Positions 1 through 54,966 of a DNA stretch of 54,966 nucleotides are shown here, piece after piece. A program made the position numbers and the translations under genes. Under the pieces are notes generated by a model, which worked only from the letters and a program-made list of their open reading frames with translations, did not search any database and had not been told where the DNA came from. The DNA comes from Natrialba chahannaoensis JCM 10990. GTDB lineage: Archaea > Halobacteriota > Halobacteria > Halobacteriales > Natrialbaceae. The stretch's first letter is position 1. Each line of letters opens with the position of its first letter. The stretch is taken from contig NZ_AOIN01000091.1 of assembly GCF_000337135.1 (NCBI RefSeq), positions 84,728 through 139,693 on the forward strand, read 5' to 3'.

Positions 1-1956
1 GAACAGCCGGTCCGGCAGGTACCGCGAGGCGAACGCCTCGCGCCACTCGTCGGGCAGGTCGTCCGCGGCGACCGTGATCTCGAGTGCCCCGGACGCGAGT
101 CGGTCTGCGGCGAGACAGAGCGTCGCGTGCTCGAGCGAGTTCGTCTCGATGCGGTTGGCGTGGGTTTCGAGCACGGTCGTGGCGATTTCCTCGAACTCGT
201 CGCCTTGATCCGCGAAGCCCTCGAGCGCGAGCAGCGTCTCTACAGCGACGCCCGCCGCCGAGGGCGTCGACTGATCGCCCAGTTCCTGCGGGCGAGTGAC
301 GAGCGATTCCCCACTCTCGGGCGTGAAGTACAGCGTTCCCCGGTCTGCGTCCCAGAACTCGTCCTCGATGACGCGTGCGAGGTCGAGGGCGAACGCGAGG
401 TGGTCGACCTCGCCGGTAGCCTCGTAGCAGCCCAGTGCAGCGCGCGCGAGGAACGCGTAATCTTCGAGGTAGCCGTCGATGGCCACGTCCCCGTCTTTGT
501 ACCGCCGCGAGAGTCGCTGTTCGTCTTCGTCCCAGAGCCGATCGCGAACGAACTCGAGTGCGTCGACGGCCATAGTGGCGTACTCGTCACCATCCTCACC
601 CCCGCCGAGAACCAGAGCGGCCTCGGCACAGGTCGCGATCATGAGACCGTTCCAGCCGGCGAGCACCTTCTCGTCGCGGTTGGGTCGCGGGCGTTGTTCG
701 CGAGCCGCGAACAACTCTTCGCGGGCGGACTCGAGTCGGTCCTGCACGTCGGGTGCTTCGAGATCGTACTCGGCCGCGAGATCTGACACCGAGCGCACGC
801 GGTTCGGCTGATTCGAGCCCTCGAAGTTGCCTGACTCCGTGATGTCGTACCGGTCACAGAACAGGTCAGCTGTCGTCTCGTTCTCGAGTACGTCGTGAAT
901 CTCGTCGGGCGTCCAGACGTAGAACGTACCTTCCTCACGCTCGCCGGTGTCGGGGTCCTCGCTCTGGGCGTCGAGCGTGCTGAAGAAACCGCCCTCCTCG
1001 TGGGTCAGTTCACGCTCGACGAACGCCAGGGTCTCGGCAACGACCTCGGCGTAGCGCTCGTCGCCGGTCTGCTGGTAGCCGATGAGGAACGCGCGCGGAA
1101 TCGCGGCGTTGTCGTACAGCATCTTCTCGAAGTGGGGCACCGTCCAGTCGCGGTCGACGCAGTAGCGGTGGAAGCCGCCGCCGACGTGGTCGTAGAGGCC
1201 GCCAGCAGCCATCGCGTCGAGCGTTTCGACGAGCACGTCCTGAAAGTCCTCGCGTTCGGTTCGGTCTGCGGCGCGGGCGAGCACCCGGAGCCGCGATGGC
1301 TGGGGGAACTTCGGGCCGTCGGAGCCGAAGCCGCCGAACTGGCGGTCCGCACTCCGAAACGAGGCGTTCGCGGCCGCGTCGAGTACGTCACTCGACGGCG
1401 GCTGTGAAGCGCTCACGGTATCCGGAGTCTCTTCGAGTCGATCTTTTGCCGCGTTGGTCCACTGTTCGGCGCGGTTCTCGACCTCGTCGCGGTCTCTTTC
1501 CCACGAGTTCGTCACGTTCTCGAGGATGTCGAGGAAGCCAGGCTGGCCGCGCTTGGCGTTCTTGGGGAAGTAGGTCCCAACGTAGAACGGCTTCCCCTCG
1601 GGGGTGAGCCACGCCGAGAGAGGCCAGCCGCCGCGGCCGGTGACGAGTTGGCAAACGGTCATATAGATGCTGTCGACGTCCGGCCGCTCCTCGCGGTCGA
1701 CCTTGATCGGAACGAAATTCTCGTTCAGGGCCTCGGCGACCTGCTCGTCCGCGAAGCTCTCGTCTTCCATGACGTGACACCAGTGACACGCCGAGTAGCC
1801 GATCGAGAGGAAGATCGGCACGTCGTGCTCGCGGGCCGTCTCAAGGGCTTGCTCGTCCCAGGGCTGCCAGTTGACGGGGTTGTCCGCGTGCTGGCGCAGG
1901 TACGGGCTCTCCTCCTCGTCGAGCCGATTGCGATCGGTCGGCGTGGATGTCGTCAT
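1..1956 (-). CDS. DUF255 / thioredoxin-domain protein (YyaL/SSP411 family), C-terminus cut by window edge
   Basis: An uninterrupted minus-strand frame of 652 codons runs from ATG at 1956 to the window edge. The N-terminal thioredoxin-like domain (about residues 1-170) has the family motif GYSACHWCHVM with Cys57 and Cys60, followed by VDREERPD. The six-hairpin-glycosidase-like C-terminal part has FGGFGSDGPKFP and HVGGGFHRY-type motifs. Family members are usually around 700 residues, so roughly 50-70 residues are missing. The biochemical function of the family is unsettled; a redox or sugar-related role has been proposed. The enzyme is probably cytoplasmic, as no signal peptide is visible. No partner gene is evident: the next gene lies 65 bp upstream on the same strand. 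Confidence 0.9.
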   Translation of the reverse strand, partial: MTTSTPTDRNRLDEEESPYLRQHADNPVNWQPWDEQALETAREHDVPIFLSIGYSACHWCHVMEDESFADEQVAEALNENFVPIKVDREERPDVDSIYMTVCQLVTGRGGWPLSAWLTPEGKPFYVGTYFPKNAKRGQPGFLDILENVTNSWERDRDEVENRAEQWTNAAKDRLEETPDTVSASQPPSSDVLDAAANASFRSADRQFGGFGSDGPKFPQPSRLRVLARAADRTEREDFQDVLVETLDAMAAGGLYDHVGGGFHRYCVDRDWTVPHFEKMLYDNAAIPRAFLIGYQQTGDERYAEVVAETLAFVERELTHEEGGFFSTLDAQSEDPDTGEREEGTFYVWTPDEIHDVLENETTADLFCDRYDITESGNFEGSNQPNRVRSVSDLAAEYDLEAPDVQDRLESAREELFAAREQRPRPNRDEKVLAGWNGLMIATCAEAALVLGGGEDGDEYATMAVDALEFVRDRLWDEDEQRLSRRYKDGDVAIDGYLEDYAFLARAALGCYEATGEVDHLAFALDLARVIEDEFWDADRGTLYFTPESGESLVTRPQELGDQSTPSAAGVAVETLLALEGFADQGDEFEEIATTVLETHANRIETNSLEHATLCLAADRLASGALEITVAADDLPDEWREAFASRYLPDRLF

Positions 1957-2021
1957 ACCCACGCCTACGGCTGGCGGTTGTAAAAGGCCGACGAGTGTGT
2001 GTCGGTACAGCAAACAACACA

Positions 2022-2531
2022 CTACGTGAGACCGAGCAACGAGAGGCCGAATACGGACGCAGCCGTTAGGATCACCGTCCAGATCGCGATGCCGACCGTC
2101 ATCCATCCCGCGACGAGCCGATCCCGGCTCCCCGCGAACAGCGCGACGATCGCGGCGATATGAACCCCGGTGAGGATCGGTCCGCCAAAGGAGATTCCGG
2201 GCAGGCCGTACCTGTCCCAGAGGGTTCGTGCTCGCGCGTAACGATCGGTGGGTTCAGACTCCTCGCCATCATCGTTCCCACGCCAGCCCGCCCACCAGTC
2301 CGAGAGCCGCCCGTGAAACAGAATCAGGGCGTACACGGAGAGAACGTTGCCCGCGAAGGCGATGACTCCCGTCAGAACCGGATCGAGTCCGAGTCCGATC
2401 GCAATCGGAATCACGACGAGAATCTCAAACACCGGAATCGCAGCGAAGATGAACACCAGCAGGTACTGGACGAAGCCAGTAGCGTCCTCGAGTGTCGTTC
2501 CGATATCGACGAGTAGTGGCGTGAGTGACAT
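2022..2531 (-). CDS. Small multidrug export-like membrane protein
   Basis: This 169-residue protein has four to five hydrophobic segments (about residues 20-65, 108-130 and 140-167). It resembles the small multidrug export family (PF06695, COG2426-like): a Phe/Ile-rich first pair of helices containing AIPVFEILVVIPIAIGLGL, an acidic cytoplasmic loop with NDDGEESE, and a LPGISFGGPILTG motif near residue 110. It would sit in the cytoplasmic membrane. Despite the family name, substrates are not established. It is co-oriented with the DUF255 gene downstream and aconitase upstream, with gaps of 65 and 144 bp, so independent transcription is likely. Confidence 0.75.
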   Translation of the reverse strand: MSLTPLLVDIGTTLEDATGFVQYLLVFIFAAIPVFEILVVIPIAIGLGLDPVLTGVIAFAGNVLSVYALILFHGRLSDWWAGWRGNDDGEESEPTDRYARARTLWDRYGLPGISFGGPILTGVHIAAIVALFAGSRDRLVAGWMTVGIAIWTVILTAASVFGLSLLGLT

Positions 2532-2675
2532 GCGATTGTGCGGAGAGGCGGACTGTGGTTGTGCGGACGTGAGTGACAGCAGGTGGGTAGTGACAGCAGG
2601 CGGGGGAGTGGGGAGGTCAGCGCGAGCAGAGCGTTGCCGACCGCCGCGTGATGGGCGCTGTCGGAGCGCGCTTGG

Positions 2676-5438
2676 TTAGTGCAGTTCCTCGGTGAGCAGT
2701 CGTCGCAGCACGAGGTGGAGCACACCGCCGTTCTCGACGTACTCGACAGCCATCGGGGTGTCGACCTGCGCCGTCACGTCGAACTCGACGGTTTCGCCGT
2801 CGTCTTTTTCTGCGGTGACAGTCAGTTCGGCGTTTGGCTCGAGGCCGTCTTCCAGGCCGTCGATCTCGAAGTACTCGTCGCCCTCGAGACCGAGTTCTTC
2901 CCAGCCCTCGCCCTCGGCGAACTGCAGCGGCAGGACACCCATGCCGATGAGGTTGTCACGATAGATGCGCTCGTAGCTCTTGCCGATCGTCGCGCGGATA
3001 CCGAGCAGGTCGGTCCCCTTCGCGGCCCAGTCACGGCTCGAACCGGTACCGAGTTCCTCGCCAGCCATGACGATGAGCGGGGTGTCGTCCTCGCGGTAAC
3101 GCTCGGAGGCTTCGAAGACAGTGGTCTCCTCGTCGGTTGGGTGGTGAATCGTGTAGCCGCCTTCCTTCCCATCGAGCAGTTCGTTCGTGATGCGGACGTT
3201 CGCGAAGGTGCCGCGCATCATGACCTCGTGGTTCCCGCGGCGGGAACCGTAGGTGTTGAATTCGTGAACCGGTACGTCGCGCTCTGTCAGCCACTGACCG
3301 GCCGGCAGGTCCTCGCCGAACAGGCCGGCGGGACTAATGTGATCAGTCGTGACCGTGTCACCGAGGGTGAGCAGCGCACGCGCGTCCTCGACGTTGCCCA
3401 CGCCGGGCTTCTCGAGTGGGAAGTCCTGGAAGAACGGCGGCTCGCGAATGTAGGTCGACTCGTCGTCCCAGTCGTAGACCTCTCCCGTGGGTGCGTCGAG
3501 GGACTCCCAGCGCTCGTCGCCCTCGTAGACGCTTGCGTACTTCTCCTCGAACATCTCGGGGGAGATGCTGTCGTGGATCGTCTCGCGGATCTCCTCGGTG
3601 TCCGGCCAGATGTCCTCAAGGAAGACCTCCTCGCCGTCGTCGTTCGTGCCGATCGGCTCGTTCTCGAGGTCGATATCCATCTTGCCAGCGAGACCGTAGG
3701 CGACGACCAGTGGCGGGCTGGCGAGGTAGTTCGCCTTGATTTTCGGGTGGATGCGTGCCTCGAAGTTGCGGTTACCCGAGAGGACGCTCGTCGTCCAGAG
3801 GTCGTGCTCGTCGATCGCGTTCTCGATCGGCTCTGGCAGGGGTCCGGAGTTGCCGATACAGGTCGTACAGCCGTAGCCGACGACGTGGTAGCCCAGTTCC
3901 TCGAGATCATCGAGCAGCTCCGCGCGTTCGAGGTACTCGGTGACGACGCGGCTGCCGGGTGCAAGACTCGTCTTGACGTAGTCAGGGATCTCGAGGCCCT
4001 GCTCGGCGGCGTTACGGGCGAGCAGCCCAGCGCCGACCATCACGGACGGATTCGACGTGTTCGTACAGGACGTGATCGCGCTGACGAGGACATCACCGTG
4101 GCCGATCTCGACCTCAGTTCCGTCCTCGAGTTCGACGGGAACCTTCTCGTCGAGCGGAAGGCCCGGTCCGGCGTCGGTCGCGTCGGCTGCGGCTGCACCG
4201 CTGCCGTCGCCGATTGCGGGCTCGCCACCCGCGCCGATGACGCCCTGCTCCTCGAGGAGGGTCGGGAAGTGCTCGTCGAGATTCCCCATCGGGATACGCT
4301 CGTGGGGCTTCTTGTGGCCTGCGAGGCTGGGCTCGACCTCGTCGAGGTCGAACTCGACGGTTTCCGTGTACTCGGGTTCCTGCTCGCCGAAGAGACCCTG
4401 GGCTTCGAGGTACTCGCGGACGAGTTCGATGTGATCCTCGTCGCGACCCGTGAGTTCGAGGTACTCGAGTGTCTTCTCGTCGACGGGGAACATGCTGATG
4501 GTCGAACCCTGTTCGGGAGCCATGTTCGAGATAGTCGCGCGGTCCGCGACCGAGAGTTGGGAGACGCCGGGGCCGTAGAACTCGACGAACTTGTCGACAA
4601 CGCCGACCTGACGGAGCTTTTCGGTGATGTGGAGTACGAGGTCCGTCGCGGTGGCACCTTCGGGAAGGTCACCGGAGAGGCGAACACCGACAACTTCCGG
4701 CAGGGACATGTTGATCGGCTGGCCGAGCAGTGCGGCTTCGGCCTCAATACCGCCGACACCCCAGCCGACGACGCCGATACCGCCGATCATCGGCGTGTGG
4801 CTATCGGTGCCGACGAGCGTGTCGGGAACGAGCCACTGGTCGCCATCCACTTCGCGCTCGTGGACGACGCGGCCGAGGTGCTCTAAATTGACCTGGTGGA
4901 CGATTCCCGTCCCCGGCGGCACGACGTTGAACTCGTCGAACGCCTGCTGGGCCCACTTGATCGAACGATATCGCTCCTCGTTGCGCTCGTACTCGATTTC
5001 GACGTTCTTCTCGTAGGCGTCGTCGGTGCCGAAGTGGTCGACCTGCACGCTGTGGTCGATCACGAGGTCACACGGGACTTCGGGCTCGACGACCGTCGGG
5101 TCGACGCCCTTGCGGTCTGCGGCCGAGCGAAGCGCCGCAAGGTCAACCACTGCGGGAACGCCGGTCAGGTCCTGCAGGACGACCCGCGACACCGTAAAGG
5201 GGACCTCGGCGTCCGGCACGTCGGGCTCCCAGGAGGCCGCTGCACGAATCGAGTCCGCATCGATCTGGTCACCGTCAGCGTTTCGGAGGACGGACTCGAG
5301 TAGAATACGGATACTGACTGGCAGTTTGTCGAGATCACAGAGGCCCTGCTCCTCGAGTACAGTAAGATCTGCCATCTTGTACGTCTCGCCGTCGTGTTCG
5401 AATTCCCGGATTGCGTCCGAGAACGCATCAGTTGCCAT
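2676..5438 (-). CDS. acnA: Aconitate hydratase
   Basis: The 920-residue protein has the AcnA/IRP1-type length and layout. It catalyses citrate/isocitrate isomerisation in the TCA cycle. [4Fe-4S] ligands are visible as the Cys of AITSCTNTSNPSV and the CxxC of VVGYGCTTCIGNSGPLP. The substrate-binding swivel domain has GEELGTGSSRDWAAKG and IYRDNLIGMGVLP. The linker between the domains carries an Ala/Gly/Asp-rich insertion (GAAAADATDAGPG), a common haloarchaeal decoration. The ATG at 5438 follows an AT-rich stretch with TATTTAAT at 5453-5460 and further TATA-like elements at 5496-5530. Citrate-cycle neighbours are absent, so it is probably monocistronic. Confidence 0.97.
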   Translation of the reverse strand: MATDAFSDAIREFEHDGETYKMADLTVLEEQGLCDLDKLPVSIRILLESVLRNADGDQIDADSIRAAASWEPDVPDAEVPFTVSRVVLQDLTGVPAVVDLAALRSAADRKGVDPTVVEPEVPCDLVIDHSVQVDHFGTDDAYEKNVEIEYERNEERYRSIKWAQQAFDEFNVVPPGTGIVHQVNLEHLGRVVHEREVDGDQWLVPDTLVGTDSHTPMIGGIGVVGWGVGGIEAEAALLGQPINMSLPEVVGVRLSGDLPEGATATDLVLHITEKLRQVGVVDKFVEFYGPGVSQLSVADRATISNMAPEQGSTISMFPVDEKTLEYLELTGRDEDHIELVREYLEAQGLFGEQEPEYTETVEFDLDEVEPSLAGHKKPHERIPMGNLDEHFPTLLEEQGVIGAGGEPAIGDGSGAAAADATDAGPGLPLDEKVPVELEDGTEVEIGHGDVLVSAITSCTNTSNPSVMVGAGLLARNAAEQGLEIPDYVKTSLAPGSRVVTEYLERAELLDDLEELGYHVVGYGCTTCIGNSGPLPEPIENAIDEHDLWTTSVLSGNRNFEARIHPKIKANYLASPPLVVAYGLAGKMDIDLENEPIGTNDDGEEVFLEDIWPDTEEIRETIHDSISPEMFEEKYASVYEGDERWESLDAPTGEVYDWDDESTYIREPPFFQDFPLEKPGVGNVEDARALLTLGDTVTTDHISPAGLFGEDLPAGQWLTERDVPVHEFNTYGSRRGNHEVMMRGTFANVRITNELLDGKEGGYTIHHPTDEETTVFEASERYREDDTPLIVMAGEELGTGSSRDWAAKGTDLLGIRATIGKSYERIYRDNLIGMGVLPLQFAEGEGWEELGLEGDEYFEIDGLEDGLEPNAELTVTAEKDDGETVEFDVTAQVDTPMAVEYVENGGVLHLVLRRLLTEELH

Positions 5439-5495
5439 GGAGCGACTTTAGGATTAAATACATTTGAACCTCTCGAGAAGATTGTATGCAGTGCC

Positions 5496-5530
5496 TTATA
5501 CACATCATATACACTATATACATTATATCA
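5496..5530. repeat. Three TATACA-type repeats upstream of acnA
   Basis: TATACA/TATACAT hexamers start at 5497, 5508 and 5517 in an almost pure A/T/C tract about 60-90 bp upstream of the aconitase ATG. They could be alternative TATA boxes read toward acnA (minus strand) or regulator half-sites. Spacings are 11 and 9 bp. Function is inferred only. Confidence 0.4.
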
Positions 5531-5648
5531 CAGCGACTGTCTCCAGCACCTACATGATTCCGACCGCACACGAGTAGGCAGTCGCACACGAGTAGAACAC
5601 GCATCACACCCCAAACGTGGGACACAAGATGCCACAGAGAGCTGTCTT

Positions 5649-6503
5649 TCAGTAGCCGAGTTGGGCAAGAGTCGCCTCGAGTTGGCCAACGTACCGCTCG
5701 CCGAAGAGATGCGTATGAACAAGCAGCGGGTAGAGTCGATAAACGTACCGTCGCCGGTCGAAAAAGCCCGATTCGATTGCCCGGTAGTCACGGTACCGAT
5801 CGAAGAACGCGTCACCAAAGGTCTCAGTCCAGTCGACGTACGCGAGTTCGATCTCGGGATGGGCGTAGTACGTTGCTGGATCGAGAAACGCCACGACATC
5901 TCCGTCACGTGAGAGGACATTCGTGGTCCAGACATCGCCATGGATCAGCGCAGGTGCGTCCGGTTCGACAAGCAGTGACTCGAGGTCATCGGCCACCGCG
6001 TCGAGACGGTCCGCGAGTGCCGCCGGGAGCGTCCCGCCCTGGAGCGCGAGACTCGCAACGTACTCGAGTCGATGATCGCGATAGAACGTGATCCAGGAAT
6101 CGGTCCACGGGTTTGGCTGGCGGACGGGTCCCGTGAGCGTCTCACGCTCAAGGCCGAAGGCGTCCGCACTGGTATCGTGGAGTGCGGCGAGGTGGGCCGC
6201 GGCGTCGCGAGCGACTGCGGAGTCGTGGTCGGTCGATCCCGGAACGTACTCGAGCACCAGCAGATCATCGTCAGCGTATCGAACATCAGGAACCGGTAAC
6301 TCGCTTTCGCGCGCGAGCGTACGGAGCATGAACGCCTCGGTCGAAAGCGACGAGTCGCCGGTCTTCGCGACGAGACATGAGCCGTCTGCGCAGTCGACAC
6401 GATAGACGGAGCCGATCTGACCGCCTTGCAGTTCGGTGACAGCGGTCGGTCGGACCGCGAGTGCGTGTGCGACCGCGTCGATGATCTGGTCCGTATCAGT
6501 CAC
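5649..6503 (-). CDS. Fructosamine/ketosamine-3-kinase-like phosphotransferase
   Basis: The 284-residue protein belongs to the fructosamine-kinase group of the APH/choline-kinase fold. It has an N-terminal ATP-binding lobe (GGQIGSVYRVDCADGSCLVAK), a hinge-type LVLEYVPG, the catalytic-loop motif LIHGDVWTTNVL near residue 190 and the metal-binding LDPATYYAHPEIELAY near residue 208. Family members phosphorylate sugar-amine adducts on proteins (deglycation) or small aminosugars; the haloarchaeal substrate is unknown. Its ATG overlaps the TGA of the dihydrofolate reductase gene (ATGA), so it is the third translationally coupled gene of the thyA-DHFR operon. A cytoplasmic enzyme. Confidence 0.88.
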   Translation of the reverse strand: MTDTDQIIDAVAHALAVRPTAVTELQGGQIGSVYRVDCADGSCLVAKTGDSSLSTEAFMLRTLARESELPVPDVRYADDDLLVLEYVPGSTDHDSAVARDAAAHLAALHDTSADAFGLERETLTGPVRQPNPWTDSWITFYRDHRLEYVASLALQGGTLPAALADRLDAVADDLESLLVEPDAPALIHGDVWTTNVLSRDGDVVAFLDPATYYAHPEIELAYVDWTETFGDAFFDRYRDYRAIESGFFDRRRYVYRLYPLLVHTHLFGERYVGQLEATLAQLGY

Positions 6504-7048
6504 GGTGACGATTGGTCCCGAACGTACTCGACGAACGAGAACCCGTCACGGTCGTCTCGAAACTCCTCGGACCACGCCTTTCGGTCCCAGTCTGGGAACA
6601 GTGTATCGCCTTCGGGTTCCCGATGAACTTCGGTGACGATCAGGCGATCGAGCGCGGGCAAGAACTGCTCGTAGACGGTTGCACCCCCTGCAACGAAGAT
6701 TTGATCGGTGTCGTCGTGACGGTCACGTGCGGCCTCGTCGGCCGCTTTGAGTGCCACCTCGAGATCTTTCGCGAGCACGGCGTTTTCGGGCGTCTCGAGA
6801 GTTTGACTCGTCAGCACGACCGTCGTCCGACCGGGGAGCGGTTCGCCGAGCGTCTCGAGGATACCCTCGTAGGTCACTCGACCCATAATGATGGGGTGGT
6901 CCATCGTCGTCTCCTTGAAATGTTGCAGGTCTGCGGGGATGTGCCAGGGCATGTCGCCGTCTTTGCCGATAACGCCATTGTCTGCCACGGCGACGATGCC
7001 AACGAGTTCGCGCTTGACCGCAGGGAGTGAGGGAGAGTCCCCGCTCAT
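6500..7048 (-). CDS. folA: Dihydrofolate reductase
   Basis: The 182-residue enzyme reduces dihydrofolate to tetrahydrofolate with NADPH, regenerating the cofactor consumed by ThyA. It shows the DHFR hallmarks VAVADNGVIGKDGDMPWHIPAD (with the substrate-binding Asp/Trp region replaced by the usual archaeal MPWHIPADL), IMGRVTYE, and the C-terminal IFVAGGATVYEQFLPALDRL and VTEVHREPEGDTLFP motifs. I chose the ATG at 7048 because it forms an ATGA overlap with the thyA stop (7045-7047); a longer reading frame begins inside thyA. The pairing resembles the Haloferax hts-hdrB arrangement. Confidence 0.95.
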   Translation of the reverse strand: MSGDSPSLPAVKRELVGIVAVADNGVIGKDGDMPWHIPADLQHFKETTMDHPIIMGRVTYEGILETLGEPLPGRTTVVLTSQTLETPENAVLAKDLEVALKAADEAARDRHDDTDQIFVAGGATVYEQFLPALDRLIVTEVHREPEGDTLFPDWDRKAWSEEFRDDRDGFSFVEYVRDQSSP

Positions 7049-8073
7049 TCGGCAACTCCAAACGTGAGTCCGTCGTGGCACTCGTAGTCGTGCAGCGTGA
7101 CATCCTCGTAGGACAGGTCGTCGATCGTCGCTGCGTCCACCTCGAGCGTCGGCCGATCAAGCGGCTCGCGCGAGAGTTGTTCGAGCAGTCCCGGGACGTG
7201 GTCGAGGCGCTCGTCACCCTCGTTCTCGGCGGGCGCTTCGGACTCGAGCCACTCGCGAATCTCGCGGTACTCGTTGCGTGCCTCGACATCGGCGAGTCGA
7301 GTCTGCAGCTCTTCAAGATTGTCCGCGTACCACTTCCCGCGGTCGCCGCGGCCGCAGTAGATGTGTGCGTCGACGACAGTATGGGCGAACGTGCCGGGTT
7401 CGAAGCCGGTCTGCTGGGCGACGACTTTCGTCAGGAGCGCGTAGGCCGCGATGTTGAACGGAATCCCGAGCGCGATGTCGCCCGAGCGTTGCGTGAGGTG
7501 ACAGTTCAGCCGGTCGCCCTGGACGTTGAAGACGAACGAGTAGTGACACGGCGGCAGCGTCGAGACGGCCGCGTTCGCTGGGTGCCAGGCGTTGACGACG
7601 AGCCGGCGTGAGTTCGGCGAGTCCGAGAGCGTGTCGATTACGTACTGCAGTTGGTCGAACGTCCGTCGCGTCTCGCCGTCTGCGGTCTCCTCTGCGGTGA
7701 CCCACTGCTGGCTCTCATCGGGCCAGGACTCGCCCGGCAGCTGTGCGGGTTCCTCGGGAACCGGAAAGCGTCGCCAGAAGCGCCCGTAGGCGGTATCGAG
7801 GTGGCCGTCCTCGTCGGCCCAGGCGTCCCAGATTTTAGTTTCCTCGCGGAGGTCGCGGATGTGCTCCTCGCCCGAAAGATACCAACAGACCTCGTGGAGC
7901 ATCGAACTCCAGCGGTAGCCATCCATCTGCTTGGTCGTCAGCAGGGGGTAGCCCTCCTGGAGGTCCACCTCGTAGTGCTCGCTGAACGAGGAAATCGTGT
8001 CGACGCCGGTGCGGTTGGGCTTGTACGCCCCCTCGCTGAGTGCCGCGTCGACGAGGTCCTGGTACTGTTGCAT
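7045..8073 (-). CDS. thyA: Thymidylate synthase (ThyA type)
   Basis: The 342-residue ThyA converts dUMP to dTMP using methylene-tetrahydrofolate. The nucleophilic Cys lies in STLPPCHYSFVF, followed by QRSGDIALGIPFNIAAYALL and FAHTVVDAHIYCGRG, all canonical. A short insertion with EPAQLPGESWPDESQQW precedes the catalytic region. The ATG at 8073 is preceded by AAGGGGCTGAC, which could be a Shine-Dalgarno-like element; an in-frame longer reading (to 8130) lacks a better start. It heads the thyA-DHFR-fructosamine kinase operon. The 88-bp gap from vapC could contain its own promoter. Confidence 0.96.
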   Translation of the reverse strand: MQQYQDLVDAALSEGAYKPNRTGVDTISSFSEHYEVDLQEGYPLLTTKQMDGYRWSSMLHEVCWYLSGEEHIRDLREETKIWDAWADEDGHLDTAYGRFWRRFPVPEEPAQLPGESWPDESQQWVTAEETADGETRRTFDQLQYVIDTLSDSPNSRRLVVNAWHPANAAVSTLPPCHYSFVFNVQGDRLNCHLTQRSGDIALGIPFNIAAYALLTKVVAQQTGFEPGTFAHTVVDAHIYCGRGDRGKWYADNLEELQTRLADVEARNEYREIREWLESEAPAENEGDERLDHVPGLLEQLSREPLDRPTLEVDAATIDDLSYEDVTLHDYECHDGLTFGVAE

Positions 8074-8161
8074 TGTCAGCCCCTTCTGTGTGCTCTGCCT
8101 TTTCCCCACCGATTTTCGGCCAGATACCACAGTTGCCGTGCCCAGTCGTCACACCTGGCCG

Positions 8162-8554
8162 TCAGTACGACTCGATATCGAGGCCGTCGATCCGCTCGAA
8201 GTGGTCGACGTTTCTCGTAAGCACCGGCTCTTCGTGGATGAGCGCCGTTGCACCGATGATCGTGTCGCCGATTCCAATCGCCCGTCCGTCCGCAGCGAGC
8301 CGCCCGTCGATCCGGCCGGCCTTCTTCATTACCGCACTGTCTGCGGGATACACTGTTTTCGTTTCGAGCACGTTCTCGATCTGTCGACGACGTGTACTGG
8401 CGTCTGTCACCCGCTCGATGCTGTGATAGAGTTCGAACTGAGACACCGCCGAAACCCGAAGTGGAACCTGCTGGCTCTCGAGTGCACCGACCGTTTGGAT
8501 GGCCCGATCGGCTCCCTGCATGACATCGATGAGGATGTCGGTATCGACAATCAC
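8162..8554 (-). CDS. vapC: VapC-type PIN-domain toxin (ribonuclease)
   Basis: The 130-residue PIN-domain protein has the acidic metal-binding set expected of a VapC nuclease: MIVDTDILIDVM (Asp4/Asp6), the Glu in SQFELYHSI, the Asp in IGIGDTIIGATAL near residue 97 and the Asp in LTRNVDHFERI. VapC toxins cleave tRNA or rRNA when not bound by VapB. Its ATG overlaps the vapB TGA (ATGA), the standard antitoxin-toxin coupling. All four acidic positions are intact, so it is probably active. Confidence 0.92.
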   Translation of the reverse strand: MIVDTDILIDVMQGADRAIQTVGALESQQVPLRVSAVSQFELYHSIERVTDASTRRRQIENVLETKTVYPADSAVMKKAGRIDGRLAADGRAIGIGDTIIGATALIHEEPVLTRNVDHFERIDGLDIESY

Positions 8555-8796
8555 GAGTCCAGCCGGTCGGTGCGTCGGTCGAGTTCCGCCCGCGACCGAT
8601 CGGTCTGCTCACGAATGGCATCGCGCATCGTCTCGGCCTCCGCGTCGGTGAGCACTCCCGCGAGATCGAGCAACGACCGCTCGCCTGCGATCCGGTCGAT
8701 CGTATCCGAGAAGGATTCTCCTTCCCGCTTCCGCGCTCTGAGCCGCTGATACGCGTCCTTGGTAAGACGGACGTTCCGGTACTCGGTGTCGCCCAT
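8551..8796 (-). CDS. vapB: VapB-type antitoxin
   Basis: The 81-residue antitoxin begins MGDTEYRNVRLTKDAYQRL, a pattern typical of the archaeal DUF217-like VapB group (short DNA-binding N-terminus), with EGESFSDTIDRIAGE in the middle. A charged amphipathic C-terminus rich in Arg/Asp/Glu would neutralise VapC. The ATG at 8796 was chosen because the family motif starts there and because a TATA-like TTAA lies 26-29 nt upstream; a reading frame extending to 8871 encodes nothing recognisable. It probably represses its own promoter through the adjacent palindrome. Confidence 0.88.
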   Translation of the reverse strand: MGDTEYRNVRLTKDAYQRLRARKREGESFSDTIDRIAGERSLLDLAGVLTDAEAETMRDAIREQTDRSRAELDRRTDRLDS

Positions 8797-8798
8797 GT

Positions 8799-8826
8799 AC
8801 ACATATGTGTGCAGAATCGGCTTAAC
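8799..8826 (-). promoter_or_regulatory. vapBC promoter with candidate operator palindrome
   Basis: A perfect 12-bp palindrome ACACATATGTGT occupies 8799-8810, immediately upstream of the vapB ATG. A TTAA core (8822-8825) lies at -26 to -29, where a TATA box for a leaderless transcript belongs. The palindrome would therefore cover the start of transcription. VapBC complexes are known to autorepress through such palindromes; binding here is inferred. Confidence 0.6.
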
Positions 8827-8915
8827 CGTTGTGCTGCCTGACGCCAGGCACACTTTCACTCCGCTGTCCAAACCGTCTTTAGCCCCGCGTCCCTGCCACC
8901 GACTACGACGACACC

Positions 8916-10631
8916 ATGGCAGGTCCCACCGGTACTCGAGTACTCGCCCTCCCGCCGACCACGGTACTCGAGCGATCGGTTGCGACGCTCGAGGATATCG
9001 CCGCGACGATCAAGCCGGATGCGGTCTGGCTGTTCGGATACGCTCGCGAGCCGACGGCGGCAGCCCGCGCTCGCCACATCATGGACGTGCCGGTGATTCA
9101 CCCGCCGCTCGAGACGGCCGACGGTGGGACGCTTCCCCGGCACAGGATTGGTGACGAACTCGAGTTCGTTGTGGCGCAGCATTCGCGGGCGCTTGGTGCG
9201 GTTGCTGGTGCTGATTCTGGTGCTAGTGCTAATGTTGGTGCTAATTCTGGTGCTGATACTGCTGCTGGTGTTGGGAACAGTGCTGCTGACGGCGACAGCG
9301 ACAGGGACGGTAACGGGAATGATGACGGGAGCAAAACTGAACCACCGAGTGCCGACGCCCTCATCTGCGACCAGATCACGACCACGACGCGGCCCACCGC
9401 ACTCGAGACGACCCTCGATCACGCGGGCGAACTCGCGGCGGCGCTCCCGGCGGGCCAGGAGACGACCGTGCTAACCGGCGGGCTGCCCGCCGGCTACGAC
9501 GAACGGTGGCACCTCGACGCCGGGACGGGAGCCGTTCGAACCGTCGCGCACGATCCGCTGCGTTCCGCCGAGCCAGTCGCTGACGACGCCGTTGCGGTCC
9601 GCGTCCGGGGAGCCGGTCCCGTCGACGGCTACGGCGGCGCGGAATCCGTGGTGGCGCTCGAGTACAGCGCCGACGGTGCCGTCTCGACTGCAGCCTACGC
9701 ACCGGGCGATTTCGGACTCGAAGCGATCACCGGAGTCGGCCAGAAGACAGCGAACCGCCTCGAATCGCAGGGAGTGACGACTCGGGCGGGGCTACTCGAC
9801 CTGTCCGTTGCGGCGCTCGCGGATATCGAGGGCATCGGGGCAAAGAGCGCGCGCAGAATGCACGACCACGCGCGGGTACTCGAGTCGGGCGAGCCGCGCC
9901 GACTCACGGACGAGCCACTCCCCGGCGAAGCGTGGGGGCGGCCGCCGCTGTGTCTCGACATCGAAACCGACGGGCTCTCGCCGACGATCATCTGGCAGAT
10001 CGGGGTCTACGATCCCGAATCGGACACTCACCGAGCGTTCGTCGAGCGCGATGACCCCACCGACCGGGAATCGGTCGTTCGGGAGTTCTGCGACTGGCTG
10101 CTCGGCGTTCACCTGAATCGGGCGCTACTCACCTGGAACGGCTGGGGATTCGACTACCGGCATCTGGGTGCGTTCGTCGCCCGCCACTGCCCCGAGTATA
10201 CCGACGACTGGGAGTCGGTTCCGAAGTTCGACCTCTACCGCTGGGCGACCGACCGTGAGGGCACCGGCAACGCGCTCCTCCCCGGCCGGACGAACGAACT
10301 CGACGTCGTCGCCGCCGAACTCGGCTACGAGGGCCTGGGAACCGGCCTCGACGGCGCGCGAACGGCGGCGGCGTACCAGCGATTCATGCGGACGGGCGAA
10401 TCGGATGTACTCGAGTGGGACCGCCACGAGGCCTACTGCGAGGACGACTGTCGGGCGCTGTGGCACGTGTACGAGCGGCTTCGGGATGCACCGCGAGCGT
10501 CGGGTGTGGTGGGGTCGGCTGGCTCAGCGAGAGCAACGGAGTCGACGGGGTCGTCTCCAAATGGAGGCGGCTCACGCGCCGACAGCAAGGGTGGATCGAC
10601 CAGCGAGCAGACCGGACTTGGTGATTTCTGA
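8916..10631 (+). CDS. DEDD-type 3'-5' exonuclease with HhH domain (MrfB/YprB-like)
   Basis: In this 571-residue protein an N-terminal region of unknown fold is followed by a Gly/Ala/Asp low-complexity linker (about 92-145). A helix-hairpin-helix pair follows (about 267-320; AITGVGQKTANRL and DIEGIGAKSARRM). An RNase H-like exonuclease domain comes last (about 343-525) with CLDIETDGLSP, LTWNGWGFDYRHL and HEAYCEDDCRALW, giving the DxE...D...YxxxD set. The family prototype YprB/MrfB of Bacillus works with helicase YprA/MrfA in removal of mitomycin C lesions. The next gene is the matching helicase and starts directly after this stop codon. Repair function in this organism is inferred from the pair. 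Confidence 0.88.
   Translation: MAGPTGTRVLALPPTTVLERSVATLEDIAATIKPDAVWLFGYAREPTAAARARHIMDVPVIHPPLETADGGTLPRHRIGDELEFVVAQHSRALGAVAGADSGASANVGANSGADTAAGVGNSAADGDSDRDGNGNDDGSKTEPPSADALICDQITTTTRPTALETTLDHAGELAAALPAGQETTVLTGGLPAGYDERWHLDAGTGAVRTVAHDPLRSAEPVADDAVAVRVRGAGPVDGYGGAESVVALEYSADGAVSTAAYAPGDFGLEAITGVGQKTANRLESQGVTTRAGLLDLSVAALADIEGIGAKSARRMHDHARVLESGEPRRLTDEPLPGEAWGRPPLCLDIETDGLSPTIIWQIGVYDPESDTHRAFVERDDPTDRESVVREFCDWLLGVHLNRALLTWNGWGFDYRHLGAFVARHCPEYTDDWESVPKFDLYRWATDREGTGNALLPGRTNELDVVAAELGYEGLGTGLDGARTAAAYQRFMRTGESDVLEWDRHEAYCEDDCRALWHVYERLRDAPRASGVVGSAGSARATESTGSSPNGGGSRADSKGGSTSEQTGLGDF
9198..9288 (+). repeat. In-frame GNT-triplet tract in the exonuclease linker
   Basis: About 30 codons are almost all GGT, GCT, GAT, AAT, TCT, AGT or GTT, with the near-repeated block GGTGCTGATTCTGGTGCT / GGTGCTAATTCTGGTGCT. 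T-ending codons are the opposite of the GC3 bias around them. This is most simply a replication-slippage expansion encoding a flexible Gly/Ala/Asp/Asn/Ser linker. Confidence 0.75.
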
Positions 10632-13484
10632 ATGGCAACGAACGAGGGCGGAGATGTGGGAGATGAGGACGGCCAGGGCGACCAGGGCAACCAGGACGAC
10701 CAGCAAGCGATCCCGATCACTGGTGAGGAGTTGCGAGAGACGTTCCCGCGCGCAGGCGCTCGCGACTCTGGTGACATCTCCGTCCTCGAACTCCCCGGCC
10801 GAGAGGCAGCGACCGTTCCGAACTCGAACGTCCTCCGCCCGGAGCTCGCCGAGCAGTTGGAACACGACCTCTATGCTCATCAGGCCGAAGCGCTCGAGGC
10901 ACTCGAGTGTGGGAAGAACATCTGCGTCGCGACGAGCACCGCCTCGGGGAAGACGCGAATCTATGCGCTCCAGATTGCGAGACACTATCTGGACGCACGC
11001 GAGCGGGCCGCAGAGACCGGCGCGGGAAAGGGGAGACAGAACGGAGGCGAGAAGACGGGTGCAGTGTCAGGACCCACACCGACCGCCTACATCTGCTACC
11101 CCACGAAAGCCCTCTCGCGCGACCAGGAGCGCGAACTGAACGACTTCTACGACGACCTCGGCCTCGACATCACCGTCCGCGTCTACGACGGCGACACCGA
11201 ACGCGGCGAGACGCGCCGCCAGATCCGCGAGGAAGCAGACATCATCATCACCAACTTTGCCGGCGTGAATACCTACCTGCACGACCACGACCGCTGGGCA
11301 CGCTTCTTCTCTGCCTGCGACCTCGTGGTGATCGACGAATCCCACACCTACACCGGCGTCCACGGCATGCACGTCGCCTGGATTATCCGCCGACTGAAGC
11401 GCGTGCTCGCCTCCTACGACGCCGACCCGCAGTTCATCCTCACCAGCGCAACGATCGGAAATCCGGGCGCGCACTCGAGTACCCTGATCGACGACCAGGT
11501 AACGGTGATCGACGAGGACGGCTCTCCAACGGGGCCGCGGGAACTGGTGCTGTGGAATCCGCCGCCGCAGTCGAGTGAGAAAGACGGGGACAGAGCCGGT
11601 GCCGAAGACGCCGTCACCGACCGCGTCCCCGCCACCGTCGAAGCACCGCGGCTCCTCTCGCACCTGACCTACCACGACGCCCAGACGCTGCTGTTTACGC
11701 CCTCCCGAAAGCTCGCCGAACTCTCGGTCAAGCGCGCGGCAAAACATCGCCGCGACCGGTCACGATACTACACGAATCCGGACCGTGGCAGCGCCATCGA
11801 GCCCTACCACGCGGGCCACTCAAGGCGAAATCGCCACGGCACGGAACATCAGCTCAAGACCGGCGTGCTAGACGGCGTCGCCTCGACGAACGCACTCGAG
11901 TTGGGGATCAACGTCGGCGAGATGGACGCCACCGTCCAGTTGGGCTACCCCGGCCAGCGCCAGTCGTTCTGGCAGCAGATCGGCCGCGCGGGACGAGGGT
12001 CGAAGCGTGCGCTCTCGGTGCTCGTCGCCGGTCACCGCACACTGGACCAGTACGTCGTGAACAACTCGGAGTACCTACTCGAGAACGACGTCGAGGACGC
12101 CGTCGTCGACACCGAGAACGACGCGGTCTTCGCACAGCACCTGCTCTGTGCGGCGGCCGAACTCGCGCTCGATGAGAGCGACGCCGGCGCGGGCGGACTC
12201 GCCGACCGCGAGCGACTCGAGCAGGCGGTCGAGATGTGGCGACGCGCAGGGAAACTCACCGGCCACCTCGAAACCGGCGTCTCCTACACTGGCCCACCCA
12301 GACCGCAGCGGTCGATCTCGCTGTACGCCACGACCGGCGAGGAGTACACGGTCGAACTCGCCGACGGCGTCGACGAGCGCCACGACCCCGAGATGGAACC
12401 GCTCGCCGAGGAGCGCGTCCTGCGGGACTTCCACGAGGGTGCGGTCAGACTCCACGAGGGCCAGCAGTACGAGGTTTGTGCGGTCGATCACACGACCCCG
12501 CGGCCGTCGGTGACGCTGCGCCCGACGGACGTAGCGTACCACACGCGGACGCGCACGGACGTGACTGTCCTCGACGCCGTCTCGGAGGAGTCGCGCGAGA
12601 TTGGGACCTTTACGCTCCACTTCGGCCGCGGGCGAGTGCTCGTCTACCACGACGCCTACGATGAGGTCGCGATCCACGGCGGCAAAAAGCAAGCACAGCA
12701 ACTCCCCACCGGAAACCCGCCGCTCTCGATGGAGACGCAACTGTGCTGGCTCGAGGTCCCAGAGCGCGTCGAGTCCACACTGGTCGAGCGGTACCGCGAC
12801 TTTTCCGTGCCGGAACTGGACAGCGACCTCGCAGATACCGCCCACCTCGGCTACGCGGGTGGCCTCCACGCCGCCGAGCACGCGACGATTGGCGTCGCCC
12901 CACTCGAGTTGATGGTCGACAAGCGCGACCTCGGCGGACTAGCGACGCTGTCGATCGACTCGCATCTGGCCAGCGCCACAGCAGACGAGAACGGTGACGA
13001 CGAGACGAGCGTCGGCGAGGACCCTGCCCCCCAGAACATCGCCGCTGCTGAGGCGACCGTCAGAGAACTCGCGATGGGACTCGAGCGCAAACCCGCGAGC
13101 GGCTGGTTCATCTACGACGGGATCGACGGCGGCCTCGGTTTCTCGCGGGCGATCTACGAGAACTTCGAGGCCGTCGCCAGGCGTGCGCGCGATCTGATCG
13201 AAAACTGTGACTGCGGCCGCATCGATGGTTGTCCTGCGTGCGTGATGGACGACCAGTGCGGGAACGACAACCAGCCACTACACCGCGGCGCTGCTGTCGA
13301 CGTGCTGGATCACCTCCTGGCGAGTGCGAGTGGGGATGGAAGTGTTCTCGGGTCCGATCTACCGATAGATGATGGTGAGGACGGAGACAGAGACGGTAAC
13401 GAAGGCGGAAACGGAGCGGGAGACGAAGACGAACACGAAACTGGTGAAGTCGACGACAGACGGCCGCCGCTATTCTACGCCTGA
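10632..13484 (+). CDS. DEAD/DEAH-box helicase with C-terminal DUF1998 zinc motif (MrfA/YprA-like)
   Basis: The 950-residue superfamily 2 helicase has Walker A STASGKTRIY near residue 105, the Walker B variant VVIDESHTYTG near 235, motif III ILTSATIGNPG, and motif VI QIGRAGRGSKRA near 450. The C-terminal DUF1998 region has four Cys in NCDCGRIDGCPACVMDDQCG (about 857-876), expected to bind Zn. The protein ends in an acidic, low-complexity tail. MrfA/Hrq1-type helicases translocate 3'-5' on DNA and act in crosslink or adduct repair. The ATG abuts the exonuclease stop (TGAATG), so expression is coupled. Confidence 0.93.
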   Translation: MATNEGGDVGDEDGQGDQGNQDDQQAIPITGEELRETFPRAGARDSGDISVLELPGREAATVPNSNVLRPELAEQLEHDLYAHQAEALEALECGKNICVATSTASGKTRIYALQIARHYLDARERAAETGAGKGRQNGGEKTGAVSGPTPTAYICYPTKALSRDQERELNDFYDDLGLDITVRVYDGDTERGETRRQIREEADIIITNFAGVNTYLHDHDRWARFFSACDLVVIDESHTYTGVHGMHVAWIIRRLKRVLASYDADPQFILTSATIGNPGAHSSTLIDDQVTVIDEDGSPTGPRELVLWNPPPQSSEKDGDRAGAEDAVTDRVPATVEAPRLLSHLTYHDAQTLLFTPSRKLAELSVKRAAKHRRDRSRYYTNPDRGSAIEPYHAGHSRRNRHGTEHQLKTGVLDGVASTNALELGINVGEMDATVQLGYPGQRQSFWQQIGRAGRGSKRALSVLVAGHRTLDQYVVNNSEYLLENDVEDAVVDTENDAVFAQHLLCAAAELALDESDAGAGGLADRERLEQAVEMWRRAGKLTGHLETGVSYTGPPRPQRSISLYATTGEEYTVELADGVDERHDPEMEPLAEERVLRDFHEGAVRLHEGQQYEVCAVDHTTPRPSVTLRPTDVAYHTRTRTDVTVLDAVSEESREIGTFTLHFGRGRVLVYHDAYDEVAIHGGKKQAQQLPTGNPPLSMETQLCWLEVPERVESTLVERYRDFSVPELDSDLADTAHLGYAGGLHAAEHATIGVAPLELMVDKRDLGGLATLSIDSHLASATADENGDDETSVGEDPAPQNIAAAEATVRELAMGLERKPASGWFIYDGIDGGLGFSRAIYENFEAVARRARDLIENCDCGRIDGCPACVMDDQCGNDNQPLHRGAAVDVLDHLLASASGDGSVLGSDLPIDDGEDGDRDGNEGGNGAGDEDEHETGEVDDRRPPLFYA

Positions 13485-13488
13485 TGTT

Positions 13489-15579
13489 CTACGCTTGTGG
13501 GTGAGATGATTCGGCGGCAACTGAGACACCAAGCTGGTCGAAGACGAACGACCAGACATCGAGTTGCTCCTCGACGACCATCCAGGTCGGCTTGCCAGTT
13601 CCGTGGCCGGTATCCCGGTAGGTCTTACAGAAGAACGGGCCACCCGCGGCGATAGACTGCATGCGCGCGGCCATCTTCCAGGCGTGCACCGGATGCACGC
13701 GCGTGTCGTCTTCGGCCGTTTTGAAGAGGACAGCCGGATACTCGGGACCGGAGCCGTCCGTCCCGTCAGCGACGTTGTGGTACGGCGAGTACGCCTTGAT
13801 CCACTCGTAGGCCTCCGGGTCGTCCGGCGACCCGTACTCACTCGTCCAGGACGCACCGAGCAGGAAGGTGTGGAATCGGAGCATGTCGAGCAGCGGAACG
13901 TGACAGCAGACCGCTGCGAACAGGTCCGGCCGCTGTGTCAGTGCGGCACCGACGGTCAGCCCACCGTTCGAGCCACCCGAAATCGCCAGGCGCTCGCTTG
14001 ACGTGTACTCCTCGCCGATCAGGTACTCCGCGGCGGCGATCATGTCGTCGAACGTGCGCTGTTTATCCTCGTGGCGGGCCGCCTCGTGCCACTCCTTACC
14101 GAACTCGCCGCCACCGCGGAGGTTTGCGTGTGCGTACACGCCACCCTCGCGAAGGAATTCGAGCCTGTATTTCCGGAAAGTCGGCGTCAGGCTGTTTTCG
14201 AACCCGCCGTAGCCGTACAGCAGCGTCGGATTGTCGCCGTCGCGCTCGATGTCAGCGCGGTGGACGACGAACATCGGAATCTCGGTCCCGTCGGCGGACT
14301 CGTACCGAACCTGCTCGACGGTCAGGTCGAACTCGAGTGCAACGTCAGGCTGGTCGAGTTCCGTGACGGTGTCTGCCTCAAGGTCGTAGCGACAGACGGC
14401 TGGCGGGTAATCGAACGACTGGTAGCTGAAGAACACCTCGGACGCGTCAGGAGTGCCATCGAGGCCGGCCACCGTTCCCGTCCCCGTCTCCGTCTCGGCT
14501 CCGGGGAGACCAATCGACCGCACGTGCTCGCCCGCGAGGTCGAACAACTCGAGTTCGGAGACGGCCGCGCGTTCGTACTGTACCAGCAGGTGGTTGTCGA
14601 CGACAGCCGCGTCTGTGACGATGCCGTCGCGTTCGGGGATCAGTTCCGGGAGTTCGCTGGGATCGACTGCGTCGACGGAACCGGAGAGGTCGAGTTCAAG
14701 GAAGCGATAGTACGGTGCGTCGAGGTCCGTCTGCAGGTACGCAACGTCCTCGTGGAGCAGTGGCAAGTAGACGTGGTCGGCGTCAGTGATGACCTGTATC
14801 AGGTCGGTGTCGCCAACCGGGGCGTACAGCAGATCGCTGCGGTCCCAGTCGGCGACTAGCGCGACAAGCAGATGGTCGCCATCTCGATCCGTCGCGAGCA
14901 GCGGCCACGTCGACGCCTCGTCGATCTCGTAGACGAGGTCGTCCTCGTTGCCATCGGGGTCGGCACCGTGTTCGTGGTAGTGGATGGTCTTCTCGAGTTG
15001 GGCCTCGCCAGCCAGCCCAGTACGGCTGTAGTAAAACCCGTCGGGCGTCCACGCGAGTGACCGGGGAGTGGCGCGGCCAACGTCCGACAGTTCCTCGATC
15101 ACGGTTCTCGAGGGCACCTCGATGACGACGATGTCGTACAGTTCGTTGCCGCCCTCGTCGACGCCGTACGCGAGGCGCTCGCCGTCCGGCGAGACGGTCC
15201 ACCACCCCATCGCCTTCGTTCCGTCCTCGCTGAACTCGTTCGGATCGACGAGCACCTCGCGCTCGGACTCGAGTGACTCCCGAACGTACAGCACTGCCTG
15301 GTCGTCCTCGTCTGTCTCGACTTCCTGAAAATACCCCGTTGGTGCTGCTGTCACCGTCCCGTAGTCGGTCGTCCGAGCGAGCGACTCGAACTGCGGACGT
15401 AGTTGCTCGCGAGCCTCCCGGGACTCGAGATAGTCGTCGGCGTACTCGTTCTGTCGGTCGACCCAGTCGTCGACGGCCTCGTCGTCCGATTCGAGCCAGC
15501 GGAACGGGTCGTCAACCATGTCGCCGTGGCGTTCGTAGCTCGTGTTCTCGCGTTTTGAGTGTGGGGGACCGGAAACCAT
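13489..15579 (-). CDS. Prolyl oligopeptidase family serine peptidase (S9A)
   Basis: The 696-residue enzyme has the S9A layout: a seven-blade propeller (about 70-410) followed by an alpha/beta-hydrolase domain. The nucleophile Ser is in LAISGGSNGGLTVGAA (about residue 535), the Asp in FKTAEDDTRVHP (about 625) and the His in RDTGHGTGKPTW (about 658). It would cleave short peptides after proline in the cytoplasm; no signal peptide is seen. The ATG at 15579 was preferred over an in-frame TTG five codons upstream. It converges with the helicase gene, with 4 bp between the two stops. Confidence 0.93.
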   Translation of the reverse strand: MVSGPPHSKRENTSYERHGDMVDDPFRWLESDDEAVDDWVDRQNEYADDYLESREAREQLRPQFESLARTTDYGTVTAAPTGYFQEVETDEDDQAVLYVRESLESEREVLVDPNEFSEDGTKAMGWWTVSPDGERLAYGVDEGGNELYDIVVIEVPSRTVIEELSDVGRATPRSLAWTPDGFYYSRTGLAGEAQLEKTIHYHEHGADPDGNEDDLVYEIDEASTWPLLATDRDGDHLLVALVADWDRSDLLYAPVGDTDLIQVITDADHVYLPLLHEDVAYLQTDLDAPYYRFLELDLSGSVDAVDPSELPELIPERDGIVTDAAVVDNHLLVQYERAAVSELELFDLAGEHVRSIGLPGAETETGTGTVAGLDGTPDASEVFFSYQSFDYPPAVCRYDLEADTVTELDQPDVALEFDLTVEQVRYESADGTEIPMFVVHRADIERDGDNPTLLYGYGGFENSLTPTFRKYRLEFLREGGVYAHANLRGGGEFGKEWHEAARHEDKQRTFDDMIAAAEYLIGEEYTSSERLAISGGSNGGLTVGAALTQRPDLFAAVCCHVPLLDMLRFHTFLLGASWTSEYGSPDDPEAYEWIKAYSPYHNVADGTDGSGPEYPAVLFKTAEDDTRVHPVHAWKMAARMQSIAAGGPFFCKTYRDTGHGTGKPTWMVVEEQLDVWSFVFDQLGVSVAAESSHPQA

Positions 15580-15713
15580 GCTGATGGGGTACAAACGCTA
15601 GATACTTGAATACATAGTTTTAGCTACAGTTTGTCCGGAACAGGAACTGTCGTTGCCCAGTTCCACACGTTTGCATCCAAAAGAGTCAATGAGTCTACCT
15701 GTGACGGACGAGT

Positions 15714-16388
15714 ATGACCAATTCGACGGATGCAGAACTATTCGGTGCCATCGCCGATCGGATGGCCAGTGAACTGGCGCTCGACGCCAGCGGGCACGAC
15801 ATTCATCACGCCTGGCGTGTGTTCTCGCTCGGACGACGACTCGCCGACAAAGAGGGAGCCGACGGCCTCGTCGTCGGAGCGGCGGCGCTCACTCATGATC
15901 TCCACCGCGTCGTCGGTGGCGACGAGTTCGTCCATCCCCGAGACACGCTGCCGACGGTCCGCGACATTCTCGAGAATGTCGACTTCCCGACCGAGCGAAT
16001 CGAGGCCGTCTGCCACTGCGTCGCCGTTCACGAAGAGTACGACTTTGACTACGGCCACGGCGACGAACGAGGTGCCGACACCATCGAGGCCGCCATCATT
16101 CAAGACGCGGACAACCTCGACGCGATCGGTGCCGTTGGAATCGCACGTGCGTTCGCTTACGGTGGTGCACACGACAACCCGATGTGGACCGCCGATCCGT
16201 CGCCCGACTGGGTCGCGTGGTCGAAGGCCGAAACTGGCGGCTCAACACTCGAGCACCTTGAGGAGAAACTCGTCCACCTCCAGGAGAACATGAACACCGA
16301 CACCGGCCGCCGACTGGCCGCCGAGCGCCACGCGTTCCTCCTCGAATTTCGCGAGCGATTCGAACGCGAGTGGGTCGGTGAGGCGTAG
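15714..16388 (+). CDS. HD-domain phosphohydrolase
   Basis: This 224-residue HD-superfamily protein has metal ligands in GHDIHHAWRV (near residue 24), the HD pair in AALTHDLHRVVGG (near 66) and the distal Asp in AIIQDADNLDAIGAVG (near 128), the order found in stand-alone HD hydrolases of the YedJ/COG1418-like group. Such enzymes usually hydrolyse nucleotides or phosphate esters; the substrate is not deducible. It is a single gene, divergent from the prolyl oligopeptidase. Confidence 0.85.
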   Translation: MTNSTDAELFGAIADRMASELALDASGHDIHHAWRVFSLGRRLADKEGADGLVVGAAALTHDLHRVVGGDEFVHPRDTLPTVRDILENVDFPTERIEAVCHCVAVHEEYDFDYGHGDERGADTIEAAIIQDADNLDAIGAVGIARAFAYGGAHDNPMWTADPSPDWVAWSKAETGGSTLEHLEEKLVHLQENMNTDTGRRLAAERHAFLLEFRERFEREWVGEA

Positions 16389-16456
16389 TGCTCCGAAACG
16401 ACAGCCCTGCGCGAAAAGGCAAAGACCCACTGCGAAGCTCACGTGGCGGTAAATAG

Positions 16457-16663
16457 ATGTCCGCCCTCCGAACCGCGCTTCTCGAGTGGGACGCGGATCG
16501 CATCGTCACTGTCGTCACGGCTGGGGTGGCGGTATACAGCTCGATGCAGCTGACGGACGGCTTGGTCACCGGGCTCGCACTGGCCGTCTGTCTCGCGGCT
16601 GTACTCGGCGGTTCGTGGTGGGGTGTGACGCGACTCGTCGAACACGTCTGGCGTCAGCAATAG
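16457..16663 (+). CDS. Small two-helix membrane protein, unknown function
   Basis: The 68-residue reading frame has two hydrophobic segments (about 18-33 and 36-55), GC3-rich codons and a basic C-terminus ending LVEHVWRQQ. No family is recognised. It lies between the HD hydrolase and purD on the same strand, 69 bp after the former. Size, composition and position suggest a real small membrane protein, but no function can be named. Confidence 0.6.
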   Translation: MSALRTALLEWDADRIVTVVTAGVAVYSSMQLTDGLVTGLALAVCLAAVLGGSWWGVTRLVEHVWRQQ

Positions 16664-16778
16664 CCCTGCATTCAGTGCCGGTACACTGGCTGGAGTCGCG
16701 GCCAATACACACGAATGTGTGTACTTCTTGCTCGTGGAAAGAGCAACACTTACAAGTTCGTGCGTTTCGATATCGACC

Positions 16779-18071
16779 ATGTCAGAGACCGTGCTCCTGA
16801 TCGGCGGCGGCGGTCGCGAACACGCCATCGCCCGCGAGCTCGAGACTAGTGAGGCCGACCTCTACGCCTGCGCCGGCAACCGAAACCCCGGCATCGCCCG
16901 CATCGCAGACGGCTTCGAGACACTCGAGACGACCAACCCGAAGGCCGTCCTCGAATTCGCCGAGGATGTCGACGCGACAATCGCCGTCGTCGGCCCCGAA
17001 GCACCCCTCCAGGCCGGCGTCGCAGACGAACTCGAGTCCGCCGGCATCTACGCCTTCGGCCCGAAGGAGGCTGAAGCCCGCATCGAGACGGACAAAGCCT
17101 TCCAGCGCCGGTTCATGGCCGAACACGACATTCCGGGCTGCCCGGACTTCGAGACGTTCGACGACATGGACGCCGCATGTGATTTTGTCGACGAGTACGA
17201 CGGCGACCTGGCGATCAAGCCCGCGGGACTCACCGGCGGCAAGGGCGTCAAAGTCATCGGCGACCAGGTCACCGCCGAGGAGGGCAAAGAGTACATTCGC
17301 GAGTCCGACTACGACCGCATCGTCCTCGAAGAACGCCTCATCGGCGAGGAGTTCACGGTGCAGGCGTTCGTCGCCAACGGCGACGTACGAACGGCACCCG
17401 CCGTGCAGGACCACAAGCGCGCCTACGAGGGCGACGAGGGACCGAACACCGGCGGAATGGGGAGCTACTCCGACGCGACCACTGCGCTGCCGTTCATGAC
17501 CGACGCGGACTACGACGACGCCGTCTCGATCATCGAGGCAACTGTGGAGGCACTCGAGGACTACCGTGGAATTCTGTACGGCCAGTTCATGCTCACCAGC
17601 GAGGGGCCGAAGGTCATCGAGTTCAACGCCCGCTTTGGCGACCCCGAGGCGATGAACACACTTCCAGTCCTCGAGACGGACTTCCTCGACATTCTGACGG
17701 CTGCACGGGACGGCGACTCGCTCCCGGCACTCGAGTTCGCGCCGCAGGCGACGGTCTGTAAGTACGCGGTTCCGGAGGGGTACCCGACGGATCCTGAGGC
17801 AGGTGCGAAAGTGCAGGTTGACGAAGAGAGTGCCGGCGATGCACTCCTCTACTACGCGAGCGTGGACGAACGCGACGACGGCATCTATACCACGACGTCG
17901 CGCTCGTTCGCCGTGGTCGGGCGTGCGGATTCGATTACTGAGGCCGAGACAATTGCCGAGGATGCCCTCGAAGTCGCCGGCGAAGAGGGGCTGCACATGC
18001 GCCACGATATCGGGAAGCCGGAGTTAGTGCAGCAGCGAATCGATCACGTCGAGGAACTGCGCGGCGAGTAA
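16779..18071 (+). CDS. purD: Phosphoribosylamine-glycine ligase
   Basis: The 430-residue GAR synthetase ligates glycine to phosphoribosylamine with ATP (second step of de novo purine synthesis). It shows VLLIGGGGREHAIARELE at the N-terminus, VVGPEAPLQAGVADEL, the ATP-grasp segment LAIKPAGLTGGKGVKV, QDHKRAYEGDEGPNTGGMG and IEFNARFGDPEAMNTLP. The ATG at 16779 is supported by the family start and by TTACAA at 16750-16755, about 26 nt upstream, consistent with a leaderless mRNA. No other pur gene is in the window. Confidence 0.97.
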   Translation: MSETVLLIGGGGREHAIARELETSEADLYACAGNRNPGIARIADGFETLETTNPKAVLEFAEDVDATIAVVGPEAPLQAGVADELESAGIYAFGPKEAEARIETDKAFQRRFMAEHDIPGCPDFETFDDMDAACDFVDEYDGDLAIKPAGLTGGKGVKVIGDQVTAEEGKEYIRESDYDRIVLEERLIGEEFTVQAFVANGDVRTAPAVQDHKRAYEGDEGPNTGGMGSYSDATTALPFMTDADYDDAVSIIEATVEALEDYRGILYGQFMLTSEGPKVIEFNARFGDPEAMNTLPVLETDFLDILTAARDGDSLPALEFAPQATVCKYAVPEGYPTDPEAGAKVQVDEESAGDALLYYASVDERDDGIYTTTSRSFAVVGRADSITEAETIAEDALEVAGEEGLHMRHDIGKPELVQQRIDHVEELRGE

Positions 18072-18245
18072 TCGGCACTCGCGACGACTGCTGTGGCAGT
18101 AGCAGCGTTTTCGGTGCTGTAAGCAGTGTCAGCAGTATTAGCGATCACAGCGATACGTGCGGTGTCAACGGCAGTAGCGGCGACAACAGTGTTACTGAGG
18201 TGCGTCCAATCCGTCGTCGAACTCAATCGATCCTGTCACAGTCCC

Positions 18246-18520
18246 TCAGATCACGTCGCCAACACTCTCTAGATTGACCGCCTCCCCGAGCGTGCCAGGG
18301 TCGGCGACCGCGCCGACGCCCTGTTCGTCGACGGCCGACTGAATGGTTTCGACGGTGACGCAGTCGTGACGCGCTCGGAGTCTGCGGCTCTGTCGAGCGC
18401 CCGGCGCAGAAGGACGTAGCCGACGACGGTGAGGAGCCCCATCGCCAACGCACCCCGGACGCCGTAGCGACGGTACCCGACAGTCATCGCCTTCTTCCCG
18501 ACGGTAAGCAATCCGATCAT
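18246..18520 (-). pseudogene. Small haloarchaeal protein gene interrupted by an apparent frameshift
   Basis: Starting at ATG 18520, one frame encodes MIGLLTVGKKAMTVGYRRYG and a membrane segment LAMGLLTVVGYVLLRRAL. It then degenerates into a Ser/Pro/Arg-rich string typical of out-of-frame high-GC DNA. From about 18360 a different minus frame takes over with VTVETIQSAVDEQGVGAVAD and TLGEAVNLESVGDVI, showing strong GC3, and ends at TGA 18246. The switch point lies around 18355-18375. Together they would give a protein of about 90 residues. Either a real indel, an assembly error or a recoding site explains this; the family is unknown to me. Confidence 0.6.
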
Positions 18521-18612
18521 GGTGACCGTCGTAGGACAAGTACAGGCAAGAGCCTGCGCCCTTCGTGTGGAGGCCGCCAGCAACGCACCAACGCACTGCT
18601 GTCGCAGCACAC

Positions 18613-19941
18613 TTACACAACCACGACGAGCACTGCCGCCGCACCACCAAGCAACAGGAGCGCACTGTACGCAGCAACCTGATTCCGGAAGCGCTTGTTC
18701 GTCGACGTCGCCGCCAGCATCGCCTTCACGACGATACTCGAGACGGTCGCGAGCAAGATCGCGATCGTTGCCTCCGGCGCGCTAAGCTGGCCGCCCCGAT
18801 AAAGCACCACGGCGGAGGTGGTCGCGCCCGCACTCGAGATGAAGCCGCTCGCGACGGCGGTCGCGTAGAAGCCGAGGGTGCCGAACCAGGTTTCGGCGAG
18901 TGACCCGAAGACGAGGACGACGAGGAAGACGGCACCGAACGCGAGCGCGTTCTTCATCGAGAAGGGGCTCTCGAGTTCCATCGAACCGGACTCGCGCCAG
19001 TCAGCGGTGAGGCCGGCGACGGCAAACGCGATCACGATGACAGCACCGAGGGGAAGGATGGCCTCGACGAGGATGCCGGTGTTTGCACCTGCGTCGGTGT
19101 CGGTGCCGGCACTGGTGCCAGCACCCATCGTGAAACCAACCGCAATCGCCAGATTGCGGGCGGCCATGGCAGCGTTCGCGAGCAAGATAGCGGCAACGGC
19201 GTACGAGGCGGCTTCTGGTCGCTGGCGGACGTGGTCGAGCATCGTTCCGACGACGGCCGTCGAGGAAGCGAGACCACCGAAAAAGCCCGTGACGGCGATA
19301 CCGCGTCCGCCGTAGGTGGAGACGATCGCGTAGTTGACGATTCCGATACCGGCGACGGCCACGACCATGAGCCAGATTATCTGTGGCTCGAGTGGGATCG
19401 TCACGGCACCGAGGTCGAGTGCGGCTTCAGCCGGCAAGAGAGGATAGATGACGAACGCGAGGATGGCGAACTCGGTCGTCGAGCGCATCTCCTCGCGGGT
19501 GAGTCCCCACGCGAACTCGTGGAGTTCGCGTTTGAGGACGAGCAAGAGTGATGAGAGGACGGCGACAGTAACACCCTCGATGATGAAGCCGGCTGCGACG
19601 AGCGAGCCGACACCGTAGGCGACGAGCATCGACACCGACGTCGTTAGGGAGAGGCCGGTATCCTCGTCGCCGAGCAGTCCCTGCACTGCGAGTAAGACAC
19701 CCTGAACGATGACGAGCAGTCCGCCGAGGATGAGCAGACCCTCCCCAATGTCTGTCTGGAGGACGAGAATCGTGAAGACCGCAGCGAGCAGGCTAATCAG
19801 CGAGAACGTCCGAATGCCCGCGGACTTCTGTGACCATTCGCGCTCGAGTCCGAGGAACAGGCCGAGTGCGCCGGCAAGCGCGATCCGGACGACCGTCTCG
19901 TCAAGTGGGGCATCGCCGATTTGCAACGCGACCTCGTTCAC
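18613..19941 (-). CDS. MgtC/SapB-like DUF4010 membrane protein
   Basis: The 442-residue multi-pass membrane protein has an N-terminal MgtC/SapB-type unit (LAGALGLFLGLEREWSQKS and GIRTFSLISLLAAV, with the Arg/Glu pair in the first helix loop). A C-terminal DUF4010 domain of about ten further helices follows, with VTGFFGGLASSTAVVGTMLD and SGFISSAGATTSAVVL. Function is unproven; the family is variously linked to Mg limitation or ion homeostasis. The start is GTG at 19941; a clear TATA element (19963-19972, reverse strand) lies 22-31 nt upstream. Confidence 0.85.
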   Translation of the reverse strand: MNEVALQIGDAPLDETVVRIALAGALGLFLGLEREWSQKSAGIRTFSLISLLAAVFTILVLQTDIGEGLLILGGLLVIVQGVLLAVQGLLGDEDTGLSLTTSVSMLVAYGVGSLVAAGFIIEGVTVAVLSSLLLVLKRELHEFAWGLTREEMRSTTEFAILAFVIYPLLPAEAALDLGAVTIPLEPQIIWLMVVAVAGIGIVNYAIVSTYGGRGIAVTGFFGGLASSTAVVGTMLDHVRQRPEAASYAVAAILLANAAMAARNLAIAVGFTMGAGTSAGTDTDAGANTGILVEAILPLGAVIVIAFAVAGLTADWRESGSMELESPFSMKNALAFGAVFLVVLVFGSLAETWFGTLGFYATAVASGFISSAGATTSAVVLYRGGQLSAPEATIAILLATVSSIVVKAMLAATSTNKRFRNQVAAYSALLLLGGAAAVLVVVV

Positions 19942-19962
19942 TGCTGGCTGTTCTCCACGACT

Positions 19963-19972
19963 GCATATAAGC
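19963..19972 (-). promoter_or_regulatory. TATA box for the MgtC/DUF4010 gene
   Basis: GCTTATATGC on the minus strand is centred about 27 nt before the GTG start, matching a leaderless haloarchaeal promoter and supporting that non-ATG start. Confidence 0.6.
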
Positions 19973-20143
19973 GCCGTGGCGACTGTAGCATGGGGAGATC
20001 AGATAGAGGAAGCAGAGAAAGGAGCAGAGCAGTGGTGTGAGGAGGAATAGTCGAATGACAGTAACAGCCCGGTGTTTGGAACAGTCTGGCAATCCGATCG
20101 ATCACAGCCAGTGCGAGGCAGTACAGACGGAGGACAGCGAGCG

Positions 20144-20419
20144 TTATAGTTCGACGTACTGTCCTTCCCAGTCCCGGCGTGCCTCGAGTTCACGACGGCC
20201 ACGGCGGGTGAGCGTGTAGAAGTTCGTCCGCCGGTCGCGGTGTCCCTTCTCGACGAGGCCCTTGTCGACGAGCGTGTCCAGATTCGGGTAGAGGCGGCCG
20301 TGGTGAATCTCTTTTTCGTAGTACTGCTCGAGTTCCTCCTTGATTGCCAGTCCGTGGGGTTCCTCCTCGCCAGCGATGACGTACAGCAGATCTCGCTGGA
20401 ATCCTGTCAGGTCGTACAT
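20144..20419 (-). CDS. PadR-family winged-helix transcriptional regulator
   Basis: The 91-residue single-domain PadR protein begins MYDLTGFQRDLLYVIAG, followed by EPHGLAIKEELEQYY (recognition region), IHHGRLYPNLDTLVDKGLVEK (PadR core) and the wing RRTNFYTLTRRGRRELEAR. It lacks the C-terminal dimerisation helix of long PadRs. Haloarchaeal RosR (reactive-oxygen regulator) belongs to this type, but equivalence is only a possibility. A TATA box (CTTATTAAAA) lies 31-40 nt before its ATG. No adjacent target gene is obvious: upstream is a long non-coding stretch. Confidence 0.88.
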   Translation of the reverse strand: MYDLTGFQRDLLYVIAGEEEPHGLAIKEELEQYYEKEIHHGRLYPNLDTLVDKGLVEKGHRDRRTNFYTLTRRGRRELEARRDWEGQYVEL

Positions 20420-20449
20420 TGGGAAAGTACCACCTACACTTACTGTCGA

Positions 20450-20459
20450 ATTTTAATAA
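20450..20459 (-). promoter_or_regulatory. TATA box of the PadR-family gene
   Basis: TTATTAAAAT on the minus strand, 31-40 nt upstream of the ATG at 20419, is the strongest TATA-like match in this gap; a transcript would have a leader of roughly 5-15 nt. Confidence 0.5.
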
Positions 20460-20727
20460 GGCTATCGGGTTGTTTCGAACGAAACCGGGGTATTACCAGC
20501 GAATATAGTCGTTTCATTGAGTTTCGAATGATAACACCCATGACCGATTCAGCATGGCAATACACATAATGTTCTGTTCATGTTTACGGTTCGTCGTTTA
20601 TAGAACCGAATATTTGGCACCCTTCGGTATGGTCGTCACTGGAATCGGTGGAAACGAGTCACTCACACTGTGGCTCGCCCGCGACACCCAGCGCAGTCGC
20701 TCAGAACTGTAGTAAACAGGAAAGCAA

Positions 20728-20756
20728 ATCGCGTGACGGGAAAAACGTCACGCGAT
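20728..20756. repeat. Hairpin 1 (11-bp stem)
   Basis: ATCGCGTGACG (20728-20738) is the exact reverse complement of 20746-20756, with the 7-nt loop GGAAAAA. There is no T-run after it, so an intrinsic terminator is not favoured. Confidence 0.8.
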
Positions 20757-20783
20757 CGCTTGCCGCCCTGAATTGGTCCCCGC

Positions 20784-20813
20784 TGACGCTTCGGCCCTCC
20801 AAGCGAAGCGTCA
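20784..20813. repeat. Hairpin 2 (10-bp stem)
   Basis: TGACGCTTCG (20784-20793) pairs exactly with CGAAGCGTCA (20804-20813) across a 10-nt loop. It lies 27 bp after hairpin 1. Confidence 0.8.
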
Positions 20814-21025
20814 CCAGAAAGATTCTGCTGGGACTACTTAAATGTGACGACACACTGCGAATTTGTGACGTATTCTAGCCGGGGGCGGAAGCAGTATCCA
20901 ACTGTCTCCCAACGACCGGCACCCGTCGGTTCCTGTGCTTCGAGAAGCGTCTTGAGAGCCGTGAAAGCAGATGTTTTGCTTCCTACACAAACCGATGGCG
21001 ACCGACTGACGCAGTCCGAGGCAGA

Positions 21026-21172
21026 TTACATGTGCTCTTCCTCCAGTACCCAGCCGATCGCGCGCTTGTAGTAGGTGAACATCTGCTCGACGCCGTCGTG
21101 ATTCATCTCCTCGCTTTCAAGGTGTTCCGTCAGGAACTCATACTGCTCGCGGATTTCTTCTTCGTCGCGCAT
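21026..21172 (-). CDS. Small acidic protein (48 residues), unknown function
   Basis: ATG at 21172 to TAA at 21026 encodes MRDEEEIREQYEFLTEHLES followed by an EMNHDGVEQMFTYYKRAIGW segment and an acidic end, EEEHM. The composition (Glu-rich, helical, one aromatic cluster) is typical haloarchaeal coding. A TTTTTT core sits at 21196-21201, 24-29 nt before the ATG, where a leaderless promoter should be. No membrane segment or Cys is present. It may be a single-helix-bundle adaptor; I recognise no named family, and it stands alone between two non-coding stretches. Confidence 0.7.
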   Translation of the reverse strand: MRDEEEIREQYEFLTEHLESEEMNHDGVEQMFTYYKRAIGWVLEEEHM

Positions 21173-21602
21173 GTCTCAGTGTTCCACCGACAGACAAAAA
21201 AGACCGCCGGGATCAGCAGGTGTCTTGGCTGGGGACTCTCGGTCCGGATTCTATTGAATCCCGAACCCGAACCTGATCAAGTCACGATCATGATTCCGAT
21301 CTCAGGCACGCAGCTGAGAAGCCGTGTCCTTGTTCAATCACTTCGATATTCGAGGTGTGTGGACTCACGTAACATGTTATTGGAGCGGCGGTCTAGTAGG
21401 GCAATTTGCGTGTAGGCGTCGTTTCACGAAGTAGTCACTCGTTTGGTGACACAACAGTCACCAAACCCGACCGGATATGAAACGGGACGAGAAAGAGTGT
21501 GGGCTCTCACAACGCCACTGTTTCCTCCGTTCGTCGTTGCCCGCCATCACCACTCGGTGATGAACGTTGGGTGGAACTATTCGCAACTTAATTGTAGACT
21601 CA
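21173..21602. other. Non-coding stretch
   Basis: Apart from the promoter of the 48-residue gene (21196-21201) and a possible TATA (CTTAATT, 21587-21593) for the flippase-like gene, I see no gene, repeat or RNA fold here. Open frames in it lack haloarchaeal codon bias. Confidence 0.5.
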
Positions 21603-22655
21603 ATGCAATGTTCGTATGTGAACCGTCGGATCGCCCTTGGTTTCGTCCTCGCCCTCCTCCTCCTGGGCGTCCTGATCCGCATCGTCGGCGGCCGTGCCGT
21701 CGCCGGAGAGTTTTCGAGTGCCGACTATCGGTTTCTCGGACTCGCTTTCGGATCGGGACTACTCGCACTGACCTTTCGAGCACTCGTCTGGGAACAGTTC
21801 CTCTCGCTGGTTGACGACACGCTGCCCCGGATACGAATCCTCGCGCTCTTTCTGAGCGCGATGTTCATCAAGTACGTCACACCCTACGGCCAGCTTGCCA
21901 CCGAGCCGTTCGTGGCCTATCTCGTGTCACAACGCGGTGAGATGGCCTTTGAAGACGGACTCGCTGGCATACTCTCCGCAGATCTGCTGAACTACGTGCT
22001 CTACTACACCTACGGGTTCGTCGCGCTTGGCGTGATCGTCGTCACCGGCGCGCTCGGAACGGACCTCTCCCTGCAGTTGCTCGCATTTACCGGCCTGTTT
22101 TCGGTCGTCGTCGGCGTCGTCTTCGTCACGGTCCGCCGCCCATCGGTCGTCTACACGCTGGTCCTGTGGGTGACGACGGGAGTTCGGAGACTCCTCTGTC
22201 GGTTCTCAGGCCGATTCGAGGATCGGTTTACGAAACAGACCGTTCGATCGCGCCTTGACGGGTTCTACGAGACGATCGACACGATTTCAGCAGACCGAAT
22301 GGCGCTCGTCGCCGCCATCGTCTTCGCACACCTGGGAATGCTCTTTCTCATGCTACCGGTCTATCTCGGCGCGCTCGCACTCGGGTACCGGCTGGCACTC
22401 CCTGTTGTCGCACTCGCCGTCGCGTTCGGAAAACTCGGCGCGGTCGTCCCCGCTCCCGGCGGTACCGGCGGCGTCGAAACGATGGTGACCGGGGTCCTCG
22501 CGACGCTCGGCGGCCTCGAACTCGCCACCGCGCTCACGATCGCACTTATCTACCGACTCAGCACCTACTGGCTCACCGTCGGCGTCGGCGGACTCTCCGC
22601 TGCCGCAGTGTTCCTCCGCGGCCCACACCCGGAAGCAAACGACTCCCGTTCGTAG
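21603..22655 (+). CDS. Flippase-like integral membrane protein (UPF0104 / LPG-synthase TM family)
   Basis: This protein of about 350 residues has eight or so membrane helices of the lysylphosphatidylglycerol synthase TM/UPF0104 type. Typical features are the conserved KYVTPYGQLATEPFVAYL near residue 90 and VVPAPGGTGGVETMVTGVLA near 285, followed by TIALIYRLSTYWLTVGVGGL. Members are thought to move lipid-linked intermediates (for example polyprenyl-phosphate sugars). I give ATG 21603; GTG at 21618 is an attractive alternative because CTTAATT (21587-21593) lies about 27 nt before it and the first five codons of the longer form are atypical. Confidence 0.87.
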   Translation: MQCSYVNRRIALGFVLALLLLGVLIRIVGGRAVAGEFSSADYRFLGLAFGSGLLALTFRALVWEQFLSLVDDTLPRIRILALFLSAMFIKYVTPYGQLATEPFVAYLVSQRGEMAFEDGLAGILSADLLNYVLYYTYGFVALGVIVVTGALGTDLSLQLLAFTGLFSVVVGVVFVTVRRPSVVYTLVLWVTTGVRRLLCRFSGRFEDRFTKQTVRSRLDGFYETIDTISADRMALVAAIVFAHLGMLFLMLPVYLGALALGYRLALPVVALAVAFGKLGAVVPAPGGTGGVETMVTGVLATLGGLELATALTIALIYRLSTYWLTVGVGGLSAAAVFLRGPHPEANDSRS

Positions 22656-22752
22656 CATTGCAACAGGTGTGCAGTCCCACCACTCACTGTCAACTGTCGA
22701 CAGGAACCCCGACTCCGTGAGGACTTTTTGTATCCTCTCCGTAGACCTCCCC

Positions 22753-23505
22753 ATGAAGATTCGGGGCGAGCGCAAGTGTACGGAGTGTGGGACCCGGTGG
22801 TCGTACTACGAAACCGGCAGCATCGACTGTCCGGGCTGTGGCAGCCTCCGCAGCGTCGGCACCGACAATCGAACCGAACACACCGACCTGCAGGTCCCGT
22901 TCGATCTCACCCCCATCCGCTCCGACATCGACGACACGTCGACAGGTGAGCTCGCCGACCGCGCCCGCGACCGCTGTCGCGAGTATATCCGTCAGCGCGG
23001 CTTCATCAACGCTGGTGACCTCCGTGACCTCGACGACACCTACCTCGCCGCCATCGAACTCAGACACGTCGCCGACATCGTCGCTCGGGAACTCGAGTAC
23101 GATGCCTCGCTCGACGACCGGGACGAACTGTACTTCCTCTCCTTGCTCCGCGACGCCGACAGCGGTGAGCGTCCGTCGGCCGACGAGGTCCCACCCGGGC
23201 TGCAGGCAGCGCGCGGGCTCGCCGTCGCAAACGCCATTCGAGAGTATCGTCGCGACGTTCGCACCTGGCTCGAGGAGGGAGAGGCAGGACGAACACAGGA
23301 GGAGTTGGCGAAATCGGAACGGCAGGTACTCGAGTCCCTCGGCGAGCACGTCAAGCGAATTCGACTGTTAGACGGTAACATCGAGCCGACAGCCGCGGAT
23401 CGGCTGGTCGAAGCGACCCGTGACCTGGCAGACGGGCTTCGCGGTGACGAGGTGGCGCTTGGGCAAGCGCAGGATCGGTTGGAGCGACTCGAGACGGACG
23501 TATAA
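22753..23505 (+). CDS. Haloarchaeal zinc-ribbon protein, unknown function
   Basis: The 250-residue protein has an N-terminal treble/zinc ribbon MKIRGERKCTECGTRWSYYE with CxxC at residues 8-11 and a second CxxC in IDCPGCGSLRSVG (residues 27-30). A helical, acidic body follows with TYLAAIELRHVADIVARELE and a C-terminal DRLERLETDV. ATG 22753 was chosen because the ribbon starts there; upstream codons look non-coding. It probably binds nucleic acid or protein via the ribbon, but no role is known to me. It is co-directional with the flippase-like gene, about 100 bp downstream of it. Confidence 0.75.
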   Translation: MKIRGERKCTECGTRWSYYETGSIDCPGCGSLRSVGTDNRTEHTDLQVPFDLTPIRSDIDDTSTGELADRARDRCREYIRQRGFINAGDLRDLDDTYLAAIELRHVADIVARELEYDASLDDRDELYFLSLLRDADSGERPSADEVPPGLQAARGLAVANAIREYRRDVRTWLEEGEAGRTQEELAKSERQVLESLGEHVKRIRLLDGNIEPTAADRLVEATRDLADGLRGDEVALGQAQDRLERLETDV

Positions 23506-23520
23506 AAGCAGACGACGGAC

Positions 23521-24414
23521 TCAGGGCAGCGAAACGTCGATCCCTTCCTGCAGACTCGCAGCTTTGACCGTATTGTACAGCAACATCGCGCGTGTCATCG
23601 GACCGACACCGCCCGGCACCGGCGTAATCGCACTCGCCTGTTTTTTCGCGCTTTCGAACTCGACGTCACCGACGAGTTCGTACCCCTTCTCGGTATCTGC
23701 ATCCACACGATTAACACCAACGTCGATGACGACCGCATCATCACCGACCATCGAGCCATCGATCAGTTCCGGTACGCCGACCGCTGCGACGACGATATCC
23801 GCGCTACGGGTCTTTTCGGCCAGGTCGTTCGTTCGGGAGTGACAGACCGTCACCGTCGCGTTGCCGTCGTCGGCCTTCTGGATCAACAGATTTGCGAGCG
23901 GTTTGCCCACGATATCCGAGCGGCCGACAATTGTCACGTCTTTGCCCTCGATCTCGACGCCAGCGGACTCGAGTAGCTTCTGGACGCCGTGGGGAGTGCA
24001 GGGACGGAAGCGGGCGTCACCGGCGACGAGGCGGCCGACGTTCTCGGGGTGGAAACCGTCAACGTCCTTGGCGGGGTCGACGCGACGGATGACCTCGCGG
24101 TAGTCGACGTGGTCCGGGACGGGGGCCTGGACGATGTAGCCGTGGACATCGTCGTTTTCGTTGAGCGCGGCGATTTCGTCGTACAGCGTTTCCGGGGATG
24201 CATCGCCGCCGACGTCGACGTGGTAGCTCTCGATGCCGACCTCCTCGCAGTCGCGCTGTTTCATATTCACGTAGGTTTCGCTGGCTGGGTCGTCGCCCAT
24301 CAGCACCGTCGCCAGCCCGGGACGCGCGCCCGCGTCGGCGAGCGTCTCGATGGCGTCGGTCAGGTCCTCGCGAATCTCGCTCGCGACGGCGTTGCCGTCG
24401 ATGATCTCGGTCAT
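23521..24414 (-). CDS. folD: Bifunctional methylene-THF dehydrogenase / methenyl-THF cyclohydrolase
   Basis: The 297-residue FolD interconverts methylene- and formyl-tetrahydrofolate, which ties it to ThyA, DHFR and PurD-linked purine synthesis in this window. It shows VLMGDDPASETYVNMKQRDC (active-site Tyr and Lys: YVxxK), the family motif KDVDGFHPENVGRL, the Rossmann signature VTIVGRSDIVGKPLANLL and the C-terminal TPVPGGVGPMTRAMLLYNTV. A candidate TATA (CATTAATG, reverse strand, about 24441-24449) lies about 30 nt upstream of the ATG. It converges with the zinc-ribbon gene. Confidence 0.97.
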   Translation of the reverse strand: MTEIIDGNAVASEIREDLTDAIETLADAGARPGLATVLMGDDPASETYVNMKQRDCEEVGIESYHVDVGGDASPETLYDEIAALNENDDVHGYIVQAPVPDHVDYREVIRRVDPAKDVDGFHPENVGRLVAGDARFRPCTPHGVQKLLESAGVEIEGKDVTIVGRSDIVGKPLANLLIQKADDGNATVTVCHSRTNDLAEKTRSADIVVAAVGVPELIDGSMVGDDAVVIDVGVNRVDADTEKGYELVGDVEFESAKKQASAITPVPGGVGPMTRAMLLYNTVKAASLQEGIDVSLP

Positions 24415-24612
24415 TACTCGAGTTGCCGGCTGGGATGCTCATTAATGCTCGGGTTTGTGCCCAACACTACACCCGACCCGGCCAAATATATACAAGTATG
24501 TGGTCAGATTCTGTGGTGGGAATCCCAAAGACGGACACCAGTACGCAGAGCCGGCAACCGGCCCACGTCGCCCCATCTGTTTTGGCATCCGGGAAAATAC
24601 GTCCAGACGAAT

Positions 24613-25611
24613 ATGGAGTACACGACACTCGGGAACACCGGCACGACCGTCTCGAAGCTCTGTTATGGCACCTGGCGCTTCGGCAAGAAACACGGTGACA
24701 CCGTCGAAACTGGCCGCGAGGAGGCCCACGAACTGCTCGATGCAGCCTGGGAGAACGGCATCAACTTCATCGACACGGCAAACGTCTACGGTGATCCCGA
24801 CGGCACCAGCGAGGCGTGGATTGGCGAGTGGCTCACAGACCACGACCGCGAGGACTTCGTCATCGCCTCGAAGGTCTACTTCTCGTTCGACGGCTGGGGC
24901 GAACCCGGTCCGAACGACTCCGGACTCGGGCGCAAACACATCCACGCTCAGATTGAGGGCACTCTCGACCGGCTCGGCACTGACTACCTCGACCTCTACT
25001 ACATCCACCGCTGGGACGAGAACACGCCGATTCGAGAGACGATGTCCGTCCTCACCGAACTCGTCCGCGAGGGGAAAGTCCACTACCTTGGTGCCTCAAC
25101 GATGGCCGCCTGGCAACTCACCAAGGCGCTCTGGACCAGCGACGTGGAGGGGTTCGAACACTTCGACGTCACCCAGCCGATGGTCAACGCCGCCCACTAC
25201 GACGCCGTCGGCGACTACCTCGATGTCTGTGCCGATCAAGATCTGGCGGTCTGTCCGTACTCGCCGCTCGCCGGCGGCTTCCTTACCGGCAAGTACGAAC
25301 GCACCGACGACGGCGGTGTCGAGGCACCCGACGGCTCGCGAGGGAATCTCGACGACCTATTCGAGGATCGCTACGCGACCGACCGAGCGTGGGAGGTTCT
25401 CGACGCCGTCGAATCCGTCGCGAACGAGGTCGAGGCTACTCCGGCGCAGGTCTCGCTGCGCTGGCTCATCGAACAGGATCGGTTCACGTGCATCCCCATC
25501 GTTGGCGCGCGCTCGCCGGACCAACTCGAGGAGAACGCCGGCGCGGTCGAGATAGACCTCACGGACGAACAGTTCGAGCGGATCGACGAGGCTCGTGGTG
25601 GGGTACAGTAG
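24613..25611 (+). CDS. Aldo/keto reductase
   Basis: The 332-residue AKR (beta/alpha barrel, NADPH-dependent carbonyl reductase) starts MEYTTLGNTGTTVSKLCYGT. The catalytic tetrad is visible: Asp and Tyr in FIDTANVYGDPD, Lys in VIASKVYFSF and His in LYYIHRWDENTP. The C-terminal coenzyme loop contains IPIVGARSPDQLEENAGAVE. The physiological substrate cannot be told. The nearest good TATA element (AAATATATAC, 24484-24493) is about 120 nt upstream, so the mRNA may have an unusually long leader; in-frame codons in that leader do not look coding. Confidence 0.93.
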   Translation: MEYTTLGNTGTTVSKLCYGTWRFGKKHGDTVETGREEAHELLDAAWENGINFIDTANVYGDPDGTSEAWIGEWLTDHDREDFVIASKVYFSFDGWGEPGPNDSGLGRKHIHAQIEGTLDRLGTDYLDLYYIHRWDENTPIRETMSVLTELVREGKVHYLGASTMAAWQLTKALWTSDVEGFEHFDVTQPMVNAAHYDAVGDYLDVCADQDLAVCPYSPLAGGFLTGKYERTDDGGVEAPDGSRGNLDDLFEDRYATDRAWEVLDAVESVANEVEATPAQVSLRWLIEQDRFTCIPIVGARSPDQLEENAGAVEIDLTDEQFERIDEARGGVQ

Positions 25612-25636
25612 CCGGCTCAAGGGCTGAAACGGAAAC

Positions 25637-27112
25637 CTAGAACAGCGGCGTCGTCACCACGAGCGCGTCGACGAGAATCGCGACGAGCACAGCGCCGAGG
25701 AAGGCGTTCGAGGCGTGGAACGCGCGAAACGCCGCGGCCTCGGTCTGCTCGAAGTGGAGGACGATAGAGGCCCAGAGGAAGACACCACCGAAGAGGACGA
25801 CCGTCCCGGCGTAGAGCGCGCCGAGGTCGGTGATCCAGGCGAGCGCGACCGTGCTGACGAGCGTCGCCGCGAGGTAGTAGATGATGTGTTTTCGCGTCTC
25901 CGTCTCGCCGCGGACGACGGGCATCATCGGGAAGCCACCGCGGGCGTAGTCGTCCTTGTACGCCAGCGCGAGGTTGTAGAAGTGCGCCGGCGTCCAGAGG
26001 AAGATCACGCCCGCGAGCGCGAGCCCCGGAAGCCCGATTTCGTTCGTCACGGCGGCCCAGCCGATCAGCGCCGGAAGCGCGCCCGCCGCACCGCCGATGA
26101 CCGTGTTCTGGACCGTATTCGGCTTGAGCAACAGCGTGTAGACGACGCTGTAGAACAGGATTGCAGCGAGTCCGAGCGCTGCCGCGAGCATGTTGATCGT
26201 CAGGAAGACCGACAGCGACGCTGCTGTCAGAAACAGTCCGAACAGCATGGCGTTGCGGACCGGAATCAGTTCAGTCGCAAGTGGCCGGTCCGCGGTCCGG
26301 GACATGCGCTTGTCCACGTCGCGCTCGAGGACGTGATTGAACGTCCCCGACGCGCCGATCGCAAGCACACCGCCGCCGAGCGTGGCGAGAATGACATCGG
26401 GTGTAAGCGCGGGGCCTGCCGCGAGCGCCATCCCCGCCGCCGCGACGAGACACAGCAACCACATCAGCCGTGGCTTCATCATCTTGAAGTACGCAAATGC
26501 GGTGAGCCGAACGCGAGCGAGGCGACTGTCGGGCAGGGAGAGCCCAGTCGTCGCGTCATCGGCGGCCGGTGCTGGCTCCGGTTCTGGATTCGCTGGCCCG
26601 CCTGTTGGCGTGCCGAACTCGAGTCCATCGTCATCTGCAGAACCGGTCGCGAGTTCGAGATCCCAGGCGAGTGCGAGGACGATGGCAGTGAAGATCACGA
26701 GACCGAGTCCGAGGTGGAGCCCCGGCATGACCGCAGCAGGACCGAGCACTGCCGTCGCAGCACCGACGCCGATCTGGACGGCGTATAACACCGTTCCGGC
26801 GAAGATAGCCACCTGAACGCGGCGGGAAACGTCGCCGAACAAGGCCGCGATAGCCGTTGCCGCGACGAGCAGGCCAACGAGGACGGCTACCAGACGATGG
26901 CCCCAGGCGACGACGAGCTGGGTCTGGTTCAGCGGATCGGCTGGCGCGTGGCAGGTCGGCCAGGTCGAACAGGCCGCGGCAGCGTCCGTCAGCGAAGTCG
27001 TTGCGCCGACGATCAACAGGAGGTAGACGCCGAGCGCGGTCGCTGCGAGCAGTCCTGAAAAGCGCCGACGCGTCCGGATCGGACGGGGAAATGATTCGAA
27101 TTCGGTTGCCAC
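25637..27112 (-). CDS. ctaB: Heme O synthase (protoheme IX farnesyltransferase) fused to a CtaA-like half domain
   Basis: The 491-residue membrane protein has two parts. Residues about 15-150 form four helices resembling half of heme A synthase CtaA/Cox15 (VGATTSLTDAAAACSTWPTC and WGHRLVAVLVGLLVA, with the His of the heme-binding pair). A Gly/Ala/Asp linker (about 150-200) leads to a UbiA-type prenyltransferase, CtaB. That domain carries MKPRLMWLLCLVAAAG, the Asp-rich motif FNHVLERDVDKRMSRTADRP and a second YKDDYARGGFPMMP. It makes heme O for terminal oxidases. It is transcribed opposite to the AKR gene, converging with 25 bp between stops. Confidence 0.93.
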   Translation of the reverse strand: MATEFESFPRPIRTRRRFSGLLAATALGVYLLLIVGATTSLTDAAAACSTWPTCHAPADPLNQTQLVVAWGHRLVAVLVGLLVAATAIAALFGDVSRRVQVAIFAGTVLYAVQIGVGAATAVLGPAAVMPGLHLGLGLVIFTAIVLALAWDLELATGSADDDGLEFGTPTGGPANPEPEPAPAADDATTGLSLPDSRLARVRLTAFAYFKMMKPRLMWLLCLVAAAGMALAAGPALTPDVILATLGGGVLAIGASGTFNHVLERDVDKRMSRTADRPLATELIPVRNAMLFGLFLTAASLSVFLTINMLAAALGLAAILFYSVVYTLLLKPNTVQNTVIGGAAGALPALIGWAAVTNEIGLPGLALAGVIFLWTPAHFYNLALAYKDDYARGGFPMMPVVRGETETRKHIIYYLAATLVSTVALAWITDLGALYAGTVVLFGGVFLWASIVLHFEQTEAAAFRAFHASNAFLGAVLVAILVDALVVTTPLF

Positions 27113-27241
27113 GGCTACTCTCGTTTAGAGCGTTCGACTCCGCGTATTTATGGCTCCCGTTTTTCGCGGCTGTCCCGTCGGTTTCTCGCAGTGTCGAGGG
27201 CGAACGTGTTCGAGCAAGCGGCTATATTTTCGAGGGGCAGA

Positions 27242-27598
27242 TTACATTCCCATGTCTTCAGCCGCCTCGGGAATCGGCAGGTCGTGTTGGGAGACACCGA
27301 GCAGTTCCGCCGCGTGGTCGAGCGCCATATCGAAGCCGTAGTAGCGCTCGAGCTCGTCGCCATCTGCAGTTGGTCGAACCTTGAGCATGGCGTAGCCCTC
27401 GATGTTCTGAGCGATAGCCGCGGTGCCGGCCGCACGCAGTGTTGTCTCGTCCGTCCTGTCGTCCTCACTGCCGGCGACGAACTCGAGTCGGCGCTCGGTC
27501 TCGGTTTCGTCGTAGGTGGCACGGATGCCGTTGGCGGTGGCGGTGGCGGTTGTCGTCGTTTCCGTCGTGGCATCGTCCGTCTCAGCGTCCTGGGTCAT
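27242..27598 (-). CDS. Small acidic haloarchaeal protein, unknown function
   Basis: This 118-residue protein has a Thr/Ala/Asp low-complexity N-terminus (ETTTTATATAN), a short beta-rich middle (RATYDETETERRLEFVAG) and a helical C-terminus ending LPIPEAAEDMGM. The ATG at 27598 was chosen as the first in-frame ATG of the coding-like part; the frame runs further upstream without coding character. It is divergent from the metallopeptidase gene, with only 104 bp between the starts. No domain is recognised. Confidence 0.65.
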   Translation of the reverse strand: MTQDAETDDATTETTTTATATANGIRATYDETETERRLEFVAGSEDDRTDETTLRAAGTAAIAQNIEGYAMLKVRPTADGDELERYYGFDMALDHAAELLGVSQHDLPIPEAAEDMGM

Positions 27599-27702
27599 AC
27601 TCCTACTCGCAGGCCAGCCACCGGGAAAGTATCGGTTCGTCGTGGCAGGTGACGCGAACCGGAACCGATATTCCTTTTTTGCCTCCGGCGGACAGTTTGC
27701 GC

Positions 27703-28644
27703 GTGACACGAGCCGAATCACAGTCGGCTTCCTCGCCCTCCCAGCCCGTCGCCAAGTTCCGACTGACACGGGTCGTCGCCCTGCAGTGGCTCGTCGTCTC
27801 GGTCGTCGGTTTCTTCGCGCTCGGCTACTATGGTGTCCACCTGCACGCGCGCTTCCGCGGAGAACACCTCGCCCAGGTCGCCATCCCCGTGCTTCCGTCC
27901 GGAACACTGCTGTTCTGGCTTGCGCTTGCAGCGCTCGTCCTCGGTGTGGTCGTCGTGCTCCACGAGGCCTGTCACGGCCTCTTTATGGCACACTATGGTA
28001 GCGAGCCGTCCTTCGGAGTCGGGCTCTCCTACGCGCTTTTTCCATACGCCTACGCAGCCGTCGGCGGCGAACGGTTCACCCGTAACCAATTGCTCATCAG
28101 TCTCGTCTCTCCGTTTATCCTGCTCACCGCGGGCGGACTCCTGCTCATGGCAGCCATGCCGGAACACCTGCTCGCCGTACTCCTCGTGTTCGCGCTCGCG
28201 GTGAACGGTGCTGGTTCAGTCGGCGACCTCTGGATGGCTGCCGTCTTGCTCCAGTATCCAAGCCGCGTCCGGGTTGATGCGCTGCCGAACGACGACGTAC
28301 AGGGGTTCGCGGTCTACGACCCCGAGTCAAACCCCAGCACCGGCGACGGGACGCCACAATTCGCCGGACTGCAGGCGCTCTCGCTGGTCGTCACCGGTGC
28401 TGTCGCAACGCTCGCTCTCTTTGGAACCACCGTCATCGCCCTCGTCCTCGCCTCCCTCGCCGCCGGCACCGGCACCGTCGAACTGGCTACCGACCGCCTA
28501 CTTCTCTTCCGACACGAAGTGGACTCGAGTGGCGTCGCGCGATTCGAGGTGGGTGAGGTTGCGGTGGGTGCACTGAGTCTGGCGGGTGGACTGTGCTGGG
28601 CAGCGCTTGGCTGGGTTTCGGAGTGGGTAGCACGGAAATCATAA
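27703..28644 (+). CDS. DUF3267-type integral membrane metallopeptidase-like protein
   Basis: The 313-residue protein has about six membrane helices. Helix 3 carries the zinc signature VLHEACHGLFMAHYG (HEACH, a HExxH motif), as in DUF3267 and M50-like intramembrane proteases. A second polar patch, VNGAGSVGDLWMAAVLL, sits where such proteins place the third metal ligand (Asp). Cleavage activity is not demonstrated for the family. The GTG at 27703 was chosen: TTCCTTTTTT at 27671-27680 lies about 25-30 nt upstream, fitting a leaderless start. A PadR-like regulator follows on the same strand. Confidence 0.8.
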   Translation: MTRAESQSASSPSQPVAKFRLTRVVALQWLVVSVVGFFALGYYGVHLHARFRGEHLAQVAIPVLPSGTLLFWLALAALVLGVVVVLHEACHGLFMAHYGSEPSFGVGLSYALFPYAYAAVGGERFTRNQLLISLVSPFILLTAGGLLLMAAMPEHLLAVLLVFALAVNGAGSVGDLWMAAVLLQYPSRVRVDALPNDDVQGFAVYDPESNPSTGDGTPQFAGLQALSLVVTGAVATLALFGTTVIALVLASLAAGTGTVELATDRLLLFRHEVDSSGVARFEVGEVAVGALSLAGGLCWAALGWVSEWVARKS

Positions 28645-28671
28645 CTCGGAGTCGAGCCCCACCGAACCCAA

Positions 28672-28704
28672 ACAGAACTCGAACAGAATGAGAACAGAAT
28701 TCGA
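28672..28704. repeat. Three phased 11-bp repeats upstream of the PadR-like gene
   Basis: ACAGAACTCGA, ACAGAATGAGA and ACAGAATTCGA follow each other without spacing (28672-28682, 28683-28693, 28694-28704). The ACAGAA half is invariant. A period near one helical turn puts the same face toward a bound protein. They lie 38-71 bp before the ATG of the regulator gene. Confidence 0.7.
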
Positions 28705-28742
28705 ACCGTAACGCTCGTGCGCCGGACGAACCGAAACTGCGT

Positions 28743-29084
28743 ATGACCAAGTGGCTCCAGAGCGGGCGACGACGGGACATCTGTGTGTTGCTGGCGGCAG
28801 CCAGCGGTTCGGATACTGCAGATCGTGAGGCCGACGCAGAGAGCCAGACCGCCCACCGCGGCGAACTCCGCGGCCAGCAGCTCAAGTCCCAACTCGAGTC
28901 CCACTACGACGACCGGATCGAACCGAAGTCGTTCTACGGCACGCTGTCGGCACTCGTGGACACGGGATTCGTCGAGAAACGAACAGAGGGGCTGCACGAC
29001 GTGTACGCGCTCACCGAGGCGGGCGAGCAGCGGTTGTACGACCAGTACGAGTGGATGGGGGCGTGTCTCGACGCTGATCGTTGA
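28743..29084 (+). CDS. PadR-like winged-helix regulator
   Basis: The 113-residue winged-helix protein carries RRRDICVLLAAASG, GQQLKSQLESHYDDRIEPKS (recognition helix region), FYGTLSALVDTGFVEKRTEG and the wing LHDVYALTEAGEQRLYDQYE, the order seen in haloarchaeal PadR-related regulators. An acidic insertion (about residues 22-35) follows helix 1. It follows the metallopeptidase by 98 bp on the same strand; three phased ACAGAA repeats occupy the gap and are candidate binding sites. Confidence 0.78.
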   Translation: MTKWLQSGRRRDICVLLAAASGSDTADREADAESQTAHRGELRGQQLKSQLESHYDDRIEPKSFYGTLSALVDTGFVEKRTEGLHDVYALTEAGEQRLYDQYEWMGACLDADR

Positions 29085-29102
29085 ACGGTGATAAATCGCT
29101 GG

Positions 29103-29942
29103 CTACGAGCGTCGGTCCTGACCGATCAGGAAACCGAGCGCCCCACCCGGCAGCGTGAACGGCCACGTGACCGCCAGCAACGCGAGGACCGAGAGGAGTT
29201 CACCCGTCCCGCCGACACCGGATCGCCACCGCTCGCGCCGGAAGCCGACGCCGAGAACGAGCCCGACTGCAGGCAGGACCCAAACAGCTGTTCCGAGGAG
29301 TTCACCAGCGACTGTGGAAAGTTCTATCCCAACGAGCGGAAGTTCGTGGACCGTCGTGAGGGAAACACCCGCGAAACTCCCGTCGTAGGCGGCTGTTGCC
29401 AGGAGAACGACCGACCAGACGCCGACGACGGCCCATGCGACACGGGTCGTCAGTTGTACCGTCCCGCGAGTGGCCAGGAACCCACCGAACGCGAGCGCCA
29501 GCGCGCCGGCGAAACCAACCGGGATTCGGAACTGCTCGGGAAGAACGGGCGGCGAGCGCTCGACCGCAACGGTCGTCAGCAGATACTCCGTCTCCTCGAC
29601 TGTGACAGTCGGTGGACCGGTTTCAGACAGTCCCGTCATCGGGACTGCCGCCTCGCTCTCGTATCGCGGCCAGTCGTGGCCACCGCCCTGGTCGCTGTGG
29701 TACCAGCCGACCGGCAGGTCATCGGCCGACTCGAGTGTCACGACTGCAGACTCCACAGCCGTTCTCGTCTCCGGCGGCAGGTCGTCCACCGGAACAGCCG
29801 TCGCACTATCCGCCGTAATCGTCGTCTCACTCGCACGCAGTTCGTGTGCGTCGCCAGTGTGGTGGGGCCAGAGATAGAACGGATTGCATAACAGCCCGAT
29901 TCCGAGGAGGAGCAGGAGGGCAACTCGAGTACGCATGGACAT
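29103..29942 (-). CDS. Membrane protein with large external domain, unknown function
   Basis: The 279-residue protein begins with a signal-anchor (RVALLLLLGIGLLCNPFYLW). A polar domain of about 125 residues follows, with DLPVGWYHSDQGGGHDWPRY and a repeated TVEETEYLLTTVAV strand region. Four C-terminal membrane helices come last, ending in GGALGFLIGQDRRS. The topology suggests a sensor-like or assembly protein with its domain outside the cell. It is convergent with the PadR-like gene (18 bp between stops). No family is recognised. Confidence 0.7.
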   Translation of the reverse strand: MSMRTRVALLLLLGIGLLCNPFYLWPHHTGDAHELRASETTITADSATAVPVDDLPPETRTAVESAVVTLESADDLPVGWYHSDQGGGHDWPRYESEAAVPMTGLSETGPPTVTVEETEYLLTTVAVERSPPVLPEQFRIPVGFAGALALAFGGFLATRGTVQLTTRVAWAVVGVWSVVLLATAAYDGSFAGVSLTTVHELPLVGIELSTVAGELLGTAVWVLPAVGLVLGVGFRRERWRSGVGGTGELLSVLALLAVTWPFTLPGGALGFLIGQDRRS

Positions 29943-30083
29943 CGCTCGTTTTCTTCACGACAGTCGTGTTAGATATGTGTATCGAACGGCGATGCTGTGG
30001 CGGCGGTGATGGATCCGAATACGGAGCCGGAAAAGCGGGCAGTGAAAGGCAAAACCGCGAGAAAGACGGTCGACTGAAGCGGC

Positions 30084-31229
30084 TCAGTTATCGAGTACCT
30101 GATCGCCAATCGTGTTCCGTAGCACTTCGCTCGTGCCCTCGTAGATCTCGTTTAGCTTGGCGTCGCGGTAGAAGCGCTCTGCAGGGAAGTCCTTCGTGTA
30201 GCCGTAGCCACCGTGGATCTGGATGCCTTCGTTTGCGACCTCGCGGGAGATTTCGCTGGCGTAGAGCTTCGCCTGCGCGGCGTCCTTGATGAAGTTCTCG
30301 CCGCGGATCTTTTTGTCTGCGGCTTTGTGCATCAGCATCCGGGCCGCCTGGATCTTCGTGTCCATGTCCGCGAGCTTGTGTTTGATCGACTGGAACTCGC
30401 CAATCGGCTGGCCGAACTGTTCGCGTTCGCCGGCGTAGTCCCGGGCCTCCTCGAACGCTGCGCGAGCGATGCCGATACTCCGGGCGGCGATGGTGATCCG
30501 GCCGCCGTTCAGCGTCTTCAGTGCCTGCACGAAGCCGTCGCCCTCGGCACCGAGGAGGCGATTCTCGGGAATCCGGAGGTCGTCGAATCGGAGTTCAGCC
30601 GTTGGACAGCCCTTGTCGCCGAGCTTCTCTTCCGTGTTCTCGACGATGAAGCCGTCGTCCTCCTCGGGACGGACGATGAACGAGGAGATACCCTTGTTGC
30701 CGGCGTCGGGGTCAGTCTTCGCGAAGACCGTAACGGTGTCCGAGACGGAGCCGTTCGAGATCCAGAGCTTGCCGCCGTTGATCACGTACTCGTCGCCGTC
30801 CTTCTCCGCGGTGGTCTCCATCGCCGGCACGTCACTGCCCGCGCCTGCCTCGGAGAGCGCGAACGCACCGACATCGTCGCCTGCTGCAAGTGGCGTCAGA
30901 AACTCCTCCAGTTGCGCGTCGTCGCCGAACTCGTAGAGCATGTTCCCCGCGAGCGAGGTGTGAGCGGCGACGACGGTCCCGAGGCCGCCGGAGCCACGCG
31001 AGATTTCCTCGAGTCCGATCGCGTAAGAGTGGTAGTCGAGGCCGGCTCCGCCGTACTCCTCAGGGAACGGCATTCCCATCAGACCGAGATCAGCCATCTC
31101 GTCGACAAGGTCCTGCGGGAACTCGTCCTCGTGGTCGATCTCGTCCGCGACAGGAACGATTTCCTCGTCGACGAACTCCGAAACCATGTCCCGAATCTGT
31201 TGCTGCTCCGCCGAGAGCGCAAAGTCCAT
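30084..31229 (-). CDS. Acyl-CoA dehydrogenase
   Basis: The 381-residue FAD-dependent enzyme of beta-oxidation or branched-chain degradation starts MDFALSAEQQQIRDMVSEFV. Signatures are GAFALSEAGAGSDVPAMETT (flavin/substrate contact), WISNGSVSDTVTVFAK, and QIHGGYGYTKDFPAERFYRD followed by IYEGTSEVLRN, whose Glu is the usual catalytic base. Electrons would pass to ETF. ATG 31229 is the family start; an upstream in-frame extension to 31283 has no coding character. No beta-oxidation neighbour is adjacent, so the chain-length preference is unknown. Confidence 0.95.
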   Translation of the reverse strand: MDFALSAEQQQIRDMVSEFVDEEIVPVADEIDHEDEFPQDLVDEMADLGLMGMPFPEEYGGAGLDYHSYAIGLEEISRGSGGLGTVVAAHTSLAGNMLYEFGDDAQLEEFLTPLAAGDDVGAFALSEAGAGSDVPAMETTAEKDGDEYVINGGKLWISNGSVSDTVTVFAKTDPDAGNKGISSFIVRPEEDDGFIVENTEEKLGDKGCPTAELRFDDLRIPENRLLGAEGDGFVQALKTLNGGRITIAARSIGIARAAFEEARDYAGEREQFGQPIGEFQSIKHKLADMDTKIQAARMLMHKAADKKIRGENFIKDAAQAKLYASEISREVANEGIQIHGGYGYTKDFPAERFYRDAKLNEIYEGTSEVLRNTIGDQVLDN

Positions 31230-31644
31230 ACCTGCGCTATGGCGGGTCGATTCTTTATTGTTACCTCTCGGATTTCGGTTCACGGGTGGCCGATTGTTTC
31301 GCGTTTATTCGGAGTCGTCCACGAATGCCCGTCGGATTTGGTGAGCCGATGTGACCAGTCAGGCAGCGTCCGTCCCTGCACCAGCCAGTGACTCAAGTGC
31401 CTCATCGACCGGATCGTCACTCGAGAGTAACCTCTCGCGTGCAGCGAACTGCTCCGTTACGTGCTGGCCAGAGAGTCATAGAACAGTACGCATACCTTCT
31501 CTGTGACTACCCGACGAACGATACGTACAGGTCAAGAAGTACCGAAGCAGCAATCAAGGACGCACGTTTCGAGGTCGCTACAGGCGATAAAGACTCTGAC
31601 TGCACAGCCAGCCGACCTGCCGACGATCGTGACGCCATATTCTG
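31230..31644. other. Stretch without an intact gene; one gene-like fragment
   Basis: Nothing intact is seen. On the minus strand, 31475 down to TGA at 31359-31361 reads AARERLLSSDDPVDEALESL and continues for nine residues with good GC3. An in-frame stop lies just upstream and there is no start codon. It looks like the C-terminal remnant of a lost gene. The remainder has no recognisable structure. Confidence 0.4.
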
Positions 31645-33753
31645 TCATGGATGAGTCTCCAGTGTGTTCTCTTCTCGATGATCGGTTGCGTCGTCGAACG
31701 CCGTTGCGGTGACGGCCGCTTCAGCGAAGTGACATCGGGACTCAACCCCGTAGATATCATCGAGTGGTGGTTCGCGTTCCCGACACTCTGACTCGGCCAT
31801 CGGACACCGCGGGTGGAAAACGCAGCCGCTTGGCGGGTCCCTTGGGTTGGGCACCTCATCGCCCTCGACGCCTGCGAGCCCCTCGTCGTCGACGGTCGGA
31901 ACCGCGCCGAGCAGCGCCTGTGTGTACGGATGGGTCGGCTGCGTGAACAGCCGCTCGGTCGGCCCCCGCTCCATGATTCGGCCGAGGTACATCACAGCCG
32001 TCCTGTCAGCGACATGCCTGACGACCGAGAGGTCGTGTGAAATGAGGAGGTACGTTAGACCGAGCCGGCGCTGGAGCTCCGTCAGGAGGTTCAGTACCTT
32101 CGCCTGGACGGAGATGTCCAGCCCGTTGGTCGGCTCGTCGAGGACGAGGGCTTGCGGCTCCGGCGCGATGGCACGTGCGATGGCGACTCGCTGGAGCTGA
32201 CCACCCGAGAGCTGGTGTGGCCGCCGATCGGCCAGGTCCGGACCCAGGTCAACGAGTTCGAGCACCTCCTCGATGCGCTCTTCATGGTCTCCCGACCAAT
32301 CCAGCTCGACCAGCGGTTCCCGGATGAATGCTCCCACCGTGTGGCGTGGGTTGATGCTAGCCTGTGGGTTCTGGAAGACATACCCGAGGTCGGCGATCTG
32401 CTCATGGGTTCGCTCGGAGACAGTGCCAACGGGTTCGCCGTCGAGACGGATAGTCCCGTCTGTGGGAGCGTAGATACCGGCCAGCAACCCCGCGAGCGTG
32501 GACTTTCCGCTACCACTCTCGCCGACAATGCCCAGCGTCTCACCGCGCGCAACCGCGATGTCGATGTCGTCGACGGCCCGAACCGGCGGCGTCTCACCCG
32601 TGAGACGGTCGAATAGCGAGTTTCTGGTGCCGAAGAACTTGGAGACACCGTCAAGTTCAAACAGCGTGTCCCCCTTCTCGGGGGCGTTCCCAGCGGTTTC
32701 GTCGGTCGTGCCCGATCCGGGCTCCCCGGTCGGGACGTGCTCGAGTTCTCCGCAGTGGGTCGTGTGTTCCTCCCCGACATCAACCGCGGGGATGGAATAC
32801 TGGTGGCAGCAGTCGCGGGCGTGGGAACATCGCGGCGCGAACGAACACCCCTCGACTGCCGAGGTCTGTTCCGGGACCCGTCCCTCAAGCGTCTGGAGCG
32901 CCTCGCCCGGCTTCACGCGCTGTGGCAGGCATGCGAGGAGCCCACGAGTGTACGGGTGGCGGGGCTCCGCGAGAACCCGCTTGGTTGGTCCACTCTCCAT
33001 TACCTGCCCGCCGTACATCACGACCACGCGGTCGCAGACGTCCGTGACGACTCCGAGGTCGTGCGTGATCAGCAGCGTCCCCATGTCGCGGTCGGCGGTC
33101 AGCCGCTCCAGACGGTCGAGAATCGCGGCCTGCGTCGTCGTGTCGAGCGCCGTCGTCGGCTCGTCGGCAATCAGTAGATCCGGGTTGCAGGCCAGAGCGA
33201 TGGCGAGCATCGCGCGCTGGCGCATCCCACCCGAGAACTCGTGGGGGTAGTCATCCGCGAGTGAACCCGGATCGGCGAGGCCCACGTCCTCCATCAACTC
33301 GATCGCTCGCTCACGACAGTCCCGCCACTGTTCGGTTCGATTGAACAACGGTGTGTGCAGGTGATCGAGCAGCGACTGTCGCTCTGGCGACTCGTGCACT
33401 TTGAGCGCCTCGGCGATGAGTTCGCCGACAGGAAAAACAGGATTGAGCGTGCTGTGTGGGTCCTGGAACACGATAGAGAGTTGCGTCCCTCGAAGCCGGC
33501 GAAGTTCGGACTTCGGACACTCCGTGAGGTCGGTACCGTCGAACCGAACGCTGCCGTCGGTGATGTCAGCCGGCGACTCCAGCCCCACGATGGAGCGTGC
33601 AGTGACCGACTTTCCCGACCCGCTCTCGCCGACGAGGCCAACAATCTCACCACGGTCGACCTTGAAGGAGACACCGTTGACCGCATGGACGGTTCGCTCG
33701 TGTGTGTCGAATTGTGCGTGTAGGTTCTCAACATCAAGTAGTGCGTTGCTCAT
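31645..33753 (-). CDS. Peptide/nickel-type ABC transporter, two fused ATPase subunits (DppD-DppF)
   Basis: The 702-residue protein holds two complete nucleotide-binding domains. The first (about 1-320) has Walker [12 protein letters not shown], signature [15 protein letters not shown] and Walker [13 protein letters not shown], ending in the Cys-rich oligopeptide-ABC tail [12 protein letters not shown]. The second (about 355-660) has [29 protein letters not shown] and [11 protein letters not shown] with its own tail [13 protein letters not shown]. They energise import of peptides or related solutes through the two permeases encoded upstream. The ATG follows the DppC stop by 1 nt. Usually DppD and DppF are separate genes; the fusion is common in haloarchaea. 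Confidence 0.95.
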
Positions 33754-33754
33754 C

Positions 33755-34636
33755 TCAAATTTCCTCCAAGCGGCCCTGTTGTTTCGGATCGAGGAAGTCT
33801 CGAATCCCGTCGCCGAGCAGGTTGAACCCCATGACCGTGAACATGATTGCGACGCCAGGTGCCGTGACGAGCCACCACGCGTCCAGGATGTAGTTGCTTC
33901 CCGAGTCGATCATCGTTCCCCACTCGGGCGTCGGCGGCTGCGCACCGAGCCCGATGAACGACAGCCCGGCTGTTGCCAGCACGACGGTCCCCAGGTTGAG
34001 CGTCGCGAGTACCATGACTGGGTGGATAACGCTCGGTAGCAGGTGACGAATTGCAATTCGCCGCCTTGACATTGCGACAAGCTGCGCCGCGGTCACGTAG
34101 TCTCGCTCTTTCACCGACAGAACACTTCCCCTGACGACGCGTGCGTACGTTGACCAGCCGACAACTGCCAGCGCGATCATCAGGTTCCGCAGGCTCGGGC
34201 CGAGAATCCCGGCGATAACGAGCGCGAGAATCAGTCCTGGGAAGGCAAGTTGAATGTCGACGAGCCGCATCAACAGTTCGTCGACGATCCCGCCGACGTA
34301 CCCGGCGACGAGTCCGACGACGGTTCCGAGGACGACCCGAATCGCGGTGACGAGGATTGCGATGCCGAGTGAAACCCGTGCTCCGTAGACCAGTCGGGCG
34401 AGAACGTCTCGTCCCAGTTCGTCCGTCCCGAGGGGATGTTCGAGCGATGGTCCCTGGAGTCGGTTGGCATGCGCGTGTTCCATCGGGTCATGGGGCACGA
34501 TGGTGGGGCCGAAGACAACCACGAGGCCGAGGACCCCGACCATCCCGGCACCGATAGCAGCAAGCCTGTTACGGCGAAATTCCAGGCGGATTCTCTCCCC
34601 AATGCCGGTCGACGACTGTGGTCTGGTCGTGCTCAT
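33755..34636 (-). CDS. Peptide/nickel-type ABC transporter permease (DppC-like)
   Basis: The 293-residue permease has an N-terminal helix (about 25-47), then five or six membrane helices. The EAA-type loop reads YVTAAQLVAMSRRRIAIRHLL before PSVIHP, the contact site for the ATPase. The N-terminal extracytoplasmic stretch EHPLGTDELGRDVLARLVYG is diagnostic of DppC/OppC. Its ATG overlaps the DppB stop (ATGA), confirming the operon order SBP-DppB-DppC-DppDF. Confidence 0.95.
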   Translation of the reverse strand: MSTTRPQSSTGIGERIRLEFRRNRLAAIGAGMVGVLGLVVVFGPTIVPHDPMEHAHANRLQGPSLEHPLGTDELGRDVLARLVYGARVSLGIAILVTAIRVVLGTVVGLVAGYVGGIVDELLMRLVDIQLAFPGLILALVIAGILGPSLRNLMIALAVVGWSTYARVVRGSVLSVKERDYVTAAQLVAMSRRRIAIRHLLPSVIHPVMVLATLNLGTVVLATAGLSFIGLGAQPPTPEWGTMIDSGSNYILDAWWLVTAPGVAIMFTVMGFNLLGDGIRDFLDPKQQGRLEEI

Positions 34637-35580
34637 TGTGCCTGTTCCCCCAGCGTTACGCGCGGATCCAGTCGTTTGTACAGTAGGTCCACACAGAAGT
34701 TCGAAACCACGAAGACAACCGCTGTAAGGAGGACGACCCCCTGGACGACGGGATAATCCCGTGCGAAGATCGCCTCCACGAGCAACGCTCCAAGTCCGGG
34801 ACGGTCAAAGACGATCTCGATGACGACGGTACCGTTCAGGACGCGCCCGAACTGAAGGCCGACAACCGTCACGACGGGAATCAGGGCGTTGCGGAGTGTG
34901 TGCTTCCAGATGACGATCCGCTCGGAGAGGCCCGCCGATCTGGCGGTGTCGATGTACTCCGCCTCCATAACCTCGAGCATCGACGTGCGAACGAGCCGCG
35001 TGACGACTGCCGCCATGCCGGTGCCGAGCGCGATAGCCGGTAAGATGAGATGGTCGAGTCCGCCGACCCCCGAGACTGGTAGAACACCCAGGTAAATAGA
35101 GAAGACGAGGATCAGCATGAACCCGAGCCAGAAGTTCGGGACGGAGACGCCGAGCAACGCCACGATCTGAGAGATGCGGTCGATTCGCGTGTTCTGGTAG
35201 ACCGCACTCAGGACGCCCGCAGGCAAGGCGATAGCCAGTGAGACGAGCATCCCCGCGACCGCGAGTTCGACGGTCGCTGGAAGCGCCTCTATCATCAGCG
35301 CACTCACAGACCGGTCGTTGTAGTACGACACCCCGAGGTCACCCTGGAGGACGTCCCCGAGCCAGTGGACGTACTGGATATACACCGGCTCGTCAAGCCC
35401 CTGCTCGGCCCTGAACTCCTCGACCTGCTGGGGCGTCGGCGGTTGCTCGAGCTGCTGAGTGAGGATCGTCTCGGCCGGGTCCCCTGGAGTCAAATGAATC
35501 AACCCGTAGGTGATTACCGAGACGGCAAACAGAACGCCGATCACCGACGCCACGCGAGAAACAAGATATCGAGCGAACAT
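34633..35580 (-). CDS. Peptide/nickel-type ABC transporter permease (DppB-like)
   Basis: The 315-residue permease begins MFARYLVSRVASVIGVLFAV, followed by ITYGLIHLTPGDPAE, the DppB/OppB N-terminal signature. Six helices are predicted. The EAA loop near residue 215 reads EYIDTARSAGLSERIVIWKH before TLRNALIPV. It forms the heterodimeric channel with DppC. It lies 11 bp downstream of the solute-binding protein gene on the same strand. Confidence 0.95.
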   Translation of the reverse strand: MFARYLVSRVASVIGVLFAVSVITYGLIHLTPGDPAETILTQQLEQPPTPQQVEEFRAEQGLDEPVYIQYVHWLGDVLQGDLGVSYYNDRSVSALMIEALPATVELAVAGMLVSLAIALPAGVLSAVYQNTRIDRISQIVALLGVSVPNFWLGFMLILVFSIYLGVLPVSGVGGLDHLILPAIALGTGMAAVVTRLVRTSMLEVMEAEYIDTARSAGLSERIVIWKHTLRNALIPVVTVVGLQFGRVLNGTVVIEIVFDRPGLGALLVEAIFARDYPVVQGVVLLTAVVFVVSNFCVDLLYKRLDPRVTLGEQAQ

Positions 35581-35591
35581 TCAGTGCCGTC

Positions 35592-37115
35592 TCACTCAGT
35601 GGGAGCGACGTTCCCCCAGTGGGCCTGGTTCGAGACGGGCGCGATTTCCACGCCGGTGACGTCCTCGTGCATGGCGACGAAGATGCGATCGTGGAACAGC
35701 GGGACGCCGATGGTCATCTCGCGAACTCGGTGCTGTGCCTCGCGCAGTGCATCAGTGTCGTCGTCGTGGATCCCAGCGTCGATCAGCGCGTCGACCGCTT
35801 CACCGGGATTGTGCATCCCTGTTCCCTCACTGCGGTAGAGGTCCAGATTGAGTAGTCCCTCACTGTGGTACTGTCGCTTCAGCAGCCCCTTGACGTTCGC
35901 ATCGAGAATCGACGCGCCGCCGAGCTCCAGCTGATTCTCGGGACTCCCGGTAAAATCGAGATATGCCGACCATTCCATCATCCGCACTTCCGTATCGACG
36001 CCGACGTCTGCAAGACGGTCGCGGAAGACCTCGGCGAAGGTATCACCGTTTATCGTTCGGTTTGCGACCGCGATAGTCACCGTCTCGCCGTCGTAACTCG
36101 ACTGTTCGACGAGTTCGCGCGCCCGATCCATGTCGTGCTCGTACTCTGGGAGGTCCTCGGCGGCCCAGCTCACGTACGGTGGAATGGTTCCCCTCGCGGG
36201 CAGGTACCTGTCTTCGAGCAACTCCTCGACGAAGGTCTCCTGGTCAATGAGGTGCTGTAGCGCGAGCCGGAAATCGGGATCGTCCGTCGGGGAATTGTAG
36301 ATGTTCGTCCACAGCGCGAATGTCCGCATCTGCTCGAACGACTCGACCCTGAGTTCCGGGTCATCCTCGATAGCGGATACGTGGTCGGGACTGACCTCCA
36401 CAGCCACGTCAACGTTACCGGCCTCGAGTTCGAACCGGCGAGTTCGATCGTCCTGGATGTCGCGCAACTCGAGTCGCTCGAATCCTGGCTGGTCCCCCCA
36501 GTACTCGTCGAACCTGACGGCTTCGAAATCGCTTCCGATTTCGTGCTCTTCGATCTGGTACGGTCCCGTCGCGATAACCTCCTCCTCTGTACTATCGGGA
36601 TGGAGTACCGACATCCAGTGTCTGGCCGTCTCTTCAGGGAACTTCGGGTTCGGTTCCGCCAGCTCGAACTGGAGAACCATGTCGTCGACCGCCTGCACTC
36701 CTCTGTCGACGACCTCCAGTCCCCGTTCGGCCTCGTAGGCGAGGAAGTACTCCTCGAGCAACTCCGCTGTCAGTTCGTCGCCGTTGTGAAACTGGACACC
36801 CTCCCTGAGCGTAAATTCCCACGTCCGTGCGTCGGACGACTCCCAGTCCGTGGCCAGCCACGGTTCAGCCTGCACCTCGTTGTCGACGTATACCAGTGTT
36901 TCAGCGACAGGTGAGTGGGGCAAGATCACTCCGTCGAAGAACTGGTACTCGTTGTTCAGCGGATCCGCTTTCGCGATTCGGAGAGTCGATCCGTCCGCTG
37001 TGTCGCTTGTCAAGCAGCCGGCTACGCCCGCGATGCTCGCGCTGACGATTCCGCCGAGCAACCGGCGTCTGGAGACGGTTCCATCGCGCTCGAGCCTATG
37101 GAGATTGGTGCCCAT
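35592..37115 (-). CDS. Solute-binding lipoprotein of peptide-type ABC transporter (SBP family 5)
   Basis: The 507-residue SBP_bac_5 protein has a Tat signal with SRRRLLGGIVSASIAGVAGC; the twin Arg and a lipobox Cys near residue 34 imply export folded and lipid anchoring. The mature part has ADPLNNEYQFFDG, WEFTLREGVQFHNGDELTAE and VAIEDDPELRV-like family segments. The ATG at 37115 is preferred to a TTG one codon upstream. TATATTTTAT at -28 to -19 supports a leaderless transcript for the whole operon. The substrate is probably a peptide or similar; it cannot be named from sequence. Confidence 0.93.
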   Translation of the reverse strand: MGTNLHRLERDGTVSRRRLLGGIVSASIAGVAGCLTSDTADGSTLRIAKADPLNNEYQFFDGVILPHSPVAETLVYVDNEVQAEPWLATDWESSDARTWEFTLREGVQFHNGDELTAELLEEYFLAYEAERGLEVVDRGVQAVDDMVLQFELAEPNPKFPEETARHWMSVLHPDSTEEEVIATGPYQIEEHEIGSDFEAVRFDEYWGDQPGFERLELRDIQDDRTRRFELEAGNVDVAVEVSPDHVSAIEDDPELRVESFEQMRTFALWTNIYNSPTDDPDFRLALQHLIDQETFVEELLEDRYLPARGTIPPYVSWAAEDLPEYEHDMDRARELVEQSSYDGETVTIAVANRTINGDTFAEVFRDRLADVGVDTEVRMMEWSAYLDFTGSPENQLELGGASILDANVKGLLKRQYHSEGLLNLDLYRSEGTGMHNPGEAVDALIDAGIHDDDTDALREAQHRVREMTIGVPLFHDRIFVAMHEDVTGVEIAPVSNQAHWGNVAPTE

Positions 37116-37650
37116 CAACTATATTTTCATTAGATAAAATATACTTGATAAACATTCCGGTCGCATTCCCACTTGCGCCGCGGCCCGTGCGACTCAAGTT
37201 CGGTTCAACGACTGGTGCAGTTCGAACCGAGTCGTTGAACTGAGAGTCGGCTGTGAGTGTTCACAGGTGATGGTTTTCCAGGCATTCGCGCCGATGTTCA
37301 GCACAGTGCTGTCAACATCTATATTTCCCGACGGAGGCAGCTGCGTTAGATTCGCAAAACGACTTATCGGCCAATTCACCGAATGAGTTGATATAATCAC
37401 CACCGTGGGAAGGGTTCTATGACGCCTCGTTGGCCAACTTGGCCGTGTGAGCAAGGACGAGGGCGGTCCTGGTCGCGGTCACATCATCAGTATCGGATAC
37501 GTACGTGGTCGTGAGGGAGGGGGAGGGCGACGTGCCGGAACGCTGGTCTGACAGGTTAGCAGCATCGAATTCCGTTCTACAGCCCCCAACAGAATAGAAT
37601 GTTACGACCGCGGCGTTTTTCCGGGATGGGGTTGAAAGAGAAGCCAGTAG
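37116..37650. other. Gene-free stretch with a dyad and coding-like remnant
   Basis: No intact gene is seen. A perfect 11-bp dyad, GTTCAACGACT / AGTCGTTGAAC, occupies 37203-37213 and 37230-37240. It overlaps a second, mutually exclusive dyad, CGGTTC / GAACCG (37201-37206 and 37224-37229). On the minus strand about 37420-37570 a frame with good GC3 reads SDQRSGTSPSPSLTTTYVSD and ends ALVLAHTAKLANEAS before a stop, without a convincing start. A TATA-like GTTTTTCC near 37613 probably serves the squalene synthase gene. Confidence 0.45.
37203..37240. repeat. 11-bp perfect inverted repeat
   Basis: GTTCAACGACT at 37203-37213 is the exact reverse complement of 37230-37240 with a 16-nt spacer that contains TTCGAA. 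It lies about 90 bp upstream of the SBP start in the divergent gap and could be a regulator site or a mobile-element relic. Confidence 0.7.
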
Positions 37651-38703
37651 ATGACCACGGCCCAGCACGAACTCACAACCGACGCCGACCTGGAGTGGTG
37701 TTACGACGCGGTACATGGCGTTTCGCGGACGTTCTCGATCACAATCGACCGGCTCGAGGAGCCGATGTCGAAACACATCTGTCTGGGATACCTCCTCTGT
37801 CGAATTGCAGACACAATCGAGGACGCGGGCCACATTCCGCCTGCCGAACAGACCGAGTTACTCACCGAGTACGACCGACTTCTCGATCCCGAGACGGACC
37901 AGTCCGTCGAGGCGTTCATGGCCAATGTCGAACCCTGGCTTCCCGAGCCAGCGGATCGATCCAACGACTGGAACGTCGTGGCTGAAACGCCGCGCGTGTT
38001 GCAGACGTTCGAATCGCTCAACGAGGAACCACGCGAGATCATGCGCGAACCCGTCCGCGAACTGGTCGACGGGATGGCCATGTTCACCGACCGGTACGCC
38101 GACGAAGGAGGCCTCCGACTCCAGACACTCGAGGAACTCGAGGAGTACTGCTGGTATGCCGCCGGCACCGTCGGAACGCTGATCACCGGCCTCGTCGCCC
38201 GCGGCGCGTCGAAAGACCGCGCCGAGGAGATGCGTGACAACGCCCGCTCATTTGCGTTGCTCTTGCAGCTCGTCAACATCGCCAAGGACGTCGAGTCGGA
38301 CTATCACGAGGAAAACAACGTCTACCTGCCCGCAGAGTGGCTCGCCGAAGAGGATGTCGATCTCGACGCCGTCACCGACGAGGAGAACCACAACGGCGTG
38401 ACGAACGTGGTCGAACGTGTCACCGGGCGTGCGGAAACCTACCTCGACGACGCCCAGCGCTACCTCGAGGTCGTGCCGGAACAACACGGCAACCGCCTCT
38501 CGGCGTGGGCGATTCCGTACCTCCTCGCCGTTGGGACGATGCGCGAACTGCGCGAGCGACCCGAAGATGTCGTCGAAGAGGGCGACGTGAAGGTCCCACG
38601 CGCAGAAGTGTATGCGCTGCTCCAGCAGTTCGAAGAAGACATGTCCCGTTCTCGACTCGACGAACTGCGGGCCACGATGGCAGAACAGCCGCTTCACCAG
38701 TAG
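37651..38703 (+). CDS. Squalene synthase-like (phytoene/squalene synthase family)
   Basis: This 350-residue enzyme condenses two farnesyl diphosphates (squalene) or related prenyl diphosphates. The first Asp-rich motif is CRIADTIED near residue 53, the second is NIAKDVESDYHEENNVYLP near residue 210. The intervening ELEEYCWYAAGTVGTLITGL resembles the Tyr-Cys..Val-Gly segment of squalene synthases rather than CrtB phytoene synthases. Haloarchaeal squalene is a membrane lipid. The SRTFSITIDRLEEPMSKHIC start region fits the family. Squalene versus dehydrosqualene or phytoene product is not certain. Confidence 0.87.
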   Translation: MTTAQHELTTDADLEWCYDAVHGVSRTFSITIDRLEEPMSKHICLGYLLCRIADTIEDAGHIPPAEQTELLTEYDRLLDPETDQSVEAFMANVEPWLPEPADRSNDWNVVAETPRVLQTFESLNEEPREIMREPVRELVDGMAMFTDRYADEGGLRLQTLEELEEYCWYAAGTVGTLITGLVARGASKDRAEEMRDNARSFALLLQLVNIAKDVESDYHEENNVYLPAEWLAEEDVDLDAVTDEENHNGVTNVVERVTGRAETYLDDAQRYLEVVPEQHGNRLSAWAIPYLLAVGTMRELRERPEDVVEEGDVKVPRAEVYALLQQFEEDMSRSRLDELRATMAEQPLHQ

Positions 38704-38755
38704 AGCCGTTATCCACTCCCGAACGAGACGGGACGATAGCTCGTGCCGTTCAGGG

Positions 38756-40009
38756 TCAACCGTTGGTGCTGGTCTGTCTCTGCTGTTTTTCTCTCTGCTT
38801 TCTATTTCCGTCCAGTGCAATCTCCCGACCGACCAGCGACAGCGCGTATCCGAGCACAGCCGCCCCACCGGCAGCTGGAAGGAACACGAACAGACTGAGA
38901 ACGAAGATCGTGCCAGCGCTGGGAAACGGCGCTAGCGCAGCGACGGCACCAAGCGGTGCCAGTAGACAGGCCACCCCATACAGCCACGCACTCCGCTCTC
39001 CCCGTGCGAGTGCGTGTCCGAACGGCAAGAACAGTACGACCGACAGGCCGAACGTACCGACGAGGAGCGCCTCGAACAGGAACCCGAGCAGCCAACTCGC
39101 TCCGGCGAGCACCCCAACGACGGCCAGCCCGAGCAGCGTCAGCGTTCGACGGGAGTGATGTACACCGAGGCGGCGACAGAGCGCGACACAACCGGTTCGT
39201 CCGACAGCACCAACCCGACGACTGCGGCCAGTCAGTTCTTGTGATCGACCAGCACCGACAGTACTGGTCGAAACTGCGGCAAACCCTACCATTACCACCG
39301 GGACGACACCAGCAAGCACGGTGTGCTCGAGTACTACCGGTCCGAACGTGACCGCCGCCGCGATCCAGGAGGCAGCTGTGTTCGTGAGCCCCGACTGGGC
39401 GTAAGTGACGTAGGTTCGACTGTGGAAGTCGTCACCTGCTGCATTTTCGTCATCGGCAGATTCACCGCTCACCCACGTCAGCGTCCCATCCTCGATACTC
39501 CCCGCTGCCGGTCTGTTCGTCACCGCGTACCCATCCGGCAGATGAATCGACACTCGCTCGGCGACGAGTTCGTACCGCACCGGGCTGTCGCCAGCATAGA
39601 AGTACTCGAGTACCCATCCATCCCTAACCTGAGTTGCGACGTTGGGGACGGTGTACTCGACGTGGACGGTCTGGTCCTCGATAGTTGCCGTGACGTTTTG
39701 CGCGTCGTCGCCGACAGCGTGGTATCGATTCCGGCTGTCATTGACGGTGGTCGCGAGCGCGCGCTCGTCGTTCTGGTAGTGGGCAGCAGCCGTTTCATTG
39801 ACCGGGACCTGCGCGACCCACTGGGAGTCACCGCTCTCGTCAACGTGGATGTCGAGCGTTCCTGGCTCGGTTGCACCGTTGATCGTGTCGGTGCCACAGA
39901 CCTCACAGATGGGTGACGGTGGTGGCGCGCCAGCGGCGAGTGCGACGACTGCGAGACAGAGAACAGAGAGGGCGACGACGACTGTAGCGACGCGGGGAAG
40001 TGAACGCAT
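38756..40009 (-). CDS. Exported-domain membrane protein, unknown function
   Basis: The 417-residue protein has a signal peptide (ATVVVALSVLCLAVVALAAG), an external domain of about 190 residues beginning PPPSPICEVCGTDTINGATE (a CxxC at residues 35-38), then six or seven membrane helices from about residue 215. The N-terminal CxxC right after the signal could bind metal or form a disulfide. It ends in a basic Gln/Arg/Lys-rich cytoplasmic tail. No family can be named. It converges with the squalene synthase gene (52 bp between stops). Confidence 0.72.
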   Translation of the reverse strand: MRSLPRVATVVVALSVLCLAVVALAAGAPPPSPICEVCGTDTINGATEPGTLDIHVDESGDSQWVAQVPVNETAAAHYQNDERALATTVNDSRNRYHAVGDDAQNVTATIEDQTVHVEYTVPNVATQVRDGWVLEYFYAGDSPVRYELVAERVSIHLPDGYAVTNRPAAGSIEDGTLTWVSGESADDENAAGDDFHSRTYVTYAQSGLTNTAASWIAAAVTFGPVVLEHTVLAGVVPVVMVGFAAVSTSTVGAGRSQELTGRSRRVGAVGRTGCVALCRRLGVHHSRRTLTLLGLAVVGVLAGASWLLGFLFEALLVGTFGLSVVLFLPFGHALARGERSAWLYGVACLLAPLGAVAALAPFPSAGTIFVLSLFVFLPAAGGAAVLGYALSLVGREIALDGNRKQREKQQRQTSTNG

Positions 40010-40111
40010 ACGAGACAGTCACCACCAGTCACAATAGTAGTTCCGTCGACAAGATGTGCATCAATACGAGGACAAGTTTCAAGACTCGACAGTGAGAGCT
40101 ACGGACGAGCG

Positions 40112-41062
40112 GTGACTCGCGTGAGTAACGAACAGTTCGTAGCCGAATCGAACGAGGCAGGTTCGGCGAACGAGTGGGACGGGGAGACAGGTGGGCAAAC
40201 AGATTGCGATCACGAAGAGCGCCCGCCAGCGGTGCGGAAGGCAATCGAAGAGCGGGCTGGGGAGAGCGACAGCGACAGCGACTTCGGTGACGCGGTCGAC
40301 GAGACTGTCGAGGCTGACGAGATCAGCGAGCCCAGCGAGAGTGCCGAAGACGACACGTCGGAAACGATCAGTCTCGGCATCGGACTCGGTATCGAACTCC
40401 CCGTCATCGACGAACCCAACGAGGTCTTCGTGGTCGACTCGACCAACCGGTCGTCCATCGACCGCGAGTCCAACTCTCGGCTCGACGATGACCAGCGCGA
40501 GCAGCTAGCAGCGGCCGATATAGACCCCGATGCAGTCACGAACAAGGAATATTCCTACCAGCAACTGCTCGACACTGAGATCGACGAGGCGTTCGCAGAC
40601 GAACTCCGCAGACGACTCTCCCTGCCGTGGTCGTTCCAGACCGACAGTGATCTGGGCCTCGACCGGCGCTCTGACGAAGTTCGCGGCCTCGGGGCAGCCG
40701 AACGCGCGTGGATCGCAGCCAGCGGCACCGAGGACTGGCAACGCTTCGAGTCACAGGAACCGGCTGGGCGAGCGGGGAACTCGAGTACAGACGCGAAATC
40801 GGACCCAGACACGGACACCGCAGACGGGAACGATATCGGCGGTGGCAACGCTGGCGACGAACGCCCGTATCCACGGCCAACTCCAGTGACCGACGTAACG
40901 GGTGTCGGGCCGGACGACGCGGCGGTGCTCGCTGAGGCAGGCGTTACCTCTGCAGAGCGCCTGGCGACGGTTCGGGCGGTGACGGTCGCCCGCCTGCTAG
41001 AACTGGACGTGCTCCACGTTCGGTCGTGGCGACACAACGCTCGTGAGTTGCTCTCGTCCTGA
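40112..41062 (+). CDS. Acidic protein with C-terminal helix-hairpin-helix domain
   Basis: In the 316-residue protein, residues 1-240 are highly acidic and low in recognisable structure, except a segment around 155-205 (QQLLDTEIDEAFADELRRRL; GLGAAERAWIAASGTEDW). The last 60 residues form a HhH unit, VTDVTGVGPDDAAVLAEAG followed by LLELDVLHVRSWRHNARELL, as used for sequence-independent DNA binding. The start given is GTG 40112; GTG 40121 is equally possible. A DNA-related role is inferred from the HhH only. It is divergent from the exported membrane protein gene. Confidence 0.72.
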   Translation: MTRVSNEQFVAESNEAGSANEWDGETGGQTDCDHEERPPAVRKAIEERAGESDSDSDFGDAVDETVEADEISEPSESAEDDTSETISLGIGLGIELPVIDEPNEVFVVDSTNRSSIDRESNSRLDDDQREQLAAADIDPDAVTNKEYSYQQLLDTEIDEAFADELRRRLSLPWSFQTDSDLGLDRRSDEVRGLGAAERAWIAASGTEDWQRFESQEPAGRAGNSSTDAKSDPDTDTADGNDIGGGNAGDERPYPRPTPVTDVTGVGPDDAAVLAEAGVTSAERLATVRAVTVARLLELDVLHVRSWRHNARELLSS

Positions 41063-41132
41063 CGCTCGTCACACAGGTTTCAACGCTTATTTCACGTGGT
41101 CCGCACACGTTCGTCGGATCGTCCTGGTATAT

Positions 41133-41155
41133 AATTACTACTCGAATAAGTAATT
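41133..41155. promoter_or_regulatory. TrmB-like inverted repeat upstream of the FBP aldolase promoter
   Basis: AATTACT (41133-41139) and AGTAATT (41149-41155) form a perfect 7-bp inverted repeat with a 9-nt spacer. It contains TACT-N8-AAGTA, one base from the Halobacterium TrmB motif TACT-N(7-8)-GAGTA. It lies upstream of the TATA-like TTTATAG (about 41179-41185), the position associated with activation of gluconeogenic genes. TrmB binding is inferred. Confidence 0.55.
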
Positions 41156-41208
41156 TCGATAATGCGGACCATCAGAGATTTATAGCGGCCTGTTGGACCA
41201 TCTAACAG

Positions 41209-42003
41209 ATGATTCCGATCGACGATTCCCCAATCGTTCGTGACGGTAAGACACTGATCCTCGCGATGGACCACGGCCTCGAACACGGCCCGGTCGACTT
41301 CGAAGATGTCCCGGAAAAACTCGACCCGTCGACGGTCTTCGAGACGGCGACCCACGACGCCGTCACCGCAATGGCCGTTCAGAAGGGGATTGCAGAGGGC
41401 TACTACCCAAGCTATGAGGACGATGTCAACCTCCTGTTGAAGGTAAACGGCACCTCGAACCTCTGGATGGGCGAGTACGACTCGGCGATCAACTGCTCGG
41501 TTGACTACGCGGCTGAAATCGGTGCCGACGCCGTCGGCTTCACCCTTTACGGCGGCTCGAACCACGAAGTCGAGATGGCCGAAGAGTTCCGTGATGTCCA
41601 GGAAGACGCCCGCAAACACGACCTCCCGGTCGTCATGTGGTCGTACCCCCGCGGTCAGGGACTCAAGAACGACACCAAGCCGAGCACCATCTCCTATGCG
41701 ACCCGCCTGGGACTCGAGCTCGGTGCCGACATCGCGAAGGTCAAGTACCCCGGCAGCCCCGATGCGATGGCACACGCCTGCAAGGCCGCCGGCGACATGA
41801 GCGTCGTCATGAGCGGCGGGTCGAAAACCTCCGACTACGACTTCCTCTCGACCGTCGAGGACGCTATCAACGCTGGCTGTACCGGCCTCGCTGTCGGCCG
41901 CAACGTCTGGCAGCGCGAGAACCCGACGCGCATTCTCGACGCACTCGAGAGAGTCATCTACGAGGAGGAGACGGCAGAGGCTGCACTCGAGGCAACCGAA
42001 TAG
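41209..42003 (+). CDS. fba: Class I fructose-bisphosphate aldolase, archaeal (DhnA) type
   Basis: The 264-residue Schiff-base aldolase interconverts fructose-1,6-bisphosphate with DHAP and GAP. DhnA-type motifs seen: LILAMDHGLEHGP, VMWSYPRGQG, the Schiff-base Lys in GADIAKVKYPGS (about residue 184), VMSGGSKTSD and GLAVGRNVWQRENP at the phosphate site. The ATG at 41209 is about 25 nt after TTTATAG, fitting a leaderless start. The FBPase gene begins 1 nt after the stop, so both act in gluconeogenesis; the TrmB-like site upstream fits that role. Confidence 0.93.
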   Translation: MIPIDDSPIVRDGKTLILAMDHGLEHGPVDFEDVPEKLDPSTVFETATHDAVTAMAVQKGIAEGYYPSYEDDVNLLLKVNGTSNLWMGEYDSAINCSVDYAAEIGADAVGFTLYGGSNHEVEMAEEFRDVQEDARKHDLPVVMWSYPRGQGLKNDTKPSTISYATRLGLELGADIAKVKYPGSPDAMAHACKAAGDMSVVMSGGSKTSDYDFLSTVEDAINAGCTGLAVGRNVWQRENPTRILDALERVIYEEETAEAALEATE

Positions 42004-42004
42004 G

Positions 42005-42928
42005 ATGACGGTATCCGATCCGGTTGTCGAGGCCGTCGTCGCGACGGTGAGTCGCTCCGCGACGGAGATTCGACAGGGGCTGGTCGGTCGTCGCGGTGCC
42101 GTCGGTGAGGAGAATCCCAGCGGCGAGACCCAGGTCGAAGCCGACATCTGGGCGGACGAGTTGCTCGCCGATCGGCTCTCGGCGATCGACGGGGTCAGCC
42201 AGTATGCGAGCGAGGAGCGCGAAGCGGTCATCGACTGTGCCGGCAGCGATGGCGGTGGTGCTAGTGCTGGTAATGACGGCGACAACGGCGACGAAAGCGC
42301 GGCCCCAAGAGATGGCTACGCAGTCGCCGTCGACCCTCTCGACGGCTCCTCGAACCTCACGTCCAACAACGCGATGGGAACTATCGTCGGCGTCTACGAT
42401 GCCCCACTGCCAGCCCGCGGTGAGGACCTCGTCGCAGCGGCATACGTACTCTACGGCCCGATCACAACGATGCTCCTCGCAACCGAGGACACCGTCTCGG
42501 AGTACGAGTTGACTGGCGGCGAGCGTCGTCTCATCCGCGAGGACGTCACGCTCCCCGAGGAGCCAGTCGTCTACGGCTTCGGTGGTCGCGTCCCCGACTG
42601 GACGGACGCGTTCTCCGAGTACGCTCGCGAGATCGAAACCGAGCTCAAACTGCGCTACGGTGGCGCGATGATCGGTGACGTCAACCAGGTCCTCACCTAC
42701 GGCGGCGTCTTCGGCTATCCGGGACTCAAGTCCCGTTCCGAGGGCAAGCTTCGCCTGCAGTTCGAGGGCAACCCGGTTGGCTACATCGTCGAGCAGGCGG
42801 GCGGCCGCTCCTCGAACGGCGAGCAGTCACTGCTCACGGTCGAGCCGACCGACGACATCCACGAACGGACACCGGTGTTCGTCGGCAACGAGTCGCTGAT
42901 CGACCGACTCGAGACGCACCTGTCCTGA
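42005..42928 (+). CDS. fbp: Class I fructose-1,6-bisphosphatase
   Basis: This 307-residue enzyme dephosphorylates FBP to fructose-6-phosphate, the irreversible step of gluconeogenesis. Family signatures are NPSGETQVEADIWAD, the metal-binding AVAVDPLDGSSNLTSNNAMG, GGAMIGDVNQVLTYGGVFGY and GGRSSNGEQSLL. A Gly/Asp/Asn-rich insertion (about 78-100; GGGASAGNDGDNGDE) just before the metal site is coded partly by T-ending GGT/GCT/AGT codons, unlike the rest. It is translationally linked to the aldolase upstream. Confidence 0.95.
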   Translation: MTVSDPVVEAVVATVSRSATEIRQGLVGRRGAVGEENPSGETQVEADIWADELLADRLSAIDGVSQYASEEREAVIDCAGSDGGGASAGNDGDNGDESAAPRDGYAVAVDPLDGSSNLTSNNAMGTIVGVYDAPLPARGEDLVAAAYVLYGPITTMLLATEDTVSEYELTGGERRLIREDVTLPEEPVVYGFGGRVPDWTDAFSEYAREIETELKLRYGGAMIGDVNQVLTYGGVFGYPGLKSRSEGKLRLQFEGNPVGYIVEQAGGRSSNGEQSLLTVEPTDDIHERTPVFVGNESLIDRLETHLS

Positions 42929-43026
42929 ACAGGGATTGGTACTGAACTCGGAACCGGAGCCAGACTCGAACTGACACCCAATTTGGAGCCTCGTCACCGA
43001 CTGACGACGTGTCACACTCGGCTCTA

Positions 43027-43245
43027 TTACCACGGTCGCGTAATCGACACGTAGACTGCGACGCCGAGGAACAGCGCCGCGTAGAACGCCCAACGTGGCC
43101 AGCCGGTCTGTAAAAACAGCAGCGTCAGCAACAAGACGAACGCGGCGACGATAATCGCGTCAGCGATAATCCGGCCGATCCCGCCACGGATCGTGCGGCC
43201 GCTTGGAGTCGACCCCGTACTCGAGTGTGACGAGCTGTCGCTCAC
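43027..43245 (-). CDS. Small two-helix membrane protein, unknown function
   Basis: The 72-residue protein has a Ser/Thr-rich polar N-terminus, GRTIRGGIGRIIADA, then two hydrophobic helices (AFVLLLTLLFLQTGW and FYAALFLGVAVYVSI) joined by PRWA, ending TRPW. This composition is typical of small haloarchaeal membrane proteins. It lies between fbp (convergent) and the trypsin-fold protein gene. No function is assignable. Confidence 0.68.
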   Translation of the reverse strand: MSDSSSHSSTGSTPSGRTIRGGIGRIIADAIIVAAFVLLLTLLFLQTGWPRWAFYAALFLGVAVYVSITRPW

Positions 43246-43305
43246 TGTTGCCTCCTCGTGGTCAGTGGTGTGTCAATCAATGCAGTCGGTCGCCGTCGGC
43301 GGCGC

Positions 43306-44541
43306 TCAGAAGTGATAGCCATGTAATTCTGTCAATCTGTACGCACCGACACCCCAGACGTAGCTCTGGCCGGGCCACCAGGTGCGAGCGTTGTTGAAGC
43401 CAGCGATGAGGACGTCCTCGTCGTCACCCGCTGGATCAGCGTGAAAGCTCACCGATCCGCTGTCACCGTCGGTTAAATCCATCTGCCCGCCCCACCGGAT
43501 CTGACCGTACCGGCAGAAGTCGTCCGTAAAGCAGGTCACCGCGTCGATTCCCTGTATCGCACCCGTCGTGTGGCCAGTCATCGCGCCGACCTTCTCGAGT
43601 CGTTCGCCGCGAGCCATCAGGTCGGCGAGACCGAGCTTGGTGTACTGTCCGCGAACTCGCAGCGGCGACTGCGTGTCGATCAGGCTGACTGGCTCGATGT
43701 CGCCGGTCGGTTCGATAGTGGCGAAGTCTTCGACCGGGTGGGCGCTTGCAACGGTACCGAGCGAGACGTGGTCTGAATCGCGGACGGGGAGCGAGACAGG
43801 CTCTCCGACCGGGTCGGGATTTCCTTCGAATGCGTGTTCTGCAGTGACGAAGAACGCCTGCTCCGTGTCGGGGCTGTACAGTGCTGGTCCAAGTGTTGCC
43901 AAACTCGTCGGCGTCTCACACGCGACGCCGCTCGGAACGTATCCCTCGTGGACGTCTTCGACGAGACGTGGCTCGAACGAGTCGCGGCCGCCATCGATTC
44001 CATCGACGCTCTCGAGATCGTCCGCATCTTCGATGTCGCCGACGTCTTCCAGATCGTCGATTCCGCCATCGTCGAAGATCGCCTCGATATCGACTGGAAT
44101 GCCGGTTGCAAGCTGATTGAGGAGGTCACGAACGGAACCCCAGTCACGCGAGATACCGACCGAGACTGTTGCCGTCTCGCTCTGGTAGGAGCCTGGAACG
44201 ACCGCACTGCCGAGATAGCCAGTGAACGCAAGCTGTGCCAGCCGCTCGTTTAGCTCAATTGCAGACTCGACCGCCGCGTACCAGCCCGCGGGGACGTATC
44301 GAGTCCGCTCTGTCAACGACCAGGGATCGTCCGGGTCCTCCCTGACGAGTGCGGTCACGATCGGTACGTCGCCGTTGTCGGCGCTCAGGAAATCCTCGAC
44401 ACCGAGGAACTGTGCCATGCCAACGGCGTAGCCACCAGTCACGAGCGTCCGGACGAACTCGCGACGGTCCATCCCCGTGTCAAGTCGGTCCCGAATCGTC
44501 GCGAGCCGTCGGGTAGAACGTTCTCTCGTCTCACCTGACAT
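43306..44541 (-). CDS. Probable Tat-exported trypsin-like (S1-fold) protein
   Basis: The protein of about 411 residues has a twin-Arg N-terminus (MDRREFVRTLVTGG, followed by a hydrophobic stretch YAVGMAQFLG). A middle region contains an Asp/Glu/Gly repeat-like segment (IDDLEDVGDIEDADDLESVD). A chymotrypsin-like domain is suggested by the His in FFVTAEHAFEGNP, the Asp in VEDFATIEPTGD and the Ser in TDGDSGSVSFHAD, in the right order, plus two Cys in AVTCFTDDFCRYG. Overall similarity is too low for a named family. ATG 44541 is chosen over a GTG 11 codons upstream. Proteolysis is inferred from the triad only. Confidence 0.7.
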   Translation of the reverse strand: MSGETRERSTRRLATIRDRLDTGMDRREFVRTLVTGGYAVGMAQFLGVEDFLSADNGDVPIVTALVREDPDDPWSLTERTRYVPAGWYAAVESAIELNERLAQLAFTGYLGSAVVPGSYQSETATVSVGISRDWGSVRDLLNQLATGIPVDIEAIFDDGGIDDLEDVGDIEDADDLESVDGIDGGRDSFEPRLVEDVHEGYVPSGVACETPTSLATLGPALYSPDTEQAFFVTAEHAFEGNPDPVGEPVSLPVRDSDHVSLGTVASAHPVEDFATIEPTGDIEPVSLIDTQSPLRVRGQYTKLGLADLMARGERLEKVGAMTGHTTGAIQGIDAVTCFTDDFCRYGQIRWGGQMDLTDGDSGSVSFHADPAGDDEDVLIAGFNNARTWWPGQSYVWGVGAYRLTELHGYHF

Positions 44542-45252
44542 ATATCTGAGAGTCGATACCGTCTTCGGTTTCACTTCGTCACGTCAAAGCTAATATTCAC
44601 GTACACGGGTTATTGAAAGCGTGTATCTGCAAGGTAGACAGAATTATGGATAGGCGTTGTGCCTGCAGTTGTCACCAGTAGACACCACTGTTCAATAGCA
44701 TGCTGACAGGAGCAAGAATACGAATGTACTCACCCCGAACACTCAGTTGGGATATAATAACTGGACGACTGAACGCAAACGTTCGTCACGCCATCGGCAA
44801 TACGTTGAGTCGTCTCCGTGCTGGTGACCGCGGAGACAACCGCCGAACCGACACACCTCCAACCGGTTCGTGACACCCACGTCGCACATTCCTCCCAACT
44901 CGCCCGCTCGTGGCGTATGCCGCCCTGCCGCGTCGCTGGGTGTTCGATACCGGTGTTCCTCTCACTCTCCGTTTCCCGGCTAGTGATCTCAGACGCTGTC
45001 GAGAGACACGACATGTCGCTGTCAAGGCGTTTGGCAGTCGTTACTGACAGGTAACCACTCGTAGGACGAGGATACGGCTCGCATAACAATATCCACAATT
45101 GGGATAGCACCGGCTGAAATCCGGTTGCTCCCGGTGGGCGACGGCGAACGGTCGGTACTGCATTGTGGATCCCGATGACAGGTCCGACATCCGACCCGCT
45201 CGCTGCTCTTGGCCACAGATTGGCTCCCCGGTTCGATTCCGGGTGGGAGTGT
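44542..45252. other. Gene-free stretch with a tRNA-like 3' fragment at its end
   Basis: About 700 bp show no coding frame with haloarchaeal codon bias. TATA-like GGATATAATAAC is at about 44753-44764. Near the right edge 45227-45243 can form a perfect T-arm (CCCGG, TTCGATT, CCGGG), followed by TGGGAGT, as in the 3' end of a tRNA gene. I found no 5' half that folds with it. Alternatively these bases are the coding start of the next gene. Nothing else is recognised. Confidence 0.4.
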
Positions 45253-45603
45253 ATGCAATCCGACGCCGTCTATTCCGTACCACGGCTAACAGTTACTGTC
45301 ACGACGAGCGACCTCGATCGACTTCTCTGGGTGCTCGTCGCCGTCTCGCTTGTCGGGGATGTCGTGACGACGTTCCTCGGCTTGCACCTCGGACTCACCG
45401 AGTCAAATCCGATCGCTCGAAGCGCTATCGATGGCTACGGACTCGTCGGGATGCTCGTTCTGAAAGCCGCGGCTGTCAGCGTTGGACTCTGCTGTCGACC
45501 GCTTCTACCCAGAGTGTATCAGCCGATCGTTCCTGCTGGACTGGCGCTCCCGTGGCTCATCGCAAGCGGGATCAACGTCTACATGATTTCGACGGTACTC
45601 TGA
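45253..45603 (+). CDS. DUF5658-type haloarchaeal membrane protein
   Basis: The 116-residue form has three to four helices. The DUF5658-like core is VSLVGDVVTTFLGLHLGLTE followed by SNPIARSAIDGYG, and GMLVLKAAAVSVGLCCRPLL then YQPIVPAGLALPWLIASGIN. Function is unknown. I give the ATG at 45253; the frame is open back to 45163 and could start at GTG 45163 or ATG 45175 (MTGPTSDPLAALGHRLAPRF), in which case the tRNA-like bases at 45227-45250 are coding. Confidence 0.75.
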   Translation: MQSDAVYSVPRLTVTVTTSDLDRLLWVLVAVSLVGDVVTTFLGLHLGLTESNPIARSAIDGYGLVGMLVLKAAAVSVGLCCRPLLPRVYQPIVPAGLALPWLIASGINVYMISTVL

Positions 45604-45685
45604 GATCGGGAGCGTGCCAAAAGCCACCGTTTCGGCCGACGTCATAAATGGTGGGAAAAGCATCTATTCGCCCCCAGTTCGGCGA

Positions 45686-46147
45686 TCACTCGTCGTCGAC
45701 GAACTCGCGTTTCAGCGAGAGTGCAGTCCGATCGAACTCACACACCAGTTCGTCGTCCTGATTGAACACTTCAACGTGCATCGTGACGACGCCGCGGTCG
45801 CCGTCGCTGGTCTCGCGCTTGTCGGTGACAGTCGACTGGACGCGGAGGGTATCGCCGTGGAACACGGGGTGGGGGTGTTCGACGTTGTCGTAGGAGAGAT
45901 TCGCGACGATAGTTCCGTCGGTCGTCTCAGGAATCGAGATGCCGACAGCGAGACTCATCGTGTAGAGGCCGTTGACTAGCCGCTCGCCGAAGTCGGTGTC
46001 AGCTGCGAACTCGTCGTCTAAGTGCAGCGGCTGCTGGTTCATCGTCATATCACAGAATCGCTGATTGTCGCTCTCGGAGACCGTTCGCCGTCGTTCGTGT
46101 TCGATCGTTTCGCCGACCGTGAACTCCTCGTAGTACAAACCGGTCAT
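45686..46147 (-). CDS. MaoC-like (hot-dog) dehydratase domain protein
   Basis: This 153-residue single hot-dog protein begins MTGLYYEEFTVGETIEHERR. The MaoC hydratase region NQQPLHLDDEFAADTDFGER is followed by LVNGLYTMSLAVGISI: the Asp of the usual Asp/His dyad is present (LHLDD), while the His position of AHG-type enzymes is occupied by Asn (VNG). Many haloarchaeal MaoC paralogues share this change. A CoA-thioester hydration role (enoyl- or mesaconyl-CoA-like substrate) is likely by family, not certain. It is a single gene, with the aldehyde dehydrogenase upstream on the same strand, 162 bp away. Confidence 0.87.
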   Translation of the reverse strand: MTGLYYEEFTVGETIEHERRRTVSESDNQRFCDMTMNQQPLHLDDEFAADTDFGERLVNGLYTMSLAVGISIPETTDGTIVANLSYDNVEHPHPVFHGDTLRVQSTVTDKRETSDGDRGVVTMHVEVFNQDDELVCEFDRTALSLKREFVDDE

Positions 46148-46309
46148 ACGTGCGACGTGGCGGGGTCACCTCAAAAAGATAGTGCAGTGGTGGCGCTCAA
46201 CTGCGGTGTTGTGCCGTCACCATGGCCGGCGTACTGGCCGGAGTGAAAGCGTCTACTAGTACTACTACAACGACTACTACGACTACAGAGTGCCTTCTAC
46301 AGCGCCCAC

Positions 46310-47710
46310 TCACTCCACCAGTTCCGTCTCCTCACCAGCGTCCTGTTGTACCCAGATCGCCTTCGTGTTCACGAACTCCCGGATACCGTCACGTGCGAGT
46401 TCGCGACCGTAGCCCGAGTCCTTGACGCCGCCGAAGGGCAGCCGCGGATCGGACTTGACGAGTTCGTTGACGAACGCGAGCCCCGAGTCGAACTCCCGGG
46501 CGACGCGCTCGCCGCGTTCCAGGTCGTCGGTCCAGACACTCGCACCGAGCCCGAATCGGGTGTCGTTGGCCTTCTCGATCGCAGCCTCCTCGTCGGGAAC
46601 CCGGAACACCGTTGCAACGGGACCGAACAGTTCCTCCTGGTCTGCTGGTGCGTTCTCAGGAACGGCAGTCAACACCGTCGGCGGATAAAACGTACCCTCA
46701 CGATCCATCCGCTCGCTGCCGAGCCGGATCTCGCCACCCTGCTCGACGGTCTCCTGTACCTGTTCGTGCAGCTGGTCGAGCAAATCTGGCCGCGCCTGCG
46801 GACCGATATCCGTCTCCTCGTCGAGCGGATCGCCGACAGTCTGCTCGTCCATCTCCGCGACGAAGCGGTCGACAAACTCCTCGTAGACATCCTCGACGAC
46901 GATGAATCGCTTCGCCGCAATACAGGACTGCCCAGAGTTCAGGAGTCTGGCCTGGACTGCCGTCTCGACCGTCTCGTCCATCGGGGCGTCCTCGAGTACC
47001 ACGAACGGATCGCTGCCGCCGAGTTCGAGGACAGTCTTTTTGAGTTTGCTACCGGCGGTTTCGGCGACCGCACGGCCTGCGCCGTCGCTTCCGGTGAGCG
47101 TCACGCCCTGAATGCGGTCGTCCTCGATCACCGCCTCGATTTCGCTGGAGTCGATTAACAGCGTCGTGAAGACATCCTCGGGGAAGCCAGTCTCGCGGAA
47201 AATAGCTTCTATCGCGCGTGCGCAACCGGGGACGTTCGAGGCGTGTTTCAACAGGCCGACGTTCCCCGCAGCGAGGTTTGGTGCGGCGAATCGAAACACC
47301 TGCCAGAAGGGGAAGTTCCACGGCATGATCGCGAGGATCGGTCCGAGCGGCTGGTGTGCGACGACCGTTCGGGCGTTCGGATCGCCTGCAACCACCTCAT
47401 CCTGGAGGAACTCGGCCGCGTGTTCGCCGTAGTAGTCACAGACCCATGCACACTTTTCGACCTCGGCACGCGCCTGCTCGATCGGCTTGCCCATCTCTCG
47501 TGTCATCAGTTCGGCGTACTTCTCGGTGTTCTCCCGAAGAACGTCGCTCGCATCCACGAGCAACCGCTGGCGCGTCTCGATTGGCACATCACGCCACTCC
47601 TCGAATGCAGCCTGTGCGCGCTCGAGTCGCTCGTCGCGTTCGCTCGCATCCGTTTCATCGTACGTCTCGATTACGTCGCCGGTCGCCGGATTCGTACTCT
47701 CGATGGACAC
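46310..47710 (-). CDS. NAD(P)-dependent aldehyde dehydrogenase (succinate-semialdehyde type)
   Basis: The 466-residue ALDH has the cofactor segment [20 protein letters not shown], the general-base Glu in [19 protein letters not shown] and the nucleophilic Cys in [19 protein letters not shown]. The C-terminal [20 protein letters not shown] is also present. The short PWNFPFWQ variant is characteristic of the GabD/succinate-semialdehyde group. Start chosen: GTG 47710, giving [20 protein letters not shown], the usual ALDH beginning; upstream in-frame codons are not haloarchaeal-like. Substrate assignment is tentative. Confidence 0.93.
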
Positions 47711-47992
47711 AGAGAAGCAACCACAAGCAACGGCTTCAAAGGAACGGGGTGTCAACCGCGAGGACCGGTTCGTTATTTCCGTCCGCACTAGTGGATGGAG
47801 ATCGGCAGTAGTTACTCGCTGGAGCAAGTATTGCACGAATAGCGGGAGAGTAACAAGGGTTATGACGGTGGGTCGGAAACGCACACACCTACACCCGCCG
47901 GCGGTTTCAGTACGCGTACATGGCGTGGCTCACTCACGTCCGGCCAAGATGCTGTCTGATCGTCGTCTTCCGCGGGTACAGCCACTCTCACT

Positions 47993-49270
47993 ATGACCGC
48001 AGCCGAACCGACAACGGAACCCGACGAAGAGGAAAGCGCAGTCGAAACAGCCCGTCGCCAACTCGAGCGTGCGGCCGCACACCTGGATGTCGACGAAGGG
48101 ATCGTCGAGCGGCTTCGTCACCCGACCAGCGTCTACCGGGTCACGATCCCACTCGAGCGCGACGACGGCACGCGTGAGATGTTTACCGGTTACCGCGCCC
48201 ATCACGACAGTGTTCGTGGCCCCTACAAGGGCGGACTGCGCTATCACCCTGCCGTCAACGAGGAGGAGTGTGTCGGTCTCTCGATGTGGATGACCTGGAA
48301 GTGTGCCGTGATGGACCTGCCCTTTGGCGGCGCGAAGGGCGGTGTCGTCGTCAACCCCAAAGACCTCAGCACGGACGAGAAAGAGCGACTCACCCGCCGA
48401 TTCGCCGAGGAGCTTCGACCCGTTATCGGCCCGATGAAAGACATCCCAGCACCGGACATGGGAACCGACCCCGAGACGATGGCCTGGTTCATGGACGCCT
48501 ATTCGATGCAGGAAGGCGAAACCACGCCGGGCGTCGTCACCGGCAAACCGCCAGTCATCGGCGGCTCCTACGGCCGTGAGAAATCGCCTGGCCGCAGTGT
48601 TGGCATCATCACTGCCGAGGCCGTCGACTACTACGGCTGGGACCTCGACGAGACGACTGTTGCCGTGCAAGGGTTCGGTAGCGTTGGCGCGAACGCTGCC
48701 CGCTATCTGGACGACCTCGGCGCATCGATCGTCGCCGTCTCCGACATCGACGGCGCGATCTACGACCCCGACGGTCTCGACACGAACGACGTCGAAGACC
48801 ACGACGAAACTCCTGGGATGGTCTCGGGCTACAATGCCCCGCAATCGCTCACCAACGCGGAACTGCTCGAACTCGATGTCGATGTTCTCATCCCCGCTGC
48901 AATTGGGAACGTGCTCACCGGGGATAACTCACGCAACGTCAACGCCGACATGATCGTCGAGGGCGCAAACGGTCCAACGACCTCGACGGCCGACCAGATC
49001 TTCGAAAAGCGCGATATTGCAGTCATTCCGGACATTCTCGCGAACGCCGGTGGCGTCACCGTCTCCTACTTCGAATGGCTTCAGGACATCAATCGCCGTG
49101 CGTGGAGTTTAGAGCGCGTCCACGAGGAACTCGAGACGGAGATGCTCCGCGCCTGGGGCGCGGTCTGTGAGGAGTACGAACGCAACGAGGTGACCTGGCG
49201 CGATGCGGCGTACATCGTCGCACTACAGCGCATCGCCGAGGCACACGAGGCACGCGGCCTCTGGCCGTAA
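47993..49270 (+). CDS. gdh: Glutamate dehydrogenase, paralogue 1
   Basis: The 425-residue hexameric-type GDH interconverts glutamate with 2-oxoglutarate and ammonia. Its signatures are [15 protein letters not shown], the catalytic Lys in [33 protein letters not shown] and the Rossmann [20 protein letters not shown]. The C-terminal [20 protein letters not shown] also fits. An acidic N-terminal extension ([16 protein letters not shown]) precedes the domain. By eye it is only about half identical to the second GDH at 53078, so they are old paralogues rather than a recent duplication. No clear TATA box is visible close to the ATG. Confidence 0.96.
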
Positions 49271-49345
49271 TCGCGGTCAGACTGCGAACACGAACCGAAC
49301 CGTGAACGGGCGACCGGAGTCAGTTGTGGTTCCCCTCCACCCAGA

Positions 49346-49364
49346 CCCCTTGTTCAGACTGAAA
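49346..49364 (-). other. ORB-like element A (3' side of orc1/cdc6)
   Basis: The reverse complement reads TTTCAGTCTGAACAAGGGG, differing from the boxes at the 5' side (TTTCACTCTGAACAAGGGG) by one base. Confidence 0.55.
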
Positions 49365-49501
49365 GTACCATCACACCACCGTCGTTCGGTATCTCCATCC
49401 TCACCCTGTCGTTCGCCGCCGCTCATCTCCATTCCATCCCGTCTTCGGTATCTCCATTCTCACCTCACCCCTATCGGTCGCCATCGTTCATCCTCACCTC
49501 A

Positions 49502-49521
49502 CCCCCGTCGTTCAGACTGTA
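49502..49521 (-). other. ORB-like element B, degenerate
   Basis: The reverse complement reads TACAGTCTGAACGACGGGGG; the CTGAAC core and G-string are kept while other positions differ. Confidence 0.4.
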
Positions 49522-49735
49522 CTCAAGTACGGACCCAAACCCAGACACAACAGACTCACACCCAAACCAGAACCAGAATTCAACCAACAAGAGACGAGTA
49601 CTCCCACCAGGACGGGCACAACACAGATCACTCGTACAATCGATCACAGACGGAGGACAGCCAACTCAAGTACACTTTTCATGACAGTGCGGAAACGACA
49701 ACACACAGGCGAGCCAGAGTTACCGCCGGAGCGGA

Positions 49736-51025
49736 CTAGGAGAACGAAGACAGATCTGTCTCGACATCACGCTCACGCGATGAATCACCGTTCGCGAGTT
49801 GGTCGTAGGACGGCAAGTCCTCGAGTGAGGAATCTCGTTTGACTGCCTTGACGATGTGCTTTGGGTCTGTCACGAGTCGATGGAGCAGGTAACTGCCCTG
49901 TGAGCGTCCGCCACCGGTCTTTTCGGACTCGATCACGCCGAGAAACGCCTGTTCCTTGAGCTGTCGGTACAGTCCGTTCTCCGTGATCGGGTCGTTCGCG
50001 ACCAGCTCACAGATACCAACGTAGCGCTGGTAGATTTCTCGGGTCTTGTACGTCTCGCGGTCGCCAGTGATGATGCGACTCGCGAGCGAGTAGAGGGCGA
50101 GTTTGGCGTGGACCGTCGCGCCACTGGTCAACTCCTCGATGCGGTTGATCTCGGCGACTTCCTGGGCCTGCTGGATGTGGTCCTCCGAGACCGCCTCCGA
50201 ACCGGTGCGGCGAGCTAACTCGCCTGCTTCCTTCAGAATCTCGATCGCCTTGCGTGCGTCCCCGTGCTTCTTCGCCGCGAGTGCTGCACAGAGTTCGATC
50301 GTCCCGTCCTCGAGAACGTCCGGCTGGAAGGCATCCTCGCGATTGCGCATGATCTCACGAAGCTGGGAAGCGTCGTAGGGGTGGAAGAACAGCTCGCGGT
50401 GGCCGAAGCTGCTGTCGATGCGTTCATCCAGAGTTTCGCGGTACTGAACCTTGTTGCTGATGCCGATCACGCCGATGTAGGCGTCCGTCTTGCGCGCTTC
50501 GCGAGCGCGAGAGAGTTGCATCAAAATGTTGCTGTTGTCGAGTTTGTCGATCTCGTCTAAAATGACGATGACAGCGTCGAAGAAGGACTCCAGAATACGC
50601 CAGATGTGCTGGTAGTACTCCATGGTTCCGACGCCGCGAAGCGGGATGTGGTCCTGGTAACCAGTCTGTTCCTTGAGGCTCAGGGCGAGTTGGCGGGTCG
50701 CACGCGTCTCCGTGTTCGCTTCGGAGCAGTCGACGTAGAGGACGCCACAGTCGATCTCGTTGCTCCGGGCGGCATCCTGGGCTCGCGTGGCGACGTGGCG
50801 AGAGATGAGGCTCTTTCCGGTCCCCGTTTTGCCGTAGATCATCACGTTGTTCGGTGGATCGCCGCGCGTGATCGCGCCGACTTCAGCGGCAACTGACTGG
50901 ATCTCGTTGTCCCGACCGACGATCCGGTCTTCGTCGGGCACGTGACCAACGTGCAGAAGCTCCTTCCGATTGAAGATCGGATCGTGAGATTGAAAGAGCG
51001 GGTCCCCACCGGCCGTATCAGCCAT
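49736..51025 (-). CDS. orc1/cdc6: Orc1/Cdc6 replication initiator
   Basis: The 429-residue AAA+ initiator binds origin boxes and loads MCM. Walker A is MIYGKTGTGKSLISRHVA (about residues 63-80), Walker B VIVILDEIDKLDNSNIL (about 150-166), sensor 1 IGVIGISNKVQY, and sensor 2 lies near KHGDARKAIEILKEAG. The C-terminal winged helix (about 300-400) contains YQRYVGICELVANDPITENG and GGGRSQGSYLLHRL. Its ATG lies 24-31 nt after a TATA box (51049-51056). The adjacent 975-bp gap has origin-like architecture, so this is probably the cognate initiator. Confidence 0.96.
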   Translation of the reverse strand: MADTAGGDPLFQSHDPIFNRKELLHVGHVPDEDRIVGRDNEIQSVAAEVGAITRGDPPNNVMIYGKTGTGKSLISRHVATRAQDAARSNEIDCGVLYVDCSEANTETRATRQLALSLKEQTGYQDHIPLRGVGTMEYYQHIWRILESFFDAVIVILDEIDKLDNSNILMQLSRAREARKTDAYIGVIGISNKVQYRETLDERIDSSFGHRELFFHPYDASQLREIMRNREDAFQPDVLEDGTIELCAALAAKKHGDARKAIEILKEAGELARRTGSEAVSEDHIQQAQEVAEINRIEELTSGATVHAKLALYSLASRIITGDRETYKTREIYQRYVGICELVANDPITENGLYRQLKEQAFLGVIESEKTGGGRSQGSYLLHRLVTDPKHIVKAVKRDSSLEDLPSYDQLANGDSSRERDVETDLSSFS

Positions 51026-51026
51026 G

Positions 51027-51056
51027 CTTCCATTCTGGAAGACAGGTATTATAAAA
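51027..51056 (-). promoter_or_regulatory. orc1/cdc6 promoter with short dyad
   Basis: The TATA box TTTTATAA is at 51049-51056 (minus strand), -24 to -31 from the ATG. Between it and the ATG lies the dyad CTTCC-ATTCT-GGAAG (51027-51041), whose TTCC...GGAA core is like that of haloarchaeal oriC1 boxes. It may be an autoregulatory initiator site. Confidence 0.5.
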
Positions 51057-51171
51057 CCACGGGAAAGAATGCAGACTGATAACGAGAACGGGAACGGCCC
51101 AATTCGGTCACAATGCCGCTATAGAGGGCCTTGTTCTACGTTATCGGCGATTGAACAGTCATCGAACAGAC

Positions 51172-51194
51172 CCACCCCTGGTTCAGAGTGAAAC
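51172..51194 (-). other. Origin recognition box 1 (reverse orientation)
   Basis: The minus strand reads GTTTCACTCTGAACCAGGGG followed by TGG. It is closest to the orc gene and points toward it. Confidence 0.7.
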
Positions 51195-51302
51195 GTGTGA
51201 TAACAAGGAGGGGGTAGAGGTGTGGACATTGGATGGGTGAGTATTGCTCAGTCGGTTGTAAAAGGAGGGACTCTCGCCCTGAGTGCACACAGTGTCACAC
51301 AC

Positions 51303-51317
51303 TGTGGCTTCTCTCAG
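51303..51317 (+). repeat. Left arm of 15-bp inverted repeat bracketing the AT-rich region
   Basis: TGTGGCTTCTCTCAG is the exact reverse complement of 51453-51467. The arm overlaps a second dyad, CACAGTGT-CAC-ACACTGTG (51288-51306). Confidence 0.9.
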
Positions 51318-51452
51318 AAATTGCATAAACAGCCTCTCATACTTCTTGTCTTACTCTTTCTCCCTATCTAGTCTAGAACCGTTTCTAGTTATAACTTGTA
51401 TTTTACGGTACTGGTGACTATATCCTGTAGAAGGTCATTTTTATATGATTTC

Positions 51453-51467
51453 CTGAGAGAAGCCACA
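51453..51467 (-). repeat. Right arm of 15-bp inverted repeat bracketing the AT-rich region
   Basis: CTGAGAGAAGCCACA pairs exactly with 51303-51317. With one bulged C the pairing continues inward for about four more A/T pairs. Confidence 0.9.
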
Positions 51468-51676
51468 TTCACACATCACAGACCAATCAGATGAGACGAG
51501 AGCACATGTGATGTTGCAGTTCTTCACCCATCTTACGAACATAACTGACCAGTCGATTCCACCTGTCTGTTCCAGCTCTTTTTACTCTACTTCACACCCT
51601 TTTCATGCATACCGTACTCTTCTCATCCGTCTCATCCCTCTCTCACCTTCCTCCCCCTCCCCCACCACCAATCGAA

Positions 51677-51700
51677 TACACTCTGAACAAGGGGTGTCCC
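51677..51700 (+). other. Origin recognition box 2 (forward orientation)
   Basis: TACACTCTGAACAAGGGGTG followed by TCCC; shares 17 or more positions with box 4. Confidence 0.75.
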
Positions 51701-51821
51701 TGGGTCAATTTCTTCTCAGAGATACACTACTCACCGCTATTGCCCGCTCTCCCGGTGCTTACTGGGAATTACGAGAGTCGACTCGTTGGCTTGAATCGCT
51801 ACTCCTGTCGGTCCCTTCTGT

Positions 51822-51844
51822 CACCCCCCAATTCAGAGTGAAAA
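51822..51844 (-). other. Origin recognition box 3 (reverse orientation)
   Basis: The minus strand reads TTTTCACTCTGAATTGGGGG followed by GTG. It faces away from box 4, which begins 36 bp further on. Confidence 0.7.
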
Positions 51845-51880
51845 TGTTCACGGTTTATTTCACTCCCTCCGGACCGCCGC

Positions 51881-51905
51881 TTTCACTTTGAACAAGGGGT
51901 GTCCC
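51881..51905 (+). other. Origin recognition box 4 (forward orientation)
   Basis: TTTCACTTTGAACAAGGGGT followed by GTCCC. It lies about 95 bp before the CitE-like start, so initiator binding could affect that promoter. Confidence 0.75.
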
Positions 51906-52000
51906 ACTCTGTGACCAGTCCCACGCGACTCACCTCCCGTCTCATCACTCCCCGTATCAGGTCCCATACTTTGACAGTAGTGGTACGCGCACAGTCGGCT

Positions 52001-52873
52001 ATGGTACGACGCAGTATCCTCTTCACACCCGGCGATCAGCCGGATATGCTCCGCAAGGCACCCAGCGCAGGGGCTGACGCAATCGTATTCGACCTCGAAG
52101 ATGCGGTCGCACCCGCCGAGAAAGAGTCGGCACGAAACACGGTTCGCGAGGTCCTTACAGATCCAGCGTTCGACCCCGATTGTGAGGTTTGCGTCCGGGT
52201 GAACGCTTCCGTCGACGATCTGACGGCAGACCTCACAGTCATCGCTGGTCGCACTGACACCGCCGGTTCGCCGACCGATCTCCGCCTCGATAGTGTCATG
52301 CTTCCCAAAGTTGGTTCCGCTGATGACGTCCACACGCTTGTCGGGGAACTCGAGTCCCACGGACTCGACATCCCTATCCTGGCGCTTATCGAAAACGCCC
52401 AAGGGGTGCTCGCTGCACCGGCAATCGCAGCTGTGCCCGAAACCGATGCACTCCTGTTCGGTGCTGAGGACCTCTCGGCGGATCTGGGCGCGACACGGAC
52501 CGATGAAGGAACGGAAGTACTCTACGCACGCGAGCGCGTCGTCGTCGCAGCCACCGCACACGACTGCCAGGCGATCGATACGGTCTTCACCGATTTTGGA
52601 GACCAAACGGGACTCGCCGAGGAAACCGAGTTCGCGATTCAACTCGGCTACGACGGCAAGCTGGCGATCCACCCCGCACAGGTTGAGCCGATCAACGAGG
52701 CGTTCACGCCGACGACAGAGGAACTCGAGTGGGCGACGGCTGTACTCGAGGCCAAACGGGAAGCGGATGCGGAGGGGCGAGGTGTCTTCGAGGTGGATGG
52801 AGAGATGATCGACGCGCCGTTGATCGCACAGGCAGAACGGATTCGTGAGCGGGCGGCTGCAGCTGAGTTGTGA
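52001..52873 (+). CDS. CitE/HpcH-HpaI-type lyase (malyl/methylmalyl/citramalyl-CoA lyase-like)
   Basis: This 290-residue TIM-barrel Mg-dependent lyase or thioesterase begins MVRRSILFTPGDQPDMLRKA. Family motifs are ADAIVFDLEDAVAPAEKESAR (metal-binding Glu/Asp), CEVCVRVNAS (Arg contacting the carboxylate), ALIENAQGVLAAP, LLFGAEDLSADLG and KLAIHPAQVEPINEAF. It cleaves or forms C-C bonds in acyl-CoA dicarboxylates such as malyl-CoA; stand-alone CitE-like proteins can also hydrolyse them. ATG 52001 is the family start; an in-frame extension to 51899 overlaps origin box 4 and is unlikely to be translated. Confidence 0.88.
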   Translation: MVRRSILFTPGDQPDMLRKAPSAGADAIVFDLEDAVAPAEKESARNTVREVLTDPAFDPDCEVCVRVNASVDDLTADLTVIAGRTDTAGSPTDLRLDSVMLPKVGSADDVHTLVGELESHGLDIPILALIENAQGVLAAPAIAAVPETDALLFGAEDLSADLGATRTDEGTEVLYARERVVVAATAHDCQAIDTVFTDFGDQTGLAEETEFAIQLGYDGKLAIHPAQVEPINEAFTPTTEELEWATAVLEAKREADAEGRGVFEVDGEMIDAPLIAQAERIRERAAAAEL

Positions 52874-53077
52874 GGTGCTATCACCAGTAGTAGAATCGTT
52901 TTAACCTCCGTCTCAGAGTCGACGTAACACCTGGCACAGAGCCAAGGCTACACCGATTGCAGGATCAGCACCAATACCCGTATCGGATATATACACGACT
53001 ATAATCCTTATATTGTGTTTTACTTACTATGGATGATGTTCGCCACGTTTATTTTCGGTTCTGCTGAATAACGGTCT

Positions 53078-54334
53078 ATGGCAGCAGAGACAAACCCGTT
53101 CGAGAGTCTGCAGTCGCAGATCGACGATGCGGCAGCACATCTCGAAATCGGTGACGACGTGATCGAGCGGCTCAAGCACCCTGAGCGCGTGCTGGAGACG
53201 AATCTCACGGTCGAACTCGACAACGGCGATCTCGAACGGTTCAAAGCCTTCCGCTCGCAGTTCAACGGCGACCGCGGGCCGTACAAGGGCGGCATCCGCT
53301 ACCATCCGGGTGTTTCCCGTGACGAAGTCAAGGCACTCTCGGGCTGGATGGTCTACAAGTGTGCAACTGTCGGAATCCCCTACGGAGGCGGCAAAGGTGG
53401 GATCATTGTCGATCCAGCAGAGTACTCCGAGACCGAACTCGAGCGCCTCACTCGCGCGTTCGCAACCGAACTGCGTCCTCTAATCGGCGTCGACCGCGAC
53501 ATTCCCGCGCCCGACGTAAACACCGGCCAGCGGGAGATGAACTGGATCAAAGACACCTACGAGACGCTCGAGAACACCACCGAACCCGGTGTCATCACGG
53601 GCAAAAATATCGCCAGCGGCGGCAGCAAGGGTCGCGTCGAGGCAACCGGCCGATCGACCGTGCTCGCCGCTCGCGAAGCGTTCGACTACCTCGGCAAGGA
53701 TCTCGACGGCGCAACCGTCGCCGTCCAGGGATACGGGAACGCCGGCTGGATCGCCGCCAAACTGATCGACGAGATGGGTGCCACCGTCGTCGCCGCGAGC
53801 GACTCGAGTGGCGGCATCTACAACCCGGACGGCTTCGACCCGGTCGCCGCGAAGGAACACAAGAACGAGACCGGAAGCATCGTCGGCTACGAGGAGAGCG
53901 AGGAGGAGATCACCAACGAGGACGTGCTCACGCTGGATGTCGACCTGCTCATCCCGGCCGCACTGGAGAACGCGATCGATGGTGACCTGGCCGAAGACGT
54001 CTCCGCCGACGTGATCTCGGAGGCCGCGAACGGGCCGCTGACGCCCGAAGCCGACACGGTGATGGAAGACAAGGATGTCTTCGTCATCCCAGACATTCTC
54101 GCGAACGCCGGCGGCGTCACCGTTTCGTACTTCGAGTGGGTCCAGAATCGCCAGCGCTTTTCGTGGTCCGAAGAGCGCGTGAACGACGAACTCGAGACGA
54201 TCATCGTCGAGGCGTTCGATGCACTCGTCGAAACCTACGAAGAGCACGATCTAAATAATCCGCGGACCGCCGCATACGTCGTTGCGTTGCAACGCGTCGC
54301 CGACGCGTACGACGAAGCAGGCTCGTTCCCGTAA
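53078..54334 (+). CDS. gdhA: Glutamate dehydrogenase, paralogue 2
   Basis: The 418-residue GDH shows [20 protein letters not shown], the catalytic Lys in [54 protein letters not shown] and [20 protein letters not shown]. The TATA-like GTTTATTTT (53047-53055) sits 23-31 nt upstream of the ATG, fitting leaderless transcription. Paralogue 1 at 47993 has different residues around the nucleotide site (GFGSVG against GYGNAG), so cofactor preference or direction may differ. It provides glutamate for nitrogen assimilation, osmotic balance or the methylaspartate route. Confidence 0.96.
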
Positions 54335-54493
54335 CGAGCGTCGACGCTACTGATACCGTCCACATCGGCTGTCGTTCGTGAGGGTGGGCAGTGTCCGAAA
54401 CAGCGTGTGGATCTGACGGAGAGCCGATCTCTTTCCCTGACTCTCGGTACCTTTTTGCACGTTGGGTCGAACGAGGGAGACGGACAGATATAC

Positions 54494-54940
54494 GTGAGTC
54501 TCCGGGTTCGCTTGGGCCGCTATCGTGCCACTGCTCGCACAAAGCTTCGACAGGCGTTCGAAGAAGAGCACACGCCACACCAGGTCGCCGCCAGTTTCGC
54601 ACTCGGCATCTTCGTGACGGCGCTGCCGACTGGCGGACTGGGACTCGGGCTCTTCGTCGTCTTTGGACGGCTCTGGTTGTGGGTTTCGACACCGGCACTG
54701 TTCGCCTCCGCGGCGGTTCTCAACCCGTTCGTCAAACCGGCAGTGTATGTTTCGAGTATCACACTCGGTGGGATTCTCCTCGGAACAGATCCAGTCGTCT
54801 CTTACGAAACGGCAGCCGAGTCGGCCAGCGTAGCCATTCGGCAGTTATTGGTCGGAAACCTGCTCATTGCAGTGGCCCTCGCTGCAGTGAGTTACGTCGT
54901 CGTCCGCCGGTTGACACTTGCTCGTCGCGCACGTCAGGCC
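54494..54940 (+). CDS. DUF2062 membrane protein, 3' end lost at contig end
   Basis: A partial protein of about 149 residues is seen. After a basic N-terminus (RVRLGRYRATARTKLRQAFE) comes the DUF2062 core HTPHQVAASFALGIFVTALP, then TGGLGLGLFVVFGRLWLWVS, with LNPFVKPAVYVSSITLGGIL and a fourth helix NLLIAVALAAVSYVVVRRL. The role is unknown; some members are fused to glycosyltransferases. GTG 54494 is the likeliest start, with CTTTTTG at 54451-54457 as TATA-like element. Native sequence stops at 54940, where adapter begins, so the true C-terminus is not present. Confidence 0.8.
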
Positions 54941-54966
54941 CTGTCTCTTATACACATCTCTGAGCG
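54941..54966. other. Sequencing adapter (Tn5/Nextera mosaic end), not native DNA
   Basis: CTGTCTCTTATACACATCT at 54941-54959 is the exact reverse complement of the 19-bp Tn5 mosaic end. It is followed by CTGAGCG, as in the early Nextera adapter tail. The open frame reads into it as LSLIHIS. This marks the contig end. Confidence 0.95.

Follow-up and report, generated by a model that had tools for sequence, protein, structure and literature searches.

The locus described here, from the haloarchaeon Natrialba chahannaoensis JCM 10990, encodes a helicase of the MrfA/YprA type and, directly upstream, an exonuclease-like protein that ends in a conserved motif, QTGLGDF. This C-terminal motif, which is absent from the first-pass annotation of the same DNA, is our main finding beyond that annotation, and its sequence suggests that the nuclease is a PCNA-binding (PIP-type) protein. 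We favor, with a probability of roughly 0.55, the reading that the two proteins would form a haloarchaeal clamp-tethered helicase-exonuclease excision pair working, by analogy, like bacterial MrfAB. Throughout, the window is the whole stretch of DNA that was analyzed (54,966 nucleotides), and positions are given in it. The two genes are:

8916..10631, plus strand: nuclease gene, 571 aa (P0001), ATG start (ORF; family kept in 81 haloarchaeal loci)
10632..13484, plus strand: MrfA/YprA-type helicase gene, 950 aa (P0002), ATG start (ORF; match to 6znp, E 4.2e-87)

The nuclease and helicase genes are linked

That an exonuclease gene and a DUF1998 helicase gene adjoin at this place had already been proposed, and both the ORFs and their Pfam domains bear it out, the stop codon of the former and the start codon of the latter abutting as TGAATG. 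The same annotation named unlinked genes in most haloarchaea as a result that would speak against it, and the opposite is seen. Among 194 haloarchaeal genomes (the class survey), the nuclease finds a match at E 1e-3 in 86 and at E ≤1e-40 in 73, the latter with 81 loci; the weaker matches are to phosphoesterase-type relatives or are short, mostly covering HhH only. At 81 of the 81 loci the helicase gene lies downstream on the same strand, with a gap between the stop-to-stop ORFs of 1348 nt in one (L076) and at most 179 nt in all others. Helicase matches above 500 bits number exactly 81, in the same genomes and places as the nuclease loci; one genome (G034) has a helicase fragment only (437 bits), without the nuclease, and, if second pieces of these genes are set aside, no other haloarchaeal YprA helicase scores above 312 bits. 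A named scan, with 80 loci under haloarchaeal titles or such MAGs, gave the same arrangement in 80/80, the distance being <200 nt in 77. The two surveys share species and are not to be summed. The association of nuclease and helicase is far beyond chance.

As for its spread, the pair is present in 41 of the 50 genomes of the window's family versus 32 of 144 elsewhere, and is absent from 121 of the 194 haloarchaea sampled (these counts, like the 73 genomes and the 81 helicase matches over 500 bits, were taken by hand from tables). Thymidylate synthase is its neighbor at 26 of the 80 named loci, as in the window; at the other 54, no neighbor of the window copy was found. From this distribution and neighborhood, the pair has a stable place on the chromosome in Natrialba and its relatives, and is accessory, in part plasmid-borne, elsewhere. 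There are 47 plasmid records with any nuclease match, some of them to the conserved HhH-DEDD part only. A related pair is found on plasmid PHS3 of Halobacterium salinarum R1 (OE_RS12870/OE_RS12865) and relatives in several Haloferax species, which puts genetics within reach.

Several observations concern the surroundings of the pair. The six neighboring ORFs scanned in the window encode thymidylate synthase, VapC, VapB, an S9 peptidase, fructosamine kinase and aconitase. The VapB/VapC-type antitoxin-PIN gene pair (8162-8871, minus strand) sits between the nuclease and thymidylate synthase; near the 80 named loci, VapB relatives occur in five and VapC in four. GC content is about 0.55 at 20001-22000 and 50001-52000 versus 0.58-0.66 in the rest of the window, and these two stretches are possibly mobile DNA. 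Two plasmid cassettes, one with UvrD, PD-(D/E)XK nuclease, helicase and phosphodiesterase genes (L233) and one with ThiF and an extra DEAD/DEAH helicase (L270), may be defense islands. Seven nucleases of 485 aa from seven genomes (L041, L042, L044, L045, L047, L049 and L054) are 79-99% identical, which suggests recent transfer. In Natronorubrum thiooxidans (L103) a broken frame interrupts the nuclease gene, and the annotation of a Natronobeatus plasmid (H28) splits it into two products.

The nuclease ends in a conserved PIP-type motif

The C-terminal end of the nuclease is a tail in which the PIP-type motif is the sole conserved part:

10491..10607, plus strand: disordered tail, residues 526-564 (pLDDT <50 at 536-564; unconserved, gappy)
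10608..10628, plus strand: C-terminal PIP-type motif QTGLGDF, residues 565-571, predicted PCNA binding (81/81 class loci; 79/80 named loci)
10620..10624, plus strand: candidate ribosome-binding site of the helicase gene, GGTGA, within the PIP codons (sequence; putative function)

The pattern Q..[LIM]..[FWY], no more than three residues from the C terminus, occurs at 81/81 class loci and 79/80 named loci, the exception being the frame-broken L103, and a stricter form with [DE] ahead of the aromatic residue at 77 of the 80 named loci. In 66 aligned nucleases, Q565 is invariant, L568 is replaced once (by I), and position 571 is F in 62 and W in 4. These alignments (A2 and A3) contain the window protein and those of 65 of the 80 named loci, leaving out mostly near-duplicates, the frame-broken L103 and L111 (start unresolved); a smaller one (A1) has 20 nucleases, from the window and 19 of the 81 class loci.

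A ribosome-binding site was considered as the origin of the motif and rejected at the peptide level. At 79 named loci the motif takes the form of 25 peptides encoded by 62 different nucleotide sequences, and at the 81 class loci of 20 peptides, again from 62 sequences; because the Q, L and F codons vary synonymously, the constraint acts on the peptide and not on a ribosome-binding site. Moreover, the Phe is swapped for Trp or Tyr in some loci, and the motif is kept where the helicase ORF starts 800 to 1348 nt downstream (L145, L160 and L076).

In the same genome, FEN1 ends in QTGLDRWT and NreA in QTNLNAFSQ. A strict DNA pattern of the motif has four matches in the genome, three of which are at ORF ends: that of the pair nuclease and those of two proteins identified by eye from their sequences, Hel308 and a DNA methylase. 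The Hel308 sequence (L169, ORF 148..1524) closes with a motif of the same type, QSSLGDF. Haloarchaeal FEN1, NreA and Hel308, of which the first two are PCNA clients, are enzymes unrelated to the pair nuclease but have in common with it a C-terminal Q-x-x-L-x-x-[FW]. The motif was not found at the C termini of 56 helicases (0/56) or at the ends of 16 other nucleases checked. Passages of two papers give the archaeal PIP consensus as QXXhXXaa (PMC4929162) and QxxLxxFx (PMC7776575); the nuclease motif is without the second aromatic residue of the classical QxxhxxFF box. In Haloferax volcanii, the PIP of NreA is required, together with UvrABC, for mitomycin C repair, according to a passage of PMC4929162.

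The helicase is of the MrfA/YprA type

The helicase has the following parts:

10875..11459, plus strand: RecA1 domain, DEAD, residues 82-276, with Walker A K107 and DESH 235-238 (Pfam)
11667..11996, plus strand: RecA2 domain, Helicase_C, residues 346-455 (Pfam)
12873..13244, plus strand: MZB/DUF1998 zinc-binding domain, residues 748-871, with C859, C861, C867 and C870 (PF09369, E 3.6e-16)
13458..13481, plus strand: conserved C-terminal tail ending RRPPLFYA (sequence comparison of pair helicases)

The best solved relative is Bacillus subtilis YprA/MrfA (6znp, E 4.2e-87), and by sequence comparison the protein is an MrfA/YprA-type enzyme. K107, the D, E and H of DESH, and the four MZB cysteines are all invariant in 56 of 56 helicases. 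These came from the window, 29 of the 80 named loci, six other archaeal sequences and 20 unpaired haloarchaeal ones; in a tree of the 56 made by a quick method, the haloarchaeal paired helicases form one group (support 100), separate from unpaired haloarchaeal YprA and from the MrfA of other archaea. The sequence RRP..FY[AS] ends 15 of the 15 group A/A2 pair helicases examined (the window's included, the others within L087-L128), and four group B pair helicases end in RP.AS[IV]S.

The nuclease has three modules

Ahead of its tail, the nuclease consists of:

8928..9698, plus strand: degenerate calcineurin-like phosphoesterase fold, probable, residues 5-261 (model pLDDT 84; VIA; Foldseek)
9216..9332, plus strand: low-complexity insertion inside the N-terminal domain, residues 101-139 (pLDDT <50 at 101-135; mostly missing from the other alignment rows shown)
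9714..9878, plus strand: two helix-hairpin-helix (HhH) motifs, residues 267-321, predicted DNA binding (PF14520, HHH_5, 268-320, E 3.3e-11; helices in model)
9936..10490, plus strand: DEDDy 3'-5' exonuclease domain, residues 341-525, with D348, E350, D413, Y507 and D511 (PF13482)

The exonuclease domain is recognized by Pfam as RNase_H_2 (PF13482, residues 345-522, E 4.9e-29). Its five active-site residues, including Y507, are present in 66/66 aligned nucleases, and the protein is therefore, by these residues, an exonuclease of the DEDDy and not the DEDDh type, with predicted activity. The active-site residues of helicase and exonuclease are thus both intact in the alignments of 56 and 66 proteins. 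In structural comparison by VIA, the DnaQ-type domain (341-532) is closest to the proofreading domains of family B polymerases (5mdn, Z 15.8, rmsd 3.5, 173 aligned). A kinship with TM0106/RecB-type proteins fell below cut-off and was read as common HhH and RNase_H_2 only. Plasmid annotation names pair nucleases "ribonuclease H-like domain-containing protein". The genome has a second RNase_H_2 protein (L167, 1147-2001), of 284 aa and DEDDy-like, with an HhH-like stretch ahead of the domain; it does not lie near the genome's single MrfA relative.

The HhH motifs had been placed ahead of the DEDD domain, and Pfam confirms this order. A profile search of PDB sequences matched the HhH of RadA/Rad51 and of L32e; together, the single-sequence and profile searches returned HhH proteins and chance matches only, and the absence of the solved MrfB from them excludes nothing. 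The motifs are not what sets this nuclease apart: MrfA-linked proteins of other archaea, too, have an HhH-like stretch ahead of their DEDD domain, which a family profile detects but Pfam at E 0.01 does not.

While sequence searches left the first 260 or so residues unrecognized, with no Pfam family above cut-off ahead of residue 268, structure prediction gives them a calcineurin-like phosphoesterase fold. An Epimerase_2 match at residues 18-62 (Pfam, E 0.32) was taken as chance. In the full-length model (mean pLDDT 85), the residues singled out in the first-pass annotation (VWLFGYAREPTAAARARHIM) cover the second strand and the next helix of this domain. Because matches to the exonuclease domain took up the fold searches with the whole model, the N-terminal domain was folded and searched alone (264 residues, pLDDT 84). 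Its top VIA match is aq_1956 (2yvt, Z 10.1, rmsd 3.8, 172 aligned), followed by Lmo2642 (Z 9.3), 1uf3 (Z 9.2) and then SMPDL3A, purple acid phosphatases, Mre11 and SbcD, all of which we take to belong to one superfamily. Nearly all 50 VIA rows are phosphoesterases, 9a6c alone being undecidable from its title, and the top Foldseek match is again 1uf3, weakly (E 6.6e-3, probability 0.87). The metal-ligand motifs of such enzymes are not conserved in the 66 aligned nucleases (GHxH 0/66, HxPP 2/66 and GN[HD][DE] 3/66), nor does any column of the domain hold His at ≥60% in them, and the domain is therefore called degenerate. From its fold alone, we regard it as probably a dead calcineurin-like phosphoesterase; an hhalign comparison between the N-terminal alignment and the intact form of the domain, a thin target of five sequences, gave no signal (probability 0.2%). 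The small subunits of replicative polymerases in eukaryotes contain inactive calcineurin-like domains.

The nuclease is probably closer to phosphoesterase-type proteins than to MrfB

No full-length relative of the nuclease was found outside haloarchaea among 294 genomes of the phylum. The search yielded nine HhH-DEDD proteins (L203-L211), of which six (L205 and L207-L211), with H at the fifth active-site position, lie directly upstream of an MrfA-type helicase and three do not. In BLASTP, one such MrfA-linked protein of another archaeon matches a Bacillaceae MrfB-type protein (P0003) at E 3e-32 over 191 columns, versus E 0.057 for the window nuclease. We have taken P0003 as an MrfB orthologue from its DEDDh motif; it comes from a Geobacillus plasmid record, with no annotated helicase adjacent, and the spore and DivIVA genes around it presumably resemble the Bacillus yprB neighborhood.

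The best profile scores are E 2.4e-36 for proteins of the metallophosphoesterase-HhH-DEDDy type versus 1.2e-16 for MrfB-type ones. One of the former (L264), with an intact phosphoesterase, is from a genome outside haloarchaea. In an exonuclease-domain tree of 35 of 37 prepared rows (L265 and a third gene of the H. salinarum cassette were dropped), the haloarchaeal pair nucleases and the phosphoesterase-type proteins split from the MrfB-type proteins and one other (99/96), with long branches present. This tree favors kinship with the phosphoesterase-type proteins; AU tests rejected none of the alternatives (p about 0.2), among them a grouping of pair nucleases with MrfB (p 0.196). An ancestry separate from MrfB is thus favored by the sequences, not shown. 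The metallophosphoesterase-HhH-DEDDy gene adjoins genes for a SRAP (SOS response-associated) peptidase and a Cdc6 family protein on a Halobacterium hubeiense plasmid (L271, 5001-6446) and in L082-L086, and its product is 94-97% identical across several haloarchaeal plasmids.

A model for the pair and its alternatives

The model that we favor takes its repair part from MrfAB of B. subtilis, as described in passages of PMC11194089. By analogy with MrfA, the helicase would unwind DNA in the 3'-5' direction where a lesion or a stalled end occurs, and the exonuclease, by its DEDDy residues, would digest the opened strand from its 3' end, while the HhH pair may grip the duplex near the site. The PIP-type motif would dock the nuclease on PCNA and thereby couple excision with clamp-loaded ends and with the filling of gaps by PolB/PolD. 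The phosphoesterase domain, probably dead, could be a scaffold, perhaps docking the helicase, like the inactive domains of polymerase small subunits, and bulky adducts would be the repair target. The one-to-one linkage, the intact active sites and the constrained PIP motif count for this clamp-tethered excision, as do the role of the NreA PIP in mitomycin C repair and the position beside thymidylate synthase; the accessory distribution, the plasmid copies among other helicases and nucleases, and the missing second aromatic residue count against it. The probable ancestor of the nuclease is a metallophosphoesterase-HhH-DEDDy protein, in which the first active site was lost and to which the PIP tail was added. 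A fuller version, in which a former two-nuclease protein kept its dead domain for docking, acquired a clamp tail and replaced MrfB beside the helicase to give PCNA-dependent MrfAB-type excision in haloarchaea, we put forward tentatively, as a possibility short of even odds. The phosphoesterase assignment by fold alone (hhalign 0.2%) and the AU result also count against the favored model.

The pair could instead be a plain archaeal MrfAB orthologue that repairs adducts independently of PCNA, its C-terminal motif being a coincidence or the ribosome-binding site of the helicase. The abutting genes for an MrfA-type helicase and an RNase_H_2 nuclease, the GGTGA within the G-D codons just ahead of the helicase start, and the AU test, which does not exclude grouping with MrfB, all fit such an orthologue. 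However, the synonymous sites of the motif vary freely, its Phe gives way to Trp or Tyr, it persists far from the helicase ORF (L145, L160 and L076), the active site is DEDDy and not DEDDh, and the window nuclease barely resembles the Bacillaceae MrfB-type protein (0.057) that an MrfA-linked protein of another archaeon matches at 3e-32; we hold this explanation unlikely.

A role at replication forks, where a clamp-bound helicase and a proofreading-like 3'-5' exonuclease would clear stalled forks of 3' ends that are mismatched, blocked or reversed, draws on the nearness of the exonuclease domain to polymerase proofreading domains (Z 15.8), the PIP-type tail, the adjoining thymidylate synthase (26/80) and the similar QSSLGDF tail of the fork helicase Hel308. 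It seems quite unlikely to us, as the MrfA relatives studied to date act on mitomycin adducts, according to passages of PMC12458937 and PMC11194089, and as a pair missing from 121 of 194 haloarchaea is therefore not core replication. To an anti-plasmid or anti-virus system spread mostly by plasmids, like the defense branch of YprA helicases, we give little credence. Plasmid copies beside other helicases and nucleases (L233, with UvrD, PD-(D/E)XK nuclease and phosphodiesterase; L270, with ThiF) also fit defense, as do the seven nucleases 79 to 99% identical in seven genomes and the patchy distribution. Nevertheless, PADLOC has no match for the nuclease, the pair helicase matching defense helicases that belong to its own superfamily; the genes around the window copy are of housekeeping or toxin-antitoxin kinds (thymidylate synthase, VapBC and S9 peptidase), with no BrxHII/PglX partners among the six ORFs scanned; there is no match in phage records and, among the matches listed, no full-length relative in viral contigs.

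If clamp-tethered excision is correct, archaea would have a coupling new to them, in which the clamp directs the removal of bulky adducts independently of UvrABC. MrfAB was found only recently as a route for damage of the mitomycin type that does not need UvrABC, and passages of PMC11194089 leave open what the TPRs do in B. subtilis; to the question of how such a pair is recruited, the conserved clamp-binding-type tail suggests a concrete answer for archaea. Our analysis also gives a probable identity to an N-terminal domain previously left unplaced, and a probable origin of the nuclease in a dual-nuclease ancestor.

Comparison with known systems

Among the matches listed in open-access literature on MrfA/MrfB, YprA/YprB and COG3359, neither a PIP motif nor a phosphoesterase domain is described for this nuclease. 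The available text of a classification of RNase H-like proteins (PMC3985635) records that TPRs follow COG3359 and that COG2251 comes with a PD-(D/E)XK-like domain, and does not note the present arrangement. The YprA family tree includes a repair branch linked to MrfB (PMC12458937, in part). The ARMADA, DISARM, Druantia and BRIGADE defense helicases share the DUF1998 family with the pair helicase but have other partners and insertions, according to passages of the same paper, and no such partners are seen among the six ORFs scanned around the window copy.

The metallophosphoesterase-HhH-DEDDy proteins (L082-L086 and L264) have the same order of phosphoesterase fold, HhH and DEDDy domain as the pair nuclease, but retain the PF00149 motifs and have no PIP tail and, in L082-L086, no adjacent MrfA. 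The MrfA-linked DEDDh proteins of other archaea (L205 and L207-L211) resemble it in gene position just upstream of an MrfA-type helicase and in the HhH-like stretch before the DEDD domain; they differ in being only 361-400 aa, without a phosphoesterase-type N-terminal match or a C-terminal PIP motif, and in having H for Y.

With B. subtilis MrfA/MrfB (YprA/YprB), the shared feature is a DUF1998/MZB SF2 helicase whose gene adjoins that of an RNase_H_2 (PF13482) 3'-5' exonuclease-type protein. The Bacillus gene order is yprA-yprB, whereas in haloarchaea the nuclease gene comes first. MrfB is DEDDh and the pair nuclease DEDDy; MrfB carries C-terminal TPRs (PMC11194089, in part), where the pair nuclease has a disordered C terminus with the PIP-type motif; and, unlike MrfB, the pair nuclease has HhH motifs and a probable degenerate phosphoesterase domain in front. 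The earlier description as an MrfA/MrfB-like pair thus stands for an MrfA-type helicase linked with a DEDD exonuclease, but not for a nuclease that is simply MrfB with HhH added: the haloarchaeal pair is an archaeal variant of the bacterial repair pair, not a copy of it.
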